64,000 nt of DNA from Haliotis asinina (lineage: Eukaryota > Mollusca > Gastropoda > Lepetellida > Haliotidae): contig NC_090290.1 in assembly GCF_037392515.1 (NCBI RefSeq), forward strand, positions 25,627,753 through 25,691,752. Direction: 5' to 3'. Positions 1-64,000 of this stretch are shown here, in pieces. How positions within the stretch are numbered: position 1 is the first letter of the stretch; the number at the start of each line of letters is the position of its first letter. The position numbers and the translations under genes are program-made. Under the pieces are notes generated by a model. The model made no database searches. It saw only the letters and a list, made by a program, of their open reading frames with translations, and was not told the origin of the DNA.

Positions 1-205
1 TAAATACTCTCAATCAGACTATAAAATTCCAAATTCATATTAAATGGGTTTTAATGCATCGTAACTGATATTACTCATTTCTGGCACGGACTTCCGAGTT
101 CCTGATAGAAGGACAGTAAAGAAGAGTGTTTGATGAATAGTTTTGCATAACTGCAGTAAAATTGTTGAATGTGATGTTGAAATGCCTCTGCTATTGAAAA
201 TTCGA

Positions 206-2990
206 ACAAACCTGCAGAGGTTGCAGATTCTTTGAATAGAGTCCTCCTTGGGGTACTTATAAGCATTTAAATGTTCTTTAAATTCTTGCGACAATTGTAA
301 CTATATTTTTTCAATAAAAATATGTACAAAACAAAAAACATCGTTTTTGTCTTGTGTGACCACCCCTACAGGGCCCCTGGCCCCGTGACAGCCAAGAGCA
401 GGTAACTCTTCAGACTATAGCCTCCAGCAAAACACTTCTGTTCTGTAAGCAATACAGACAGAATGTGGGGAGGCAGGTGGCCGTACCCCAAGGAGGACTC
501 TATTCAAAGAATCTGCAACCTCTACAGGTTTGTTCGATTCTTTTTCATAGAGATCCTCCTTGGGGTACTTATAAGCATAAGACAGACTCCTAAAGACTGA
601 TCTTAGGGAGAGGCATTCTGTCTGCTCATAAACCTGACATAAGATGATAACCTTTATTACAAACTGAAAGTAACAAGGAATTAAACTTATCTGGTCACGT
701 GACCTTTTTGTGCCTTGCGGCGGGGGTGCGGACCAGGGCCAGGCTAGTACACGGTCTAACCCTACCATTCTACGAGAAAGCCGTAGGGTGCCTATAAAAA
801 ATTGGCTCCCCCCCTCTTTTTTTTTCAAAAAACGGGAGCCAGGACAGGCAACCGATATATTAAGTTCCATTCTCATGCACCGGCCAAGGTGCTAGGGAAG
901 GACTCAGAGAGTCTAGACCGGTAAAGCAAAAATACCACCACCATAATAGAGCCCACCACCGGGATAAAAGATGGAAAGTATACAGCAAGACACCACCACC
1001 AGTCTACTTGTTGCAGCTACAATGTCAAATGATCGTTCATCAATTGTGAGGGTAGCTCAATCGGCTAGGGCACTCGTGCCATGCCCACTGGTGAGAACTT
1101 ACTGGCCAAACCGAGCACGCTCGCTTGACAGTCTGTCTAACTGGTAATGACGGATGAACGTGCTCAGTTGGTTCCAAATAGCCGCAGAGCAGATCTCCTC
1201 AATGGGCAAGGCAGATACATATGCCTTAAACGTTGCCACAGCCCTGACCGAATGAGCTTTCAAACCCTCAGGGGGCGTACGACCTTTTGAGGTGTATCCC
1301 ATACAAATGGCAGAGACAAGCCACCTAGATATGGTCTGCTTGTTCACTGGAAGGCCAGCCTTGCCGCCACCATAACAGCAGAACAATTGATCATTCTTCC
1401 TAATGTCTTTTGTTCGCTTGGTATAAGCCTTAAGGGTCTTACGGACATCTAAGACGTGAGCATGTCGAAAAGAGGTACCGGGCGGTGAAGGCTGCATGAA
1501 AGTAGGGAGGTCAATAGGCGCTGTTATGTGAAAGGTGCAATCTCTCTTAGGACGGTAAGTATCTGGCAATCGAATACTCACTCTGTCTTTGTGAAACCGC
1601 CACAAGAAAAGCAGTCTTCCATGTCAACAGCTGGAGGGACAGAGCCGACAGATTGTGAAAAAGAGGACAGGACAGCCAATCAAGAACGACTGGTAAGTCC
1701 CACGGGGGACTAATCTGCCGGACAGACGGACGGATTCTGTCTACGCCTGCAAGGAAGCGCTGAACTAGAGGGTGCTGCCCCAATAATGCACCATCGACAG
1801 GAATGTGGAAGGCAGAGATTGCAGTGGAGTTACCTCTAACTGTAGAAGCGGCCAGACCGGCTTCCAGTTCAGATTGTAAAAACTCCAACACAGATACTAG
1901 ATCTGCAGAAAAGGGATCGAGAATCCCCCTGTCGACACACCCATCTATCCTCATATTGAACGTTCGTCGAATCCCTCTGTGAAGCCAGAATTGTGTCTGC
2001 AACTGGTGCAGGAATTCCTCTTGCATGGAGGCGACTCCGGACAGCGGCCAAGCCACCCACTGAATCCTGGGATTCGGGTGTGGCGCTCCGTTCTGGGATA
2101 GTAAGTACGGTCAAAAGGGTAATAGAACAGGAGGCTGAGCCAGAAACCTGAGAATTACCGGAAACCAGCTTTGAGCGGACCAAAGCGGTGCCAAAGGCAC
2201 AAGTAGCCGAGCCATTCAACCAGGCACCTTAGACATACGTCGTGAAGGTCCTTGGCCAGGATAGAGGATTTGCATGTTGAGCAGGATTTAAACTGCAAAG
2301 CAACAAATAAGCCCTAGTGTTGTGTAATGTAACAATAAATGAAACAAAATACACATGGGCGCAAAGCTAAATAACTAAAACTACCCACGTAGTTAAGGTA
2401 AAAGCTAAGTGCCACTACACCATAATTTACGACAAATTTGTAGTAAATATGGAAATAATATGGAAACAGTATTAATAAAATACATGAAACAGTATAGCTG
2501 ACAAACGCTTACTTTAAAAAGACCGCCCTAAAAACTTAAAAGTTTTGGCGGAAAAAAGGTTGCCTTCCACCATTATGCCAGCCACGTGGCTACCAACAGG
2601 GACAGCAAAAGTTACAACATTTTGACAAGTAAACTGTAAAAAATGATTCCTAAGGCGCCCATGCGTCTAATAAAGAAACCATACATACAGTTTGAGTCTC
2701 TGAGTTACTCATCTTAGTACTTGTCTTGTGTTTCTTAGAAGCAAGAATCTCTGAATCGCTGTAGCACGTCTCCACAGGGGGCGACAGAAAAGGAAGCGTT
2801 TTGCTGGAGGCTATAGTCTGAAGAGGTACCTGCTCTTGGCTGTCATGGGGCCAGGGGCCCTGTAGGGGTGGCCTCATGATGTTTTTTGTTTTGTACATAT
2901 TTTTATTGAAAAAATATAGTTACAACTGTCGCAAGAATTTAAAGAACATTTAAATGCTTATAAGTACCCCAAGGAGGATCTCTATGAAAA
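206..2990 (-). mobile_element. DIRS-type (tyrosine recombinase) retroelement, broken copy
   Basis: The minus strand between about 1100 and 2220 encodes a region resembling the tyrosine recombinase of DIRS/Ngaro-like retrotransposons: a stretch around LPVVLDWLS, then an RTKD block followed by KQTISRWL, AHSVRAVA and a C-terminal IWNQLSTFIRHY. The last block matches the family's R..H..R..Y catalytic tail in spacing. Inverted repeats flank it: about 239-446 is repeated in inverted orientation at about 2796-2984, and 206-257 is inverted again at 488-540. DIRS elements are known for inverted ends and an internal complementary region, which fits. I see no reverse transcriptase here, so the copy is internally deleted as well as decayed, with several breaks. 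It lies in the direction of, and probably inside, an intron of the Pro-rich gene at 3074-5533. Repeat arms still match closely, so it is probably not ancient. Confidence 0.7.
239..446. repeat. Inverted repeat arm of the DIRS-like element (left)
   Basis: This segment begins with the terminal motif tcctccttggggtacttata and matches the reverse complement of about 2796-2984 over roughly 190 bases with few differences. A further short copy of the motif lies near 548-575, and the flank 206-257 is inverted at 488-540. This gives a nested set of inverted repeats at the left end of the element. Confidence 0.75.
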
Positions 2991-3073
2991 AGAATTTTCA
3001 CTTTTCACCAAAACAAAGTTGTGTATCTCCTCTAGATAATGTTGTGGTATCTGTTGCCAGTGCTACTCATTAC

Positions 3074-5533
3074 CTGGTATTCCGGGAGGAGGTTGGTTCA
3101 TGTCACCGTGACCTCCCATTCCAGGTGGGGGAATGAAACCTGGAGGCGGGGCATTCCCAGGAGGCATCTGTAAGAATCAACTACATGATGATTTTGTCAT
3201 TTTGTGATCTCAACTTTCACATCCGTGTTACCATGTCAGTTTTAAGCATATAGAGTGAGTGATTGAAATGATGCCATTTTGTATCAATGCTGTAAAGCAA
3301 GTTTGAAAGATGGTATATTCATCATGTGTATTTATTAATACACAGGCATTCTTAGCTATTATGTAACATTATAGCTTACTTACCTTCAGAATTCAGCATC
3401 ATAAAATCTGAAGGTAAGTAAGCTATAACCTTACAGGCATATCACAATACCCAATGATATAATTTGTGAACTTCCGTTGCAAAACACAAGAACTAGTTAA
3501 TGAAATCCCTTTCTTAAATATATATTTTTATACTTTAGCTTGATTTATGGGGCCAAATTGAAAATGGCGATCAATCTCCATAAATTATTTTTCAGATTCG
3601 GTACTTTTCATGTTTAATATTTATGCACAACAATGAAGTTCATAAGTCTATTTTACTGTGATCCAAAAATAAAAAATAGCAAGTCCAAACACTATCTACC
3701 AAGGGAAATCATTGCGATAAATCAGCTAAGAGTTAATAATTTTTACTGGTTAATCAATACATACAAATTTAGGCTAAGAATGAATATTTTAGTTTGCATA
3801 CAATTCATCCTTGTTTGCATTTACTTTGACAATTTTCCATGTTGACAAGTGGAGGATAAAGAGGATGATGGAGAATTGTCTTGGTACATTGAAGTTTTAA
3901 TTGTTGAAGAACTTTAATCATTTAGAAACCTCAGGGTTCTCATAAACCTCTTTTGATTTCATATGTTTCTCACCCCAAATGGTGGTCTCATCATAGGGTT
4001 TGGGGGTCCTCCTTGATTAGAAGAGGCCTGAAAAACAAAATTGAGTGTGTATTCGCACCACACCATCTTCAACACATGAAACACCTTTTTACAGTAATGC
4101 TATTTCAGCCATTTCAAGAATTTCATCAACTTTTAGTGGGGAAAGAAAGCTCAAAAAGAGAGCTGTAAGTGTAGACTGTTATAAAATTTAGGTTGTAGGT
4201 TGTACTAGGCTCCTGAGATAAGATACTACCAATGGCCAGTAACATGGATACCTTCCAAACATGACATGGAATTGAATCAACAACCTGTCTGCTTTCTACC
4301 TTACACAAACATTCCATCTATTAGAACATGAACAAGATGTAGGCTGTCAAATACACCATGTGTACATAATCACAATTTGTAGTCCATCACTTACACTACA
4401 GTATGCCACAAAAGAGACCAACATTGCAGTGATGATGGGAAAACATTTAACATACTCAACAATATGATTATCACAATACAGACCATAGATGACATAAAAT
4501 ATGAAAATCTTAAAACTGGCCTCATCATCTAAACAGGGATAGAACAGGGATGTTTTTTCTGAATATATTTTTGACTGATTTGAGTGGTATGCTGTTTTCA
4601 AATTACACCTATAGCTACAATGAAAATGATTTGTCATGCTACAACATGTGCTAAACTGGCATGAGTGATTTGAAACTAATCAAATTTATTGAAAGAGTGA
4701 CCAACCCACAGTGAACTCTTGTAAAGTAAAGTATACTCATCCCAACATTCTGCAACCATACAAAATGTGGTCCTGTTTCATCATGATAAAGAAAACTTAG
4801 ACTGGTATTGGTATTACCTTTTTGTATACTGCAAACCGTTTTTCAAAGAATACATACTTTTTCTAAAAATATTTTCACAAAGAAGCAGTAAACTGTTTAA
4901 AACCTCATAACAGAAAGTATTCCTTCCCTTTTCTTCATATTACATTTGTCGCATTACTGTGCCCTGGATCCTTATCATGCAACGTGATTCAATCCTATAT
5001 ATTGTTATGTTCAATCCTATATATTTTTGTGGGAGTCCTGCACTTTACCGGAGCGCACTTTTTTCAGATAAATTAACACTCCCCAAAGATCGGAGTGGGT
5101 ACCAAACCCTAACCCTGACAAAGAATGAAATTGAGATATCGTCACGCACGCTGCTGATTATTTGGCTGGTTTGCATAACGGTAAGAGTTCCTAACTCGGC
5201 ACCCTTTACGATACTTGGGGTTAGGGTTTGGGGCTAGGATTTGGTACCTTCTCCGACCTTTAAGGAGCGCTAATTAATCTGAAAAGTGTGCGAGGTAAAG
5301 TGCTCCGTTCTTTGTATTATCTTTAAGTCAGTTTAAAACTGACTGGCTAATGAAACCGGTCAATCCACATGGCATTGTTCTAAAGTAGTAACCGGGCTAT
5401 ATCCTAAGGTTCCGACAATTAAAACATTGGAAAACATTTTCAAAAAAGTAACTGGCAGCATATAGCAATATCCTTTAAGACATCACTTCCAATTTCGCCG
5501 TAAAATGAACGCACAGGCCTTACTCACCGCCAT
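3074..5533 (-). CDS. 5' part of a Pro/Gly/Met-rich protein gene (possibly PRPF40/TCERG1-like), three exons, partial
   Basis: Three minus-strand exons join in phase. Exon 1 (coding 5533-5528) gives Met-Ala before the donor GTGAGTA. Exon 2 (4027-3974) follows TTTTTCAG, codes 18 residues beginning ASSNQGGPP and ends at GTGAGA. Exon 3 (3167-3074) follows TTCTTACAG, codes 31 residues rich in PPG and PPP turns and ends in phase 1 at GTAATG. The joined N-terminus, about 51 residues, is low-complexity Pro/Gly/Met. Such N-termini precede WW domains in splicing proteins such as PRPF40 and TCERG1, but no domain is visible here, so that identity is a guess. The rest of the gene lies left of the window; the DIRS-like element would be in its next intron. 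A 34-bp minisatellite starts about 300 bases upstream of the start codon. Confidence 0.6.
3371..3426. repeat. Perfect 20-bp-arm hairpin
   Basis: The arms 3371-3390 and 3407-3426 are exact reverse complements, separated by a 16-base loop. It lies in the intron between exons 2 and 3 of the Pro-rich gene. Either a tiny foldback MITE remnant or a transcribed hairpin. Confidence 0.8.
5040..5303. mobile_element. MITE with about 40-bp inverted ends, telomere-like motif inside
   Basis: The ends gcactttacc and ggtaaagtgc are inverted copies. The similarity continues inward for about 40 bases: the left arm runs to about 5082 and the right arm starts about 5264. The interior holds aaaccctaaccctga near 5104 and ggttagggtttggggctagg near 5218, which are themselves inverted to each other and look like degenerate TTAGGG units. 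There is no coding capacity. It sits in intron 1 of the Pro-rich gene. Confidence 0.7.
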
Positions 5534-5829
5534 GATGCCGGAAGTTCATAAGGGAGGCCACTCGTCCAACCGTTTCCGCGCCGGACTGCCGGAACCTCGG
5601 ATTGTGACTGCCGAGCCTCCTCTCTCAAGGCTATCGTAGGAGTAACGACTGTCGTAGAGCAGTTTGTGTGCAGAGATGTGCTTTGGAATGCTCACGTGTG
5701 AAATAAAGATAATATACATGTTTGATGTTCCCACTTCGGGTTTGTGGTTCTTGCTAATTGCCGTTCTGACCTCATTCTGTTTGACTTGCAAACCGTTGGC
5801 AGTGGACTGATTGTCCATAATGTTTGGCA

Positions 5830-7222
5830 GTAAGTTACTCAGTACTGGTGGTCTGTCACTTTTGACCCATGATGTTTGTGGGTTGCTCAGCACTGATGGT
5901 CTATGTTGTTTGTAGGTTACTCAGCACTGATGGTCTATGTTGTGTGTGGGTTACTCAGCACTGATGACCCATGTTGTGTGTGGGCTACCCAGCACTGAGG
6001 GTCTATGTTGTTTGTGGGTTACTCAGCACTGATGGTCTATGTTTGTGGGTTACTTAGCACTGATGGTATATGTTTGTGGGTTTTTCAGCACTAATGGTCT
6101 TTGTTGTTTGTGGATTACTCAGCACTGATGGTGTATGTTGTTTGTGGGTTGCTCAGCACTGATGGTCTATGTTGTTTGTGGTTTACTCAGCACTGATGGT
6201 CTATGTTGTGTGTGGGTTACTCAGCACTGATGGTCTATGTTGTTTGTAGGTTGCTCAGCACCGATGGTCTATGTTGTTTGTGGGTTTCTCAGCACTAATG
6301 GTCTATGTTGTTTGTGGGTTACCTGGCACTGATGGTCTATGATGTTTGTAGGTTGCTCAGCACTGAGGGCCTATGTTGTTTGTGGGGTACTCAACACAGA
6401 TGGTCTATGTTGTTAGTGGGTTTCTCAGCACTAATGGTCCATGTTGTTTGTGGGTTACTCAGCACTGAAAGTCTATGTTGTTTGTAGGTTACTCAGTATT
6501 GATGGTCTATATGTTGTTTGTGGGTTGCTCAAATCCAACAGCTTATGCTGTGTACCAGTAAGTTACTTAGTAGTGGTGGTCCATGTTGTTTGTTGATAAC
6601 CCAGTACTAATGGTCAATGTTGTTTGTTAGTTACTCAGTACAGATGGTCTATGTTGTTTATGGGTTGCTCAGCACTGATGGTCCATGTCATTTGTGAGTT
6701 ACTTAGCATTGATGGTCCATGTTGTTTTTGAGTTTCTCAGTACTGAAGGCCCATGTTTGTGGGTTGCTCAGTACTGATAGTCAATGTTGTTTGTTAGTTA
6801 CGATCAGTGCTGATGGTCCATCTGATTTGTGAGTTACTCAGTACTGATGGTCCACGTTGTTTGTGGGTTACTCAGTACTGATGGTCAATGTTGTTTGTTA
6901 GTTACTCAGTACTGATGGTCCACGTTGTTTGTGAGTTACTCAGTACTGATGGTCCACGTTGTTTGTGGGTTACTCAGTACTGATGGTCCATGTTGTTTGT
7001 TGATAACCCTGTACTGATGGTCCATGTTGTTTGTTGATAACCCTGTACTGATGGTACATATCTGGGTTACTCAACACTGATGGTGCATGTTTTTTAGTTG
7101 CTCAGTACTGATAGTCAATGTTGTTTGTGTGTTTCTCAGTACTGATGGTCTATGTTGTGTGTTGGTTACTCAGTACTGATGGTCCACGTTGTTTGTGGGT
7201 TACTCAGCACTGATGGTCTCAC
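5830..7222. repeat. 34-bp minisatellite, about 40 copies
   Basis: The unit reads roughly tggtctatgttgtttgtggg followed by ttactcagcactga, 34 bases, repeated for about 1.39 kb with scattered substitutions and indels. The first third favours cagcactga and tctatg. The last third favours cagtactga and tccacg, so subfamilies are arranged in blocks. Period 34 is not a multiple of three, so no long reading frame is maintained. It begins about 300 bases upstream of the start codon of the Pro-rich gene. Confidence 0.95.
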
Positions 7223-7274
7223 CACACAAAACTGTATTGCCCAAATATATGTAAACAAAAGTGAAGGGTGATCA

Positions 7275-7435
7275 ATCAGTGAATGTATAGTGTGCTACCA
7301 ATAGACGGACAAACAGCAGCTGTCAGCCCAGTTTGAATTGAGTGCGCTTGGCAACTCACGTGACTTGGTCCTTTCAAATCGCCCGTTCTCTGCAGAGGGA
7401 AAGTCTTTTGTTAATCCCTTGTGAAGAAAATCGTT
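7275..7435. repeat. Diverged interspersed repeat, copy A
   Basis: This stretch (tatagtgtgctaccaatag … cagcccagtttgaattgag …) is a diverged direct copy of 7776-7935, which is copied again at 10434-10593 by the large duplication. The shared core includes caactcacgtg and tcctttcaaatc. The family is not recognised. Confidence 0.7.
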
Positions 7436-7464
7436 AAATATTAACCAGCTCTTTCCTGACTCGG

Positions 7465-9249
7465 AAGTTGTCTGAGTTTTCATGCTATGAACTGGATGAC
7501 ACTGAGTGAACACTAAAGATAGTGAGTGAACGCTCACCCAAGGCAAGATCTGTATCCAAGGTAGTGGATGACAGAGTGAACACTCACTCAAGATAATAGG
7601 GAAACAGGCTATAACTCAGAGCGTTAATCCTGTGTAGCAACACTGCTCCTTTGGGCTTGGGACCAAGTGGGAATAGGAAAAAATAGATTTGGAGCTAGGC
7701 GGGAATAGGGGAAATCTAATTTTGGGCTAGGCGAGAGCACACCCTATGAGGTCAATGCAAACCACAGGTGTCTTTGTGTGTATAGTGTGCTAGCATAAAT
7801 AGACAGACATTACCCGTCAGCCCACTTTGAATTGAGCGCGCTTGACAACTCACGTGTTCCTGTCCTTTCAAATCCCCCGCGCTCGGCAGAACGAACGTCT
7901 TGAACCTGTTGATAACCATTTGTAAAGAATTATTCAGTCCTGTGCCGATTTGCACAGCTGAATCTGATGTTTATTTGATATTCCATGCTAGCATTTCCTT
8001 TAACATGTAACGTTATGACAAATAACGATTTGACTTTAACCGTCTCAACCAATATATGTATAAAGTTTTACTTTAAAGCGTGATATTTAAAAAATATGGT
8101 TTGAAACATAGCTATATCATTTAGAAAACTGATTAGTGCAACACCACGAAGGTAGATTTGTTGGGGAAGAGTTGGAAGCAATCTATCAGACGTCTTAGTG
8201 GCAAGCAACGTGTTTCATGTTTACAATCTTCACCCTTTATCACAGAGTGTACATAGTTTAGAAATTTCCACTTTGGGAAGATGCCCTTCCAACTCATCAT
8301 TTCATATTGTGGTCAGCTCAAGGACAGAAAAGTTTTACTTCAACGCGATGAAAAAAAGCCCGCGAAATCGGAGTTCAAACGTTTCACTAAATTTCCCCCA
8401 GCGCTGGGGGAAAAAGTGGTTTCAACAACTATGCTGCGCTGCGCCCATAACGCATGCACAGTGAGGTTCGCGGAGCTTGAAAGAATATGCCCGCCAAGAG
8501 TATTAGGTCGTGAACACTAGTCGTAGCTTGGTTGTGTACATAAACGCGTAAATAATCCACTCGTTATATAATAAAAAAACCCAAAACATGTTGATTGTGA
8601 TAAGCAGACTCTGTCACAGAGAAAACTCAATGTCTCGTTTAGTGACACCTATGTGTTTGCCTGCCTGTCTACTAATGACAATATGAAATGCACAACTTCA
8701 ATCACTGACCACATGCAATTTGAAGCGTATCGTCAAATGAACGAGTGGCCAATGACGAGGCGTCGTTACACATGAAAGCACACCCATCGGCCCTGACTGG
8801 GTTCGGTATCGCGGCTGCTTCGTTTCGAGGAAGGTAAACCCAAGTACAAAATCTTGCACTTTTGATTTGCGACTACATTCTTCTAGTTTTGTTTATTTTC
8901 TTTTTCACAATCACCAGTGCATTTTATATATAATGAACAAGTGAAAACTGTGAACATGTGAACTTTAACCTTTCCTCAACCTCTCTCAACCAAAACTGCC
9001 TTCTGGCGACCCGTTATATACTACTGTTATCCGACTGATCATAACTGTACACATTTCATTATCTATGCTTTGAAAAAAGATGATTACATTGTACACATTG
9101 TACACATTGTACATGTATTAGTGATTCCAGGTGTAAATTACAGCTATAAATGTGTAAACCTGCATATACCTGGTATGACCTCTTTTTGAATCGGAATACA
9201 GATATTACCCCATACGGACGTTTTCTCAAAATTCAGTTACCCTGCGGAA
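7465..9249. repeat. 1785-bp direct duplication, copy 1
   Basis: Positions 7465-9249 reappear at a constant offset of 2658 bases (10123-11907). Every stretch I compared was identical, including several homopolymers. Identity starts at aagttgtctgag and stops at cctgcggaa. No gene is supported inside; its open frames are short and match repeats. It includes an interspersed repeat at 8341-8575. Confidence 0.95.
8341..8575 (+). repeat. Interspersed repeat family R1, copy 1
   Basis: The segment with the palindrome tttcccccagcgctggggga and the core ctgcgctgcgcccataacg recurs at 10999-11233 (through the large duplication) and, inverted and about 15% diverged, at 20238-20470. The shared length is about 230 bases. 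No inverted ends or tail are obvious; class unknown. Confidence 0.8.
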
Positions 9250-9853
9250 AGTTGGTGTTTAAACGCTATATTATGCAAGGTTTTCACGTTAAATGTATCC
9301 AGTTTCACTTTTACTTCAGGACTTCAGTCAGAGTCTGATGTTTTAAAATCAAATGATTTGAAATACACATGGATAGAAGCATATCTACGTCACAGGGAGA
9401 GAGACAGCACCGAGTGTATGCAGGGGCCAGGAATCTGCTTACTGAAACAGTGTTGTCGTGCCCTGTTCAGATAGAGAACAGATTTTAGAAATGTAAGACT
9501 TACACCACTTAATTTCAAAATGCACAACCCATGTTAGCTCATATAAAATAAAGATAGAAATATAACAAAAGTGTACTCATATCAGTGTACATTTTGAAAA
9601 TAACTAAATCCAGCTACAGTTGTAGATAGCACCACATCCAAGGCAACAGGAACACTTGTACTCTATGAGGGGTTCATGCCCGCCTAGCCCAAAACTGGCT
9701 GTAACTACTCTGTTGTACAAACAAACACATTGGGCTATGTGGGAATGGTTATAAGGTTTGGGGTCAGGGATTAGTCGTACTAAATAAACACAAACTTCTA
9801 TACAGATTGATATGGTCTGTTTCAGATTCTCATGTGAACATACACTTTATAAT

Positions 9854-10111
9854 TTATAAGTCGACATTTATTAAGTAGGAAGCAGCATCAGCAAACATGA
9901 CATCAATTTCGCAACATTGGTATCTGGTCTTCAGAGTCTGGAGTTGAATCTGCAGATCTCGATACTTATTCTTCTTGTACTTCAGTCTACTGGTGACCTG
10001 GAAATGGATTATTGAAAATTTCATTCTTGGCGTGGTTTTGATGACATTGATAAACTTGTACAGGTTAGGATGGGGTGTCTTGATGGCGTTATTGGCGTTT
10101 GTGATTTTGAG
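9854..10111 (-). pseudogene. MULE-type transposase C-terminal remnant
   Basis: The minus strand holds an open frame without a start, about 85 codons ending in TAA at 9854-9856. It begins near NANNAIKTPHPNLYKFINV, continues through KYKKNKYRDLQIQLQTLKTR and ends with FADAASYLINVDL. MULE transposases of the FLYWCH-associated kind found in animals end in a similar way: NN.LE, HPN..., a basic stretch, RL..L...Y and a final hydrophobic block. This is recognition by pattern, not alignment. The remnant abuts the second duplication copy (10123), and the N-terminal two thirds are missing. Confidence 0.5.
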
Positions 10112-10122
10112 TGAAGCTGTCT

Positions 10123-11907
10123 AAGTTGTCTGAGTTTTCATGCTATGAACTGGATGACACTGAGTGAACACTAAAGATAGTGAGTGAACGCTCACCCAAG
10201 GCAAGATCTGTATCCAAGGTAGTGGATGACAGAGTGAACACTCACTCAAGATAATAGGGAAACAGGCTATAACTCAGAGCGTTAATCCTGTGTAGCAACA
10301 CTGCTCCTTTGGGCTTGGGACCAAGTGGGAATAGGAAAAAATAGATTTGGAGCTAGGCGGGAATAGGGGAAATCTAATTTTGGGCTAGGCGAGAGCACAC
10401 CCTATGAGGTCAATGCAAACCACAGGTGTCTTTGTGTGTATAGTGTGCTAGCATAAATAGACAGACATTACCCGTCAGCCCACTTTGAATTGAGCGCGCT
10501 TGACAACTCACGTGTTCCTGTCCTTTCAAATCCCCCGCGCTCGGCAGAACGAACGTCTTGAACCTGTTGATAACCATTTGTAAAGAATTATTCAGTCCTG
10601 TGCCGATTTGCACAGCTGAATCTGATGTTTATTTGATATTCCATGCTAGCATTTCCTTTAACATGTAACGTTATGACAAATAACGATTTGACTTTAACCG
10701 TCTCAACCAATATATGTATAAAGTTTTACTTTAAAGCGTGATATTTAAAAAATATGGTTTGAAACATAGCTATATCATTTAGAAAACTGATTAGTGCAAC
10801 ACCACGAAGGTAGATTTGTTGGGGAAGAGTTGGAAGCAATCTATCAGACGTCTTAGTGGCAAGCAACGTGTTTCATGTTTACAATCTTCACCCTTTATCA
10901 CAGAGTGTACATAGTTTAGAAATTTCCACTTTGGGAAGATGCCCTTCCAACTCATCATTTCATATTGTGGTCAGCTCAAGGACAGAAAAGTTTTACTTCA
11001 ACGCGATGAAAAAAAGCCCGCGAAATCGGAGTTCAAACGTTTCACTAAATTTCCCCCAGCGCTGGGGGAAAAAGTGGTTTCAACAACTATGCTGCGCTGC
11101 GCCCATAACGCATGCACAGTGAGGTTCGCGGAGCTTGAAAGAATATGCCCGCCAAGAGTATTAGGTCGTGAACACTAGTCGTAGCTTGGTTGTGTACATA
11201 AACGCGTAAATAATCCACTCGTTATATAATAAAAAAACCCAAAACATGTTGATTGTGATAAGCAGACTCTGTCACAGAGAAAACTCAATGTCTCGTTTAG
11301 TGACACCTATGTGTTTGCCTGCCTGTCTACTAATGACAATATGAAATGCACAACTTCAATCACTGACCACATGCAATTTGAAGCGTATCGTCAAATGAAC
11401 GAGTGGCCAATGACGAGGCGTCGTTACACATGAAAGCACACCCATCGGCCCTGACTGGGTTCGGTATCGCGGCTGCTTCGTTTCGAGGAAGGTAAACCCA
11501 AGTACAAAATCTTGCACTTTTGATTTGCGACTACATTCTTCTAGTTTTGTTTATTTTCTTTTTCACAATCACCAGTGCATTTTATATATAATGAACAAGT
11601 GAAAACTGTGAACATGTGAACTTTAACCTTTCCTCAACCTCTCTCAACCAAAACTGCCTTCTGGCGACCCGTTATATACTACTGTTATCCGACTGATCAT
11701 AACTGTACACATTTCATTATCTATGCTTTGAAAAAAGATGATTACATTGTACACATTGTACACATTGTACATGTATTAGTGATTCCAGGTGTAAATTACA
11801 GCTATAAATGTGTAAACCTGCATATACCTGGTATGACCTCTTTTTGAATCGGAATACAGATATTACCCCATACGGACGTTTTCTCAAAATTCAGTTACCC
11901 TGCGGAA
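10123..11907. repeat. 1785-bp direct duplication, copy 2
   Basis: Second copy of 7465-9249 in the same orientation and apparently identical. The 873 bases between the copies (9250-10122) contain the MULE remnant at their right end. After 11907 the sequence diverges from that following copy 1. Confidence 0.95.
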
Positions 11908-12340
11908 TGTGCTGTAAACCTATTTTGATTCCATCTCTTGGGTAGATTACAGAAAATTTTAGTGATTACATTTAATTCATACACTTTGATAACTAAGCAG
12001 GTTCGACAATATTGAAAAACTTACTACCTGACATATTTATGTTGCTCAATACGTACCAAAGCGTACAATCTGTATGCCGTACTGTTAATGGGTGAAACTG
12101 TTAATCTACCTTCGTACCGGATTTCCTGGACATAGAAACTGAAAATTGTTAATTAAATGGGAAACGAAATTGGGTAGAGAATCTAAAGATTGCAAACAAT
12201 TATTATGTTTATATCTGTTTTAAATTATCAGTGTGCAGATCATGTCACTAATATAAAACTGAAGGATATATGGTGACTAAACTGGGTTCAGTCTTGAACG
12301 TATAAAAATGTACTAATGTATATCTTGAACAACATGAAGG
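11908..12340. other. No gene seen
   Basis: AT-rich non-coding sequence between the duplication and a tRNA-derived SINE head. I see no long frame, splice-bounded exon or repeat here. Confidence 0.6.
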
Positions 12341-12420
12341 AATGATGGGGTACGCTCGTGGTTAAAGAATTCGCTTGTCAGACCAAAAGCCGGTATTTGA
12401 TTCCCGACACAGGCACATTA
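12341..12420 (+). mobile_element. tRNA-derived SINE head, truncated
   Basis: The run tggttaaagaattcgc resembles a tRNA A-box region, and ggtatttgattccc about 30 bases later resembles a B box. The segment aligns with the head of the SINE at 62386-62540 (reverse orientation there). The SINE body and tail are missing, so this copy is a fragment. Confidence 0.65.
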
Positions 12421-13472
12421 AGACTGACGCTTAGTGTCTTGAAGATATATCATTTTGATCAAAGGCAAAGAACTTAAAACAAGGACACGTAGGTTTGAAG
12501 ATGCACAGACTAACAGGATGTATCTTGGGGTACAGGTGCAGGAAGCATCTTCAGTTATGAAATTACACTCCACAAACATCAGATAAAGGTTTGAATGACA
12601 TGCATATTTATTGGTATCTTGCCAAGCTCTGTCCTCTCTCGACACATTGTAGCGATAATGCTGCGATGACGACTTTATGGAGGCCAAATTCAGCCATCCC
12701 ATTTACAGTACTTTCTTACAGACATATAGTCAGTGAAATACTAGTATTTCCCTAATACAATTTTAAACCAGCCTTTCTTCAAGTAGCGACTTAACGCCAC
12801 ACATCGCTAGACTTGCTTATATTATAGACTTCATATAAATCATCACAGATATTTCACAAGCATGGTACAAGACCCTTAGCCTCATTAACTTATTGCATCA
12901 CCACTTTCGAGTTAAGCATTGGCAGATGTAGATGTTGCTGGAGATGTTGGTCTCGCCAGCCATCCTGTTATAGTGTCTACTTCAGGACAGCCATGTCCAA
13001 ATATTTCTACAGACCAACAACTATGTAGCCAGGCTATATGAAATTTAGTTATTATTATTCAATTTACAATCTTGATCTTTATCACTACCGCAGAATACAT
13101 TGTTTTGTCAGCTACCTTGTTCCTCTTTGTCACTTCCATTAATTATCCCCCTTGGCTGTGTCTGTCATCACATCAACTGTAGAAGGAAGTGCTATTGTTT
13201 CTCTATCTGTCCTTTGTTGAATCTTTGCTTGTCTTTTGTTGTTAAAAACTATATATATGTATGCTCACATCTATACTGTACGTGATATGTGTGTGTAGAG
13301 ACCGACACTCCGACTGTCTTTGCAGGGACGACCGCTCGCAGGATTATGCCGCTAGCAGGAAAGGTCCTGGGGTTGAGCTCACCTCATTCATGTATACTTG
13401 TTTGTCATGTCTTGTGAAACCAACTAAAGACGTTTGAACAACTAAACCATGCCTTCGTCTTCATCAACGTAT
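12421..13472. other. No gene seen
   Basis: Non-coding DNA. Open frames here are short, lack splice context and show no recognisable family. Confidence 0.5.
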
Positions 13473-13679
13473 TCATTTGTCTTCATCAACGTAATGTTCA
13501 TCAAAATCATGGGCTAATTCTCCAGTCATCCAATCCATGAGCCAATACCCAGTCGACGCACCAACCACATATGAACCCGTTGACAATACTATATTTACTG
13601 CGTAACCCGAACGCTGCACTGAGTTTTCCTGAAGGTAATAAGAGATGGTGATCCTGGGAATATCGAAGGCATTCTTCAT
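13473..13679 (-). CDS. Possible 3' terminal exon of an unrecognised membrane protein
   Basis: A minus-strand frame of 68 codons ends in a natural-looking acidic tail (HYVDEDK, stop). It holds a hydrophobic stretch GYAVNIVLSTGSYVVGASTG followed by YWLMDWMTGELAHDF. The composition looks coding rather than random. An AG at CGATATTCCCAG could be an acceptor, but I cannot find partner exons, so it may be an isolated relic. No family recognised. Confidence 0.3.
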   Translation of the reverse strand: MKNAFDIPRITISYYLQENSVQRSGYAVNIVLSTGSYVVGASTGYWLMDWMTGELAHDFDEHYVDEDK

Positions 13680-14329
13680 TTAGGGAGTAAGTATTACAGT
13701 AAGGGCTAAGCGGAAGGGGAAATATTATTGTTCTGTGACTGGGATACAGACTGGGATAAGATATGGAAAACAAACAACTTGAACAACAGACTACTGGTTG
13801 GGTCTTTCGATTTGCTTCGAATGTACATCTTGTTCAAACTGGAAAGTATACATTTATCGAATGTTTGAATATGATTCAAAAGTATAACAGCACGAGTATC
13901 CATTTTGTCTTTTGTGTTCTACCTATCCCTACTAGATTAGGAACTAGTTTCTGAAATGAACATATTTTACAGAAAAAAGTTCATAGTAAAACATAAGAAT
14001 AAAATATAATGTAAAGGAGCTCTGTGACTTTCTCCTGAAGCTGTGGAAATCTAGACTTGTCACATTTTCTAGGCTTGCGTGGACTTGAATATATTTGCTT
14101 CAGAGTCTGTATGACTGACTGCGTCCATGCATGCGCTAATCACATGTGTCTCCAGGTCATAGACAATCAGTGGTTTACGGGTCCGTATTGCAATTCTCGT
14201 GCATGTGTTAGTTACGCGGCATGGACGGTTCCTGACATCACTCTTTGATTATGATTCACAAACACATGCTTATGGTATGGTCGGAATCGTGCCACGGGTT
14301 AGCATGTATTTATCGTGAAAACAGTTTTT

Positions 14330-14720
14330 GGCATGTAGGTGGCCATGTCAAAACATTTGATTACAGAACAGTCTCGTTTTCGTTTACTCATTTCCGTTCT
14401 ATTGCGCAACGTAGTGCGATAACCAGACCAAAATTTTTGGACTATGTCATTGACTAGAGTAACTGGATGCATTCACATTAATCAGTATGATTTCATAAGT
14501 CTAAGCACTTGTATATTGCAACTCTACGCTTCTTCCAATCTTAGCAAACACGTCGTACAGCATGCTTTGTCGTATATAGCGATATAACCTGAGTTGTTTG
14601 TGATGTCTATTTTCACCTTCACACGAGAAAATCCGGATCGGCTGAAAGGTAGGTCATTGTCTGTAAAGGTTAATGAGACTTATAGACTGTATGTTTCTGT
14701 ATGTTGAGACTTGCTTTCAT
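14330..14720 (+). repeat. Local duplication, diverged copy 1
   Basis: Segments here recur downstream in the same order. The block gtcaaaacatttgattacag … attgcgcaacgtagtgcgataacc … resembles 15806-15930. The block agaaaatccggatcggctga … gttaatgagac … resembles 16335-16415. Divergence is roughly 20-25%, and extra sequence separates the blocks in copy 2. Confidence 0.65.
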
Positions 14721-15805
14721 ACAAAGGCCTAAATGTTCGATCACCAAGAGCGGTAAAGTGCCATTCTGTTGGGACGCTGAGGACACTTGCGAGGACAAAG
14801 GGGCAACGCATCACCACTGAACAATTTAATCCCTCGAAACATCCACCTCACAAGATGTTCCAACACCACAGATAACACGTAACTGATACTGGTAGCACGA
14901 GCGAGGGCAGCTTAATAAGACGTGCTAGCTAGCAGAATACTGCTGTCTTTATCGTGCTATTTTGGTGATAAGAAAGATGAGGTCACGTGAATGTTGATTT
15001 CAAAAGTACTAAAATAAAATTACATGAACCAAGTAATTCACATGATGATCTTGCTTGGGCACAGGAAACGTGAACATATACGAACCGTTCATATACATGT
15101 CCCTGAAATCAGGTATGAGACATAAATATCGAAGGTGAATAAACATTTTCAAATTTTCAAATTTACATTTGTTTTATTACAATTGTTACAATTTGTTTTC
15201 CCACCAAAGTAAATTCACGTGTTTCACAACTGTGTAAACGTGGAACGAAATCGGAATTTTCAGCACTCATTGAAATTCAAAGGAATGCACTGAAAATACT
15301 GTATTTACCTGGGTGTCTGTTTTGCAGTTCATGTTTGGAAATACCTGACAATCCGGTGGGGCATACATGAACGAGGTGCTTGAAATCTGTGCCAGAAGGT
15401 AGGAAATATCTGCAAACATACGTAAACCCGGTCATAGCGTATATTTCCTACTGTGTTTGCGTTTATTTCAATGGTGTACTATCCAGCTTTTGATTATGTT
15501 TGTACTGAAAGTGTACTAAATGACCACTGAAACTCTCGCGAAAATGGGTGACAATGAACTCCCCATACTGCGTGTCTTATTGGACGACTCAAGGACACCT
15601 GGTCAATACCGAGTGTAACCTCCATGAGTGCATGACATTGTCCTCCTCCTCATACCCCCTATCAGCCTTATCATGTGAAAGGCCAGTCAATGTCATTCCA
15701 CGTGTGAAGCAGCTACAGGAGGATCACTTTGTTGTACACAGTACGACCAATCATGTCCCAAATAGGCCCCAAAGGGTTATGGTCGGGGCTCATTCAGCTT
15801 AGTTC

Positions 15806-16415
15806 TCAAGTCAAAACATTGATGACAGACCAGTCTCGTTTCCTGATACAGGGTTCCGTCCTGTTGCGCAACATAGTGCGATAACCATTCCAGAATTTCT
15901 AGACTTATTCATTTAATTGAATGCATAAAATTTAATCAATATGATTTGCAACACAACGCTCCTTCTAATCTTCGCAAACACGTCGTCAGATGGAAACCTG
16001 GAAATCTCAAAACGAGGCCCTGCCGAAAGAAAAGATCGGCGGTCTGATACGGACGTCATATTTTATAACAGAACTACACTGAAAAAACCCTGCAAAAAGC
16101 ACATAACAGGTGTAACCAGTGAGCCATACGCATTGTGAATCATTTTGCGACCTCATCAAACGGGAATGCTGATAGGTCTGTGATTTCTTATGTCTAAACC
16201 TCAATAAAATATAGAAATACGGTGTTATTAAAGTTTAAAATTAAAATTCATTTTTAAATACCACGTCCTTATGAAACAATGACTTGGAATGCAGTGTATC
16301 CAGAGTTGTTGTTGGTGTTTATTTTCACTTTCACAGGAGAAAATTCGGATCGGCTGAAATGGAAGCCATCGTCTGAATGGGTTAATGAGACGCATGTTTC
16401 GGTATGTGTGTATAA
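15806..16415 (+). repeat. Local duplication, diverged copy 2
   Basis: Second copy of the blocks at 14330-14720, now spread over about 600 bases. It contains the exon candidate at 16346-16409. Confidence 0.6.
16346..16409 (+). CDS. Candidate internal exon, unrecognised
   Basis: After the acceptor-like tattttcactttcacag comes an open stretch coding about 22 residues (GENSDRLKWKPSSEWVNETH …), then a donor-like gtatgt. The paralogous block near 14625-14700 keeps parts of the same sequence but lacks a clean acceptor. No partner exons or family are evident. Confidence 0.2.
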
Positions 16416-16419
16416 ATAC

Positions 16420-17382
16420 TGGCATTGTATTTTCTATAGAATGTCGTTCTTTCTCACCTTGGCATCTGCAATGTTATCTCGTGTGCAAATAGTTTCCCAT
16501 GGTCCTTTTTTTCTTCAACCATATTGGGCCTTACTATCTGGACAGTGTTTCTTGTTGAAACATGAGCACTACGTAGTGATATAAAAACACACGTTTCGTG
16601 TTCCCTTAAATCGATATATGCCAGTCCTGACCCGAAAGAATTCAAGCGAATGTTTCTTTTTGCTTTTGTAAGAGGAGCAGTATGACATCGTGCATGTCTG
16701 CTACTGTTACAAATGTGGGTTGCAGTTGACATTCCTTTAACTGTACTATTTGTTTTGTTGGTCATGATCCTTTAGTGTTATCGGAGACATTCTGAACAAG
16801 CGGTCCTTTCGTGTAGAGTGACGAATCGCCGACAGGGTTCAGCAAGTTAGCAGTGCTGTGTTCTCTCACCCACTATCAAGGAACGGCAGATACTATTGGA
16901 ACCTCTCTACGCCCATGCATGCGACGCGCTGAAAGACGAGAGCTCCGACTGGTGCATGATCCGGTCCCAATATTCCCCTATCGTTCGCCATAACACCATG
17001 TCCTGTCCGTACAAGCCCGGCCTCCGCTGTATATTTAGACATTTTCGGCCAATGTGTGAAACAATGATATTGCACCAAATATATCACTGTCCGTTTCCTG
17101 CTCTAGTAATTTGTGGTTTCACATGTTTTAGGTCTCTTGGCCTTACAACACCTACATATGCTACAACATTAATAACTTGGGGCATTTCCTCCCTCGTCAA
17201 CAAGACTTGCTGATTCGCGATAATTCACCCATGTCTCCAGTCACATGTACTGGTTGTTGTCCATGTGGGAATTCCAGGGCAAAATAGGTGGAGGCACAAT
17301 GAGATAACCCATTATCCCTACAAGGTTACACGCAAGTAAAAACGCACACCATTCTGTTGTTTTGTGTTGAATGTTATGACTG
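16420..17382. other. No gene seen
   Basis: Non-coding, moderately AT-rich sequence. Short frames occur on both strands without splice context. Confidence 0.5.
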
Positions 17383-17921
17383 CAGAGCTCCAGAAAATTT
17401 TCCAAGCAATTGGGTATTTACTCCCATGTCTGTTTATTTATGAGTAATTGCATTTTTTAGGAGTAATTAGCGTTTTATATACTCCCACTAGTTAAAAGAA
17501 TTGAGTATTTTTACACAGAGTTTCCTATCCTTATTGGGTACTTAACTCTTCTACATATATAAATATATATGCATCTCAATAGACTGAAAGTTTTTACTAA
17601 TTGTTATAGTACCAAACATTTGGCAACCACTTCTAAATACTCAACTTGTGACTTGTGAGTAAATCCCGGACAGTGGCTACGGGTATAATAGTATATGTAT
17701 ATATATAGGCATCGCCTACCATTAGCTAATGGTGTTGTAGAGTTTGGGCAAATTCTCAAACCAATTTAATTACTTGAGAAATGTACGCAAGGTATTATAG
17801 ACCTATTGTGTTTCAAGTGATTCCTGTGTTGTTTTTTTGTACGCCCAGATTTGTAATGAACTGAGTAAGTGTGATTTTTATTGAGTAAAATACGCAAATA
17901 CGCGCCTTATCTGGAGCTCTG
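17383..17921. mobile_element. MITE family M1 with CAGAGCTCCAG inverted ends
   Basis: The left end cagagctccaga and the right end tctggagctctg are inverted copies, 539 bases apart. The same sequence occurs in opposite orientation at 57528-58322, including the ends and the interior motif taccattagctaatgg. There is no coding capacity. Ends beginning CAGAG suggest a hAT-type non-autonomous element, but I could not find a convincing 8-bp target duplication. Confidence 0.75.
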
Positions 17922-17984
17922 CGGTGATATTGCCTATGGGCAGCGAAAACAGTCTTGGAATGAACCCAACCAGCCAAACAACAG

Positions 17985-18170
17985 GAAGTTTAGATAAACA
18001 TCTAGTCTCTGAAGCTTAGACCAACACCTAGTCTCTGAAGCTTAGACCAACACCTAGTCTCTGAAGCTTAGACCAACACCTAGTCTCTGAAGCTTAGATC
18101 AACATCTAGTTTCTGAAACCTAGACCAACACCTGGTCTCTGAAGCTTAGACCAACACCTAGTTTCTGAAA
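17985..18170. repeat. 26-bp tandem repeat, about 7 copies
   Basis: The unit agcttagaccaacacctagt plus ctctga is repeated with few changes. The outer copies are more diverged than the central three. Confidence 0.95.
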
Positions 18171-18563
18171 TGAAAAAAAGTTCCTAAATTATTTTCATAA
18201 AATATCACTGTCGCATTGAGAATAGGTCCTATTTGTTTAAGAAAAACAAAAATACAAAAGTCAGATTGTCAAACATTTTAATTAAACACGTAAACAAAAG
18301 ACATCATGAACAAAAATAATGTAGTGTCCTTCACGATGACATATATCATCGTGTTCCTGTACATCCAGCTCCATGTAACGGTAGGTTGATTCTGCTGAAG
18401 ATTATATATCCCACCCCATGAATACAGCCGAACAGTCTGTGGCTTCGTGCCACCATTCAACTACGTCACACTACAACGTAGGTGTCGATCACACATACTT
18501 TCCGGCACCTGCTTTCTCTGAAATACGTTCAACAATAAATACAGGTCCTTCAGTGTTGTCATC

Positions 18564-21338
18564 TCACCTATCGTCAGTTTTATAATCAGTACTTCCGTAT
18601 AGAACATGGCGGAATATCTGCCCAAGGGTGGTGTTTAAACGGTTAATGTCAGAAAACCCTTTGGGGAGTGGGGTGCGATTCGTCCAGACGTGAATTGCGT
18701 AGTTATCCCTCCATTGGTAGTCGTTCTTCTTAAACAGCAAGTCCGACTCGAACCAGTTCGGTTTGTACAGTCTATCTGACTCCATGTGGATGCTCTTAGG
18801 GTTCTTGTGCCACATGTCCCGGGGGACGTGGAGCGAGTTCTTGTAGAACTCCTTGTTGTTGTACGTCCGGTAGCCTTCGTACCACTCTCTGACAAACTTG
18901 GACCCCCTCTTGGCAAGGATGATGGCGTTGCCCATTCCCGTGCCGTTGTCGAGTAGTCCCATGGTGATGTCGTAGTCTAGCAGTGGTTCCAGGGGTCGAG
19001 TGACCACCATATCGGTGTCCAGATAGATGCCGCCATTAGCTGCCAGGACAAACATATATAATTACATGGCTATGGCTGAAGGGGACGTTTAACAGTTAAC
19101 AGATTCCACTTTGCTGTAAACTAACTTAGCTGCCTCTTGACCCGTCAGGTATGTGAATGAACCAACTGCGATTAATACGCAAAACGTCGGTTTCTCTGCC
19201 CACAATAAACGTTTGATCGTTTGCTGTTTTACTCAGCACAATCTTGCTAATTGCTTGCAACGTGTAAAGAATCGCGTCTGGACCAGACTGTCCAATGACT
19301 GAACATAAATCTGCGTATTTACGATACAATGCCATGGTTCAACCAAATCACCGAATCTGACCACCCGACCCGACCCGTATATCAAGAGAATGTTGCTGCT
19401 AGGCAGGACCAGGTTGACCTGGTATCACTCACTACTGTATTTATGAGCAGTGTTTGTCAGACAGCCTGCCCCTCTACCATAGTATGGAACAGCACAATTA
19501 CATGACTGTATATATTGTGACACTGACGTAGAGGGCGTAGTTGTAACTGCTGATGCCGATGTAAGATGGTGTAAGCTAAGACCAACCAGCGAACTGAGGA
19601 ACAAACTGTTACATTCAATGAATAGCCGTTGTAGATTTTCGTCGTATATTCAGTCACTCAGAATAGCTCAATTCTTCCACCTGAACCCTATTACGCCTGC
19701 TGCTCTATTTGGAATATTTTATTGGAGTCATACAACTTTGGTCGTTCAGTGAGTGAGTTTAGCTTTACGTCGCACTCAGCAATATTCCAGCTATATGGCG
19801 GTGGTCTGTAAATAATCGAGCCTGGACCAGATGATCCTGTTATCAACAGCATGAGCATCGATCTGCGCGACTGGGAACCAATGGCATGTGTAAACCGAAG
19901 CAGCGAGTCTGACCACCCGATCCCGTTAGTTGCCTCTTACGACAAGCATAGTCACCTTTTATGGCAAGCATGGGTTGCTGAGGGCCTGTTCTACTCTGGA
20001 CCTTCACGGGCCATTTATGGTCGTTATATAGCCAAATACGATTACTGAAGTTGTTTGCTGTCTTCAAAAGTAAGAGCAGCATACAATGTATCTCCTTAAC
20101 GTAACCAAATCATGTATCAGCCAGTTATCAAGTTCACTGGACCTCACTAGATATTTTCGAAACGTTCGTAGCCCTACGAACTGCTTAAGCCCACACACTG
20201 GCTGTGATCAGAGACTGCTTACCACAACCAACAAGTTTTTTTTATGTAACGAGTAGATTATTTACTTGTTTGTGTACACAACCGAGATTAGACTACTGAT
20301 CACGACCTCATACTCGGGCATGCATACTGTTTCAAGCTCCGCGAACCTATTCACTGCGCACACGTTATGGGCGCAGCGCAGAACAGGTGTTGAAACAACT
20401 TTTTCCCCCAGCGCTGGGGGAAATTTGGTGAAACGTTTAAACACCGATTTCGTGGGCTTTTTCATCGCGTTTTTTCAACTTTATAGGTTGAATTGACATT
20501 TGTGATGATTTGTTTCGGTAAGTGCATACCGAAAGGTAAAAGAATCTGCAAAGTTGTGTTTTACGTTGCATGTGACCTTTAAGAATTCTTACGACTGCGA
20601 ACGTTTCGTGAATAATGGCCTAGACCTACAATTACAATGACACTTACCGTACAGAGCCTGTAGTCTGACCAAGTCTGACAAGTGATGCTTCCACGTCACT
20701 GGTTTGCCGCTTATCCCAGGGGGCCTCTCCCTGAAGACGAACCTCACCCCCGGGACGTCCCTCAGAACCTGCGTCCACCAAACACCACTGGGATGGGCGT
20801 CTCCTATCAGGTAGATAGCTGAGGGGTTTATAAACCGCCTGGCGGACACTACACTTACGTAATGATAGAACTGAAAAGTGTAAGGTCCGAAGATAACATA
20901 GTACACAATTTTGGGCACTTTTTTGTCACTTCCGGTACGTCTGCATGCATTTTCGTCATGGATATCGCTCATTCCAATTTGTGCGAAGAACCATCTACAT
21001 ATGACGTCACTGCTCTTTGCCTTTTCGTCACAGAATAAGTCCTGATTTACAGTATTAAAGGAAGGGTCGGCGCTGAGCAGTAAGTCCCGCACGGTGCAGT
21101 TCTGCGAGGTTGAATAGTCAAGGAGTTCATCTACTTCGTTTCCGGTATGATCATGTACGTCATGTATTTTATTGCTGTATAACAGCTTGGTTTCAAGAAC
21201 CTGTGCTATGTCCACATATTTAACGCGTTCAGCGTACTCCCTTAATCTATTGTTCACCAAGAGAGTTACAAGGATCACTAACAAGAGGATGACGTATTTC
21301 CATATACGATGATTCATGATATAGAAGCGTGACGCCAT
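18564..21338 (-). CDS. Golgi glycosyltransferase, DXD sugar-binding family, two exons, complete (388 aa)
   Basis: Exon 1 (21338-20648) codes 230 residues and ends TACG at the donor GTAAGTG. Exon 2 (19039-18564) follows TTTGTCCTGGCAG and restores the frame (G plus CT gives Ala), ending at TGA. The protein has a short cytoplasmic N-terminus, one membrane anchor (about residues 15-28), a stem and a catalytic domain from about residue 141 (VPKIVYYVIFG). The DXD motif is residues 238-240 in GGIYLDTDMVV, formed across the splice, followed by MGNAIILA, the NYAIHVW block and the C-terminal LGQIFRHVLYGS. This order is typical of type II Golgi transferases of the Gly_transf_sug family (related to alpha-1,4-galactosyl/GlcNAc transferases); donor and acceptor sugars cannot be read from sequence. 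The start sits in a perfect Kozak context (gccgccATGG) with an in-frame TGA shortly upstream. The single intron (1608 bp) holds two SINEs and an R1 repeat. Confidence 0.88.
19225..19385 (-). mobile_element. SINE S1, degenerate copy in intron
   Basis: Reading the plus strand, cactcagca-like, tctggaccagac and ctgaccacccga blocks occur in the same order and spacing as in the copy at 19747-20017, with heavy decay. SINE sense is the minus strand. Confidence 0.6.
19747..20017 (-). mobile_element. SINE S1 with 8-bp target duplication
   Basis: A full copy lies antisense on the plus strand, starting gtgagtgagtttagctttac and running through cagcaatattccagctatat and tctgaccacccgatcccgtt to the head. 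It is flanked by the direct repeat TGGTCGTT at 19739-19746 and 20018-20025, a target-site duplication. It lies in the glycosyltransferase intron, in the same orientation as that gene. Confidence 0.85.
20238..20470 (-). repeat. Interspersed repeat family R1, inverted copy
   Basis: Reverse-complement copy of 8341-8575, with the same central palindrome cccccagcgctggggg and ctgcgctgcgcccataacg core (seen reversed). About 15% diverged. It lies in the glycosyltransferase intron. Confidence 0.8.
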
Positions 21339-21378
21339 GGCGGCGTCTCACTGACTTGACGGACGCCTTTCGTAGCTG

Positions 21379-21722
21379 ATGTTTGTCCTTCACCTCTGTT
21401 TGGTGGACTTGTCGAAGATAGTCCTTCACCTCTGTTTGGTGGACATGTGGATGATTGTCCTTCACCTCTGTTTGGTGGACTTGTCGAAGATAGTCCTTCA
21501 CCTCTGTTTGGTGGACTTGTGGATGATTGTCCTTCACCTCTGTTTAGTGGACTTGTCGAAGATTGTCCTTCACCTCTGTTTAGTGAACTTGTGGATGATT
21601 GTTCTTCACCTCTGTTTGGTGGACTTGTGGATGATTGTCCTTCACCTCTGTTTGGTGAACTTGTTTATGATTGTTCTTCACCTCTGTTTGGTGGACTTGT
21701 GCAAGATGGTCCTGTTTGCTGG
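21379..21722. repeat. 36-bp minisatellite, about 9.5 copies, upstream of the glycosyltransferase start
   Basis: Two variants of a 36-base unit alternate: ttcacctctgtttggtggac followed by either ttgtcgaagatagtcc or ttgtggatgattgtcc. Because 36 is a multiple of three, long frames stay open on both strands; I treat these as by-products. The array begins 41 bases upstream of the glycosyltransferase start codon, so it lies in the 5' untranslated region or promoter. Confidence 0.95.
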
Positions 21723-22099
21723 ACTTCTGTAACAGGTTCTCCCTTCACCTGTTGTGATGGGCTTCTGCAACTGGTGTTGTTGTTGAGCTTGATTCTGTGG
21801 AAATGAAGATATAATACTTTCAGGTTTGAATAACTTCATAAGTTGCCGGAAGTTATCGAGTATTCACAATTATTATGGAAGGCAATTTACAAGGTACCGC
21901 GTGCTGCAAGTCAACAAAATGATAAATCATTTAGCATTGACATTCCAGTATGTAGTACGAGGTATGATATAGTACGTAGTTCTTTCACACAGCTACTAAA
22001 GTCTACAAGCCCAAATAGATGGCTCAAACAAACCTCATCCCGTTTTTCTACCCAACATGAACCCTATCATGTCTGTATTCTATTTTGGAACATTTGACT

Positions 22100-24160
22100 G
22101 GTGGCATACGGTAGTTACATAGCCAAATAATGTACACTGAAACGGGATCGAGAGTTTTATCTCCCGTTCTATCTATCTCCTCGTTTGGTTGGATATGCAT
22201 GTTGTCGATCACGAAACTCCGTGAATGTGTTGCCGTAAGACGTCATCTGTAAAATATATCCCAGCCCCCGTCTATCTTGATTCTGCGCGTTTCGTATACC
22301 GTCTTAAAGAAAGGGAAATACTAATGAAAGAAGACTGATGTAAAGACGATACCTTGATTTGTGGAGGTCTGAACGTGTCTCATGGCTCGAGGTTGAAATG
22401 CTTGATGAACTTGATCAACAACTTTTGATTGTGTACATTTATCATAAGCTTTTCGTGACAGCTTGCTAACATGTCATTATAGTTTCATAATTTTAGTTTA
22501 AAATGAATTCGCTTGTGCAAAAACTTCGTTGTTACAATTTGAAAGTGTCTTATTTCCACCTGTGTGTGTCAAAGATGACATGCACCGCAGTCAGCAAGGA
22601 TGTAAAGATCCGTATGTGTATTACAGTCACTAATTATGCTTCACTTAAGTGATCTAATAAGTGAAACATGATTCGCTTCTTAAATTACTTGGGTCTTCTA
22701 ATGCGATTGTATTCAGCAAAGGCGCTCCCAAATAAGCAATGAAAAGTTCACGGTTCGGATACCGTGGTAAAAGACCTTTAAATTTGGGCATAATTTAGCT
22801 ATTATACAAAACATTGAAAAATAGGGTAAGTTGATTTTGTTGGATGGACAACCTTCAGTGCCGGTGACCCGTCCACTCTTCTGCGGACCCAAAGATTAAG
22901 GCAATACGTTTTTATCCGACGTAACAGGGTGGTTAACATGGAGATAGTTGTTGTCACGTGTAAGTCTAGTCAGTGAGTCTGATGTACCTGTCTGAGAGTG
23001 AGTATTTTGTAACAGTTCAAACAAAACTTCCTGTTACCCGTAAAGAAAACATTTTCAAATATACTAACAACCTAATATACCAACAACTATCAAAATCCAA
23101 GTTATTAATATAGAATTTCCCCGTCAACGGACACCATGTCTATTATTGATTTCGGATGTTATTATTTTCTAAACAAGAAAATACGATTCAAGCCATGACA
23201 CAAAATGGAGATCGATATTCCCAATGTAACAATGAAAATAGACTCATATATGAATTTATGTAATTTGGAACTCAATCTTACAAACTCTAAAACATCTACT
23301 ACTATCAGAATAATTTGATAGCACTGTTTAAGTGGATGTGCATGGAGAATCAAATATGTGTTGTTCTTCAGATAATGGTTAAAACGAAATAGGAAAAAAA
23401 AATGCTCTCGAGCACCTGTGTCCCCACTTTAATACTCTATATACGTATGATTAATTCAGAAACCTGGTGAACATTCTCTGGTAGATTTGAGACAGCACAC
23501 ACACAACGCCATGTATCCGATGACATTGTTTATTCACAACAATATGAAAACGCTACAGTCTGAGATATCGTGAAGACTACCAAAGATCGTATAAATTAAC
23601 GGATTTAGAAAACAGTTTGTGGATAACTCCTTTTAAACATGTGTATTACGCTGTCGCACCTTAGGTATTGATACAAATACATGAACTCCAGGCTTTGGAA
23701 TAAACCCAGTTCACGTATACTGATATACCAAACACAAACTCCAACTGTGAAGTAGAGACGGGTTTTAGTTACAGTTGAGGCGGTTGAACCTTTTAGACAA
23801 AACTGCCCTAAAAACCTGTAAAATTTACATTTCTAAACATAATGACAACTCTTACCTGTGACCAAGGTATTTTCTGTCACCCTCCTCGTTGTCATCAACC
23901 ACTGTGTCCTTCGTCCGTGTCCGTCACAGGTTTATTTTGCTCAACTTGCCCAAGGGTAGAGCCAATCAGATGATGGCACTGTCTCCTTACTGCGCATTTC
24001 TACCTGCACTGCTTACCTCCCTTAGTGTAAATCATATTTCTATTTCCACTTATTTCTGAGTGAACTGTGTTTGTTTAACGCGAAACTAACAACATCCAAA
24101 ACGGTTTGTATCCAGTCTGGACCAAGCAGGCCATTTGCTGACAAGCAACAACCAATGACT
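22100..24160. other. No gene seen; possible 5' untranslated exon
   Basis: About 2 kb without coding sequence. The minus strand has a good donor (CACAG then GTAAGAG) at 23856/23855, after about 100 bases of GC-richer sequence. It could be a 5' untranslated exon of the glycosyltransferase gene, but nothing confirms it. Confidence 0.3.
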
Positions 24161-24705
24161 CACATACCTACATGATGATAATAACACGATACCTGACTCA
24201 CATACTCCATAATGATAATAATACGACACCTTACTCATATACCCATAATAACACGATATTCGACTCAAAATCTCCATAATGATAATAACACGATGCTTAA
24301 CTCACGTATCCCATAATGATAACACGACACCTGACTCACATAATGATAATAACACGATGCTTAACTCACATATCCCATAATGATAACACGACACCTGACT
24401 CACATAATGATAATAACACGATGCTTAACTCACATATCCCATAATGATAACACGACACCTGACTCACATAATGATAATAACACGATGCTTAACTCACGTA
24501 TCCCATAATGATAACACGACACCTGACTCACATAATGATAATAACACGATGCTTAACTCACGTATCCCATAATGATAACACGACACCTGACTCACATAAT
24601 GATAATAACACGATGCTTAACTCACATATCCCATAATGATAACACGACACCTGACTCACATAATGATAATAACACAACACCTGACTCACATACCCACACA
24701 ATGGG
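24160..24705. repeat. 64-bp composite tandem repeat, about 8 copies
   Basis: The unit joins two related halves: taatgataataacacgatgc plus ttaactcacatatccca (37 bases), and taatgataacacgacacctg plus actcaca (27 bases). The central copies are nearly identical; the left edge is degenerate. Confidence 0.95.
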
Positions 24706-26289
24706 TAACAATGCATCCAAGCTTGACATACACTTTCACACATATCGTAAGTATTTAAATAGTAATGCAGTTTCTAGGCGACATATCATTTTTTTTACAT
24801 TTGAATGCCAAGTAAAGTTTGTTTGTTGTCTTATTCCTGAGTCAGGTTTTGAAGAGAACTGAAGCTTCCTAATTTTCTTTACTGACGTCAATGGAGTTTG
24901 TATGTTTTACGGTTCTTTTTGTTGTCTTCTATGTATGCTTTTCCATAGTTCCACACAAGTCAATTATTATTTAAAAAATCTTGGTAAATGTTGTTCTTCG
25001 GAGCAGCCATGCGGGTCCCAAAACTCAGTACGGTATAGATTTAGCGAGCTGGTTATTCGGGCTGAAGCGAGACCGGTGTATATCATATTCCCCAGATGTG
25101 ACGGGGCTGATAAACGTGTATTAACATGTTGTTTCAAGGGAGCACTTCCCTCGGGCACCATGTTGATTGATCTACTACGTCCGCTAACATTTCCCGCAAG
25201 GCACAAGATGCGTATCATTGTTGATATTGTGCGTTGCGTCACTGCTATTGTACTTCTCAATTACAGAACTACTTACTTGCTCATCGTGCTGGTGAATACT
25301 GCACATGTCTTGATACAGTCAACTGACTGATTCATCCACCAGGGCTTGCCGCTGACGGTGTTACAACTCGCAGAATTTCTACATATTAAAGTCCTAAAAA
25401 GTACATCTCAGTAAGTGACATACATAAAACGGGATCCAGACAATTCCCCAAACAGACAATTCCCCACTAGGACAATCCCCACACATAAAAAACAACAACA
25501 AGAGTGATATTGACCTTTTTATCATACATTGTATAATCATGAATTCTTTCACATTCCTTGAAATAATCAGTGTCAGCATGTCCAGTTTAAATGTCAGTGT
25601 CAGACATGTTTATTATAAACGCAGATATGCACGTTATATTTTCATACAGAAAAACAGATAGATGTAATGCTACACTTTCACCTCTGTACAGATACATTAC
25701 ACAAGAAGAAGATGCCTTACCTTCAACGTGAAATGTACAGTATTCGATTGTATAATTCACATGTTTTGCTCTTGAGCCTCTGGTGTAATATAAATCTGAT
25801 CCAGTGATTCATCAGCAAGAAGCTTCCTAGCAAATACAAAGTAATCTGAACAGGTGTACAGTGAATCTTTATAAGCTACGCCTAGTTGTGTATTGCAGGG
25901 AAAGGAGGTCTCACAAAGTACTGAAGAAACACTTAGAGTGTAAGAGAATCATATCACAACATATTTATTTTAATAAAACTTTTATAGTTTATATACACAT
26001 ATTAGATATTTGCCGAAACAACTTTCTCACTGATTTCTGGAAATACTATATATGTGGCTAAGTATCACTTTGCAATGCTACAAAATGTCACAGGCGACAA
26101 TAACTGGTCCGTTAAATAAAAAGTCCTTATCCCTCTCCATTCCAAACACGGCATCAATCAAAACTGTTAAGTTTCTGAAATGACTCAGTATCCTGACACC
26201 ACATGGCTCTACTACAGCAACTATTTTTCAGAAGCAATATTCTGTGGCAATATTGTGTATGTTTGATGACAGTAATATCTGATCTAAAA
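24706..26289. other. No gene seen
   Basis: Non-coding. A 142-codon plus-strand frame at 24902-25330 has no recognisable family or splice context, and an antisense frame covers the same bases. Confidence 0.5.
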
Positions 26290-26623
26290 TGACCGTTCTG
26301 CCTCGTCAGAATGACGACAGGTGGAGCGACCGTGCGATCCGGATCCATAGGAACTTCCTCCCTGACTAGGTTCAGCTGCATTTGTTGGCCTTGGTCGCAC
26401 CTCCTCTGAATCTAGTCCCACAAGTGTTCTATCGGGTTTACGTCTGGACTGAGAACAGGCCATTGGAGAGTTTATATGCCGTGTTGACGGAGAATGTCTC
26501 TAAAGGCCCTGGCAGTATGGGCACGCACGCTGTCCTGCTGCAAGACGTGGTTTCCATGACTACCAAAATGTGGCACGACGAAGGGTCACAGCGATTGATC
26601 AATGTAGCGGCAGATGTTACGTG
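26290..26623 (-). pseudogene. Tc1-like transposase, C-terminal half
   Basis: Reading the minus strand in one frame gives RNICRYIDQSL, then PFVVPHFGSHGN, QQDSVRAHTARAFRDILRQH and the diagnostic WPVLSPDVNPIEHLWD. This is the second half of a Tc1/mariner DDE transposase: the middle Asp in QQD..R.H and the NPIE...W block with the third acid. The copy is decayed; I see stop codons between DQSL and PF, after RQHGI and after HLWD. The N-terminal half of the catalytic domain is 4.7 kb away at 31370-31860 on the same strand, separated by the element at 26624-31369. Confidence 0.8.
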
Positions 26624-27339
26624 GGCCAGTAGAAAATCCCACAATTAAATTAGACCTTAAATTATCAAAACTGCAATTACCGTAGCAATTAATTTCGTAT
26701 ATGACAACTTAAGGTGCTCCTTCGCAGAAATTCTATTTAATAGGGAAAAACTGTACAATATTTTTTATTGTTGATCTACATATGTTTGTATCTAAAATAA
26801 TTATACCACAGTAAATACTTTTATAACCTAATATTCCTTGTATAAAATGACAACGCATGAAAAAATTCCAAAAATGGTGCGTGAACGTTTCAGTCTGTTA
26901 ATAATGCATAATTAATTGCATGAAGGATTTAGTAAAGGAATTTTAATGGCTTCAATTGACATGTAAGTATTAACTACATTAAATTAATTATCAAACAATT
27001 AATATGTAAACTTTTACTGATGTGATTGGCCAACGGAAAGGCACTACACGATGGACAGTTGTCTTTTGCCTCGGGGTAGGGGGTTTCAATTATTTAAAAC
27101 TATGTTCCCCAGTCCGGGCAAGTAGCCAGGCACATGGACGCTATGCCCAATTTTATTTTGAGTGCTTTTGAAAGAACTTCAAAATTTATCATGTTTTGAA
27201 ATCCAAGTGCAATGCATCATTTTGTAACAAGTATTTGTTGAGAAAATAATTATTACTTAATCAATAGTTAATTTCCTTTGCCACTGACATGTTAAATGCT
27301 ATGTTCAAGACCAACCACCTATATTTTTTTAAATTCCAG

Positions 27340-27615
27340 ATGATGCTAAGTATAGCTGTGTCCTGTGTGGTGTTGATGGAGCTAATGTCAAACTGTCTTC
27401 AAAAGGACTATCATCTTTGATTTGCAGTATCCATGAAACGTGAAGATAACATCTACACTCATATTTCCATGAATACAGACCACTTTGTACATGAGAGCTG
27501 CAGGAAGACTTACACAGCAAAGAACATTTCTAAAGCTAAAGCTACCAACACCCAGTCAGCTTCCACAGGTCAAACAAACCAAAAGGGTTTTGCGAACACT
27601 GGGCACAAATTTTAA
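27340..27615 (+). pseudogene. Cys/His-rich N-terminal region of the nuclease-like protein
   Basis: Frames here contain CVLCGVDG … KLSSKG and, further on, HISMNTDHFVHESCRKTYT. A Cys-x2-Cys pair followed by His-x3-Cys at this spacing suggests a zinc-binding module, which I recall at the N-terminus of this family. The unit is interrupted here. Confidence 0.5.
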
Positions 27616-27769
27616 GTTTGATACTCACTGTTAAATTTGTGCTGAAGAAATTGATTTTGTTAAAGGTCGTCGTTATCCTTGCCTTGCAGAACTTCTTGTC
27701 AGGACGTGGTAGAAGTGACACTAATACAAGAAATGAGGACACAGCCAACAGCATAGCTTTTTCCTTCTT

Positions 27770-28690
27770 ATGCAGCTGGTTATCCTTTCAACAGGACAGT
27801 CAGTTCACCATACAGGATTTGCAGAGCATTCTAGCATCAAATCTTCCAGCATCAAACATCTGAAGCGCCGACCCCTGGAACACTTTGGTGCAAAGGTAAC
27901 TATCTCAGAAGTTGATAGAAGGGCAAATGTTGTTACTTTTGCTGACAAAGCAGCTACAATTCTCCCAGATTCTTATCACGAAGATGACATTGACAAAGAT
28001 GATGCAATGCAGCAAGCCAGAAAATTGGGATGCCATATTAGAAAAACTTTGGAAGGCCTCAAGAAGACTGATTTGTTTTATCCTTCACCTCAAAATACTG
28101 ACATTGATAAACTTGAGAATGCCATACCTGATGTTCTTCTTGTACCTGTCAGAGGTATGATGCGAAAGGTGACCACAGAAACTGCCTGGGAAAAACAACG
28201 ACTGGAAGTTATTTCTCTTTGTCATGCATTAATGCAAGCTTCAGCTCCAAATCCGCATCTTTCACCTCTGATGCTCTCCACAGGCCTTGTCATCCACCAA
28301 ACAACAAGATCCAGAGTATTGCTTAATGTTTTGTCAAGTCTTGGCTTTTCTCTGTCATGTGACCAGGTAATGGATTTTGAGAAATCAGCTGTAATGACTG
28401 AATCTTTTGAGGATCTTGCACCAGGAATCGAGGCAGCAGACCAAGGTGGTGGATTTTGTCAATGGGTGGCTGACAACTTTGATTACAATGAAGACACTGT
28501 CACTGGACATAATTCAACTCATGTCATGGGTATAATTGCTTGTCAAACCCTTGCTTCAAAACAAACAATAATTGTCCAGCGCAAGACGAAATCTTCTCCT
28601 GAAGTTGCATCTTCTGGTCATTTTGGTGATATAATACAACCCTGCAGGCAACTGAACAAAAACTTCATGTCCAAGATATCATTCCAGTAA
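27770..28690 (+). pseudogene. Nuclease-like element protein, middle region 1 (306 codons)
   Basis: A continuous plus-strand frame with balanced, coding-like composition, including KTLEGLKKTDLFYPSPQN and the GGGFCQWVADNFDYNEDTVT block. The phrase QW.ADN.D.N..T..G.N..H.MGI is, as I recall, a conserved core of this multi-copy family; it resembles an RNase H-like Asp-bearing segment, but I cannot establish that. It lies between the Cys/His region and the 583-codon segment. Confidence 0.6.
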
Positions 28691-28938
28691 CTTGAACCAG
28701 TTGAGATTGAATTTTTGGAAGAGTACATAAAGCTAGACACTCTATGGATGCTGTCAAATGGTCTTTTCCAAGTATCCCCGAGCTGGCAAGGTTTCATGGC
28801 AAAAATCACTGATGGTGAATGTTTGTGCTCTTCAATTGTGTATCATCCAATGATACCTCTAAATCCTCAAACAAGCGAGGCTGTACATGGCACCCTGGTT
28901 TTCATTGACAAAGACAGAAAGCTAAACAGTGTTGTGCA

Positions 28939-30690
28939 ATGCTGACCTTAGATCAAGCTCTTTATGCTAAGGCATACAGAATAAAAGCGGACAATCCTGT
29001 TGAATTTCAACATGTTCAACTTCGACTTGGGGGTTTTCATCAGCTGATGTCCTTTCTAGGGGTTGGTTGTAAGGCTATGGAAGGTTCTGGACTACATGAA
29101 GCTTGGGCAACAGTATATGCTCGAAAATCCATCCCAAAAATGGTGGAAGGAAAGACTTATACAAAGACACTTAGGGCATGTCTTCTCACAAGTGCTGCTT
29201 TGCATGTACTTCTATTGATGCCTGAAGCAGATATTGCTGAAGAAGATCATGGAGCTGAATTTGAAGACAACTATGATTGTTCAAACAGTCAGAATGAAAC
29301 ACTGCAGAATGGTACTCAAAGAAGCCAAGAGGAGGACCAGATGTTCACAGAGCTTGAAGTCACGAACAAGCAGCTTATGCAACATGAGCAAACAATCATT
29401 GATGTTATAAACAGCAACAGAATGACAGATGCATTATCCAGATTACAAAGTGCAAAGCATAAAGTGCAAGAATCAAGGACTGCAAGTTTGTGGTTAAATT
29501 TTCTGGACTTTGTGTCAGTTGTCTGTATGTTCATCAGAGCAGAGCACACAGGGAACTGGCAACTTCATATGAAAGCATCACAAGATATGCTACCCTGGTT
29601 TGCGGCTACAGGACATAACAACTATGCCAAGTATTGCCAACTGTATTTACATGATTTCAAAAACCCATGTCCATGCCTTGAACATCCTCTGAAAAATGGC
29701 CTTTTCACAGTCCGTCGTAACAGCAAGCTGTTCTGGAGTGGTACGTGGAGTGACATGGCCATAGAACAGTCTCTGATGAGGGCTGGAAAGACACCAGGAG
29801 GGCTCATCAATATCACTCACAGGGAAGGTGCAAGGGCCAAGTGGCTGTTGTCAGCACATGTGACCGCTCAGTATACTGATTCCTTGAGAGCCTTGACCAA
29901 AACCACCAACAGCTCATGGTCAGAACAGCATCATGAAATGAAACTGGGACGAATCCATCAAGGCTTTAATCATATGCAGACCAACCTTCGCTACTTCAGG
30001 ACCCACAACCCATTTCAAGGTGGAGACAATTCAGAACTTAGAAATATTGCCACAGGCCTGATTGCTGATGAGTCAATGTTGACCACAGTGATTGGCATTG
30101 GTATTGCCATTCACGATAGTATTTCCGGGAAGAACTTTGGAGATGTGATACTAAAGAAAAGCAAGCAAGCTATTACGTTTGTTGTGATGAAAAAGGCAGT
30201 GAATTTAAAATATGGTGAAAAAATTCACATGTCTTCTACTGAGATGTACCAACGTCTGTTGTTAATTGCCTATGTTTCTGGACCTCCACCTTCATCAGTA
30301 TTTAGCTTTGAACTTGCATCTGTCTCACCAGCTCTTTTCCATGAAGATGGCACAAGGCGAAAGTCCCAGAAGTCGCAGCTTTCACAGTACATCATAAAGA
30401 TGAATCCTAACACTGTGGTCTCTGGTAACATCGTCTCTGGAGTGACTGTTGTTGATGGCTGTGCTGTGCTTCAACAAATGAAATGGCCAAAAATAGGCAC
30501 TCTTCATGATGTGTGTCTGGCTTATACCAACACATTAGAACACAAAGCAACAGATGGGTTTCCTCTTCTGGTAGAGTTTAACAGTTATGAAGTTCAGACA
30601 ACTAAGGAACTTGAGCAGAAGCAACACCGACTAATGAAAGACATTGATGCTGATGTGATGGTTACATCAAAAAACACCTGCACCATCTGA
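28939..30690 (+). pseudogene. Nuclease-like element protein, middle region 2 (583 codons)
   Basis: The longest non-repetitive frame in the window. It opens with a conserved-looking block: RLGGFHQLMSFLGVGCKAME, then SGLHEAWATVYA and KMVEGKTYTKTLRA. Further on are WLNFLDFVSVVCMFIRAEHT and WQLHMKASQDMLPWFAATGH, then DMAIEQSLMRAGKTPGGL. These phrases recur, as I remember, in uncharacterised proteins annotated in some databases as CXC domain-related. No transmembrane segment or signal peptide is visible. The length and freedom from stops suggest recent activity or selection. Confidence 0.65.
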
Positions 30691-30773
30691 TCAAAGCAGT
30701 TTTCTCGCCAACAAGAGGAACAAACAGAGTATTATCAACCTATTATCTGAATACCTCAAGGATACAAATATCT

Positions 30774-31082
30774 GTGTACAGCATGCAGGAAGAGAAAGCG
30801 GATGCAGATGCTGTAATTGTTAGAGAGGCATTCAGGTTTTCTGAAACAAACAACACAGTTCATGTTGTTTCAGATGATACAGATGTCCTTGTTTCGTTGA
30901 TGCACCGTGTCGAACCCCAATGTGATGTCTATATGAAGACGAGAACACATACAATATCAATACAAGCAGCACAACCTTCCATTGGTTATCAGCAGTACCA
31001 GTTGTTGCCCTTCTTGCATGCTGTCTCTGGATGTGATACTACATCTTCTGTATTTGGCTTTGGTAGTTTCCTCAACCATTAA
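30774..31082 (+). pseudogene. PIN/FEN-like nuclease domain
   Basis: Within 102 codons are three acidic clusters in the order expected of PIN/FEN-type nucleases: EKADADAVIV, then VVSDDTDVLVSLMHR, then LHAVSGCDTTSSVFGFG. In FEN/XPG nucleases the corresponding motifs (E-A-D, D-x-D, G-x-D) bind metal ions. The assignment is from motif order and spacing only. The frame ends soon after the third motif, earlier than I would expect for the family, so the C-terminus seems lost here. Confidence 0.6.
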
Positions 31083-31369
31083 TTAAAATTTCTTTTTCTC
31101 TTATTACAGAATATAGCGTGTTACCAAACTGACAAATAATTACCATCATCTCTTTAAAGGCATCATGATAAGAGCTTTCCCCCCAAAATCGTCTATTCCT
31201 TTCTCAGCCAACTTTGTCCCCATATATATATGATGGTGAAAAACATAGTTGCCAGAGGTTGATTTTGGTTGGGTTTGGCATGATGTAAGAAAATATGTTC
31301 ATAATTCATTTTAATAAGAAATTTGTCTGTTATCGAAAATGTCTAGGTCTTTCAATATTTCTACTGGCC

Positions 31370-31860
31370 TATACACCATTTCCTCTACCAGGACCAATAT
31401 TCTGGCACACCATAGGGCATAGTTTGTGATTGAGAGCAATAGCACCCCACACATTATGCTCGGACCTCCCCATGAGTCTCGTTCCAGGACACAACAACCC
31501 ATGCTTGCCATAAAAGGCGACTATTCCTGTCGTAAGAGGCGACTAACGGGATCGGGTGGTCAGGCTTGCTGACATGGTTGGGACGTGTCATCGGTTCCCA
31601 GTTGCGCAGATTGATGCTCATGTTGTTGATCACTGGATTGTCTGGTCCAGACTCGATCATTTACAGACTGCCACCATATAGCTGAAATATTGCTGAGTGC
31701 GGCGTAAAACTAAACTCACTCACTCACTTTCCAGGACACAATCATCTGCAAAACGCTCCCCGCGTCGTCGCCACACTCTCACTCTGCCATCAGCCGTCGA
31801 GATGCAATAGTCAGAGAAGACTAAAGTCTGCTACTCCTGCAGTCTGTGTAAACTTAGTGT
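31370..31860 (-). pseudogene. Tc1-like transposase, N-terminal part of the catalytic domain, interrupted by a SINE
   Basis: The minus strand encodes VFSDYCISTADGRVRVWRRR, then GERFADDCVLERDS and WGGPSIMCGV. This is the Tc1 region VFSDE.RF......RVWR..GER......V.....GGGS+MVWG, with the first catalytic Asp in FSD. A SINE at 31498-31727 splits it and its 12-bp target duplication TTCCAGGACACA restores the reading when removed. It continues in the same strand and order at 26290-26623 across the 4.7-kb element. Confidence 0.8.
31498..31727 (+). mobile_element. SINE S1 inserted in the Tc1-like gene
   Basis: Sense-orientation copy: head acccatgcttgccataaaag, body ggatcgggtggtcaggcttg, tail gctgaaatattgctgagtgc and cggcgtaaaactaaactcac ending in a (tcac) run. 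It is flanked by TTCCAGGACACA on both sides (about 31486-31497 and 31729-31740), a long perfect target duplication, so the insertion is fairly recent. Confidence 0.9.
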
Positions 31861-32089
31861 CAGTACTTTTCGTTACATTCCAGTAACAAAACCTAGTAGG
31901 AGGTCGTGTTAATTAACCTTTTATTTCCTTTTACGTATATACAAATATGTCGTATTTGCTTATTGTGTTCACCAATATCCACTTTGCATTAATATATACA
32001 TTCTTTGCTGATACAACATGAAACAATAAAAGTTAATTAGGTATCCCCAATCTTTAAGGAAACAAAAATGTCAAAACACTGTCAACGCG

Positions 32090-35000
32090 TGCCCAGGACG
32101 CCTCACGGCACATACTAAGAAAGCCACATACAAAAGCCACCGCCACAAAAACCAGCACCAGCCATGACATCTTCAAAACCACAAGACAAAAAGTCCGACT
32201 CAGGAACACCTGAACCGATTCTAAAGCCAGAAACAGAAACTGTACGACTGAATAGAGACACCTACTATGGCTAACGCAGCGTTAGAAACTGTCACCCACC
32301 CACCCTTTACAGGCACCAGTCGAGATCTGTTACTCCAATGGAATTGGGGAGGACGTAGGAATAATTTCAATGAACCACGGCTATTGTGGTATTGCGGTTT
32401 GTCTCCAAGACACCTACCTAAAGAGGACTGACATGCGTCGGTACTGTTCCTACCACTCCTTTCCTCCTCCTGCTGTTAAAGCCACACGACGTACTCCTAT
32501 CCTGGTGAGGCAGGACAACATCCATATCCCCGTTCTATTCAACACCAACCTACAGACTTTTGCTTATGACTTATGAGCATAGGGTTTACAGTATGTCCGT
32601 TTTATATTCCTCCTTCTTCAAGCGTACGCCGATCTGATCTTCAGAACTTATAATGATCAATTCCCGAAGCCCTGTATGGGCGACGTAAACGACCATACCC
32701 TCTATGAGGGAGTATTTCACTAACAATAAAGCAAATGTTCTTGACAATTTCACTCAAATAATGATCTAAGCATCTTCAACGATGGATCAATCACTTATCT
32801 CCACCTTGCCACTGGAACATCTACCACTTACGGGGATTCTAATATTTTGAACGAGTTTGAATGGTCAGTCCACGGTTACCTTTGGGAAGTGACCACGTCT
32901 CAAAAATTCTTACTCCTATCAATCCCACTGATAAGCCAAAATCAACAAGATTAAATTTTACTAGGGAAAACTGGCCATTATATCGAAACTGTCTGCCCTG
33001 AAAAACTTAACTCGATAATTTCAGGAATGTGCCTGATCCCAATGGAACTATTTTCAGACCTCTTCAATGCTTTTTAGAGACGAAACTATACATACGTTCC
33101 CTGGAAAACCGCACATACGCAAACCATTGTTTTATAAAAATTGTAAACGAGCAGGGAAAATAAGCAGAATTTAAATATACTTCAGTCAACACCCAGACGT
33201 GTATAACCTGAATTCAGTCAAAACGTCAATATGCGTGAGCAAAATGAGCCTTTAAACAAAGTAAACCTCGGTCACACAGGAAGGATTTCTCCAAATTAAA
33301 TTCCCGCACACACATGCACAAGAAGTGGGGCATGATTCCAAAGATTAAGTTCAAAGGATAAAAATGTGGTGTTCGCCATCTCAAAGAGTCTTTTTTAACC
33401 AATAAATCTGAAATAGCAAACTGACTTGGCGAAACTTTGGCAAACCATTCCTCAACATCAAATTACACTTCTCAGTTCGAGGTACGAAACTCAGCAAGAA
33501 ACTCAACCAGTCTCTCTGATAACGGTTAGGATTACAATGAAACGTTCTCTCTCCGTGAATTACGCACTGCCCTAGGCTCGCGACTCTGCGGAAGGAACTG
33601 GTGATATATATTATCAGCTTCTGAAACGGCTGCCTGATTCATGTTTGGAAACACTACTCAATATATTGGATGATATGTGGACAACTGGAACTTCACTCCT
33701 TCATGGCATAATGCCATTGTCATGCAATTCAAAAGCCACTGACCATCTGATGAATCTGGAATTCCATTGTCAACAAACAACACACAGGATCCATCCTTTT
33801 CGATTTAGAAAACGGCACATGGTAGAATGTGGAAACCTGGTATATTAAGAGATTAACATGAATTTGGGTCGAGGGACACATTACCGCTGTTAATATCTCC
33901 GCGGTTAAACAACAAACGATTTCAAGTAAGAATAGATTCCATACTGCTTGATTATTTTCATCAAGATCAGGGCACCATCTTGCCTGTCTCGTATTTCAGC
34001 ATCAAGATCTTGGCGCCCCCCTCTCAAGGCACCATCTTGCCTGTCTCGTATTTCAGCATCAAGATCTTGGCGCCCCCCTTTCAAGGCACCATCTTGCCTG
34101 TCTCGTATTTCAGCATCAAGATCTTGGCGCTCCCCTCTCAAGGCACCATCTTGCCTGTCTCGTATTTCAGCATCAAGATCTTGGCGCCCCCCTCTCAAGG
34201 CACCATCTTGCCTGTCTCGTATTTCAGCATCAAGATCTTGGCGCCCCCCTTTCAAGGCACCATCTTGCCTGTCTCGTATTTCAGCATCAAGATCTTGGCG
34301 CTCCCCTCTCAAGGCACCATCTTGCCTGTCTCGTATTTCAGCATCAAAATTAACAGCCTCAGTAATGTTTTGAACATTTGTCTTGATGGGTCCCTTTTTG
34401 TGAATGATGTCTATATTTCATGCCGTGGTAAGAATATGCGCGAAATAGAAAGGCAGCTACAACAAAACTTTAAAGAAATGGGTCAATGTAAATGGCTTTA
34501 AGTATAAATAATCTGAAACAAATTATATTCACCTTTTGTATTCACCACACAAATAAGATCCAGGCCAATCTTGGTACTCCCAAAATAGAGGCCAAACAGA
34601 AAAATGTATATCCCCAATCAAGGCCTTTGGCACTGTCTGGGTGCTTTTTGGACCTCTCAGATGGACAGCGTATATGCGGAGGACAACGAACCTCTCCTTG
34701 AACAGCGCCGCATTTAACATTCACGGCAGTATATCACTAAATTACGTTGGAATCAGTCCAAATTAGGTATTCAATTGTGTTTTAACCTTCTCTATGAAAC
34801 CAATTTACTACTCTGCCAAGCCTGGTTCCAGCAGTTGGAATCCAAATTCAACCACACATATCTGCAGCTACCATGGATCTGAATATCATAGCACCCTAGG
34901 ACCTTATGGAGAAAAGGGAAACCCAGCGAGGAAGAAATATACAACATGAACTGAAACCAACAGTTGGTTATACCTACTTGGGTCGTCACTGAGGACGTCA

Positions 35001-35375
35001 TTTTACGACAATGTCGTATTGGCCACATTCGATAAACTCATTATTATCTGCTGAAAACGGATGGAGATGGGCCTCCTAAGTATGTTTCTTGCGATCAAAC
35101 ACTTTCTGTGTGGTGTTTTTAACTGCCAATTAATCCCAAACACCTTTTCCCAGCGTAAGTGGGTATCTCATTGTAAACTACTCGAGAGAGATTGGTCTGT
35201 TTCACAAATCGAAATAATCACGATTGGCGGATTGTTTGTTCTTGTATTTGGTTTTATGACTTTTCCTGTCTGTAAATCATTATGTAACATTATGAATAAA
35301 TTGTGTAAACTTTGTAGTTACGGTCTCGTCGCTATATGATTGGCATGGTGCCTATTCGACGTAAAACCTTAAGTC
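32090..35375 (+). mobile_element. LINE copy B (I/Jockey group with RNase H), 5'-truncated and decayed
   Basis: The copy starts in the end of ORF1. It enters the endonuclease at CLQDTYLKRTD-like sequence (about 32397-32480), and the reverse transcriptase holds LFVNDVYISCRG (about 34395), a variant of the YVDD catalytic motif. After a deletion, EPLLEQRR-like sequence (about 34690) and a C-terminal Cys/His end (about 34960-35130) follow. Parts of the RT and RNase H regions seen in copy A are missing. The 3' end (35321-35375, gctatatgattggcatggtg … gacgtaaaac) matches the end of copy A and the tail of SINE S1. A 57-bp tandem array sits in the RT region. Many stops and frameshifts. Confidence 0.8.
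33967..34350 (+). repeat. 57-bp coding minisatellite inside the LINE reverse transcriptase, about 6.7 copies
   Basis: Each 57-base unit encodes 19 residues, APPSQGTILPVSYFSIKIL, in the RT frame. Single-base variants of units 1, 2 and 3 (cccccctctc, ccccccttt, ctcccctctc) repeat in the same order in units 4, 5 and 6, so a 171-bp three-unit block was itself duplicated. The frame stays open into INSLSNVLN and LFVNDVYISCRG downstream. The unit corresponds to the RT B motif (normally G.PQG..LS..LF.I.I). Confidence 0.9.
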
Positions 35376-35382
35376 AAAAGTG

Positions 35383-35670
35383 GTGGTGTGTAGACCTGTG
35401 CATGGAGCTCAGTTCACAAATCAGTGGAATTACGCCAGCGTTGTGTGCGGACAGTCTTTGGATGGGTGACCGTGTTTGGCAGCTTGACTCCTGAGAATTA
35501 CTGGGACTTCAGTCCTGCCCCACAACGAAGTACATGAGGTCTCACCTTAGGCACGTAAATGTTCAAAATTGCCTTTGTTCACCCAGGAGAATATGGGTAC
35601 ACGGCGAGATACGGCATGTGACTATTGACTCTCGAGCACCTCACAGGTAGCTTGGGTTATCTGGAGTAAT
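35383..35670 (+). mobile_element. 5S rRNA-derived SINE-like segment
   Basis: The run tttggatgggtgaccg near 35456-35471, preceded by gaattacgccagcgttgtgt and gcggacagt, aligns with the 3' half of 5S rRNA, including its internal promoter. The 5' half is poor and no gene-like terminator follows, so it is not a working 5S gene. The following segment contains cacccaggagaatatgggta, which I recall from the 3' region of other mollusc SINEs. It directly follows the end of LINE copy B. Confidence 0.5.
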
Positions 35671-35789
35671 AATCTGAGTCTAGATTTTCGAAGTTCTCTT
35701 AGCGCTAAGATAGTCGTAAGTGCCATACATTAACATTACCTTACGACTATCTTAGACCTAAAAGAGCTTCGAAAATACAGACCCAGATT
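35671..35789. mobile_element. Foldback MITE, 50-bp arms
   Basis: Arms 35671-35720 and 35740-35789 are reverse complements with a few mismatches. The inner arms ctaagatagtcgtaag and cttacgactatcttag are perfect. The loop is about 20 bases. No coding capacity. Confidence 0.85.
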
Positions 35790-36410
35790 GTTAGTACTAT
35801 GAGCATTCACCCAATGAGGCTTGTAAGGTTCATCGTCAGCTCAGGGCCCTTGACCCTCTGCAGTTAGCTCAGACAGCGAATGGGATTTCTCCCAGGAAAC
35901 ACTACCTAGTCGAACGCACCAAGAACATTCCGGAGAATACGAAGACTCCCCAACACTGCAGCCTTCTACATTGTCCAGAGTGTCAAAAGGTGGAGAACCC
36001 GTGCACTCTCCTGATCAAGAGATCAGGAGGTCCCAAACCAAGGGCACCGAGCCTAGTGTACCTTGGATGCAAGCGAGACATTTCACAGGCGAGATCCGCA
36101 TCTTTAGCATGCTTTTCCTGAATCTTGCCAATCACGTTGCTGTCAAAAGAAGCAGAAAATTGAGTAATAAAAACAAGTTCGCAAGCATCAGCAAAAAGGA
36201 CATGATCGTTTTCTATACATGGTGTATGTGCCTATTCCAAAAAAAGTTTAAATGCATCATTTCCATGACGTCCTGGACATGTTCAGGATCGTATCATGGA
36301 TGGACTTCTGAGTCAAAGCCACAGGCATGGCAAAGATAGTAGGAGCAGCGAGCCATGCCACAATTAATATTACAGATTAATCATTAACTAAATATCATCA
36401 ACTCAAATTA
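35790..36410. other. No gene seen
   Basis: Non-coding. A 122-codon frame at 35971-36339 has no recognisable family. Confidence 0.5.
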
Positions 36411-36412
36411 TG

Positions 36413-36685
36413 TCGTGGCTTTATTATCTCGTGGCGTCGACTTATTATCTCGTGACATCGGCTTATTATCTCGTGACGTCGGCTTATTATCTCGTGACGT
36501 CGACTTATTTTCTCGTGACGTCGGCTTATTATCTCGTGACGTCGGCTTATTATCTCGTAACGTCGACTTATTATCTCGTGACGTCGGCTTATTATCTCGT
36601 AACGTCGACTTATTATCTCGTGACGTCGGCTTATTATCTCGTGACGTCGGCTTATTATCTCGTGACGTCGGCTTATTTTCTCGTG
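36413..36685. repeat. 21-bp minisatellite with CRE-like cores, about 13 copies
   Basis: The unit ttattatctcgtgacgtcgg plus c is repeated about 13 times with rare variants (gtaacgtcgac, ttttctcg). Each normal unit carries TGACGTCG or TGACGTCA-like sequence, one base from the CRE palindrome. Because 21 is divisible by three, frames stay open on both strands (up to 149 codons); I regard these as by-products. Confidence 0.95.
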
Positions 36686-37541
36686 GCCACGCCTTACTAT
36701 TGATATTATTTTTTCATCCGATGTCCCTTCCACGGTTCCGTAGGTTCCGTACGTTCAGTAGGTTCCGTCAGTGTCTGCCTTTTCTCAATTTCTGTACATT
36801 CCACGACTTTGCTTTAAATGTAGAACGTCCATTTAGATGTCAAGATAATCGTGTACTTCATTGATATACATGGGAGTACACTATCTATTGAAAGCTGGTG
36901 ACATGTCGGCTCGATAATGAGCCGATATCGGTCATGTTGAGACAACAACGTGTTACAGATGTCGATAAACGAGTATTTTACTTGCAGATAATCCAGTTTC
37001 CATTCTTATTGATGCTGTTGATAATGAAAGCAACTTGCTGTTGTCATTGTTCCGATGATGCCCAGGAGGAAATTGATGTTAGGATGCCAGCTGCATCTCC
37101 ACACCGTGTTTCCCCCATACGGACAGGTGTGTAAACAGGTCCATTTCAATAAATGTATTAGTTATCTATAAACACATCTTCCCTCGCCTGGTTGATATAA
37201 ACACAACTGCCCCCGGAACAGAACATTCAAACGGGACAATCAGCCCTATTTTGTGCACAATGAATGGGTGAGGTTTACATGTCGCTATGGGGAAAATAGT
37301 GTTTTACATAATACGAATATACTGTTCTATTTTATTATTACCGTCACCTTTCTTATCGTTAGAACAACCTGAACGGCAGAAGTTAATTACGTATACAGGC
37401 AAAAGATAACCGCCGTTCGAGGACAGTTGTCCCTCGGGACAAGATGCGCCCCAGGATACATACGATTTCAATGAACCTTCAATCTCCAATTTGAGTTAAC
37501 GCTCGGTCTCTGATTTTCATCCTTGCCCTTGTGGGTAATAA

Positions 37542-37718
37542 TTAAGAGAAGTCACAATACTTCCTTTCGTTTACTGTGCGAAGCCTTTCTTCGTTTATAT
37601 CACAACTTTTGAGAAACGATTCGTCTTTCTTTTCGTTACAATATTGCCTAGTTACATATATGTGACCAAAGTTAGACATATCTTCAACTTCAAGGATATC
37701 AACGAGTAGTTGGAAACG
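37542..37718 (-). CDS. Candidate terminal exon, unrecognised
   Basis: After the acceptor-like TCTCTCTTTGTGAACAG the minus strand reads RFQLLVDILEVEDMSNFGHI and on to CDINEERLRTVNERKYCDFS and a TAA stop, 58 residues in phase 0. The composition is coding-like and charged. It lies downstream of the 120-aa gene at 38149-39512 on the same strand, but that gene has its own stop, so this would need an alternative splice or belongs to a relic. Confidence 0.35.
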   Translation of the reverse strand, partial: RFQLLVDILEVEDMSNFGHIYVTRQYCNEKKDESFLKSCDINEERLRTVNERKYCDFS

Positions 37719-38148
37719 CTGTTCACAAAGAGAGATACTTATGAAAACAAAGGAAGCAAATACAGACACTCTTCCATTTGCTTGTACCTACATTGCTAAT
37801 AACTCTACAGTTCTACCCATTATAGAGGACAACCTTGATAGTGATAGTATGAAAAAAGGTTTATCTAGGAGTAAATATATACGTAACATATGGCAACCTA
37901 AAATTCTTTGTCCATCTAAATATTCACAAGATACAAACACTATCACTGTAGCAGACCTCGATGTGGAACTTGTTCAATCATAACTGAAGAATGCAATTAT
38001 ATATTTTGTGAAGACCAACTATTTTGCTATCAAAACCAACATGAACTGCAGCGGTACGAAATCGAGCCTTATACACAGTAAGAAGTGTCTGTCAGATTAT
38101 CCAATACAGATTCAAACCGAATGTTACGCATTTGTACTTTTGTAAATA

Positions 38149-39512
38149 CTAACGAAACTGTGCTATGTGGGCAAAATATTCTAACTGGTCTAAAATAGAC
38201 TTGTTTTCTTCTCGTTGTACTTCGAGTTGGTCTCGCGAGACTTTCACCGATGACGTCACTTCCTTCAAACCAAGTGTTTGGCATTGCATCTGTGTCCTCA
38301 AGAATCCGATAAGTTTTTCCTTACTGCGTATATCCCGAAGTAATGTCTCTTCTGAAAACCGAAGTAGATACATAAAAGATTTCAATATGCTCGAGTGTTT
38401 TTGGTAACAGAGTTTCACAAAATATGTCATAAGTATTGCGATATAACTTGTAAGTTTTGTGCCGCTGAATTCTAAAAGTAGGCCGGCAGAAAATCTTGGG
38501 GCAGATAATCCAGTAAGTTATATTACGAACAACGACGCACGTTGCCGCTGTGTGCTGCTACACTATCAACCAATTCAAATCACAGTGCCCGACGAAACAG
38601 CCGATACCTCTAAGTGTCGGATAAGCATGGGCTTCTGGCGTCGTGAAAGATTCTAAGACATAGCAAAACTAATCTCCGTTTTGTAGGTTAGCTAGTAAGT
38701 TTTACTCTTACAAGAACGCCTCACCATACATGTAATGGTCACAGTCAGTTTACTCATGACAATCCGCTCAAAACAGATGGAGAAAGACCTCTTAAGTATA
38801 CCTCTTACGATGCATATTCTGCTTTACTGTGTGGACTTTTCATATGCATTTAAACAGTAAATCTGAAAGATCCATGTGAGCGGGAAATCTCTTCGTGAAC
38901 TACGTGGACTTTAAAAATGTTTTGAGCCTAAAATACTTCTGACATGTGCATGATAAAAATAACTGTGATATTGAATGGTTTTGATCGTAATATTGAAATG
39001 CACATGTCGCTAGTCTACGGGGCGTGACATCTAATCACCTGCATCTCCATTGAAACGTGACCGGAAACTAACGCCCTGTACATGTCACTATTACTTATAT
39101 GTTAATGATGCAAACCATTCTTCAGTGTCATACAGTTGTTTTTATCACGCACGTATGAGACGTATTTTAGGCCCAAACCGTTTGATAGCCATCTGAAATT
39201 AAAGGAAATGTGTGTGTGTGTGTGCGTGCGTGCGTGTGTGTGTGTATGTGGAGACTGCATAGTTGAACTAATGCTGAGGAGATGTAAAATATTAACTCAC
39301 TCACCCTAAAAGCACAAGCACAATCCACGTATCAGGTATTGAACCACCGTACCTGCCAAGCTGTACTTCGTGTAGACCTTCTTTCTCCTGCGGGCGAGCT
39401 TCTCCTTCTCCAGACGAAGAGTTTCTGTAACCTCCGCCAGATGGCGTAAACCCTGACGAAATTTCTTCAAGTAGGGTCCTGTGGTTTGAGCCACACGATT
39501 ACTTCTTTTCAT
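38149..39512 (-). CDS. Small charged helical (coiled-coil-like) protein, two exons, 120 aa, unrecognised
   Basis: Exon 1 (39512-39353) starts ATG AAA AGA and codes 53 residues, including YLKKFRQGLRHLAEVTETLR and LEKEKLARRRKKVYTKYSLA. It ends at the donor GTACGG in phase 1. Exon 2 (38351-38149) follows TTCGGTTTTCAG and continues in phase (G plus AA gives Glu): ETLLRDIRSKEKLIGFLRTQ, then SSVKVSRDQLEVQREENKSI, and stops at TAG. The product is 120 residues, almost entirely charged helix with heptad-like spacing and no membrane segment. An upstream acceptor-like TATATTAACAG 11 bases before the ATG suggests a 5' untranslated exon. A CRE palindrome (TGACGTCA) lies near 39767. I do not recognise the family; exon structure and phase support it being real. 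Confidence 0.5.
38720..38880 (+). mobile_element. LINE fragment, ORF2 3' end
   Basis: The stretch aaaacagatggagaaagacc … tactgtgtggacttttcata … matches the C-terminal end of ORF2 in LINE copies A (about 45580-45680) and B (about 35040-35130). Only about 150 bases remain. Confidence 0.65.
39211..39250. repeat. (GT)n microsatellite
   Basis: About 40 bases of tg dinucleotides with some tgcg units. Confidence 0.9.
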
Positions 39513-39916
39513 TACTCGGCCTGTTAATATACAGACATTACAAGACGAGCGGATGTTGAAAATGGAATATATTCATACTAGATATTGTTTAACGTGTGGA
39601 TTCATTTACGAGCTGATTATCAACAAACGTAACGTTTTGTTCGGTTCACAGTTTTGGCCCCAAACTGCTTGAATGGAGGTTTATTACCTACGAGGGCGAA
39701 TATGCGTGGGTTCATATATTTCATACGATGCCCTAGGGCAAAATGATTGTACTCTGTCATGGTGACGTGACGTCATGAACAACGGTTCTTCTGAGACGTT
39801 GCGTTTTACATGCGGCGACGGCGGATAGTCAGCCCATGTTTGGAAACACATTTGGGTTTATTTTCCTCAATTTAAGGACTTCGGTAACAAACTGAATATT
39901 ATATTCGTGTCCATAA

Positions 39917-40016
39917 CATACTATGTTTACGACACTCGTGCCTAAATATCGGTATGTCCCTTGCTCTCGCTTGGGAAATACCAACATTTAGGCACTCGTG
40001 TCGTAAACATAGTATG
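39917..40016. mobile_element. Foldback hairpin element, about 39-bp arms
   Basis: The arms catactatgtttacgacact … and … agtgtcgtaaacatagtatg-like sequence are reverse complements with a few mismatches around a 22-base loop. The right arm ends at 40016. A tiny palindromic MITE. Confidence 0.8.
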
Positions 40017-41696
40017 CCTTAGGCGATCATTTAATATCCTCTAAATAATGTTAATATAAAATATCGAGGTGGCAACAGAAAGTTCGGCATTGTGATGTCA
40101 CAATCGTTGGAGAACCTAGCTTGGTTACACAACACTCGTTAAAAGCTTTCAGCTGGTTACATAACACTTGTTTCAAATAACCAATATCTCATAAAGATCG
40201 ATATTCAGAACGCGTGTGTAATAGAGAACGTCAAAGAACCCAGGCTTTTCTTATTAATATGTAGACTTCTGTTCTGAAGCTACCCTCCATGGTAAGGCAA
40301 CCTCCTCGTTGTGGGTGCTGGGTAACGGCAATAGATTTTCATCCCTGTGTGGACCCGGGGTCGAATAGGTCCACAGCACCCCATTGTTGGTTGCATGAGG
40401 CAACCAAACTGGGCAACCTATTTGGCGTGGGATGCGTCCCTGTGTCGGCAGAGGAAGGGAGTCTAGTGTTTTAGGATGACGGAAACGGCACTAGTGTTCA
40501 ATAATCCAGCACACCACTTCGACCCTAACTTGACCTAGGCGGGTGGTAGAATAGGACCGATTCTACCAATCGCATGGTCACGCCGTGCCCTGAGCATGGA
40601 ACACTTATACAAAATTTGGCATAGCATAACACCTTTGAACTGTGCAGACCCATGCAGAGACGGTGGTGGCTCATGAGCCAATCTGGTGATGATGACCACC
40701 GATTACTGTACGTCACCAACTGATTGTCACTGACGGAACTATGCTGATCTTTGATCTGGTAGACATTGCTGGAGTACAACACCCCCATATCCCTGGCCTT
40801 TGCAGCTCGGGGATCCGAAGCAAAGTAAGATCGTCACCGTTTACCCTCCATGGAGGGTGGGGAGGTGGTGGTGAACCATATCCCAAACAACGTGGCTTCC
40901 CAACACCACGGTTCAAAACGAAGACACGCCGACTCCGACGAGAGTACGATCTGACTACTGGCCACGCTTCCTCATCACTGAAGCGTGTGACAAGCAACCC
41001 ATGCAACCGAACCCTTTTGCAATCTCCAAGTGTATCGCTGTTATCTGCGGTTAGGTTTCCTGTCTCGCTAAGCTCCGATCCGGCTCGCTCCTGACAAAAT
41101 ATACTCGGAGACAACAGTCCTTAAATCTGCTCAGAATAAAAGAATTTGTCAATATCAAGGTTTCAGTCTCAGCGGACAAAACACTTAAGTCGTGAAGAGG
41201 CATTGTACGGGACAGTGGTCGATGCCTGTCTCACATGACTGAAGAATAAATTGTCACAGCTGTAGGACGATCCATTTCCTAGAAGGACGGTATTGTTCAA
41301 CCATCAACCAACAAACACAACAAACACAAATATCTCTTTGCATTTCCGCGAGCAAAGATTCTTGACTCGATTAAAGTTGATCATTGCAGCATTATCGTGG
41401 GGGTGTACGCCCCCAATCACTCCGGTGTTACAACTGTCAAAAGTTTGCACCTGGATCCATGTCCTGTCGTCCTCTGCTGTCTGCTACCGTTGTGGTGACA
41501 ACCATAAGGGCGATGACTATACCTAGGAAACGAAATGTCCAAACTGCGGTGGTAACCATATGGCCTATTCCAAGTCTTGTTTAGTGTGACAATGCTAATC
41601 ACACATTCTAAAGATCAAACATAAAGAAAATATCTCCTTTTACGAAGCTAAGAAGAAGGTTGCAAGTTTAACTGTAACCCATGCAACCATCACCTA

Positions 41697-42985
41697 CTCC
41701 CTACACCTTCTGTGACTACTGCAGCTATCTCGTGCTAGACCGATCTGACATCGGTCACATCTTCTGTCGTCTCCCGTCCTTCTGTCACTACTGCAGCTAT
41801 CTCGTGCCAGACAGATCTGACATCGGTCACATCTTCTGTCGTCTCCCGTCCTTCTATCACTACTGCAGCTATCTCGTGCCAGACAGATCTGACATCGGTC
41901 ACATCTTCTGTCGTCTCCCGTCCTTCTGTGACTACTGCAGCTATCTCGTGCCAGGCCGATCTGACATCGGTCACATCTTCTGTCGTCTCCCGTCCTTCTA
42001 TCACTACTGCAGCTATCTCGTGCCAGACAGATCTGACATGGGTCACATCTTCTGTCGTCTCCCGTCCCTCTGTGACTACAGCAGCTATCTCGTGCCAGGC
42101 CGATCTGACATCGGTCACATCTTCTGTCGTCTCCCGTCCTTCTGTCACTACTGCAGCTATCTCGTGCTAGGCCGATCTGACATGGGTGACATCTTCTGTC
42201 GTCTCCCGCCCTTCTGTGACTACTGCAGTTATCTCGTGCCAGGCCGATCTGACATCGGTCACATCTTCAGTCGTCTCCCGTCCTTCTATCACTACTGCAG
42301 CTATCTCGTGCCAGACAGATCTGACATGGGTGACATCTTCTGTCGTCTCCCGTCCCTCTGTGACTACAGCAGCTATCTCGTGCCAGGCCGATCTGACATC
42401 GGTCACATCTTCAGTCGTCTCCCGTCCTTCTATCACTACTGCAGCTATCTCGTGCCAGACAGATCTGACATGGGTGACATCTTCTGTCGTCTCCCGTCCT
42501 TCTGTCACTACTGCAGCTATCTCGTGCCAGACAGATCTGACATGGGTCACATCTTCTGTCGTCTCCCGCCCCTCTGTGACTACAGCAGCTATCTCGTGCC
42601 AGGCCGATCTGACATCGGTCACATCTTCAGTCGTCTCCCGTCCTTCTATCACTACTGCAGCTATCTCGTGCCAGACAGATCTGACATGGGTCACATCTTC
42701 TATCGTCTCCCGTCCTTCTGTGACTACAGCAGCTATCTCGTGCCAGGCCGATCTGACATCGGTCACATCTTCTGTCGTCTCCCGTCCTTCTGTCACTACT
42801 GCAGCTATCTCGTGCTAGGCCGATCTGACATGGGTGACATCTTCTGTCGTCTCCCGCCCTTCTGTGACTACTGCAGTTATCTCGTGCCAGGCCGATCTGA
42901 CATCGGTCACATCTTCAGTCGTCTCCCGTCCTTCTGTCACTACTGCAGCTATCTCGTGCTAAACCGCTCTGACATGGGTCACATC
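41697..42985 (+). repeat. 72-bp coding minisatellite in LINE ORF1, about 18 copies
   Basis: The 72-base unit (tatctcgtgccagacagatc … actactgcagc) encodes a 24-residue Ser/Thr-rich repeat, SVTTAAISCQADLTSVTSSV plus VSRP, in the frame continuing the ORF1 region. Another frame gives a 454-codon frame with Cys/Tyr-rich repeats, and the minus strand is open as well. Variants such as cagtcg for ctgtcg and agcagc for ctgcag recur at regular intervals, so multi-unit blocks were duplicated. Confidence 0.95.
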
Positions 42986-45920
42986 TTCTCAGCCCATCTC
43001 AACCAATCTATCTCCAGAACCAACAGAACCAACGTCAAAACCTGAAACCGAGACTCTGCGCTCAAGAGAGGAAGGAAAGGGGGAAAATAAACTACAGAAA
43101 CTAAGGCAGCCTGAGCAACTGCCAAACCCCGTCGAAGTCCATAACTCCTTTGGACCTCTGGATATGAAGGTCACTCCATCTCCACCTGACACAAACAGAA
43201 ATACCTCATACGCTACCACACGCTCACGTGACATATCACCAGTGGGAGCACCATGAAGCCACAAAACATGATTCAATGCAACTGCAGTTATTGATCCAAG
43301 ATTTTATACGAGCTGCCTTTTGTCTCCAAGAAACCTACTTAAAAAGAACTGATAAATTTTACAGCCGTCCTTACCGTTCCTACCATTCTGTTTCTCCTCC
43401 CGGTGTAAAACCTACAGGAGCCCTGCATAATCATGGGCAATATGAACAGTCATAACCACCTATGGGGGAGATCTTCAACGATGGCTCAAACACTTATCTC
43501 CATCCTGCCACTGGAACCTACTCTGTTCTTGACCTATTATTTTCAGATTCTAATCTTCTAAACGAGTTTTGAATGGTCGGTCCATGATGACCTTTGTGGA
43601 AGCGACCACTTTCTAACAACCCCGCGGATGAACCACTTTCAACAAGACGGAATTTTACTAAGGCCAGTTGGCCATTATTCCAAACCCTATGTTCTGAAAA
43701 CCTTATTTAAACCTGACAATTTCAGAAATGTTCCAGATCCCATGGAACTATTTTCAGACGTCTTAATGCCATTGGAGACAAAGCCATTCCCATGCCCTCT
43801 GAAAACCCACACATGGTTTTATGCAAACAAGCAAGAAAAAAATAGGAAGAGGGCGGGACATAATTTCCGACACCATCCTACTGCGCATAACCTAAATGCC
43901 GTTAAAATGACAAATGCCGTGACCAGACGTACCTTTAAGCAAACTAAACGCAGGTCATGGTGGAACTACGTGTCCGAAATCAACTCCCGCACACCCATGT
44001 CCAAGGTGTGGAACATGATTCAAAAGATTAAGGGCAAAGCATCCAAATCTGTTGTTCTCCATCTCAAAGATGATAACTCTATTTTAACAAATATATTTGA
44101 GTATTTGTATGCAAACAAACTTGCTGAAGCTTTGGCCAACGACTCCTCATCAAATTATAACCATATGTTCCCGAAATACCAAACCCAACAAGAAAAGAAA
44201 TTAGTCAATTTTAACTGGCAAGAATTACAACGAAACTTTTTCTTTTGACGACTTATGTACTGCCCTGCATGGGCAGACTTACGACGCTGCGGCAGGAGCT
44301 GATGATATTCATCCCCCTGATTCAAGCTAAGAAACTCTACTCTGTGCATTTGATGTCATTTGGACAACCGGAAATCATCATCATCCCTATAGCAAAGTCT
44401 GTCCGGGATCATACTAATCCCTCAACTACCGTCCTACATCACTAACTAACTTGTGTTTGTAAAACAATGGAACGCATGGTGAACAATCGATTGATATTGT
44501 CCTTAGTGACCTCCAATGAGGTTTCCGAAAGAACCGAAGTACCACTGACCATCTAGTGAGTCTGGAATCATTTATAGAAAATTCCATTGTCAACAAAACA
44601 TGTTGTATCTGTCTTTTTCGACTTAGAAAGCCTTTGGGATCTCTCCGGTAGACAGTCTATATGCGGAGCCTAACAAACCCTTCCTCGAGCAACGCGATCG
44701 CACTGCAATATATCACTAAATTACGGTCAAATGAGTCCAATCCAGCATACAACTGTGTTTCCAAGCCTCTACGTAAAAGCACATTTCCTAAAGTGCCAAG
44801 CCTGGTTCCACCATTTGGAATCAGAGTTCAAACACACATATCTGCAGCTAAAATTGATCTCAATATCATAGCATCTTATCGGCTTCTATCTTCGCCACCC
44901 TGGCAGATGGTGAATCCACAGATCGATCTTGCCATTACCAAACTCAAAAAGTCAGAAACAAACCCTTTGGTGTTCCAACAGGAAGACAACCAGTTACGAT
45001 CCAAGTATATAACACTCATAGATCCATTTTCACTCACGGAACCAAGGATGATGGCCAAGTTGCCAGTGCTACAGTCATTGGACCCAAGACTGTCCCATCT
45101 AGAATCCCAGACAACAGTTCCATCTTCACCGCCCAGGCCAAAGCTATAGTCACAGCTTTGACTTATATAAGATACCAGAGCCATTCAAAAAATTTCATCG
45201 TGTTTACAGATTCATAATCCTGCCTGCACTTCAAAATGCTACTTCAGGTCACCCTATCATCCTGGACATTTTACAACTTTACAACGATCTTTCTACTGGC
45301 CTGTGTGACATCGTCCTCTGCTGGCTGCCAATGCCGCAGCTAAAACAGTTCTTGACAAGCCCTTATCTCCACTACTGATAGCGTACTTCCACTTCAAACC
45401 CACTATCAAAAGTTATACTGCTGACCTCATGCAAAAAAGGTGGGACACCCAGGTAGGAAGAAATAAACTTCATGAACTGAAGCCAACAATTGACTATACC
45501 TACTTAGGAGTCAGTCAAGACGTGATGAAGTTTTACGACGATGCCGTATTGGCCACAGCCGTTTTACCCATGCCTAGATGCTGAAAACGGATGGTGATGG
45601 GCCTCCCATGGGTATCGCCTGCAATGAGGTGTTCACCATCAGGCATATTTTGCTTAACTGTGTGGAGTTTTCAACTGCAAGGACCTCCCGTTATGTTGCG
45701 AGAAATCTTAGAGATCTGTCTTCTCGTGTGAGGGGGCACCTGATCTAAATTTCCTGAAGGAAGGTGACCTACCTCACAAATTGTAGTTTCATGGGGAGAA
45801 TAACGAATTGCTTTTTTATCCAGTGCTATAACATCTTCTGTTTCTAAATTGTGGTGAGATGAAAATATATGTTTTGTGAGTTTAGGACCATGTACTTAAA
45901 ATGGTAAGGGATGCAAACCA

Positions 45921-45975
45921 GATTTCGTCACTATATAGCTGGAATAATGCTGGTGTGACGTAAACCCAACTCAAC
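45921..45975 (+). repeat. LINE 3' tail shared with SINE S1
   Basis: cgtcactatatagctggaat aatgctggtgtgacgtaaac matches the SINE tail ccatatagctggaatattgc tgagtgcggcgtaaaac in the sense direction. The matching end of LINE copy B is 35321-35375. Confidence 0.8.
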
Positions 45976-46145
45976 AACTCATCAACAACTCATCAACAAC
46001 TTATCAACTATTTTCCCCTGTTTGCGATCGAGACTATACCTGCATATGAGTGGAGTTGTATTTGGCTGAAGGTCCGGGGCCAGATCCGCAATATACAGGC
46101 AACTAGCATGAACACCGAGGCTGTATCTCTCATCTCCATCAACTA

Positions 46146-46260
46146 GGATACACAGGTTGGTTATAACAGGATACACAGAATGGTTATAACAGGAAGGTTA
46201 TAAGAGGATAGACAGAATGGATATAACAGGAAGGTTATAACAGGGTAGACAGATAAGGGA
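46146..46260. repeat. Short degenerate tandem repeat
   Basis: Units of ggataca/gacagaatggttataacaggaag are repeated about five times with a period near 23 bases. Confidence 0.8.
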
Positions 46261-46273
46261 TAAACAACTTTTG

Positions 46274-46547
46274 TGGATAAGAACTTCCAATATTTCGTGA
46301 GTGCGACATATCAGATAGAACAAGGACGAATGGTGTTAACTTCTTTCATTCAAGAACACTACGTTTCGACAACGATGCAAGAAAACGATACAAACACCTG
46401 TATCAAAACGTTGTGCTCTTGAATGAAATATGTTGTCATCCATAAGTATTTGTTGTATAGAATCTTATAGTGTTGTCATCCAGAAATAACGGTGCAATAA
46501 TGTGTTTCTAAATGTCGCACTCACGAAATACAAGAAGTTGTCATCCA
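46274..46547. mobile_element. MITE with about 36-bp inverted ends
   Basis: The left end tggataagaacttccaatat ttcgtgagtgcgacat and the right end (reverse complement tggatgacaacttcttgtat ttcgtgagtgcgacat) match. A second inverted pair lies inside, with cattcaagaacactacgttt and its partner. No coding capacity. Confidence 0.75.
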
Positions 46548-47560
46548 TATAGATTGTCAGTATTGTTTTCCCAAACTAAAATGCCACTCACAGACGATGG
46601 TGGTTGGACATGGTTACGTCACGATAATGCCATGATATATTGACACATGAATTGGGTTTGCAAATAACAATAACGCTAATGGCGACATCACTAATGTTCA
46701 GCGACAAAATCGTTCCCTAATCATGACAAATATCTACCAGACTTCACTTCATCAGCATTGCAGGAATCAGTCAAAAACAAATATTGGTCACACAGCTGCC
46801 CGAGGTTGGTCGATGTTACTCTGCCCAACCCGTGTGACACACAACAAGCTCAAAGGATCCAGAGGGGGGTGCAGGGGTACCCATCCACCACCACCACACC
46901 CCCCGACCCCACCTCCCCTTTTTGTCCGCTTTCTCAATAGTGTGCACATCACCCCCTCTCTCGAAAAACTGTATCCGTCTCTGAAGTTCGTTCAATGTCA
47001 ACCTACTGTGTAACGGAAATTCGTTTTTTTAAATCTATGAGGAAAATTGGTTCTACTCACGAGTGGGGATAAGATGGAACATAGTTGTAACTGGTATCGT
47101 CAAATCTTGAAATGCCCTCACCACAAAAACGTTTCCAGTCCCCAACTAGTTCGTCAATACTCACAACCCAAACAAACAGCTCCCAAGTTGCTATACCCTT
47201 TGACCACCCTATTCCGTTAGTCGCCTAGTATTCTAAACCAGATTTTCAAAGGCCTGTACTTGGGCCCTAGGCATGTTTGAACACACCAAATATGTATAGC
47301 GATAGGGGTACACCTACAGAATACCGATACCTACCATCCATATTGTTTAGTGTCACGCCACCCCAACTCTAAACCTTGTTCTTTTTATGTTTTTTTTCTT
47401 CGTTTATTTATGTGTTTGCGTTTGTTTTAGCTTTTTGTTTGTTTGGTTTTTTTATCACTTTATTTTTCATTTGCCTTCGACTGCATCAACATCGGCAACT
47501 TCTTCAAACATACAAACATACCAGGATAGACTCCCTGTAAATACGCACATGGCGCCATAT
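46548..47560. other. No gene seen; C-rich low-complexity stretch
   Basis: A run rich in cacc and cccc (46862-46935) lies in otherwise unremarkable sequence and may be part of a short inverted-repeat element starting near ggatccagaggggggtgcag. A polypyrimidine region follows at 47370-47460. Confidence 0.4.
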
Positions 47561-47773
47561 CCAATCTTTCCTTGTTTCGTCATCCCAAGTATTTTCCATA
47601 TGGTCGCTGCTCTGGGTGCTTGTACTTGTCACGAAATGCATGGGAATGCTGGGCAGAAAAGGAAGGGAATATACAAAATTTCTTGACCAAAATTATGAGC
47701 TTATTTGTACGTGTACACAAAAAAATAGGTTCTGCATCTACAAGACACATTATTCCACGTGACGTTAACTTAC

Positions 47774-47931
47774 CCAAGCATAAGAAATGGGTCTGCCAAA
47801 CAAATAACCCATGACAGGAGAGTCACATAAAACGCCGATCTGTAGAAGACATCACTCAGCCAGTACACCTCTGGGTTAGTCAGCGAGAGCCTACCGGCTA
47901 AGATTGGCGGGCCCTTATGACTGGAAACCAT
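47774..47931 (-). CDS. First coding exon of a small membrane protein, unrecognised
   Basis: The minus strand starts ATG GTT TCC AGT and codes 52 residues: MVSSHKGPPILAGRLSLTNP, then EVYWLSDVFYR and a hydrophobic segment SAFYVTLLSWVICLADPFLML. It ends at an excellent donor (GTAAGT, intron from 47773). One transmembrane helix is likely (about residues 32-52). A possible next exon lies near 47575-47640 after TTTTCTGCCCAG, with KYKHPEQRPYGKYLG in one frame, but that frame does not match the phase, so I leave it out. Two CRE palindromes lie 24 and 53 bases upstream. Confidence 0.45.
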
Positions 47932-47954
47932 CTTGGATGATGTGTGCCGTTTTG

Positions 47955-47991
47955 TGACGTCATCGATAATAGAAAACATGATGTGACGTCA
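47955..47991. promoter_or_regulatory. Two CRE palindromes (TGACGTCA)
   Basis: TGACGTCA occurs at 47955-47962 and 47984-47991, just upstream of the minus-strand start codon at 47931. Perfect CREs in pairs are typical of CREB/ATF-bound promoters, often of housekeeping genes. A plus-strand exon lies 0.8 kb to the right, so the region may drive both directions. Confidence 0.55.
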
Positions 47992-48804
47992 CAAAGAAGC
48001 ATCTGTGACAAAATACTGGGCTCAAACTCAATAGACCGATCCAGTCTGTCAATCAAAACTGGATCATGCATCAATTTTGGCCAATCAGCTGTACGGGCGC
48101 GCTGTGTGGATTTGTCAGACTTATTTATAATTCAACATATGTCATATTTGGGATTTCACTTTCTTAGTATAATAAAGATAAAATAAGAACTTTCCTCTTT
48201 AAATATCACTCACAAACAACGAATACCAAAGTACCATATAAGCAGAATTCATCAACACCGTTCTTACAGAACGAATAAACTCAGTTTAGGGTACTCTTTT
48301 TACCACTGCATATGAAAGACTTCTGGTAAGTCATAAACGGAACACCATTAATTGTGGTTTTAAAAAAAATTGTGGTTCATCATCATCAAGCGCTTAAAAG
48401 TTGCCAAAAAGCCGTCTGCTTCTCTCTCGCCCGCAAACGGAACCACAGACAGGTGACGTACCTCTGTCGCCAGAGCCCTGCTGTGACGTCATAGAAGGAA
48501 CGATTTTCATTAATTTTTAGTTGTATCAGGGATAATCTACGTCTATATATAGTCTCCCTGATTGTATAGAAAATGTGTAGGAAGGTCGTCATTTTGCTGA
48601 TTTTTCGACCAAAGACATCTTGAATTGTTGTGTTGCCGTCAGTTACTCCTTGGAGTCGGATGATGCACAGATGCACAGATTTCCACCGGACCCCGTAGTT
48701 TGTGGTTCAATTGGTTGCTTGTGTGTGCAAAGCGACCGTTGTGGAAGCCGGTGGTATATACTAAATCGAATGGTACGCCCCCTTCCACGCTTTCAGGATT
48801 GAAA

Positions 48805-48935
48805 ATGGAGTTCAGGTTTCATCGAGTTTATAAGATCAAGACTGCTGACTACACATTGCTGACCAAAAGGATTTTGCATGAATATAACGCTTTCTTCCAC
48901 GGAAGCAAGGTTGTGGTCGAAGTGACAATATTATC
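48805..48935 (+). CDS. Candidate coding exon, unrecognised
   Basis: An acceptor-like cttccacgctttcag is followed by gattgaaaATGGAG and 43 codons: MEFRFHRVYKIKTADYTLLT, then KRILHEYNAFFHGSKVVVEV and TIL, up to a strong donor (GTAAGT). The composition is coding-like. No further exons are apparent on the plus strand to 57 kb. I do not recognise the protein. Confidence 0.4.
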
Positions 48936-50364
48936 GTAAGTAATATTATATCGACCCCCGCCTCGCTTCCTAGAGTGAAATTGTTATGTTAGAAGCGATG
49001 CCATGTAAAACCCTAATGTCCATCAATAATAAATATTTTACTACCAGTGAAAAGTAATTTTGATTTTGTAAGTCAGTGAAAACAAACTTAATATTCCAAA
49101 AGCAGGATATTAACCATCCCAGAACACACTCGTGTGATAACCTATATTACCTGTGGCATGTGTTCTGAACCGAGCACAAACCCACTACTGACTGACTGAT
49201 CAGAGGCAGACAAGTCTTTTCATGAAATTCTGCTTTGGACATTTACTTGTGTTTGAGTCAAAGCTATCGTATCATCAAGATCCAATATAATCCAATTATA
49301 TCTATAAGTAAGTGAAGAGACGTAAGTGAAAAGGGGTCCCATTGAAATAGGAGAGGAACCTGAAGACATCTTGACATGCTTCATTTTTAGGGCTTTAGAA
49401 TTGCAGTAGGGATGATAATCAGGTTTGGGGACAGAGATTTGCTGACGTCCCTTTACAGGATTTGCTGGCGTGAAATTTCTAATGACCTCTCAATGCTGAA
49501 TACTTAGATCTGGCACCGTTTGTGTTTGCGTAATATTGCATCTCCTTCAAATTAGTGCCTGTGTATATAAACTGGAGCACACCGGATTTTAAAGTAATGC
49601 AAGTACCAAGTCTACAGCCCTATTTCATGTCACCATCAGAATTTTTCAGCCCATGTTCATTTCAATCGTCTTTATTTTCAAGAAATAACGTTATTTCCAA
49701 AGTTTCCATTTTCAAAAAATAACAAGATACTCCTACTGTCAAGGTAATTTATTTTTCATCACTAAATATTAAAAATGTCAATTAATACAACCAGGAACCT
49801 TTCAAGAGTATTTAAAAGAAACAGAACGTACCAACTTGGCACCACGCCAAAGGACAGAAAGTTATAAATGCTTGTATGAACAAGCAGGTCATCAAATGAT
49901 GCAGTGATCAATATTTGTCCTCTTCTCAACAATGCCTGTCTGAACACAGGTTATAATAAAGTTCACCTTACCTTTGACAATTTAATAGAACGTTGCACTG
50001 TATTAGCAACCTACATGATTTAGTATATACTAGATTGATTTTTCAATAATCAAATTCCTTGAATACAAACTAGACCATATTTGTACGGATTTTGCAAGAG
50101 TAGAAAAATATGAAATTAGTGTAAGACGAATGGGAGGACTGTACAAAACAGTGGCTCAGGTCATTAACAATACAGTAGAGTGCATCCACCCACTAAGCAT
50201 TCCTTCACATCAAATGGGTATACTACTTCACATCCAATTCTCTGAATGAAATCACAATCACACACAATAACTTCAAAAAAGCCATCTGTATTTGTCCCTC
50301 ATCTCCAGCCTGAACCACCAAGAGATGGGATGGGCAAACAAAAAATAATGAATATGCAATGTTC
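48936..50364. other. No gene seen
   Basis: AT-rich non-coding sequence. No repeat of more than 30 bases noticed. Confidence 0.5.
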
Positions 50365-50612
50365 AAAATTTACAAAGCTCCTGTGGTCCCCGACTTGCAA
50401 AAATTCATGAGGACCATTAAATATTGAGTATGCATTGGTCCTGGTGGCCAGTGAATTTTTTAAAAATTTAAAAGATGTTAAATGTTCAAATGAATCTAAT
50501 ATAATAGCACTGAATAGCAAATCTATGAAAAATATTTTGCACCAGTGAAGTCCGGACAGGACCACTATCACTGTCCACTCCTCAGTCATGTGGTCTGGTG
50601 GGAAATTTTGAA
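50365..50612 (+). repeat. Interspersed repeat family R2, copy 1
   Basis: The order cctgtggtcc … aggaccattaaat … tggccagtgaattttttaaa … ggtctggtgggaaattttga is shared with 63317-63580 in the same orientation, about 20% diverged. Related phrases near both ends suggest a short non-autonomous element. Confidence 0.75.
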
Positions 50613-52916
50613 AGGTTCTATCACTGAATATGAAAAAAAGGTTTTCTACTAATTTGTATCATCATTAATTCTATTAATGACAAAGATCAAATTGCTTTGC
50701 TTTAGAAACAGCTTTTACTAACTGTGGATTCAGAAAGATCATCTTGATGAGTGTTCTTGGATAAGTGTATTTTCCCATCATATAAGGGCGTGCATTGAGA
50801 CAAGAGGACAGTTTTATTATTTCATATTCGAATAACAGTTCTGGGCAGGCAGGAGATGGGAAACAGTTGGTAATGCACACAGCCTGGACATCTGCACATC
50901 TCTCTTGACAGAAAATGTAGCGCCGAACATCCAGTGGTCATCTAGTCTTTACCTTAAACAGGCATATTTCATGATTAACAATCCATTTTAGCAAAATATA
51001 TAACTTCATCAACTGTACTTTATAATCAATGTTCCTGAAGACCTGACAGACAATACAACTAACTGCCATCAGCTTGATGCTGCCGCAGATGTTTGGCAGT
51101 GTTGGTGACAATTTGTTTGACAGGTGACATGATATTTTCACAAAACCTCGACCTTGGATAATAGATGAAAGCACAAATTAAACAACATGCATCATAACAA
51201 TGCACAGCTATCTAAGTACACAAATCTTAAAGCACATTGTTCTTAAAAATGTATTCTCTTAGGTGTTCCTCTAACAGAGCAGATTAAAGTGGAAGAATAT
51301 TGAACATCATATTTTCCTGTTGGTTCTCACATGGGTTACACTCATGAGCATTTGCAAGATGGTGACAGATAAAGGATTCCAACGTACAACTAGCTAATCT
51401 GGCTACTGTCCACGTGGTCTTATACAACTGTGGCCCCTATTTTCCATCAATGTCACGAGGATCTACCAAACAGGAAAATTCAATACTTCATCTCTCAAAA
51501 CAAAGATGTCAGCTACACCAGATATTTTGATTCCTTAAAAGAATGAAACAATTATGTTTGAATTGAAGCTTCTCTGGGAAGTCACATAACAATCACAAAG
51601 AACACAACATATTTACACAGTTTGGCAATTCCATTCACATTTTTGGTACAAACTGCTACTTGTTTATCTAGCACAATGAGAAAATATTTTTAGACTTATA
51701 TACACACATGATTAGTGCAATCACAAATAATAAAAATATTCTCAGTCATTGTAAATATAATCCACCATATGCAAAACTAGAAGTTCTTCAGTGAAATCAT
51801 GACAAATACATAGTTTGTTTACATCTGTTCCCACTAATGTTTTTATACAAGTTGCAAATGATATAGCATGTTTGACAACCATATTTTTCTTCAGGCACTT
51901 TAAGGAACTTCCTGTTATGATGAAAAATATACCAGCCCATGATAAATGACTCTGGGTAATACAGACAGACTTGAAGCAACTTCTGTGTAAAAACATACTC
52001 TCTGGCTGTGGATGTTTGCCTAATACAAGCAACACCTGCAAGGGTTTCACTGTTGTAGGAGATCACAAAGACACTTTGGTAAGAGTGACATCTGCTACAA
52101 GTATGTGTTACAGCTATGTAGGGGAAACAGTATGGTATGTATTGCCGTACAAAACCTTTGGTTTGGTATGATTTTGTTCGGTGTATGAGAACTTGATTCA
52201 GAGAAAATAGTGGCCATCTTGCAAAGAAATGCACAGACTTTGACAAAATGATCTGATTTCTAGACATTTTAGAAAAGGTTTAAAAAGGACACTGTAATAG
52301 AAAAAGGTGCAAAAACCAAAAATGTTTTTTTTTGTTTTATTTTAAAGTGTACAGACCTGAAGCAAAATACCAAGGTTCCTCTAGTACTGTATACCTTTTC
52401 ATCCCTACAGCTATGTGTTATGTTACAGCTATGTGCTACAGCTATGTGTTACAGGGTAGGTGTTCAGCGTGCTCACCATAAGCTCTTCACCTCAGTGATT
52501 TCATTTTCTTCCTACCACAGTCTAATGAGTGGAAACCAAATTTCACAGATTTTAATCATGCTGTATAGATCCTGATGAATAACATTATGCATTTTCTTTA
52601 AAAAACAACAGAACAGGAAAAAACAAGATGAGCTGACAACTATGGAGCAAGTAGATGTAAAATAACACTATCATTACAGAACATTATAAACACTGTTTAC
52701 CATGTTACCATGACAACACAAGAAAATTTCACATGGTGAAACTTTGGCTTGAATCTGCCAACAGGCAGTCGTCCTTCACTGTTTATTTACATCACACATA
52801 CTGATTTGAACATGGCAAGATTCAGGTTGTTGTAGTACATCCCATAAGCCATTGCAGGGACAGGTTCATTGCAGGCCAAACACACAGAAAAAAGAAGTCA
52901 GGAAGAAAGCCTTAAG
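50613..52916. other. No gene seen
   Basis: Non-coding, AT-rich, few repeats. It may belong to the 3' flank or untranslated region of the ceramide synthase gene (transcribed right to left, stop at 57108). Confidence 0.4.
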
Positions 52917-53306
52917 GGGCTTTCACACAGCGAACTGATGTTTGACAATATGTTGAAATATTACATGTTGCCAAACTTGTGCTTTCATACGTCAGAGAGA
53001 CACATGCTGTCGACCTTTTGTGTCATTTGAGCACCATATCTCTATTGGTGCGGTCATGCGAAAGTTGACTGTGACTGGTTGTTTCTGAACAACTCAAGTT
53101 TGACAAAGTTTCAGACATCAAACTTGATTTTGACAACACCGAAAGTTTGATGGAGAAAATGGTGAGAATAGAGACCAATCCTACAATTATTTCTAGACAA
53201 CAGTTTGACAACTAGGAAATTGGTGTTGGTGGCGAGTTGTTGGAATGTCCACACTCTCAAACTCTGACAACATGTGTTGTCAAACTTTAGTTTGCTGTGT
53301 AAAGGC
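52917..53306. mobile_element. MITE with about 37-bp inverted ends, Harbinger-like
   Basis: The left end gggctttcacacagcgaact … tttgacaa and the right end, read in reverse complement as gcctttacacagcaaactaa … tttgacaa, match over about 37 bases with few changes. The length is 390 bases with no coding capacity. The end sequence resembles PIF/Harbinger or ISL2EU elements, but the expected 3-bp target duplication is not clear. Confidence 0.7.
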
Positions 53307-56300
53307 TATGATACACATCAGATGACAAAACATCTTTGTTTTAACTATATGTTTGACTGATATAGAAACTTAGCACTATTAAGACCATACAACTGGAGAA
53401 CCCTATTCTGGAATATGTGTTCCACTGGAGGCTGGTCTTTTCAGTGACAAGTATCACCTGACATTAAAAAATATTATGGTTACAATAATATCAAAAGCAA
53501 ACATATAAATAAATGATGAATCAATTGATGAACACAGACATTGAAAAAATATTCTTTAAATTATAACACAAAGTAGCAATGCGTTGCTTCTGCTGTATCA
53601 AGACAATGGCAAATACATATGAACACCAATGCGAACTGAGTTGGTTGAATTCCCATCTTGTGCTCACTTACCTTTTTTACTGTAGTTTTTATTTCCAAAA
53701 TAGGTGTGTCACTCCGATGATAATATGCAAAATGGGGCTGAGTTCTTACTTTCAATGGTAATTTATGTGGGGCCAAATGAAGTCAAAAGGTTCCTTTTTC
53801 TGCTTCTCTGAAAATTGGTATCATTATGAAAATGAATTATCAGTAAGACACTGAACTGATTGTTCCTAGTTCTCGACTAATACTCTGGATGCATCTAAGT
53901 CAGCCTGATGATTGTATTACCTCCCTTTGGTGGCTCCTCTTTCTCACAGTGGCCAATCATGTAAGCCGTTACCAATGAGCCTGCTAGTCACAACAAATTG
54001 GCATCTGCTGAAGCGAAAGTTTGCTTGATGTGTGACTCAGATTTAGGGAAAAAATCATATAAATAAATGGACTGGTCTGAAACCGTCAAAAAATATATGC
54101 AAGAATTCCTTCAGTCTCTTTCCTGCAGGGCACCTCTGCAACAATTGTGTTTCCAATTTTAATCAGTTTGATAAAATATGCCGAAGTGAGTTATGATAAG
54201 AGCCTTAAGAGACTGGAACGCTAAACTTACAAGTGTAGACACTTGATTGGATAAAAAGCCAGCAATGGGATGTAATACAATTATCGTGCTGAGCCACAGA
54301 TGCATCCAGGGAACTGATGGAGATGTATCAGAACGATGGACAGGAGATTATCAATGATGCTCCTTCACAATAGGTACAGATATGGGCACATGTACAGAGA
54401 ACATCTCATTAAGCCCTGCCTTTAGATTTACTGCATGGTATCTAGATGAGTCTCATATCAATAGCACAGACATTAGTCTTAATACCAAGTGCATAGATAT
54501 AAGCAAAAACAGCAAATATAGACAGAATTAACAGAGAAAACAGAGACATTAGCCTTAACATCAAGAGCATAGAAATTAAGCTAAATAAGACAGCCTGGAT
54601 ATAACAGCAAAGACATCTGCCTAAATATCAAGAACATAAAAAATTGGTTAGATAAGAATTCCATAGACATTAGCATAAAAATTAATTCCATTGACATTAG
54701 CCTCAATATCAAGAACACATGCATTAGCCAGAATGGAAGACATTGGCCAAGTATTAAATCAGCCTCCATGTCAAGAACATAGTTTTATGTCCTGTGTTGA
54801 TAACAGCCTTGAACTGTGGAAATAGTAACAACTTCAGACTGATGGTTGGAGCTTCATTGGTATGCTGTCATCGGTAAAAGATGGTCCTAAATATGATGGA
54901 CATTAACATGGATTAATATTGGTAATGAACATACATAACAAGGGGATGTGAAAATACATGTATATAAATCTGGTAATTTTCCAGGCATGAAGGGGAAATT
55001 TAACATATCCTACTCTGTCCAATAAATATGCTAAGACTGGAAGAGAATTTGCATAATTAAGTTTCTAATAAATATACTACAAAAACATATGAACTGCATT
55101 GTAGAAGTTGGTGAGAAACAAAAAAGGCAGGATACTTTATGGATGAAAAGTCCAAAATTATATTTTGATGTAGATCCCTATACAGATGTCAAGCATGAAA
55201 CATTGCATCTTAAATAACAGAATAAAAGTATCTTGTATTTATTGACAAACATGTTATCTTTTACAAGCACTTTCCTTCATACCAACTTAAGATGGAAAAA
55301 GTGTTGTGGAGGTCTGATCAGATATGATGACATGTTCCTGGCATGACATGTGACAATGACGTGACACTCTATTACCTCGTCATCAGTGTTACTGCTTGCA
55401 ACAGATACACAAGTCTGCAGGTATTGTACAAATAGTCAGACATGATGTTTAGGCTGACTGCGCAAGACAGGCTAGTTTTCTGATGGACGGTCCAAATTTA
55501 CAGCAAGCCAGCCTGGTGGTCTTGTAAAATTTTTAGATGTTCCATACATCTGAGTAAATTCCCTATATGCTGGATTATGGTCTGCTTAAATCCTGATACC
55601 TGGATGTTTTTGGCTTATTTCAGACACTGGTGAAAACCAGAAGTAACTGATAGTTTTGAGCTGAGGTCAGTACCAGCTTGACTGGCAGAGCTATGGATGC
55701 TGACAGGAAGCTTGTGTCTCCACTGCCAACAAGCTAAACATTTGAAAATCCTAGAGCTAGTGGCCAAATCTGGGTTGAGTGAGTGGTACACAATGCCAAA
55801 ACGAGTGACCCAGAACAGTATCTTGCTACTGTAGAAACGTATCATGCAGAGGAACAGTTTCTAGGGCAAATTCATTTGAGCAAGGTAACCAACTTGTCTG
55901 ATGTACGGAGGCTGTGCTGTCAGCCACTCAGATAAGCACTCCATGTATACACACACTGTAACAAAGTCCAAGGGAAAAAATATTTTTTTCTTCATTTGTT
56001 CCTGAATCACCATTATCATTCCACATGTATGGGGCACATAAGAAAAGAAAAATGGTGTAATCACAAAGATGCTCAGGAAATGATGAAACTTCTCACACAA
56101 AACCTTTTTCGCTAGTGAACTATTGCTATTGTGGAGTAGAGAGTAGACAGACATCTTCCTACCTGCCACACTTCTCTATCATCATTCTGGTGCTACAGCC
56201 AGCCACTACAGATAGCTACACAGTAACTAAAACCTTTGGAGCTCACAGAGGGCATGTGCCTTCACCAGTACCTCTACATATGCTGTGTGGTACTCAAGGG

Positions 56301-57107
56301 AGTTAACTAATCACTGTGTGCCCAATTAGCTCAGCTTATGAGTTGTTCAATGACAGCCAGACATCTTGCTACACAGCTACACAGCTTCACAGATATCATA
56401 GAACAAATAGATCAGGAAACTATGCATGTGATGTATCCTGCAGATGTCTGACCTTATATTAAAATTATAAATACAATCAATGACTAGGCATTAGTCAGGA
56501 AATGTATGTAGCAATCACAAAAGGTACATGTCTTTCATCAGACAGACAGACTAAGACAGAATCATTGTGCCGGAGACCAACGCTCTGTAAACATTATGAC
56601 AGGGATGGCAACAGGAAAATATATTTTCAGCTGAAAAATTTGGATTTGAGAGGTTCGGGGGGTGGGGGGAGGAGGGAAGGAGAGACAACGAATTGATCAC
56701 TTTGAAATAAATCTGTGGAAATTCATTCTATTACATCAAGCATTTTTTCTAAAAGAGAACTGCTGGCTGTAAGTCACAGTTAACTTCAGAAAGTTTACAA
56801 ATCCTGTGGCCAAATTTGGATTTGGATTACTGTGATTACTAAGAATACACTCACTCCAGAGGAAAAAGGTGAAACTGAACTGAACAAAATAGTGAGGATC
56901 CAACACATAACTATTTAGTGTTTGAAATTTGATAAATTTGATTACAATTATTACAATGTAGGAGCAATTACCTTGTGAGACAGAGAGAATTTCCATTGTA
57001 AAGGACTCTTCAAAAGTTAAACACTATTTTGAGCAATATTAAACACAAAACAGAAGATGCAAGACACGTTGATGATACTTGGAAGTAACTGCTTAAATAA
57101 TGAGAGA
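53307..57107. other. No gene seen; probable 3' flank of the ceramide synthase gene
   Basis: No coding exon is supported. A degenerate repeat of about 36 bases (agacattagcctaaatatcaag-like) lies at about 54420-54780, and a truncated relative of the CAGGGATGAG MITE lies at about 56600-56690. Possible minus-strand AATAAA signals occur but cannot be ranked. Confidence 0.4.
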
Positions 57108-60100
57108 TCATTCCTTGTAGGCAATGTTGTTATTTCTTGTTCTAAGACTTGCTGTTCCATTCATTGTTGCTTTAGCTGGTTCAGGCTCAGAATCCTCATC
57201 TGACATATCTGAATCAGACTCTGTGTCACTCCGAACATCTTTCTGCAGCTGGAAATAGAAGAGTCAGTATGAGCACGAGAGTCCTAGAAGTTCCACCGAC
57301 GCCATCGATGTACTAACATGGCAGCTGCCTATAACGTCAGCCACGGGGAATACTACACTCGGTCTCATTACATACAAATTATACTTAACTCGTGTCCTTC
57401 CTATGGTATCTGACCAAGGATATTTGTATAATTCATATGTAATGAGACCGAGTGTGGTATTTTACATATTACCCATGTTCTACATGCACTAAACTGACAA
57501 AATAGCATATTTTGTTATGTTTATCAATCCTCTAAATAAGGCGCGTATTTGCGTATTTTACTAAAACAAAATCACATTTACTCAAACATTTACATATCTG
57601 GGTATACAAAGTGCATAAGAATCCCTAAGAACCCAATAGGTCTATAATATCTTGAGTACATCCAGGGATGAGAATGGAAATTTTCATTTACAGCTGAAAA
57701 CTAGTCGGGGGTCTGGGGGGCGGAGCCTGGTCGGGGGCCCAGGGGGGCGAAGCCCCCCGGAAGCTCCTGGGATTTTGGCATTTTACACACTAAATATGGC
57801 TTCTAAAATCAATATTAACACTGTATATATATTTAGACGTTTCAGAAAAATGACCCTGGGGATGTTAAAAAACGCGGATTTCCGCGGATCTGCGGAAATT
57901 TCTCATCCCTGTACATCACTCAATTAACTAAATTGGCTTGCGTATGATTCACCATGGCATCCAAACTCTATAAAAGCAATTAGCTAATGGTAGGCAATGC
58001 CTAATGATACACTATTATAGCCACTGTCTGGGCTGTACTCTAATAGTCACATGACTTCCGTGTTGAGTATTTAGAAATGGCTGCCAAACGTTTGGTAATA
58101 TGACCATTGCTAAAATCTTTAAGTCTGTTGAGATCCATTTATATCTATATATCTAGAAGAGTTAAGTACCTAATAAGGACAAGAAACTGTGTGAAAGTTC
58201 TCAATTCCTTTAACTAGAGGGAGTATACGAAATGCTAGTTACCCCTAAAAAATGCAATTAATCATCCATAAACAAAGATGGGAGTAAATAACTAATTGCT
58301 TGAAAACTTATCTGGAGCTCTTTTCATGGTTTCAGAAAGATGTTGTGGAAGAATGTTGTACTGCTGTACACTTTTTGCGTGGTGTTATATTGTAATGACG
58401 TCACTATGTCGGCCCCCTTGGTAACCGATGTCACCATGCATGTCAGTTTCTTCATTTGCCCTTGCTTCACTCAACTAACATTACTGGTGGAAACATTGTG
58501 CTTCTGTTTTTCAAAGGATATAATTTCTCGAATCCATGCATCAACAAAGGTGAATATGCCTGAATAGTTTCAAAAATCTGCCTTAGAACAACCATGTTGC
58601 CTGGATGGTCTCTGTTAATTCACACTGTTGTGGATACACACTGGAACAAGTACTCATCTGATATTAGTTGTGTGTTAGACAAGCACAGGGTCTGGAAACC
58701 TAATCAAATACTGAAAGCCCCTGGGACATGAAAACCCTTTTCCCTTTCATTAAGTCAGGAAGCCCTAATCGTGATACAGCATTTCATGTAAGTCAAAGAG
58801 TTAGTGAGTCTAGTTTTATGCCATACTCAGCAATATTGAAGCCATATGATGGCAGTCTGAACCAAACAATCCAGTCATCAACAGCATGAACGTCAATCTA
58901 GGCAAATGGGATACGATGTCACCCAAGTCAGCAAGCCTGACACCAGATCCCATTAGTTGCCTCTTACAAGAGGCATGGGTTTCTGAAGTTCAATTCTATC
59001 CCAGATCTTCATGTGTCACGTAATTCTAAAGTAGAACTGGCAATGTAGTACACTCACTTCTCCGTGTGTGAACTTCTGCAGAGCTATCTTGAGAATGAGG
59101 TATGTCCAGATAGTGTGAAGCATCAGGAGGCCACACAGCAGGACCACAAACATCTTGTGAGAGCTAAATGGCGGCACGAATTCAGGGAGCTCAAACACCA
59201 CCGATCTTAACACTCTGAAACATAAACCAATGTTTCTGACATGCCACCAAATCCATCCCTGCAGCTGCTCCTCTTGCAGCTTTAGAATTAATGTTATTCA
59301 TGTTGCTATCATGGAGATTAGTCATGCTAGCCTACCAGATATAACATAGGACTTTGGCAAAGAGTTTGTACAACGTACCTGAAGGGATAGACTATCATCC
59401 GGGTCACAATCCATATGACAACGAAACATGTAAACAGCGCCTCACAAACACTCTGGTGTTTACTGTATTTAGCCATCTTTGCTGCCTGTAAACAAAGCAA
59501 ATTCCTGTATTTATCCTCCCAGAAAGTACACCTCAATAGGTTCTACTGCAATCACAAGTTTGCTTTTACGCAACACTCAGCAATATTCAAGCAATATGGT
59601 GTCAGTCTGTATATAATCGAGAGTGAACCAGACAATCAACAGCATGAGCATCATTTTGTGCAATTGACTGCAATCAGGAAACAACAATGCCAATGGCAGT
59701 GAAGTTATCCATTTTTGAGTCTGATCATGTGAAGTAATATAAACTGGAGTAAATATTTTTCAAAGAAGCGATTCAGTAATCTTTGAAGCTTAATATGAGA
59801 AAACCAGAAATTTAGACTGCATCAACAACACTTAGTCACAAGGGTTTTGTGTACTTACAGCCATCCAGTAGTCAGACACATCATGAACTAAAATAATGAG
59901 AGCACCGATTCGGACGAAGTTGATGATCCAGGAGAAGTAGATGAGGGTAATTGTTATCAGGTGGTGTGTGGTCATTTCCCAGAAGTCCTGAAGCCATATC
60001 AATTATTCGTTTTTGAGAGATTAATCAGTGTTTTTTGAGAGCATGTGAGTGAGTGAGTTTGGTTTTACACCACACTCACCAACATTCATGCTATATGGCG

Positions 60101-62813
60101 TCAGTCTGTAAATAATCTAGTCTGGACCCATCAATCCAGTGATCAACAGCATGAGCATCATTCTGTACAAATAGGAACTGATGACATGTGTCAAACAAGT
60201 AAGCCAACCTGACCACCTGATCCCATTAGTCACTTCATACAACAAGCACAGTCGTGTTTTGTGGCAAGCATGGGTTGCTGAAGAACCTTCACAGGTCCAA
60301 TATACCTTGAAATCACAGTAGCGACAAACTTCAGATCACTATTACCATGGTAGCTGGTGCTAAATTATTGACTCAAAGACAAAAGCCATATGGTTAGAAA
60401 AATGCTTTCACTCAACAGAGATAATTGTTAAGCCTTCAGTTTGTAAGTTAATCCAAATGATATGAGGTGAAAATATTCCACTAATGCCTTCCAGACAAGA
60501 CAGAAATAAACTCAGATGCTGGACCTGTGTCTCATGGTCTTATACACACTTGGCACAAAGAACTTTCAAAATCAATAAATTGTGGAAAGTTTACAAGTGG
60601 GAAGTCAATTTAATTGAACACATTTTCAGAACTGAAAACCCCAATGACTTGTTCTAACTGTTAGCATGTCCAGGCTACAGAGACAGTCCCAAGTAAAATC
60701 TATAAAACACTGTTTCAGTCTTGAGATAAACTACTGTCGGAAAATTAAAAAACTGTGTTTAGGCTGTTACGCTGTATACCTCAAATTTACACAACTGCAA
60801 ATAGGATATGTCGAAATAACTCGGCTTGGCTTAACTGTACATGCAGTGGGATGCGTAAGAGGATATCCATAAAAGCATGTTTACTTGTAAAATCAAGCAA
60901 AACTTAGAAAAAAGACTTATAACTGCTGAAAACAATAGATCAGACAACACAACAGATGACAATTAGATCACAGCCATGTATGGCGATGGACTGTCCACTC
61001 ACCTGTCATGAAATACATGTGCTGCCTACTGGCACAAGATATTTTATGATTTTTCATGTCTGTTGCAAATGTCTTATCTATTGATAATGTCTACTAGCTA
61101 CAACCTTAGTAGTTTCAGGATGAAAGTTTTTATTTTTTACATCTTTTTTTCAGGGTTTCGTTAATTATGAAGCTTAGTCTAATTTCAAAATGGGTATAAA
61201 AAGCGACCTTTGTAATACAATATCATCGCAAACTAATTTGCATAAAGTCATGGTCTGTTCCAAACAAGTCACTTTGGAGTGACTGCATTGCTCATTTCTG
61301 CACTAATCTCTCCTAAGTTAATTCCTTTTTGTCATGTTTCATATCTCTCTACCACTGGAACCGTAGTTAGGTAGAAATCAATTTTACAGATATTTCACAC
61401 TTTCACAAATGAACTACATAAATTGTAGAGATAAACATGAAAAAACAGTTTTTTCCTGTATCCCATAGTACTATAGTGTGAAGTTTTTTACCTTTCTCTT
61501 GACATCAGTCAGTGAAGAAAACAGTAGGCTCCAGTAAAAGCCTAATTCAACCAGATAAAAGAAGTACAGTGGATTGTCAACATGCTGAAACAGATCAGGG
61601 AGTACATGAGATGGTGCTCAAGACATATGTCAGCTTAACACTGTGAGATTAATGTCAGATGGAAATCCAAAAGTCATCGAGCCAAAGGACCCATCATGGC
61701 ATCAACAAACAAGTAAGTGAGTGAGTGAGTTTGGTTTTACATCACTCTAAGCAACATTCAAGCATTATCATGGCTGGGAGAGAACAAAAATTTGCTACAC
61801 ACATTGTACCAATAAGTAACATCGAACCAAGTTCTTTGGAGAGACAAGTGGATGATTTTACCACTATGCTTCCCAACATCTCCCCATCAACAAACCAAGA
61901 ATTGTAAATAGCTTGTATCTGAGAACAGAACACCCACTGTCATGCAAGGGAAGAATGCACACATACCTTAATTATATGGAGGTGTTCTGTTTAATATATA
62001 TCACACGAGTAATACACATCCAATTTCAAATGTATGCATTGACAATGGAGGGAATGTTCCCTTTGATATTCATCACAGTATCATACAGATAAAATTGTGA
62101 TAATCATTCAACTTTCTTACATGTTCACACACAAAAATCATAAAAAAATGGGAATGCAACCCTAAAAATCATTAAATACCTGATTTGGCCAGCCGATGTA
62201 GGAATATTTGGTGTCCCATATCCAGTCTCTCTGGAACAAACAAGTTCTCTTAGCTTGACAAGCAGAACACAAAGTACTGTAGAACGTGATTTTTGTTTCG
62301 AGGCGATATTTAGGCAGTATTTCAGCTAATTACACCAACCTGAAATCAAGTTGAAACTGACAAATCTACCATTACTGTCATGAGGAGTGAGTCAGTCAGT
62401 TCAGTTTTACTCTGTTTTTAGCAATATTCCAGCAATATCAGTGTTGAGAACACCAGAAATGGACTCGACACATTGTACCCATGTGGGGAATAAAACCCAG
62501 GTCCTCACCATGATGAGCTTTAACCACTAGACTACCCCCCAAATGATCCCCGATATGAGGAAGACGTGATACTGTGTGGGTACTGATGGTAAACATGGTC
62601 AGAGAACACTGACAATGTCAACAGGTGCTTGAACTCTGGTCAATACTGCATCTGAGCAGTTCATGGGTTTTCATAAAATTCCAAGCAAAATACACCATCT
62701 GCAAATATATAGGTCCAATGTGAGACTGTTAAGTGTAGCCACTGAGTGTACTTACATCCCATAAAATATAGACTCCATATACAAAGGCTGAGAAGTAAAA
62801 GAGGAAGTGCCAG
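57108..62813 (-). CDS. Ceramide synthase, seven 3' exons (5' part beyond the window)
   Basis: Seven minus-strand exons join in phase: 62813-62756, 62230-62180, 61584-61492, 59987-59859, 59485-59379, 59214-59058 and 57248-57108, giving about 245 residues and a stop. Ceramide synthases N-acylate sphingoid bases with acyl-CoA in the ER membrane. The Lag1/TLC core is clear: YFFYLVELGFYWSLLFSSLT, DVKRKDFWEM, the catalytic THHLITITLIYFSW with paired His, then RIGALIILVHDVSDYW, KYSKHQSVCEALF and RMIVYPFR. The last membrane helix ends LHTIWTYLILKIAL, followed by an acidic tail KDVRSDTESDSDMSDEDSEP like the CK2-phosphorylated tails of vertebrate CERS2-6. All donors and acceptors are GT/AG. The N-terminal membrane helix and any Hox-like domain would lie beyond 64000, so the subtype cannot be decided. 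Introns hold several SINEs. Confidence 0.93.
57349..57462. mobile_element. Foldback hairpin element
   Basis: Arms aatactacactcggtctcat tacata and tatgtaatgagaccgagtgt ggtatt are reverse complements, one near each end of 114 bases. Located in the last intron of the ceramide synthase gene. Confidence 0.8.
57528..58322. mobile_element. MITE family M1, inverted copy with a nested MITE
   Basis: Reverse-orientation copy of 17383-17921. The right end tatctggagctc is well kept, and the left end is diverged (cctctaaataagg). It is interrupted at 57663-57911 by a second MITE. Located in the last intron of the ceramide synthase gene. Confidence 0.75.
57663..57911. mobile_element. MITE family M2 (CAGGGATGAGA ends), nested
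   Basis: Ends CAGGGATGAGA and TCTCATCCCTG are perfect inverted copies. The flanks carry the direct repeat TACATC (57657-57662 and 57912-57917). The interior has a very G-rich stretch near 57705-57760 and the hairpin gcggatttccgcggatctgc. A truncated relative starts near 56600 (cagggatggcaac …). CAGGG-type ends suggest hAT, though hAT duplications are normally 8 bp. Confidence 0.85.
58802..59010 (-). mobile_element. SINE S1 copy
   Basis: Antisense on the plus strand: gtgagtctagttttatgcca, cagcaatattgaagccatat, then ccagatcccattagttgcct. About 20% diverged. In the last intron of the ceramide synthase gene. Confidence 0.8.
59561..59675 (-). mobile_element. SINE S1 fragment
   Basis: The tail half only: ttttacgcaacactcagcaa, tattcaagcaatatggtgtc, caacagcatgagcatc. 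The head is missing. Confidence 0.75.
60045..60299 (-). mobile_element. SINE S1 copy
   Basis: Nearly full length, antisense on the plus strand: gtgagtgagtgagtttggtt through ctgaccacctgatcccatta to gcaagcatgggttgctgaag. About 15% diverged. Confidence 0.85.
61716..61772 (-). mobile_element. SINE tail fragment
   Basis: Only the tail gtgagtgagtgagtttggtt ttacatcactctaagcaaca remains. Confidence 0.65.
62386..62540 (-). mobile_element. tRNA-derived SINE S2 with the S1/LINE tail
   Basis: Read on the minus strand: a tRNA-like head ggtagtctagtggttaaagc … cctgggttttattccccaca, then gtccatttctggtgttctca, then the tail attgctggaatattgctaaa … gtaaaactgaactgactgac. The A and B box-like spacing fits a tRNA promoter. 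The head matches the fragment at 12341-12420; the tail matches SINE S1 and both LINE ends. Confidence 0.8.
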
Positions 62814-63011
62814 CTGAAAGAAATAGAAATATCAATAATTAGAGGACAGACACAGTTGTAATTACAACACTGAGATATAATTACAACACAGAAACGTTAT
62901 CAACATTATCAACAAGGACAATCGTCAGAATAGTATGTCTAACACCTGTGGACTCAGGAACAATTGTCTGGCAAAAGGCAAGTAAGCTTTAAGAAGGACG
63001 TATGCATAAGA

Positions 63012-63215
63012 ATAATTACACACACAGAAACATTATTGATTCTACTAATTTCTAGCACAGAGACACTGACAACGGACACAAAAATAGGTATAATTACACA
63101 CAGAAACATTATTGATTATAGCACAGAGAGACACTGACAACAGACACAAAAATAGGTATAATTACACACAGAAACATTATTGATTATAGCACAGAGAGAC
63201 ACTGACAACAGCAAC
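63012..63215. repeat. About 68-bp tandem repeat, 3 copies
   Basis: The unit attacacacagaaacattatt … gcacagagagacactgacaa … repeats three times with high similarity. Confidence 0.85.
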
Positions 63216-63316
63216 ACTCAAATACTAATCATGAAAACACAGATTTCTTATAACTACAACATAGAAACACTGAAAATAACAACACAACATTAATAACTAC
63301 AGTGTGTGAAATTTAC

Positions 63317-63580
63317 ACTGGTCCTGTGGTCCAGGGCTAGAAAAAATTCATCAGGACCACTAAATGATAAGTCAGTCTGCAGTGGTCCTGATGGCCAGTG
63401 AATTCTTAAAAAATTTAAAAGATGTTAAAAGTTCAAATGAGAATAATACTAAACAGCACTGACAGTTAAGTAAATCTACAAAATGCTGTATCATTTTGGA
63501 TCACGGAAGTACAGATAGGAGCACTAATTATTGTCCAGTAACTGGTCCTGAGGTCTAGTGGAAAATGTTGAAAACTTTTG
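63317..63580 (+). repeat. Interspersed repeat family R2, copy 2
   Basis: Direct copy of 50365-50612: ctggtcctgtggtccagggc, tggccagtgaattcttaaaa and ctggtcctgaggtctagtgg in the same order. Confidence 0.75.
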
Positions 63581-63779
63581 AACACTGTAACTACAGCACA
63601 GACAGTTATGATTACAATACAGAACATTAAAACTACAGCGCATACAGTTATAATTACGACATAGAACATTAATAAATACAGTACAGTTATAATTACAACA
63701 CAAAACATTAATAACTACAGTACAGAAAGTTACAATTACAGAACAGTACAGAAATACGGATAATTATGACTAAGAAATA

Positions 63780-64000
63780 CAGTATGGTTCAAAATTATTG
63801 AGAATAGCTAAAGCATTTCATATCATTAAACGAGAACAAATCAGATAAAATTGAATGTATTGTGAAAGTGAACTGACCTTTTCATGTTGTGTAGGTAACA
63901 ATTTAATATTTTATCAAGTCTCCTTGAGCTTCACGGCACAGTCTAAGACGGGTAGGCTTACTTCTTATCAGAGAGGTTAGTGTCTCGTGAGTTATGCTGT
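63780..64000. mobile_element. Possible Tc1/mariner end, cut by the window edge
   Basis: cagtatggttcaaaattatt gagaatag resembles the terminal repeats of Tc1-like elements next to a TA target. The following sequence has no clear frame before the window ends. Confidence 0.3.

Follow-up and report, generated by a model that had tools for sequence, protein, structure and literature searches.

A dead transposon nested in a Tc1-like element of Haliotis asinina, probably of the AcademX lineage

DDD/E enzymes typically leave target duplications that are short and constant in length. Tc1/mariner elements duplicate TA and Kolobok elements usually TTAA. The Academ superfamily and its AcademX lineage (Repbase) are reportedly to be credited to Kapitonov and Jurka 2010 and Kojima 2020. 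In the portion of PMC10045372 consulted, AcademX is described as carrying a nuclease and generating 3-4-bp target duplications, and AcademH as carrying a helicase and generating duplications of 9-10 bp. Curated bivalve Academ elements have a mean length of 5,565 bp, and nearly all occurrences of Academ in the sampled molluscs are in bivalves; in the consulted part of that source (PMC10294476), Haliotis is met only within a reference title. A DDD/E transposase paired with an accessory nuclease is also described, in the excerpt used here, for KolobokE, KolobokD and KolobokP (PMC9587614). Our literature searches found no paper on Academ together with XPG, none on an XPG-nuclease transposon with terminal inverted repeats, and none on DUF6589; among the titles listed, which in the broadest search were 15 of 966, none concerned Academ elements of abalone.

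Here we describe a 4.75-kb insertion (26622-31371) inside a Tc1-like transposon of the window, that is, of the whole 64,000-nucleotide stretch of H. asinina DNA that was analysed. Matches to egg lysin likewise point to an abalone host. The insertion is probably a dead, internally deleted cut-and-paste transposon of the Academ superfamily, AcademX lineage, an assignment that likens it to AcademX by published description.

Ends and insertion site

The locus consists of the following features (window positions):
26472-26617, reverse strand: one half of the Tc1-like transposon (LQQDSVRAHTAR)
26618-26621, no strand: TACG, left copy of the probable target duplication, with one mismatch to the right copy; empty sites read TACA
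26622-26671, forward strand: imperfect left terminal inverted repeat, starting TGGGCCAG (family terminus TAGNCCAG); the same left end is seen in the sister C14 copy (L003)
26672-27339, forward strand: 5' non-coding part of the element, from sister comparison
27860-28933, forward strand: N-terminal transposase-like part with the candidate first D (VADNFDYN, 28466-28489) and an in-frame stop at 28690, from tblastn to intact relatives and motif positions
28909-30690, forward strand: 593-aa open frame matching Pfam DUF6589, with candidate D/H/E motifs and the first half of the PIN/FEN-like region
30654-31082, forward strand: remaining half of the PIN/FEN-like region, read in a different frame (EKADADAV, SDDTDVLV, SGCDTTS)
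31083-31371, forward strand: non-coding 3' region plus the right terminal inverted repeat, which ends in CTACTGGCCTA, common to sister copies up to 31371/31372
31372-31375, no strand: right copy of the probable target duplication, TACA, from empty-site loci
31376-31542, reverse strand: other half of the Tc1-like transposon

An earlier, sequence-only reading had proposed a mobile element at 26624-31369, bounded by GGCCAGTAGAAA and its exact reverse complement and splitting a Tc1-like transposase on the other strand. Both bounds are present, at 26624-26635 (forward strand) and 31358-31369, and the mobile element is real, with a true span of 26622-31371. The split is borne out by empty sites: 22 of the 23 uninterrupted Tc1-like loci run across the junction with a single TACA. 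The two halves were identified from their motifs and from their many copies; a Pfam scan of these short fragments gave no transposase match. The further proposal that such an inverted match is very unlikely by chance holds only in its context. By itself the 12-bp match is weak evidence: a third exact copy of GGCCAGTAGAAA lies at 45290-45301 (reverse strand), and the same 7 kb contains further exact inverted pairs of 12-13 bp. What makes the match significant is its position, together with the sister copies. All three of these share the right boundary (31371/31372), and their homology stops there with no shared sequence beyond; the left end is seen in one of the three.

Coding content of the window copy

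The region 27340-31082, previously taken as a single coding unit, falls into three open frames (27737-28690, 28909-30690 and 30654-31082), interrupted by the stop at 28690 and by shifts near 28935 and 30690. Between 26671 and 26672 the window copy lacks about 0.94 kb present in the sister C14 copy, and it is without the C-terminal CXC-like part. It is an old, broken and internally deleted copy, unable to make the protein.

A conserved region with D, D, H and E residues (27860-30600) precedes the PIN/FEN-like motifs in the same protein and is, from its motifs, probably a DDD/E transposase; the earlier statement that no other transposase is seen between the ends is therefore probably wrong. Within the 593-aa frame, the candidate second D lies in TLDQALYAKA (28945-28974), GGFH within 29026-29061, and the candidate E in SDMAIEQ (within 29746-29790), followed by the first half of the PIN/FEN-like region with VVDG (30448) and a degenerate VEFNSYE (30568). 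All three acidic motifs reported earlier in PIN/FEN order were located within 30792-31049, namely EKADADAVIV (30792-30821), SDDTDVLVSL (30870-30899) and AVSGCDTTSS (31020-31049).

The order of the acidic motifs is that of FEN/XPG nucleases and serves here as the likeness; a homology to these enzymes would rest on this order. A comparison with an XPG profile is weak (E 0.053), and a reversed control scored close to it. Sequence searches of the PDB returned no FEN/XPG protein, the best matches being a ribosomal protein, a viral capsid protein and designed barrels. Single-sequence structure models reached mean pLDDT values of 34.9 and 34.8, too low for use in fold assessment. A genome search with Pfam XPG_I gave nine matches, five of them above cut-off; none falls at a listed position of the window family, and three host exons among them align over EAEA...EDSD.

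The Pfam DUF6589 match of the window frame scores 29.8 bits, against a cut-off of 27. In Pfam scans of its relatives the cut-off is reached by none of six open fragments from the sister copies, the match is absent in two distant members, and the intact proteins P0001-P0003 of families A-C (see below) do not match; one family A copy gives E 0.085, below cut-off. Elsewhere in the genome, a RecQ-like helicase adjoins 7 of 14 DUF6589 loci. Compared directly, the family shows only weak similarity to these helicase-flanked loci (best E 0.019), and BLASTP and hhalign found nothing between them. Of the three top matches of a reverse HMM search, one was taken as chance, its alignment lying outside the shared motif. 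Two frames of DUF6589 loci do line up in register with the family at the candidate E. These observations raise the testable idea that Pfam DUF6589 is an Academ transposase.

Intact relatives and rival readings

Three related families (A, B and C) are found in the same genome in near-identical copies, which are young relatives of the dead window copy. Their open frames (1,489, 1,452 and 1,077 aa) can be aligned to the window copy across the transposase-like region as well as the nuclease motifs, five acidic blocks being conserved across all three, and the intact proteins end in a CXC-like cysteine cluster. In P0001 the candidate D, D and E are D448, D607 and E876, and the putative FEN-like region covers residues 1101-1321. 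Terminal inverted repeats are present in families A, B and C and in the window family, with TAGNCCAG-type ends on the former three. The elements are approximately 6.0-6.8 kb long. The earlier reading had called for a search for copies with both ends about 4-6 kb apart; relatives with ends about 6 kb apart do exist, and they have target duplications. An exact 3-bp duplication flanks 14 of 19 copies (11 of 342 in a control of mismatched left/right pairs) and a 4-bp duplication one further copy; the remaining four, among them the window copy with TACG/TACA, have no exact duplication. The duplicated sequences are varied 3-mers, e.g. AAA, GTT, ATC and CAA. The earlier view of a multiplied family of DNA transposons with terminal inverted repeats thus agrees with the shared ends, empty sites and copies. 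A search of phages and viral contigs found no relatives. We also note one precise head-to-tail dimer (C3) with a shared TA, its junction reading CTGGACTAGTTCAG.

A chance inverted match around a coding region that is merely part of the host's own genes or a fragment of another element has practically no probability left: inverted pairs of similar length do occur in the region, but the empty sites and the shared ends refute this reading. Very improbable, too, is the earlier proposal that the PIN/FEN-like protein itself acts as transposase in a novel type of element. Families A, B and C all retain its acidic motifs, and Pfam attaches no transposase name to the protein; however, most of the protein consists of another conserved acidic region (D...D...H...E), which lies ahead of these motifs, so that the nuclease is not supported as the catalytic protein and is unlikely to be the sole transposase. 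The short duplications of fixed length likewise point to a DDD/E enzyme, and the data can be explained without a new element that moves by a PIN nuclease alone.

More weight is due to a separate, undescribed cut-and-paste superfamily that resembles AcademX in layout and does not descend from it, a reading we nevertheless hold to be unlikely. It draws on the fact that the likeness to AcademX is known from description, that intact members match no Pfam transposase, and that among the members tried only the window frame meets the DUF6589 link, the direct comparisons being weak; the lack of DUF6589 in six sister fragments and two distant members lowers the odds of Academ and raises those of this alternative. 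Against it, the order of the domains, the apparent type of nuclease and the length of the duplications fit AcademX as printed in the consulted part of PMC10045372, the window frame exceeds the DUF6589 cut-off, and the two DUF6589-locus frames are in register around the candidate E. Marginally less probable again is a superfamily of its own, marked by TAGNCCAG-type ends, duplications of 3-4 bp and a protein combining transposase, FEN-like nuclease and CXC cluster, Academ-like in layout only and possibly passing through a joined-end stage, the latter suggested by the single precise dimer with its shared TA.

Under the preferred AcademX assignment, the D/D/E region would act as a DDD/E transposase, binding at the TAGNCCAG ends and cutting with a stagger of 3 bp, sometimes 4 bp. 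The FEN/XPG-like domain may trim flaps or donor ends in excision or repair, and the CXC-like cysteine cluster may bind DNA.

Comparison with known transposons and nucleases

The duplications, being varied 3-mers and not TA, speak against membership in Tc1/mariner, and Kolobok is likewise rejected, as a TTAA duplication was not seen. KolobokE, KolobokD and KolobokP share with the window family the probable pairing of transposase and nuclease, but their nucleases have other folds and TTAA is absent here. With FEN1, XPG and EXO1 the family has in common the order of acidic motifs, and XPG_I host exons align over EAEA...EDSD, whereas an HMM gives no significant sequence match. Families A-C offer material for asking what role a FEN/XPG-like nuclease has in transposition.

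The window frame matches DUF6589, as do the helicase-flanked loci that look AcademH-like. AcademH differs in having a helicase in place of the nuclease and printed duplications of 9 or 10 bp (PMC10045372, consulted part). Pfam scans of four window frames and of the proteins of families A-C gave no helicase at E up to 1, and the duplications are of 3-4 bp, which rules out a helicase-type Academ for the window element. A multiplied protein family that the earlier reading knew as uncharacterised is now recognised as a probable transposon, for which the ends, the target duplications and an empty site are described. Families A-C, at about 6.0-6.8 kb, compare with a mean of 5,565 bp for bivalve Academ elements, and the host is a gastropod, in contrast to the near-exclusive occurrence in bivalves given in the consulted part of PMC10294476; the presence of long open frames in near-identical copies in a gastropod qualifies that statement. 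With AcademX, as described in the portion of PMC10045372 consulted, the family shares a probable transposase and a putative nuclease in one element, a 3- or 4-bp duplication and terminal inverted repeats. Since architecture and duplication length match the published AcademX, the kind of element is probably one already known.

Insertion boundaries and decay of the window copy

In the 1.14 Gb genome carrying the window (on contig C11), GGCCAGTAGAAA is found at 26624-26635 of the window and its reverse complement at 31358-31369. The sequence-only reading regarded a 12-bp inverted match within about 100 bases of both break points as very unlikely by chance. The bare 12-mer is not striking: the 7 kb around the element contain further exact inverted pairs, 12-13 bp long, and a third exact GGCCAGTAGAAA occurs at window 45290-45301(-), where no similarity to the element's ends is visible outside the word itself. 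What makes the inverted pair real is its context. A genome search with window 31083-31440 yields 41 matches, the best of which have the element's end in common and stop at 31371/31372; most others consist of Tc1-like sequence alone, from 31372 on. Compared with the joined flanks of the element, 22 of 23 Tc1-like loci (from the 24 loci L011-L034, L017 being omitted because its match lies inside the element) are continuous across the junction, with a single TACA. The structural insight of the sequence-only reading, a nested insertion, was sound. Since TACG precedes and TACA follows the element, the simplest reading is a 4-bp target duplication with one change; the alternative is the 3-bp TAC plus one extra base.

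The window copy is dead. Its sister copies on contigs C12, C14 and C1 show 82-92% identity over aligned blocks and have the right end in common, the left end being located for the C14 sister only. Relative to the latter, ~0.94 kb is absent behind the left repeat of the window copy and ~0.8 kb before its right end. The second gap takes in the C-terminal cysteine cluster, still present as a remnant in the C14 sister. The frame is disrupted by a stop at 28690 and by shifts near 28935 and 30690.

Other features observed in the window and the genome
Window 1099-2110(-): overlapping open frames resembling the tyrosine recombinase of a mobile element, as read from the translation only
Window 33857-34501 and 41678-43045: arrays of tandem repeats in which both strands carry long open frames
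C14:26671878-26961594: cluster of Pfam Egg_lysin matches (8 in the genome, 7 above cut-off), a family known from abalones and related snails, which makes an abalone the probable host

Related families and their target duplications

The protein query has at least 95 matches in the genome, a lower bound, as 74 of 240 candidates were scored. Three families with long open frames (A, B and C) contain copies up to ~99% identical to each other; their proteins P0001-P0003 share 29-33% identity with the 593-aa frame of the window element.

Termini and open frames of the window family and its relatives
Window family: left TGGGCCAG/CAGGCCAG, right TAGGCCAG
Family A: TAGGCCAG; P0002, open frame of 1,452 aa
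Family B: TAGTCCAG, in the dimer TAGTTCAG; P0001, open frame of 1,489 aa
Family C: left TAGTCCAG, right TAGACTAG; P0003, open frame of 1,077 aa

Many family B matches to the left-end query (TAGTCCAG) start with its very first base, and many to the right-end query run to its final bases. Target duplications were tallied for 19 copies with both ends each, namely 13 of family B (one of them a dimer), three of A, one of C, the window copy and the C14 sister. Outside the tally are the sisters on C12 and C1, for which no left end was located, an unpartnered family B right end (L099) and further unfetched matches to the end queries. An exact 3-bp duplication flanks 14 of the 19 copies, and one more shows 4 bp only (TATA); in the control, a 3-bp match occurs in 11 of 342 mismatched left/right pairs. 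No exact duplication was found in four of the 19: family B copies at C5:33502311 and on C9, the window copy and the C14 sister.

The dimer (C3:54064374-54075944; L090, L091, L092) consists of two family B copies head to tail, joined through a common terminal TA (CTGGACTAGTTCAG) and flanked by a single outer 3-bp duplication TGT. Its halves (L061, L062) are identical across 4,092 bp. A pattern search tolerating at most 2 mismatches yielded no further CTGGACTAGTTCAG junction. The structure is either an intermediate with joined ends, a tandem duplication or an artefact of the assembly, and this one precise dimer is among the points of remaining interest.

Conserved motifs of the encoded proteins

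The aligned proteins share a block comprising VADN...HGMGI (first D), TFDQ (second D), RLGGFH (H) and TDxxxEQ (E). RLGGFH thus puts the H between the second D and the E, reminiscent of the C/DxxH signature noted for several superfamilies (PMC10045372). The D, D, H and E are candidate catalytic residues. The proteins end in a CXC-like cysteine cluster, whose matches to Pfam TCR and preSET_CXC are weak and below cut-off (E 0.057-0.48).

Behind the D/D/H/E block follow YVLDG, IVFDGY, DAD or EAD, (E/D)DTD and GCDTTS; the order of such acidic blocks is that of FEN/XPG nucleases. In the window copy the second block reads VEFNSYE, a degenerate form, and in a distant member GADNT replaces GCDTT. Over the corresponding stretch, three host exons matching Pfam XPG_I, presumably XPG-, FEN- and EXO-type, read EAEA...DDSD, EAEA...EDMD and EADA...EDSD. 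Motif order and register fit a putative nuclease, but with weak statistics: hhalign gives E 0.053 and a probability of 1%, one of 200 column shuffles matched that score, and the reversed alignment reached 15.5 versus 17.0. PDB sequence searches found no nuclease, the window element's family is not among the genome matches to Pfam XPG_I, and two single-sequence structure predictions, both of window sequences, were uninformative (mean pLDDT below 35).

Probable relation to the Academ superfamily

According to PMC10045372, AcademH elements encode a helicase and generate 9-10-bp duplications, and AcademX elements encode a nuclease and generate 3-4-bp duplications. The layout of the window element and its relatives, with nuclease motifs and 3-4-bp duplications, resembles AcademX and is the main support for the Academ link. 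The new, nuclease-driven element proposed from sequence alone is not needed; the window element is old and defective, and most likely belongs to AcademX.

Second and weaker support comes from Pfam DUF6589, which reaches 29.8 bits in the window frame versus a cut-off of 27. The genome holds 16 DUF6589 matches, grouped into 14 loci. The strongest adjoins a helicase frame (DEAD box E 3.5e-17; RecQ zinc-binding just under cut-off), which, searched back against the genome, gives 26 matches grouped into 15 loci. At seven of the 14 DUF6589 loci the opposite strand carries a helicase match within ~4 kb, oriented towards the DUF6589 frame in six cases and away from it in one (four of the seven helicase matches are weak, E 1.8e-6 to 3.5e-5); none was found beside the other seven, window included. 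This co-occurrence suggests that the genome probably holds the helicase arrangement too. L105 (C14:16774900-16780900) and the six other loci that pair DUF6589 with an opposite-strand RecQ-like helicase are probably AcademH elements.

Several results speak against a transposase shared between the nuclease lineage and the helicase-flanked lineage. Pfam scans did not detect DUF6589 in P0001-P0003, in two distant members or in any of six open fragments from the three sister copies, and one family A copy gave no better than E 0.085. BLASTP and hhalign between the lineages found nothing. An HMM of six nuclease-lineage cores ranked three DUF6589-locus frames first among 1,200 sequences, only at E 0.019-0.15, one of the three being aligned out of register. 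DUF6589 as a possible Academ transposase remains of interest, as do the near-identical copies with long frames in a probable gastropod, despite the statement in PMC10294476 that Academ is almost exclusive to bivalves among the molluscs sampled.
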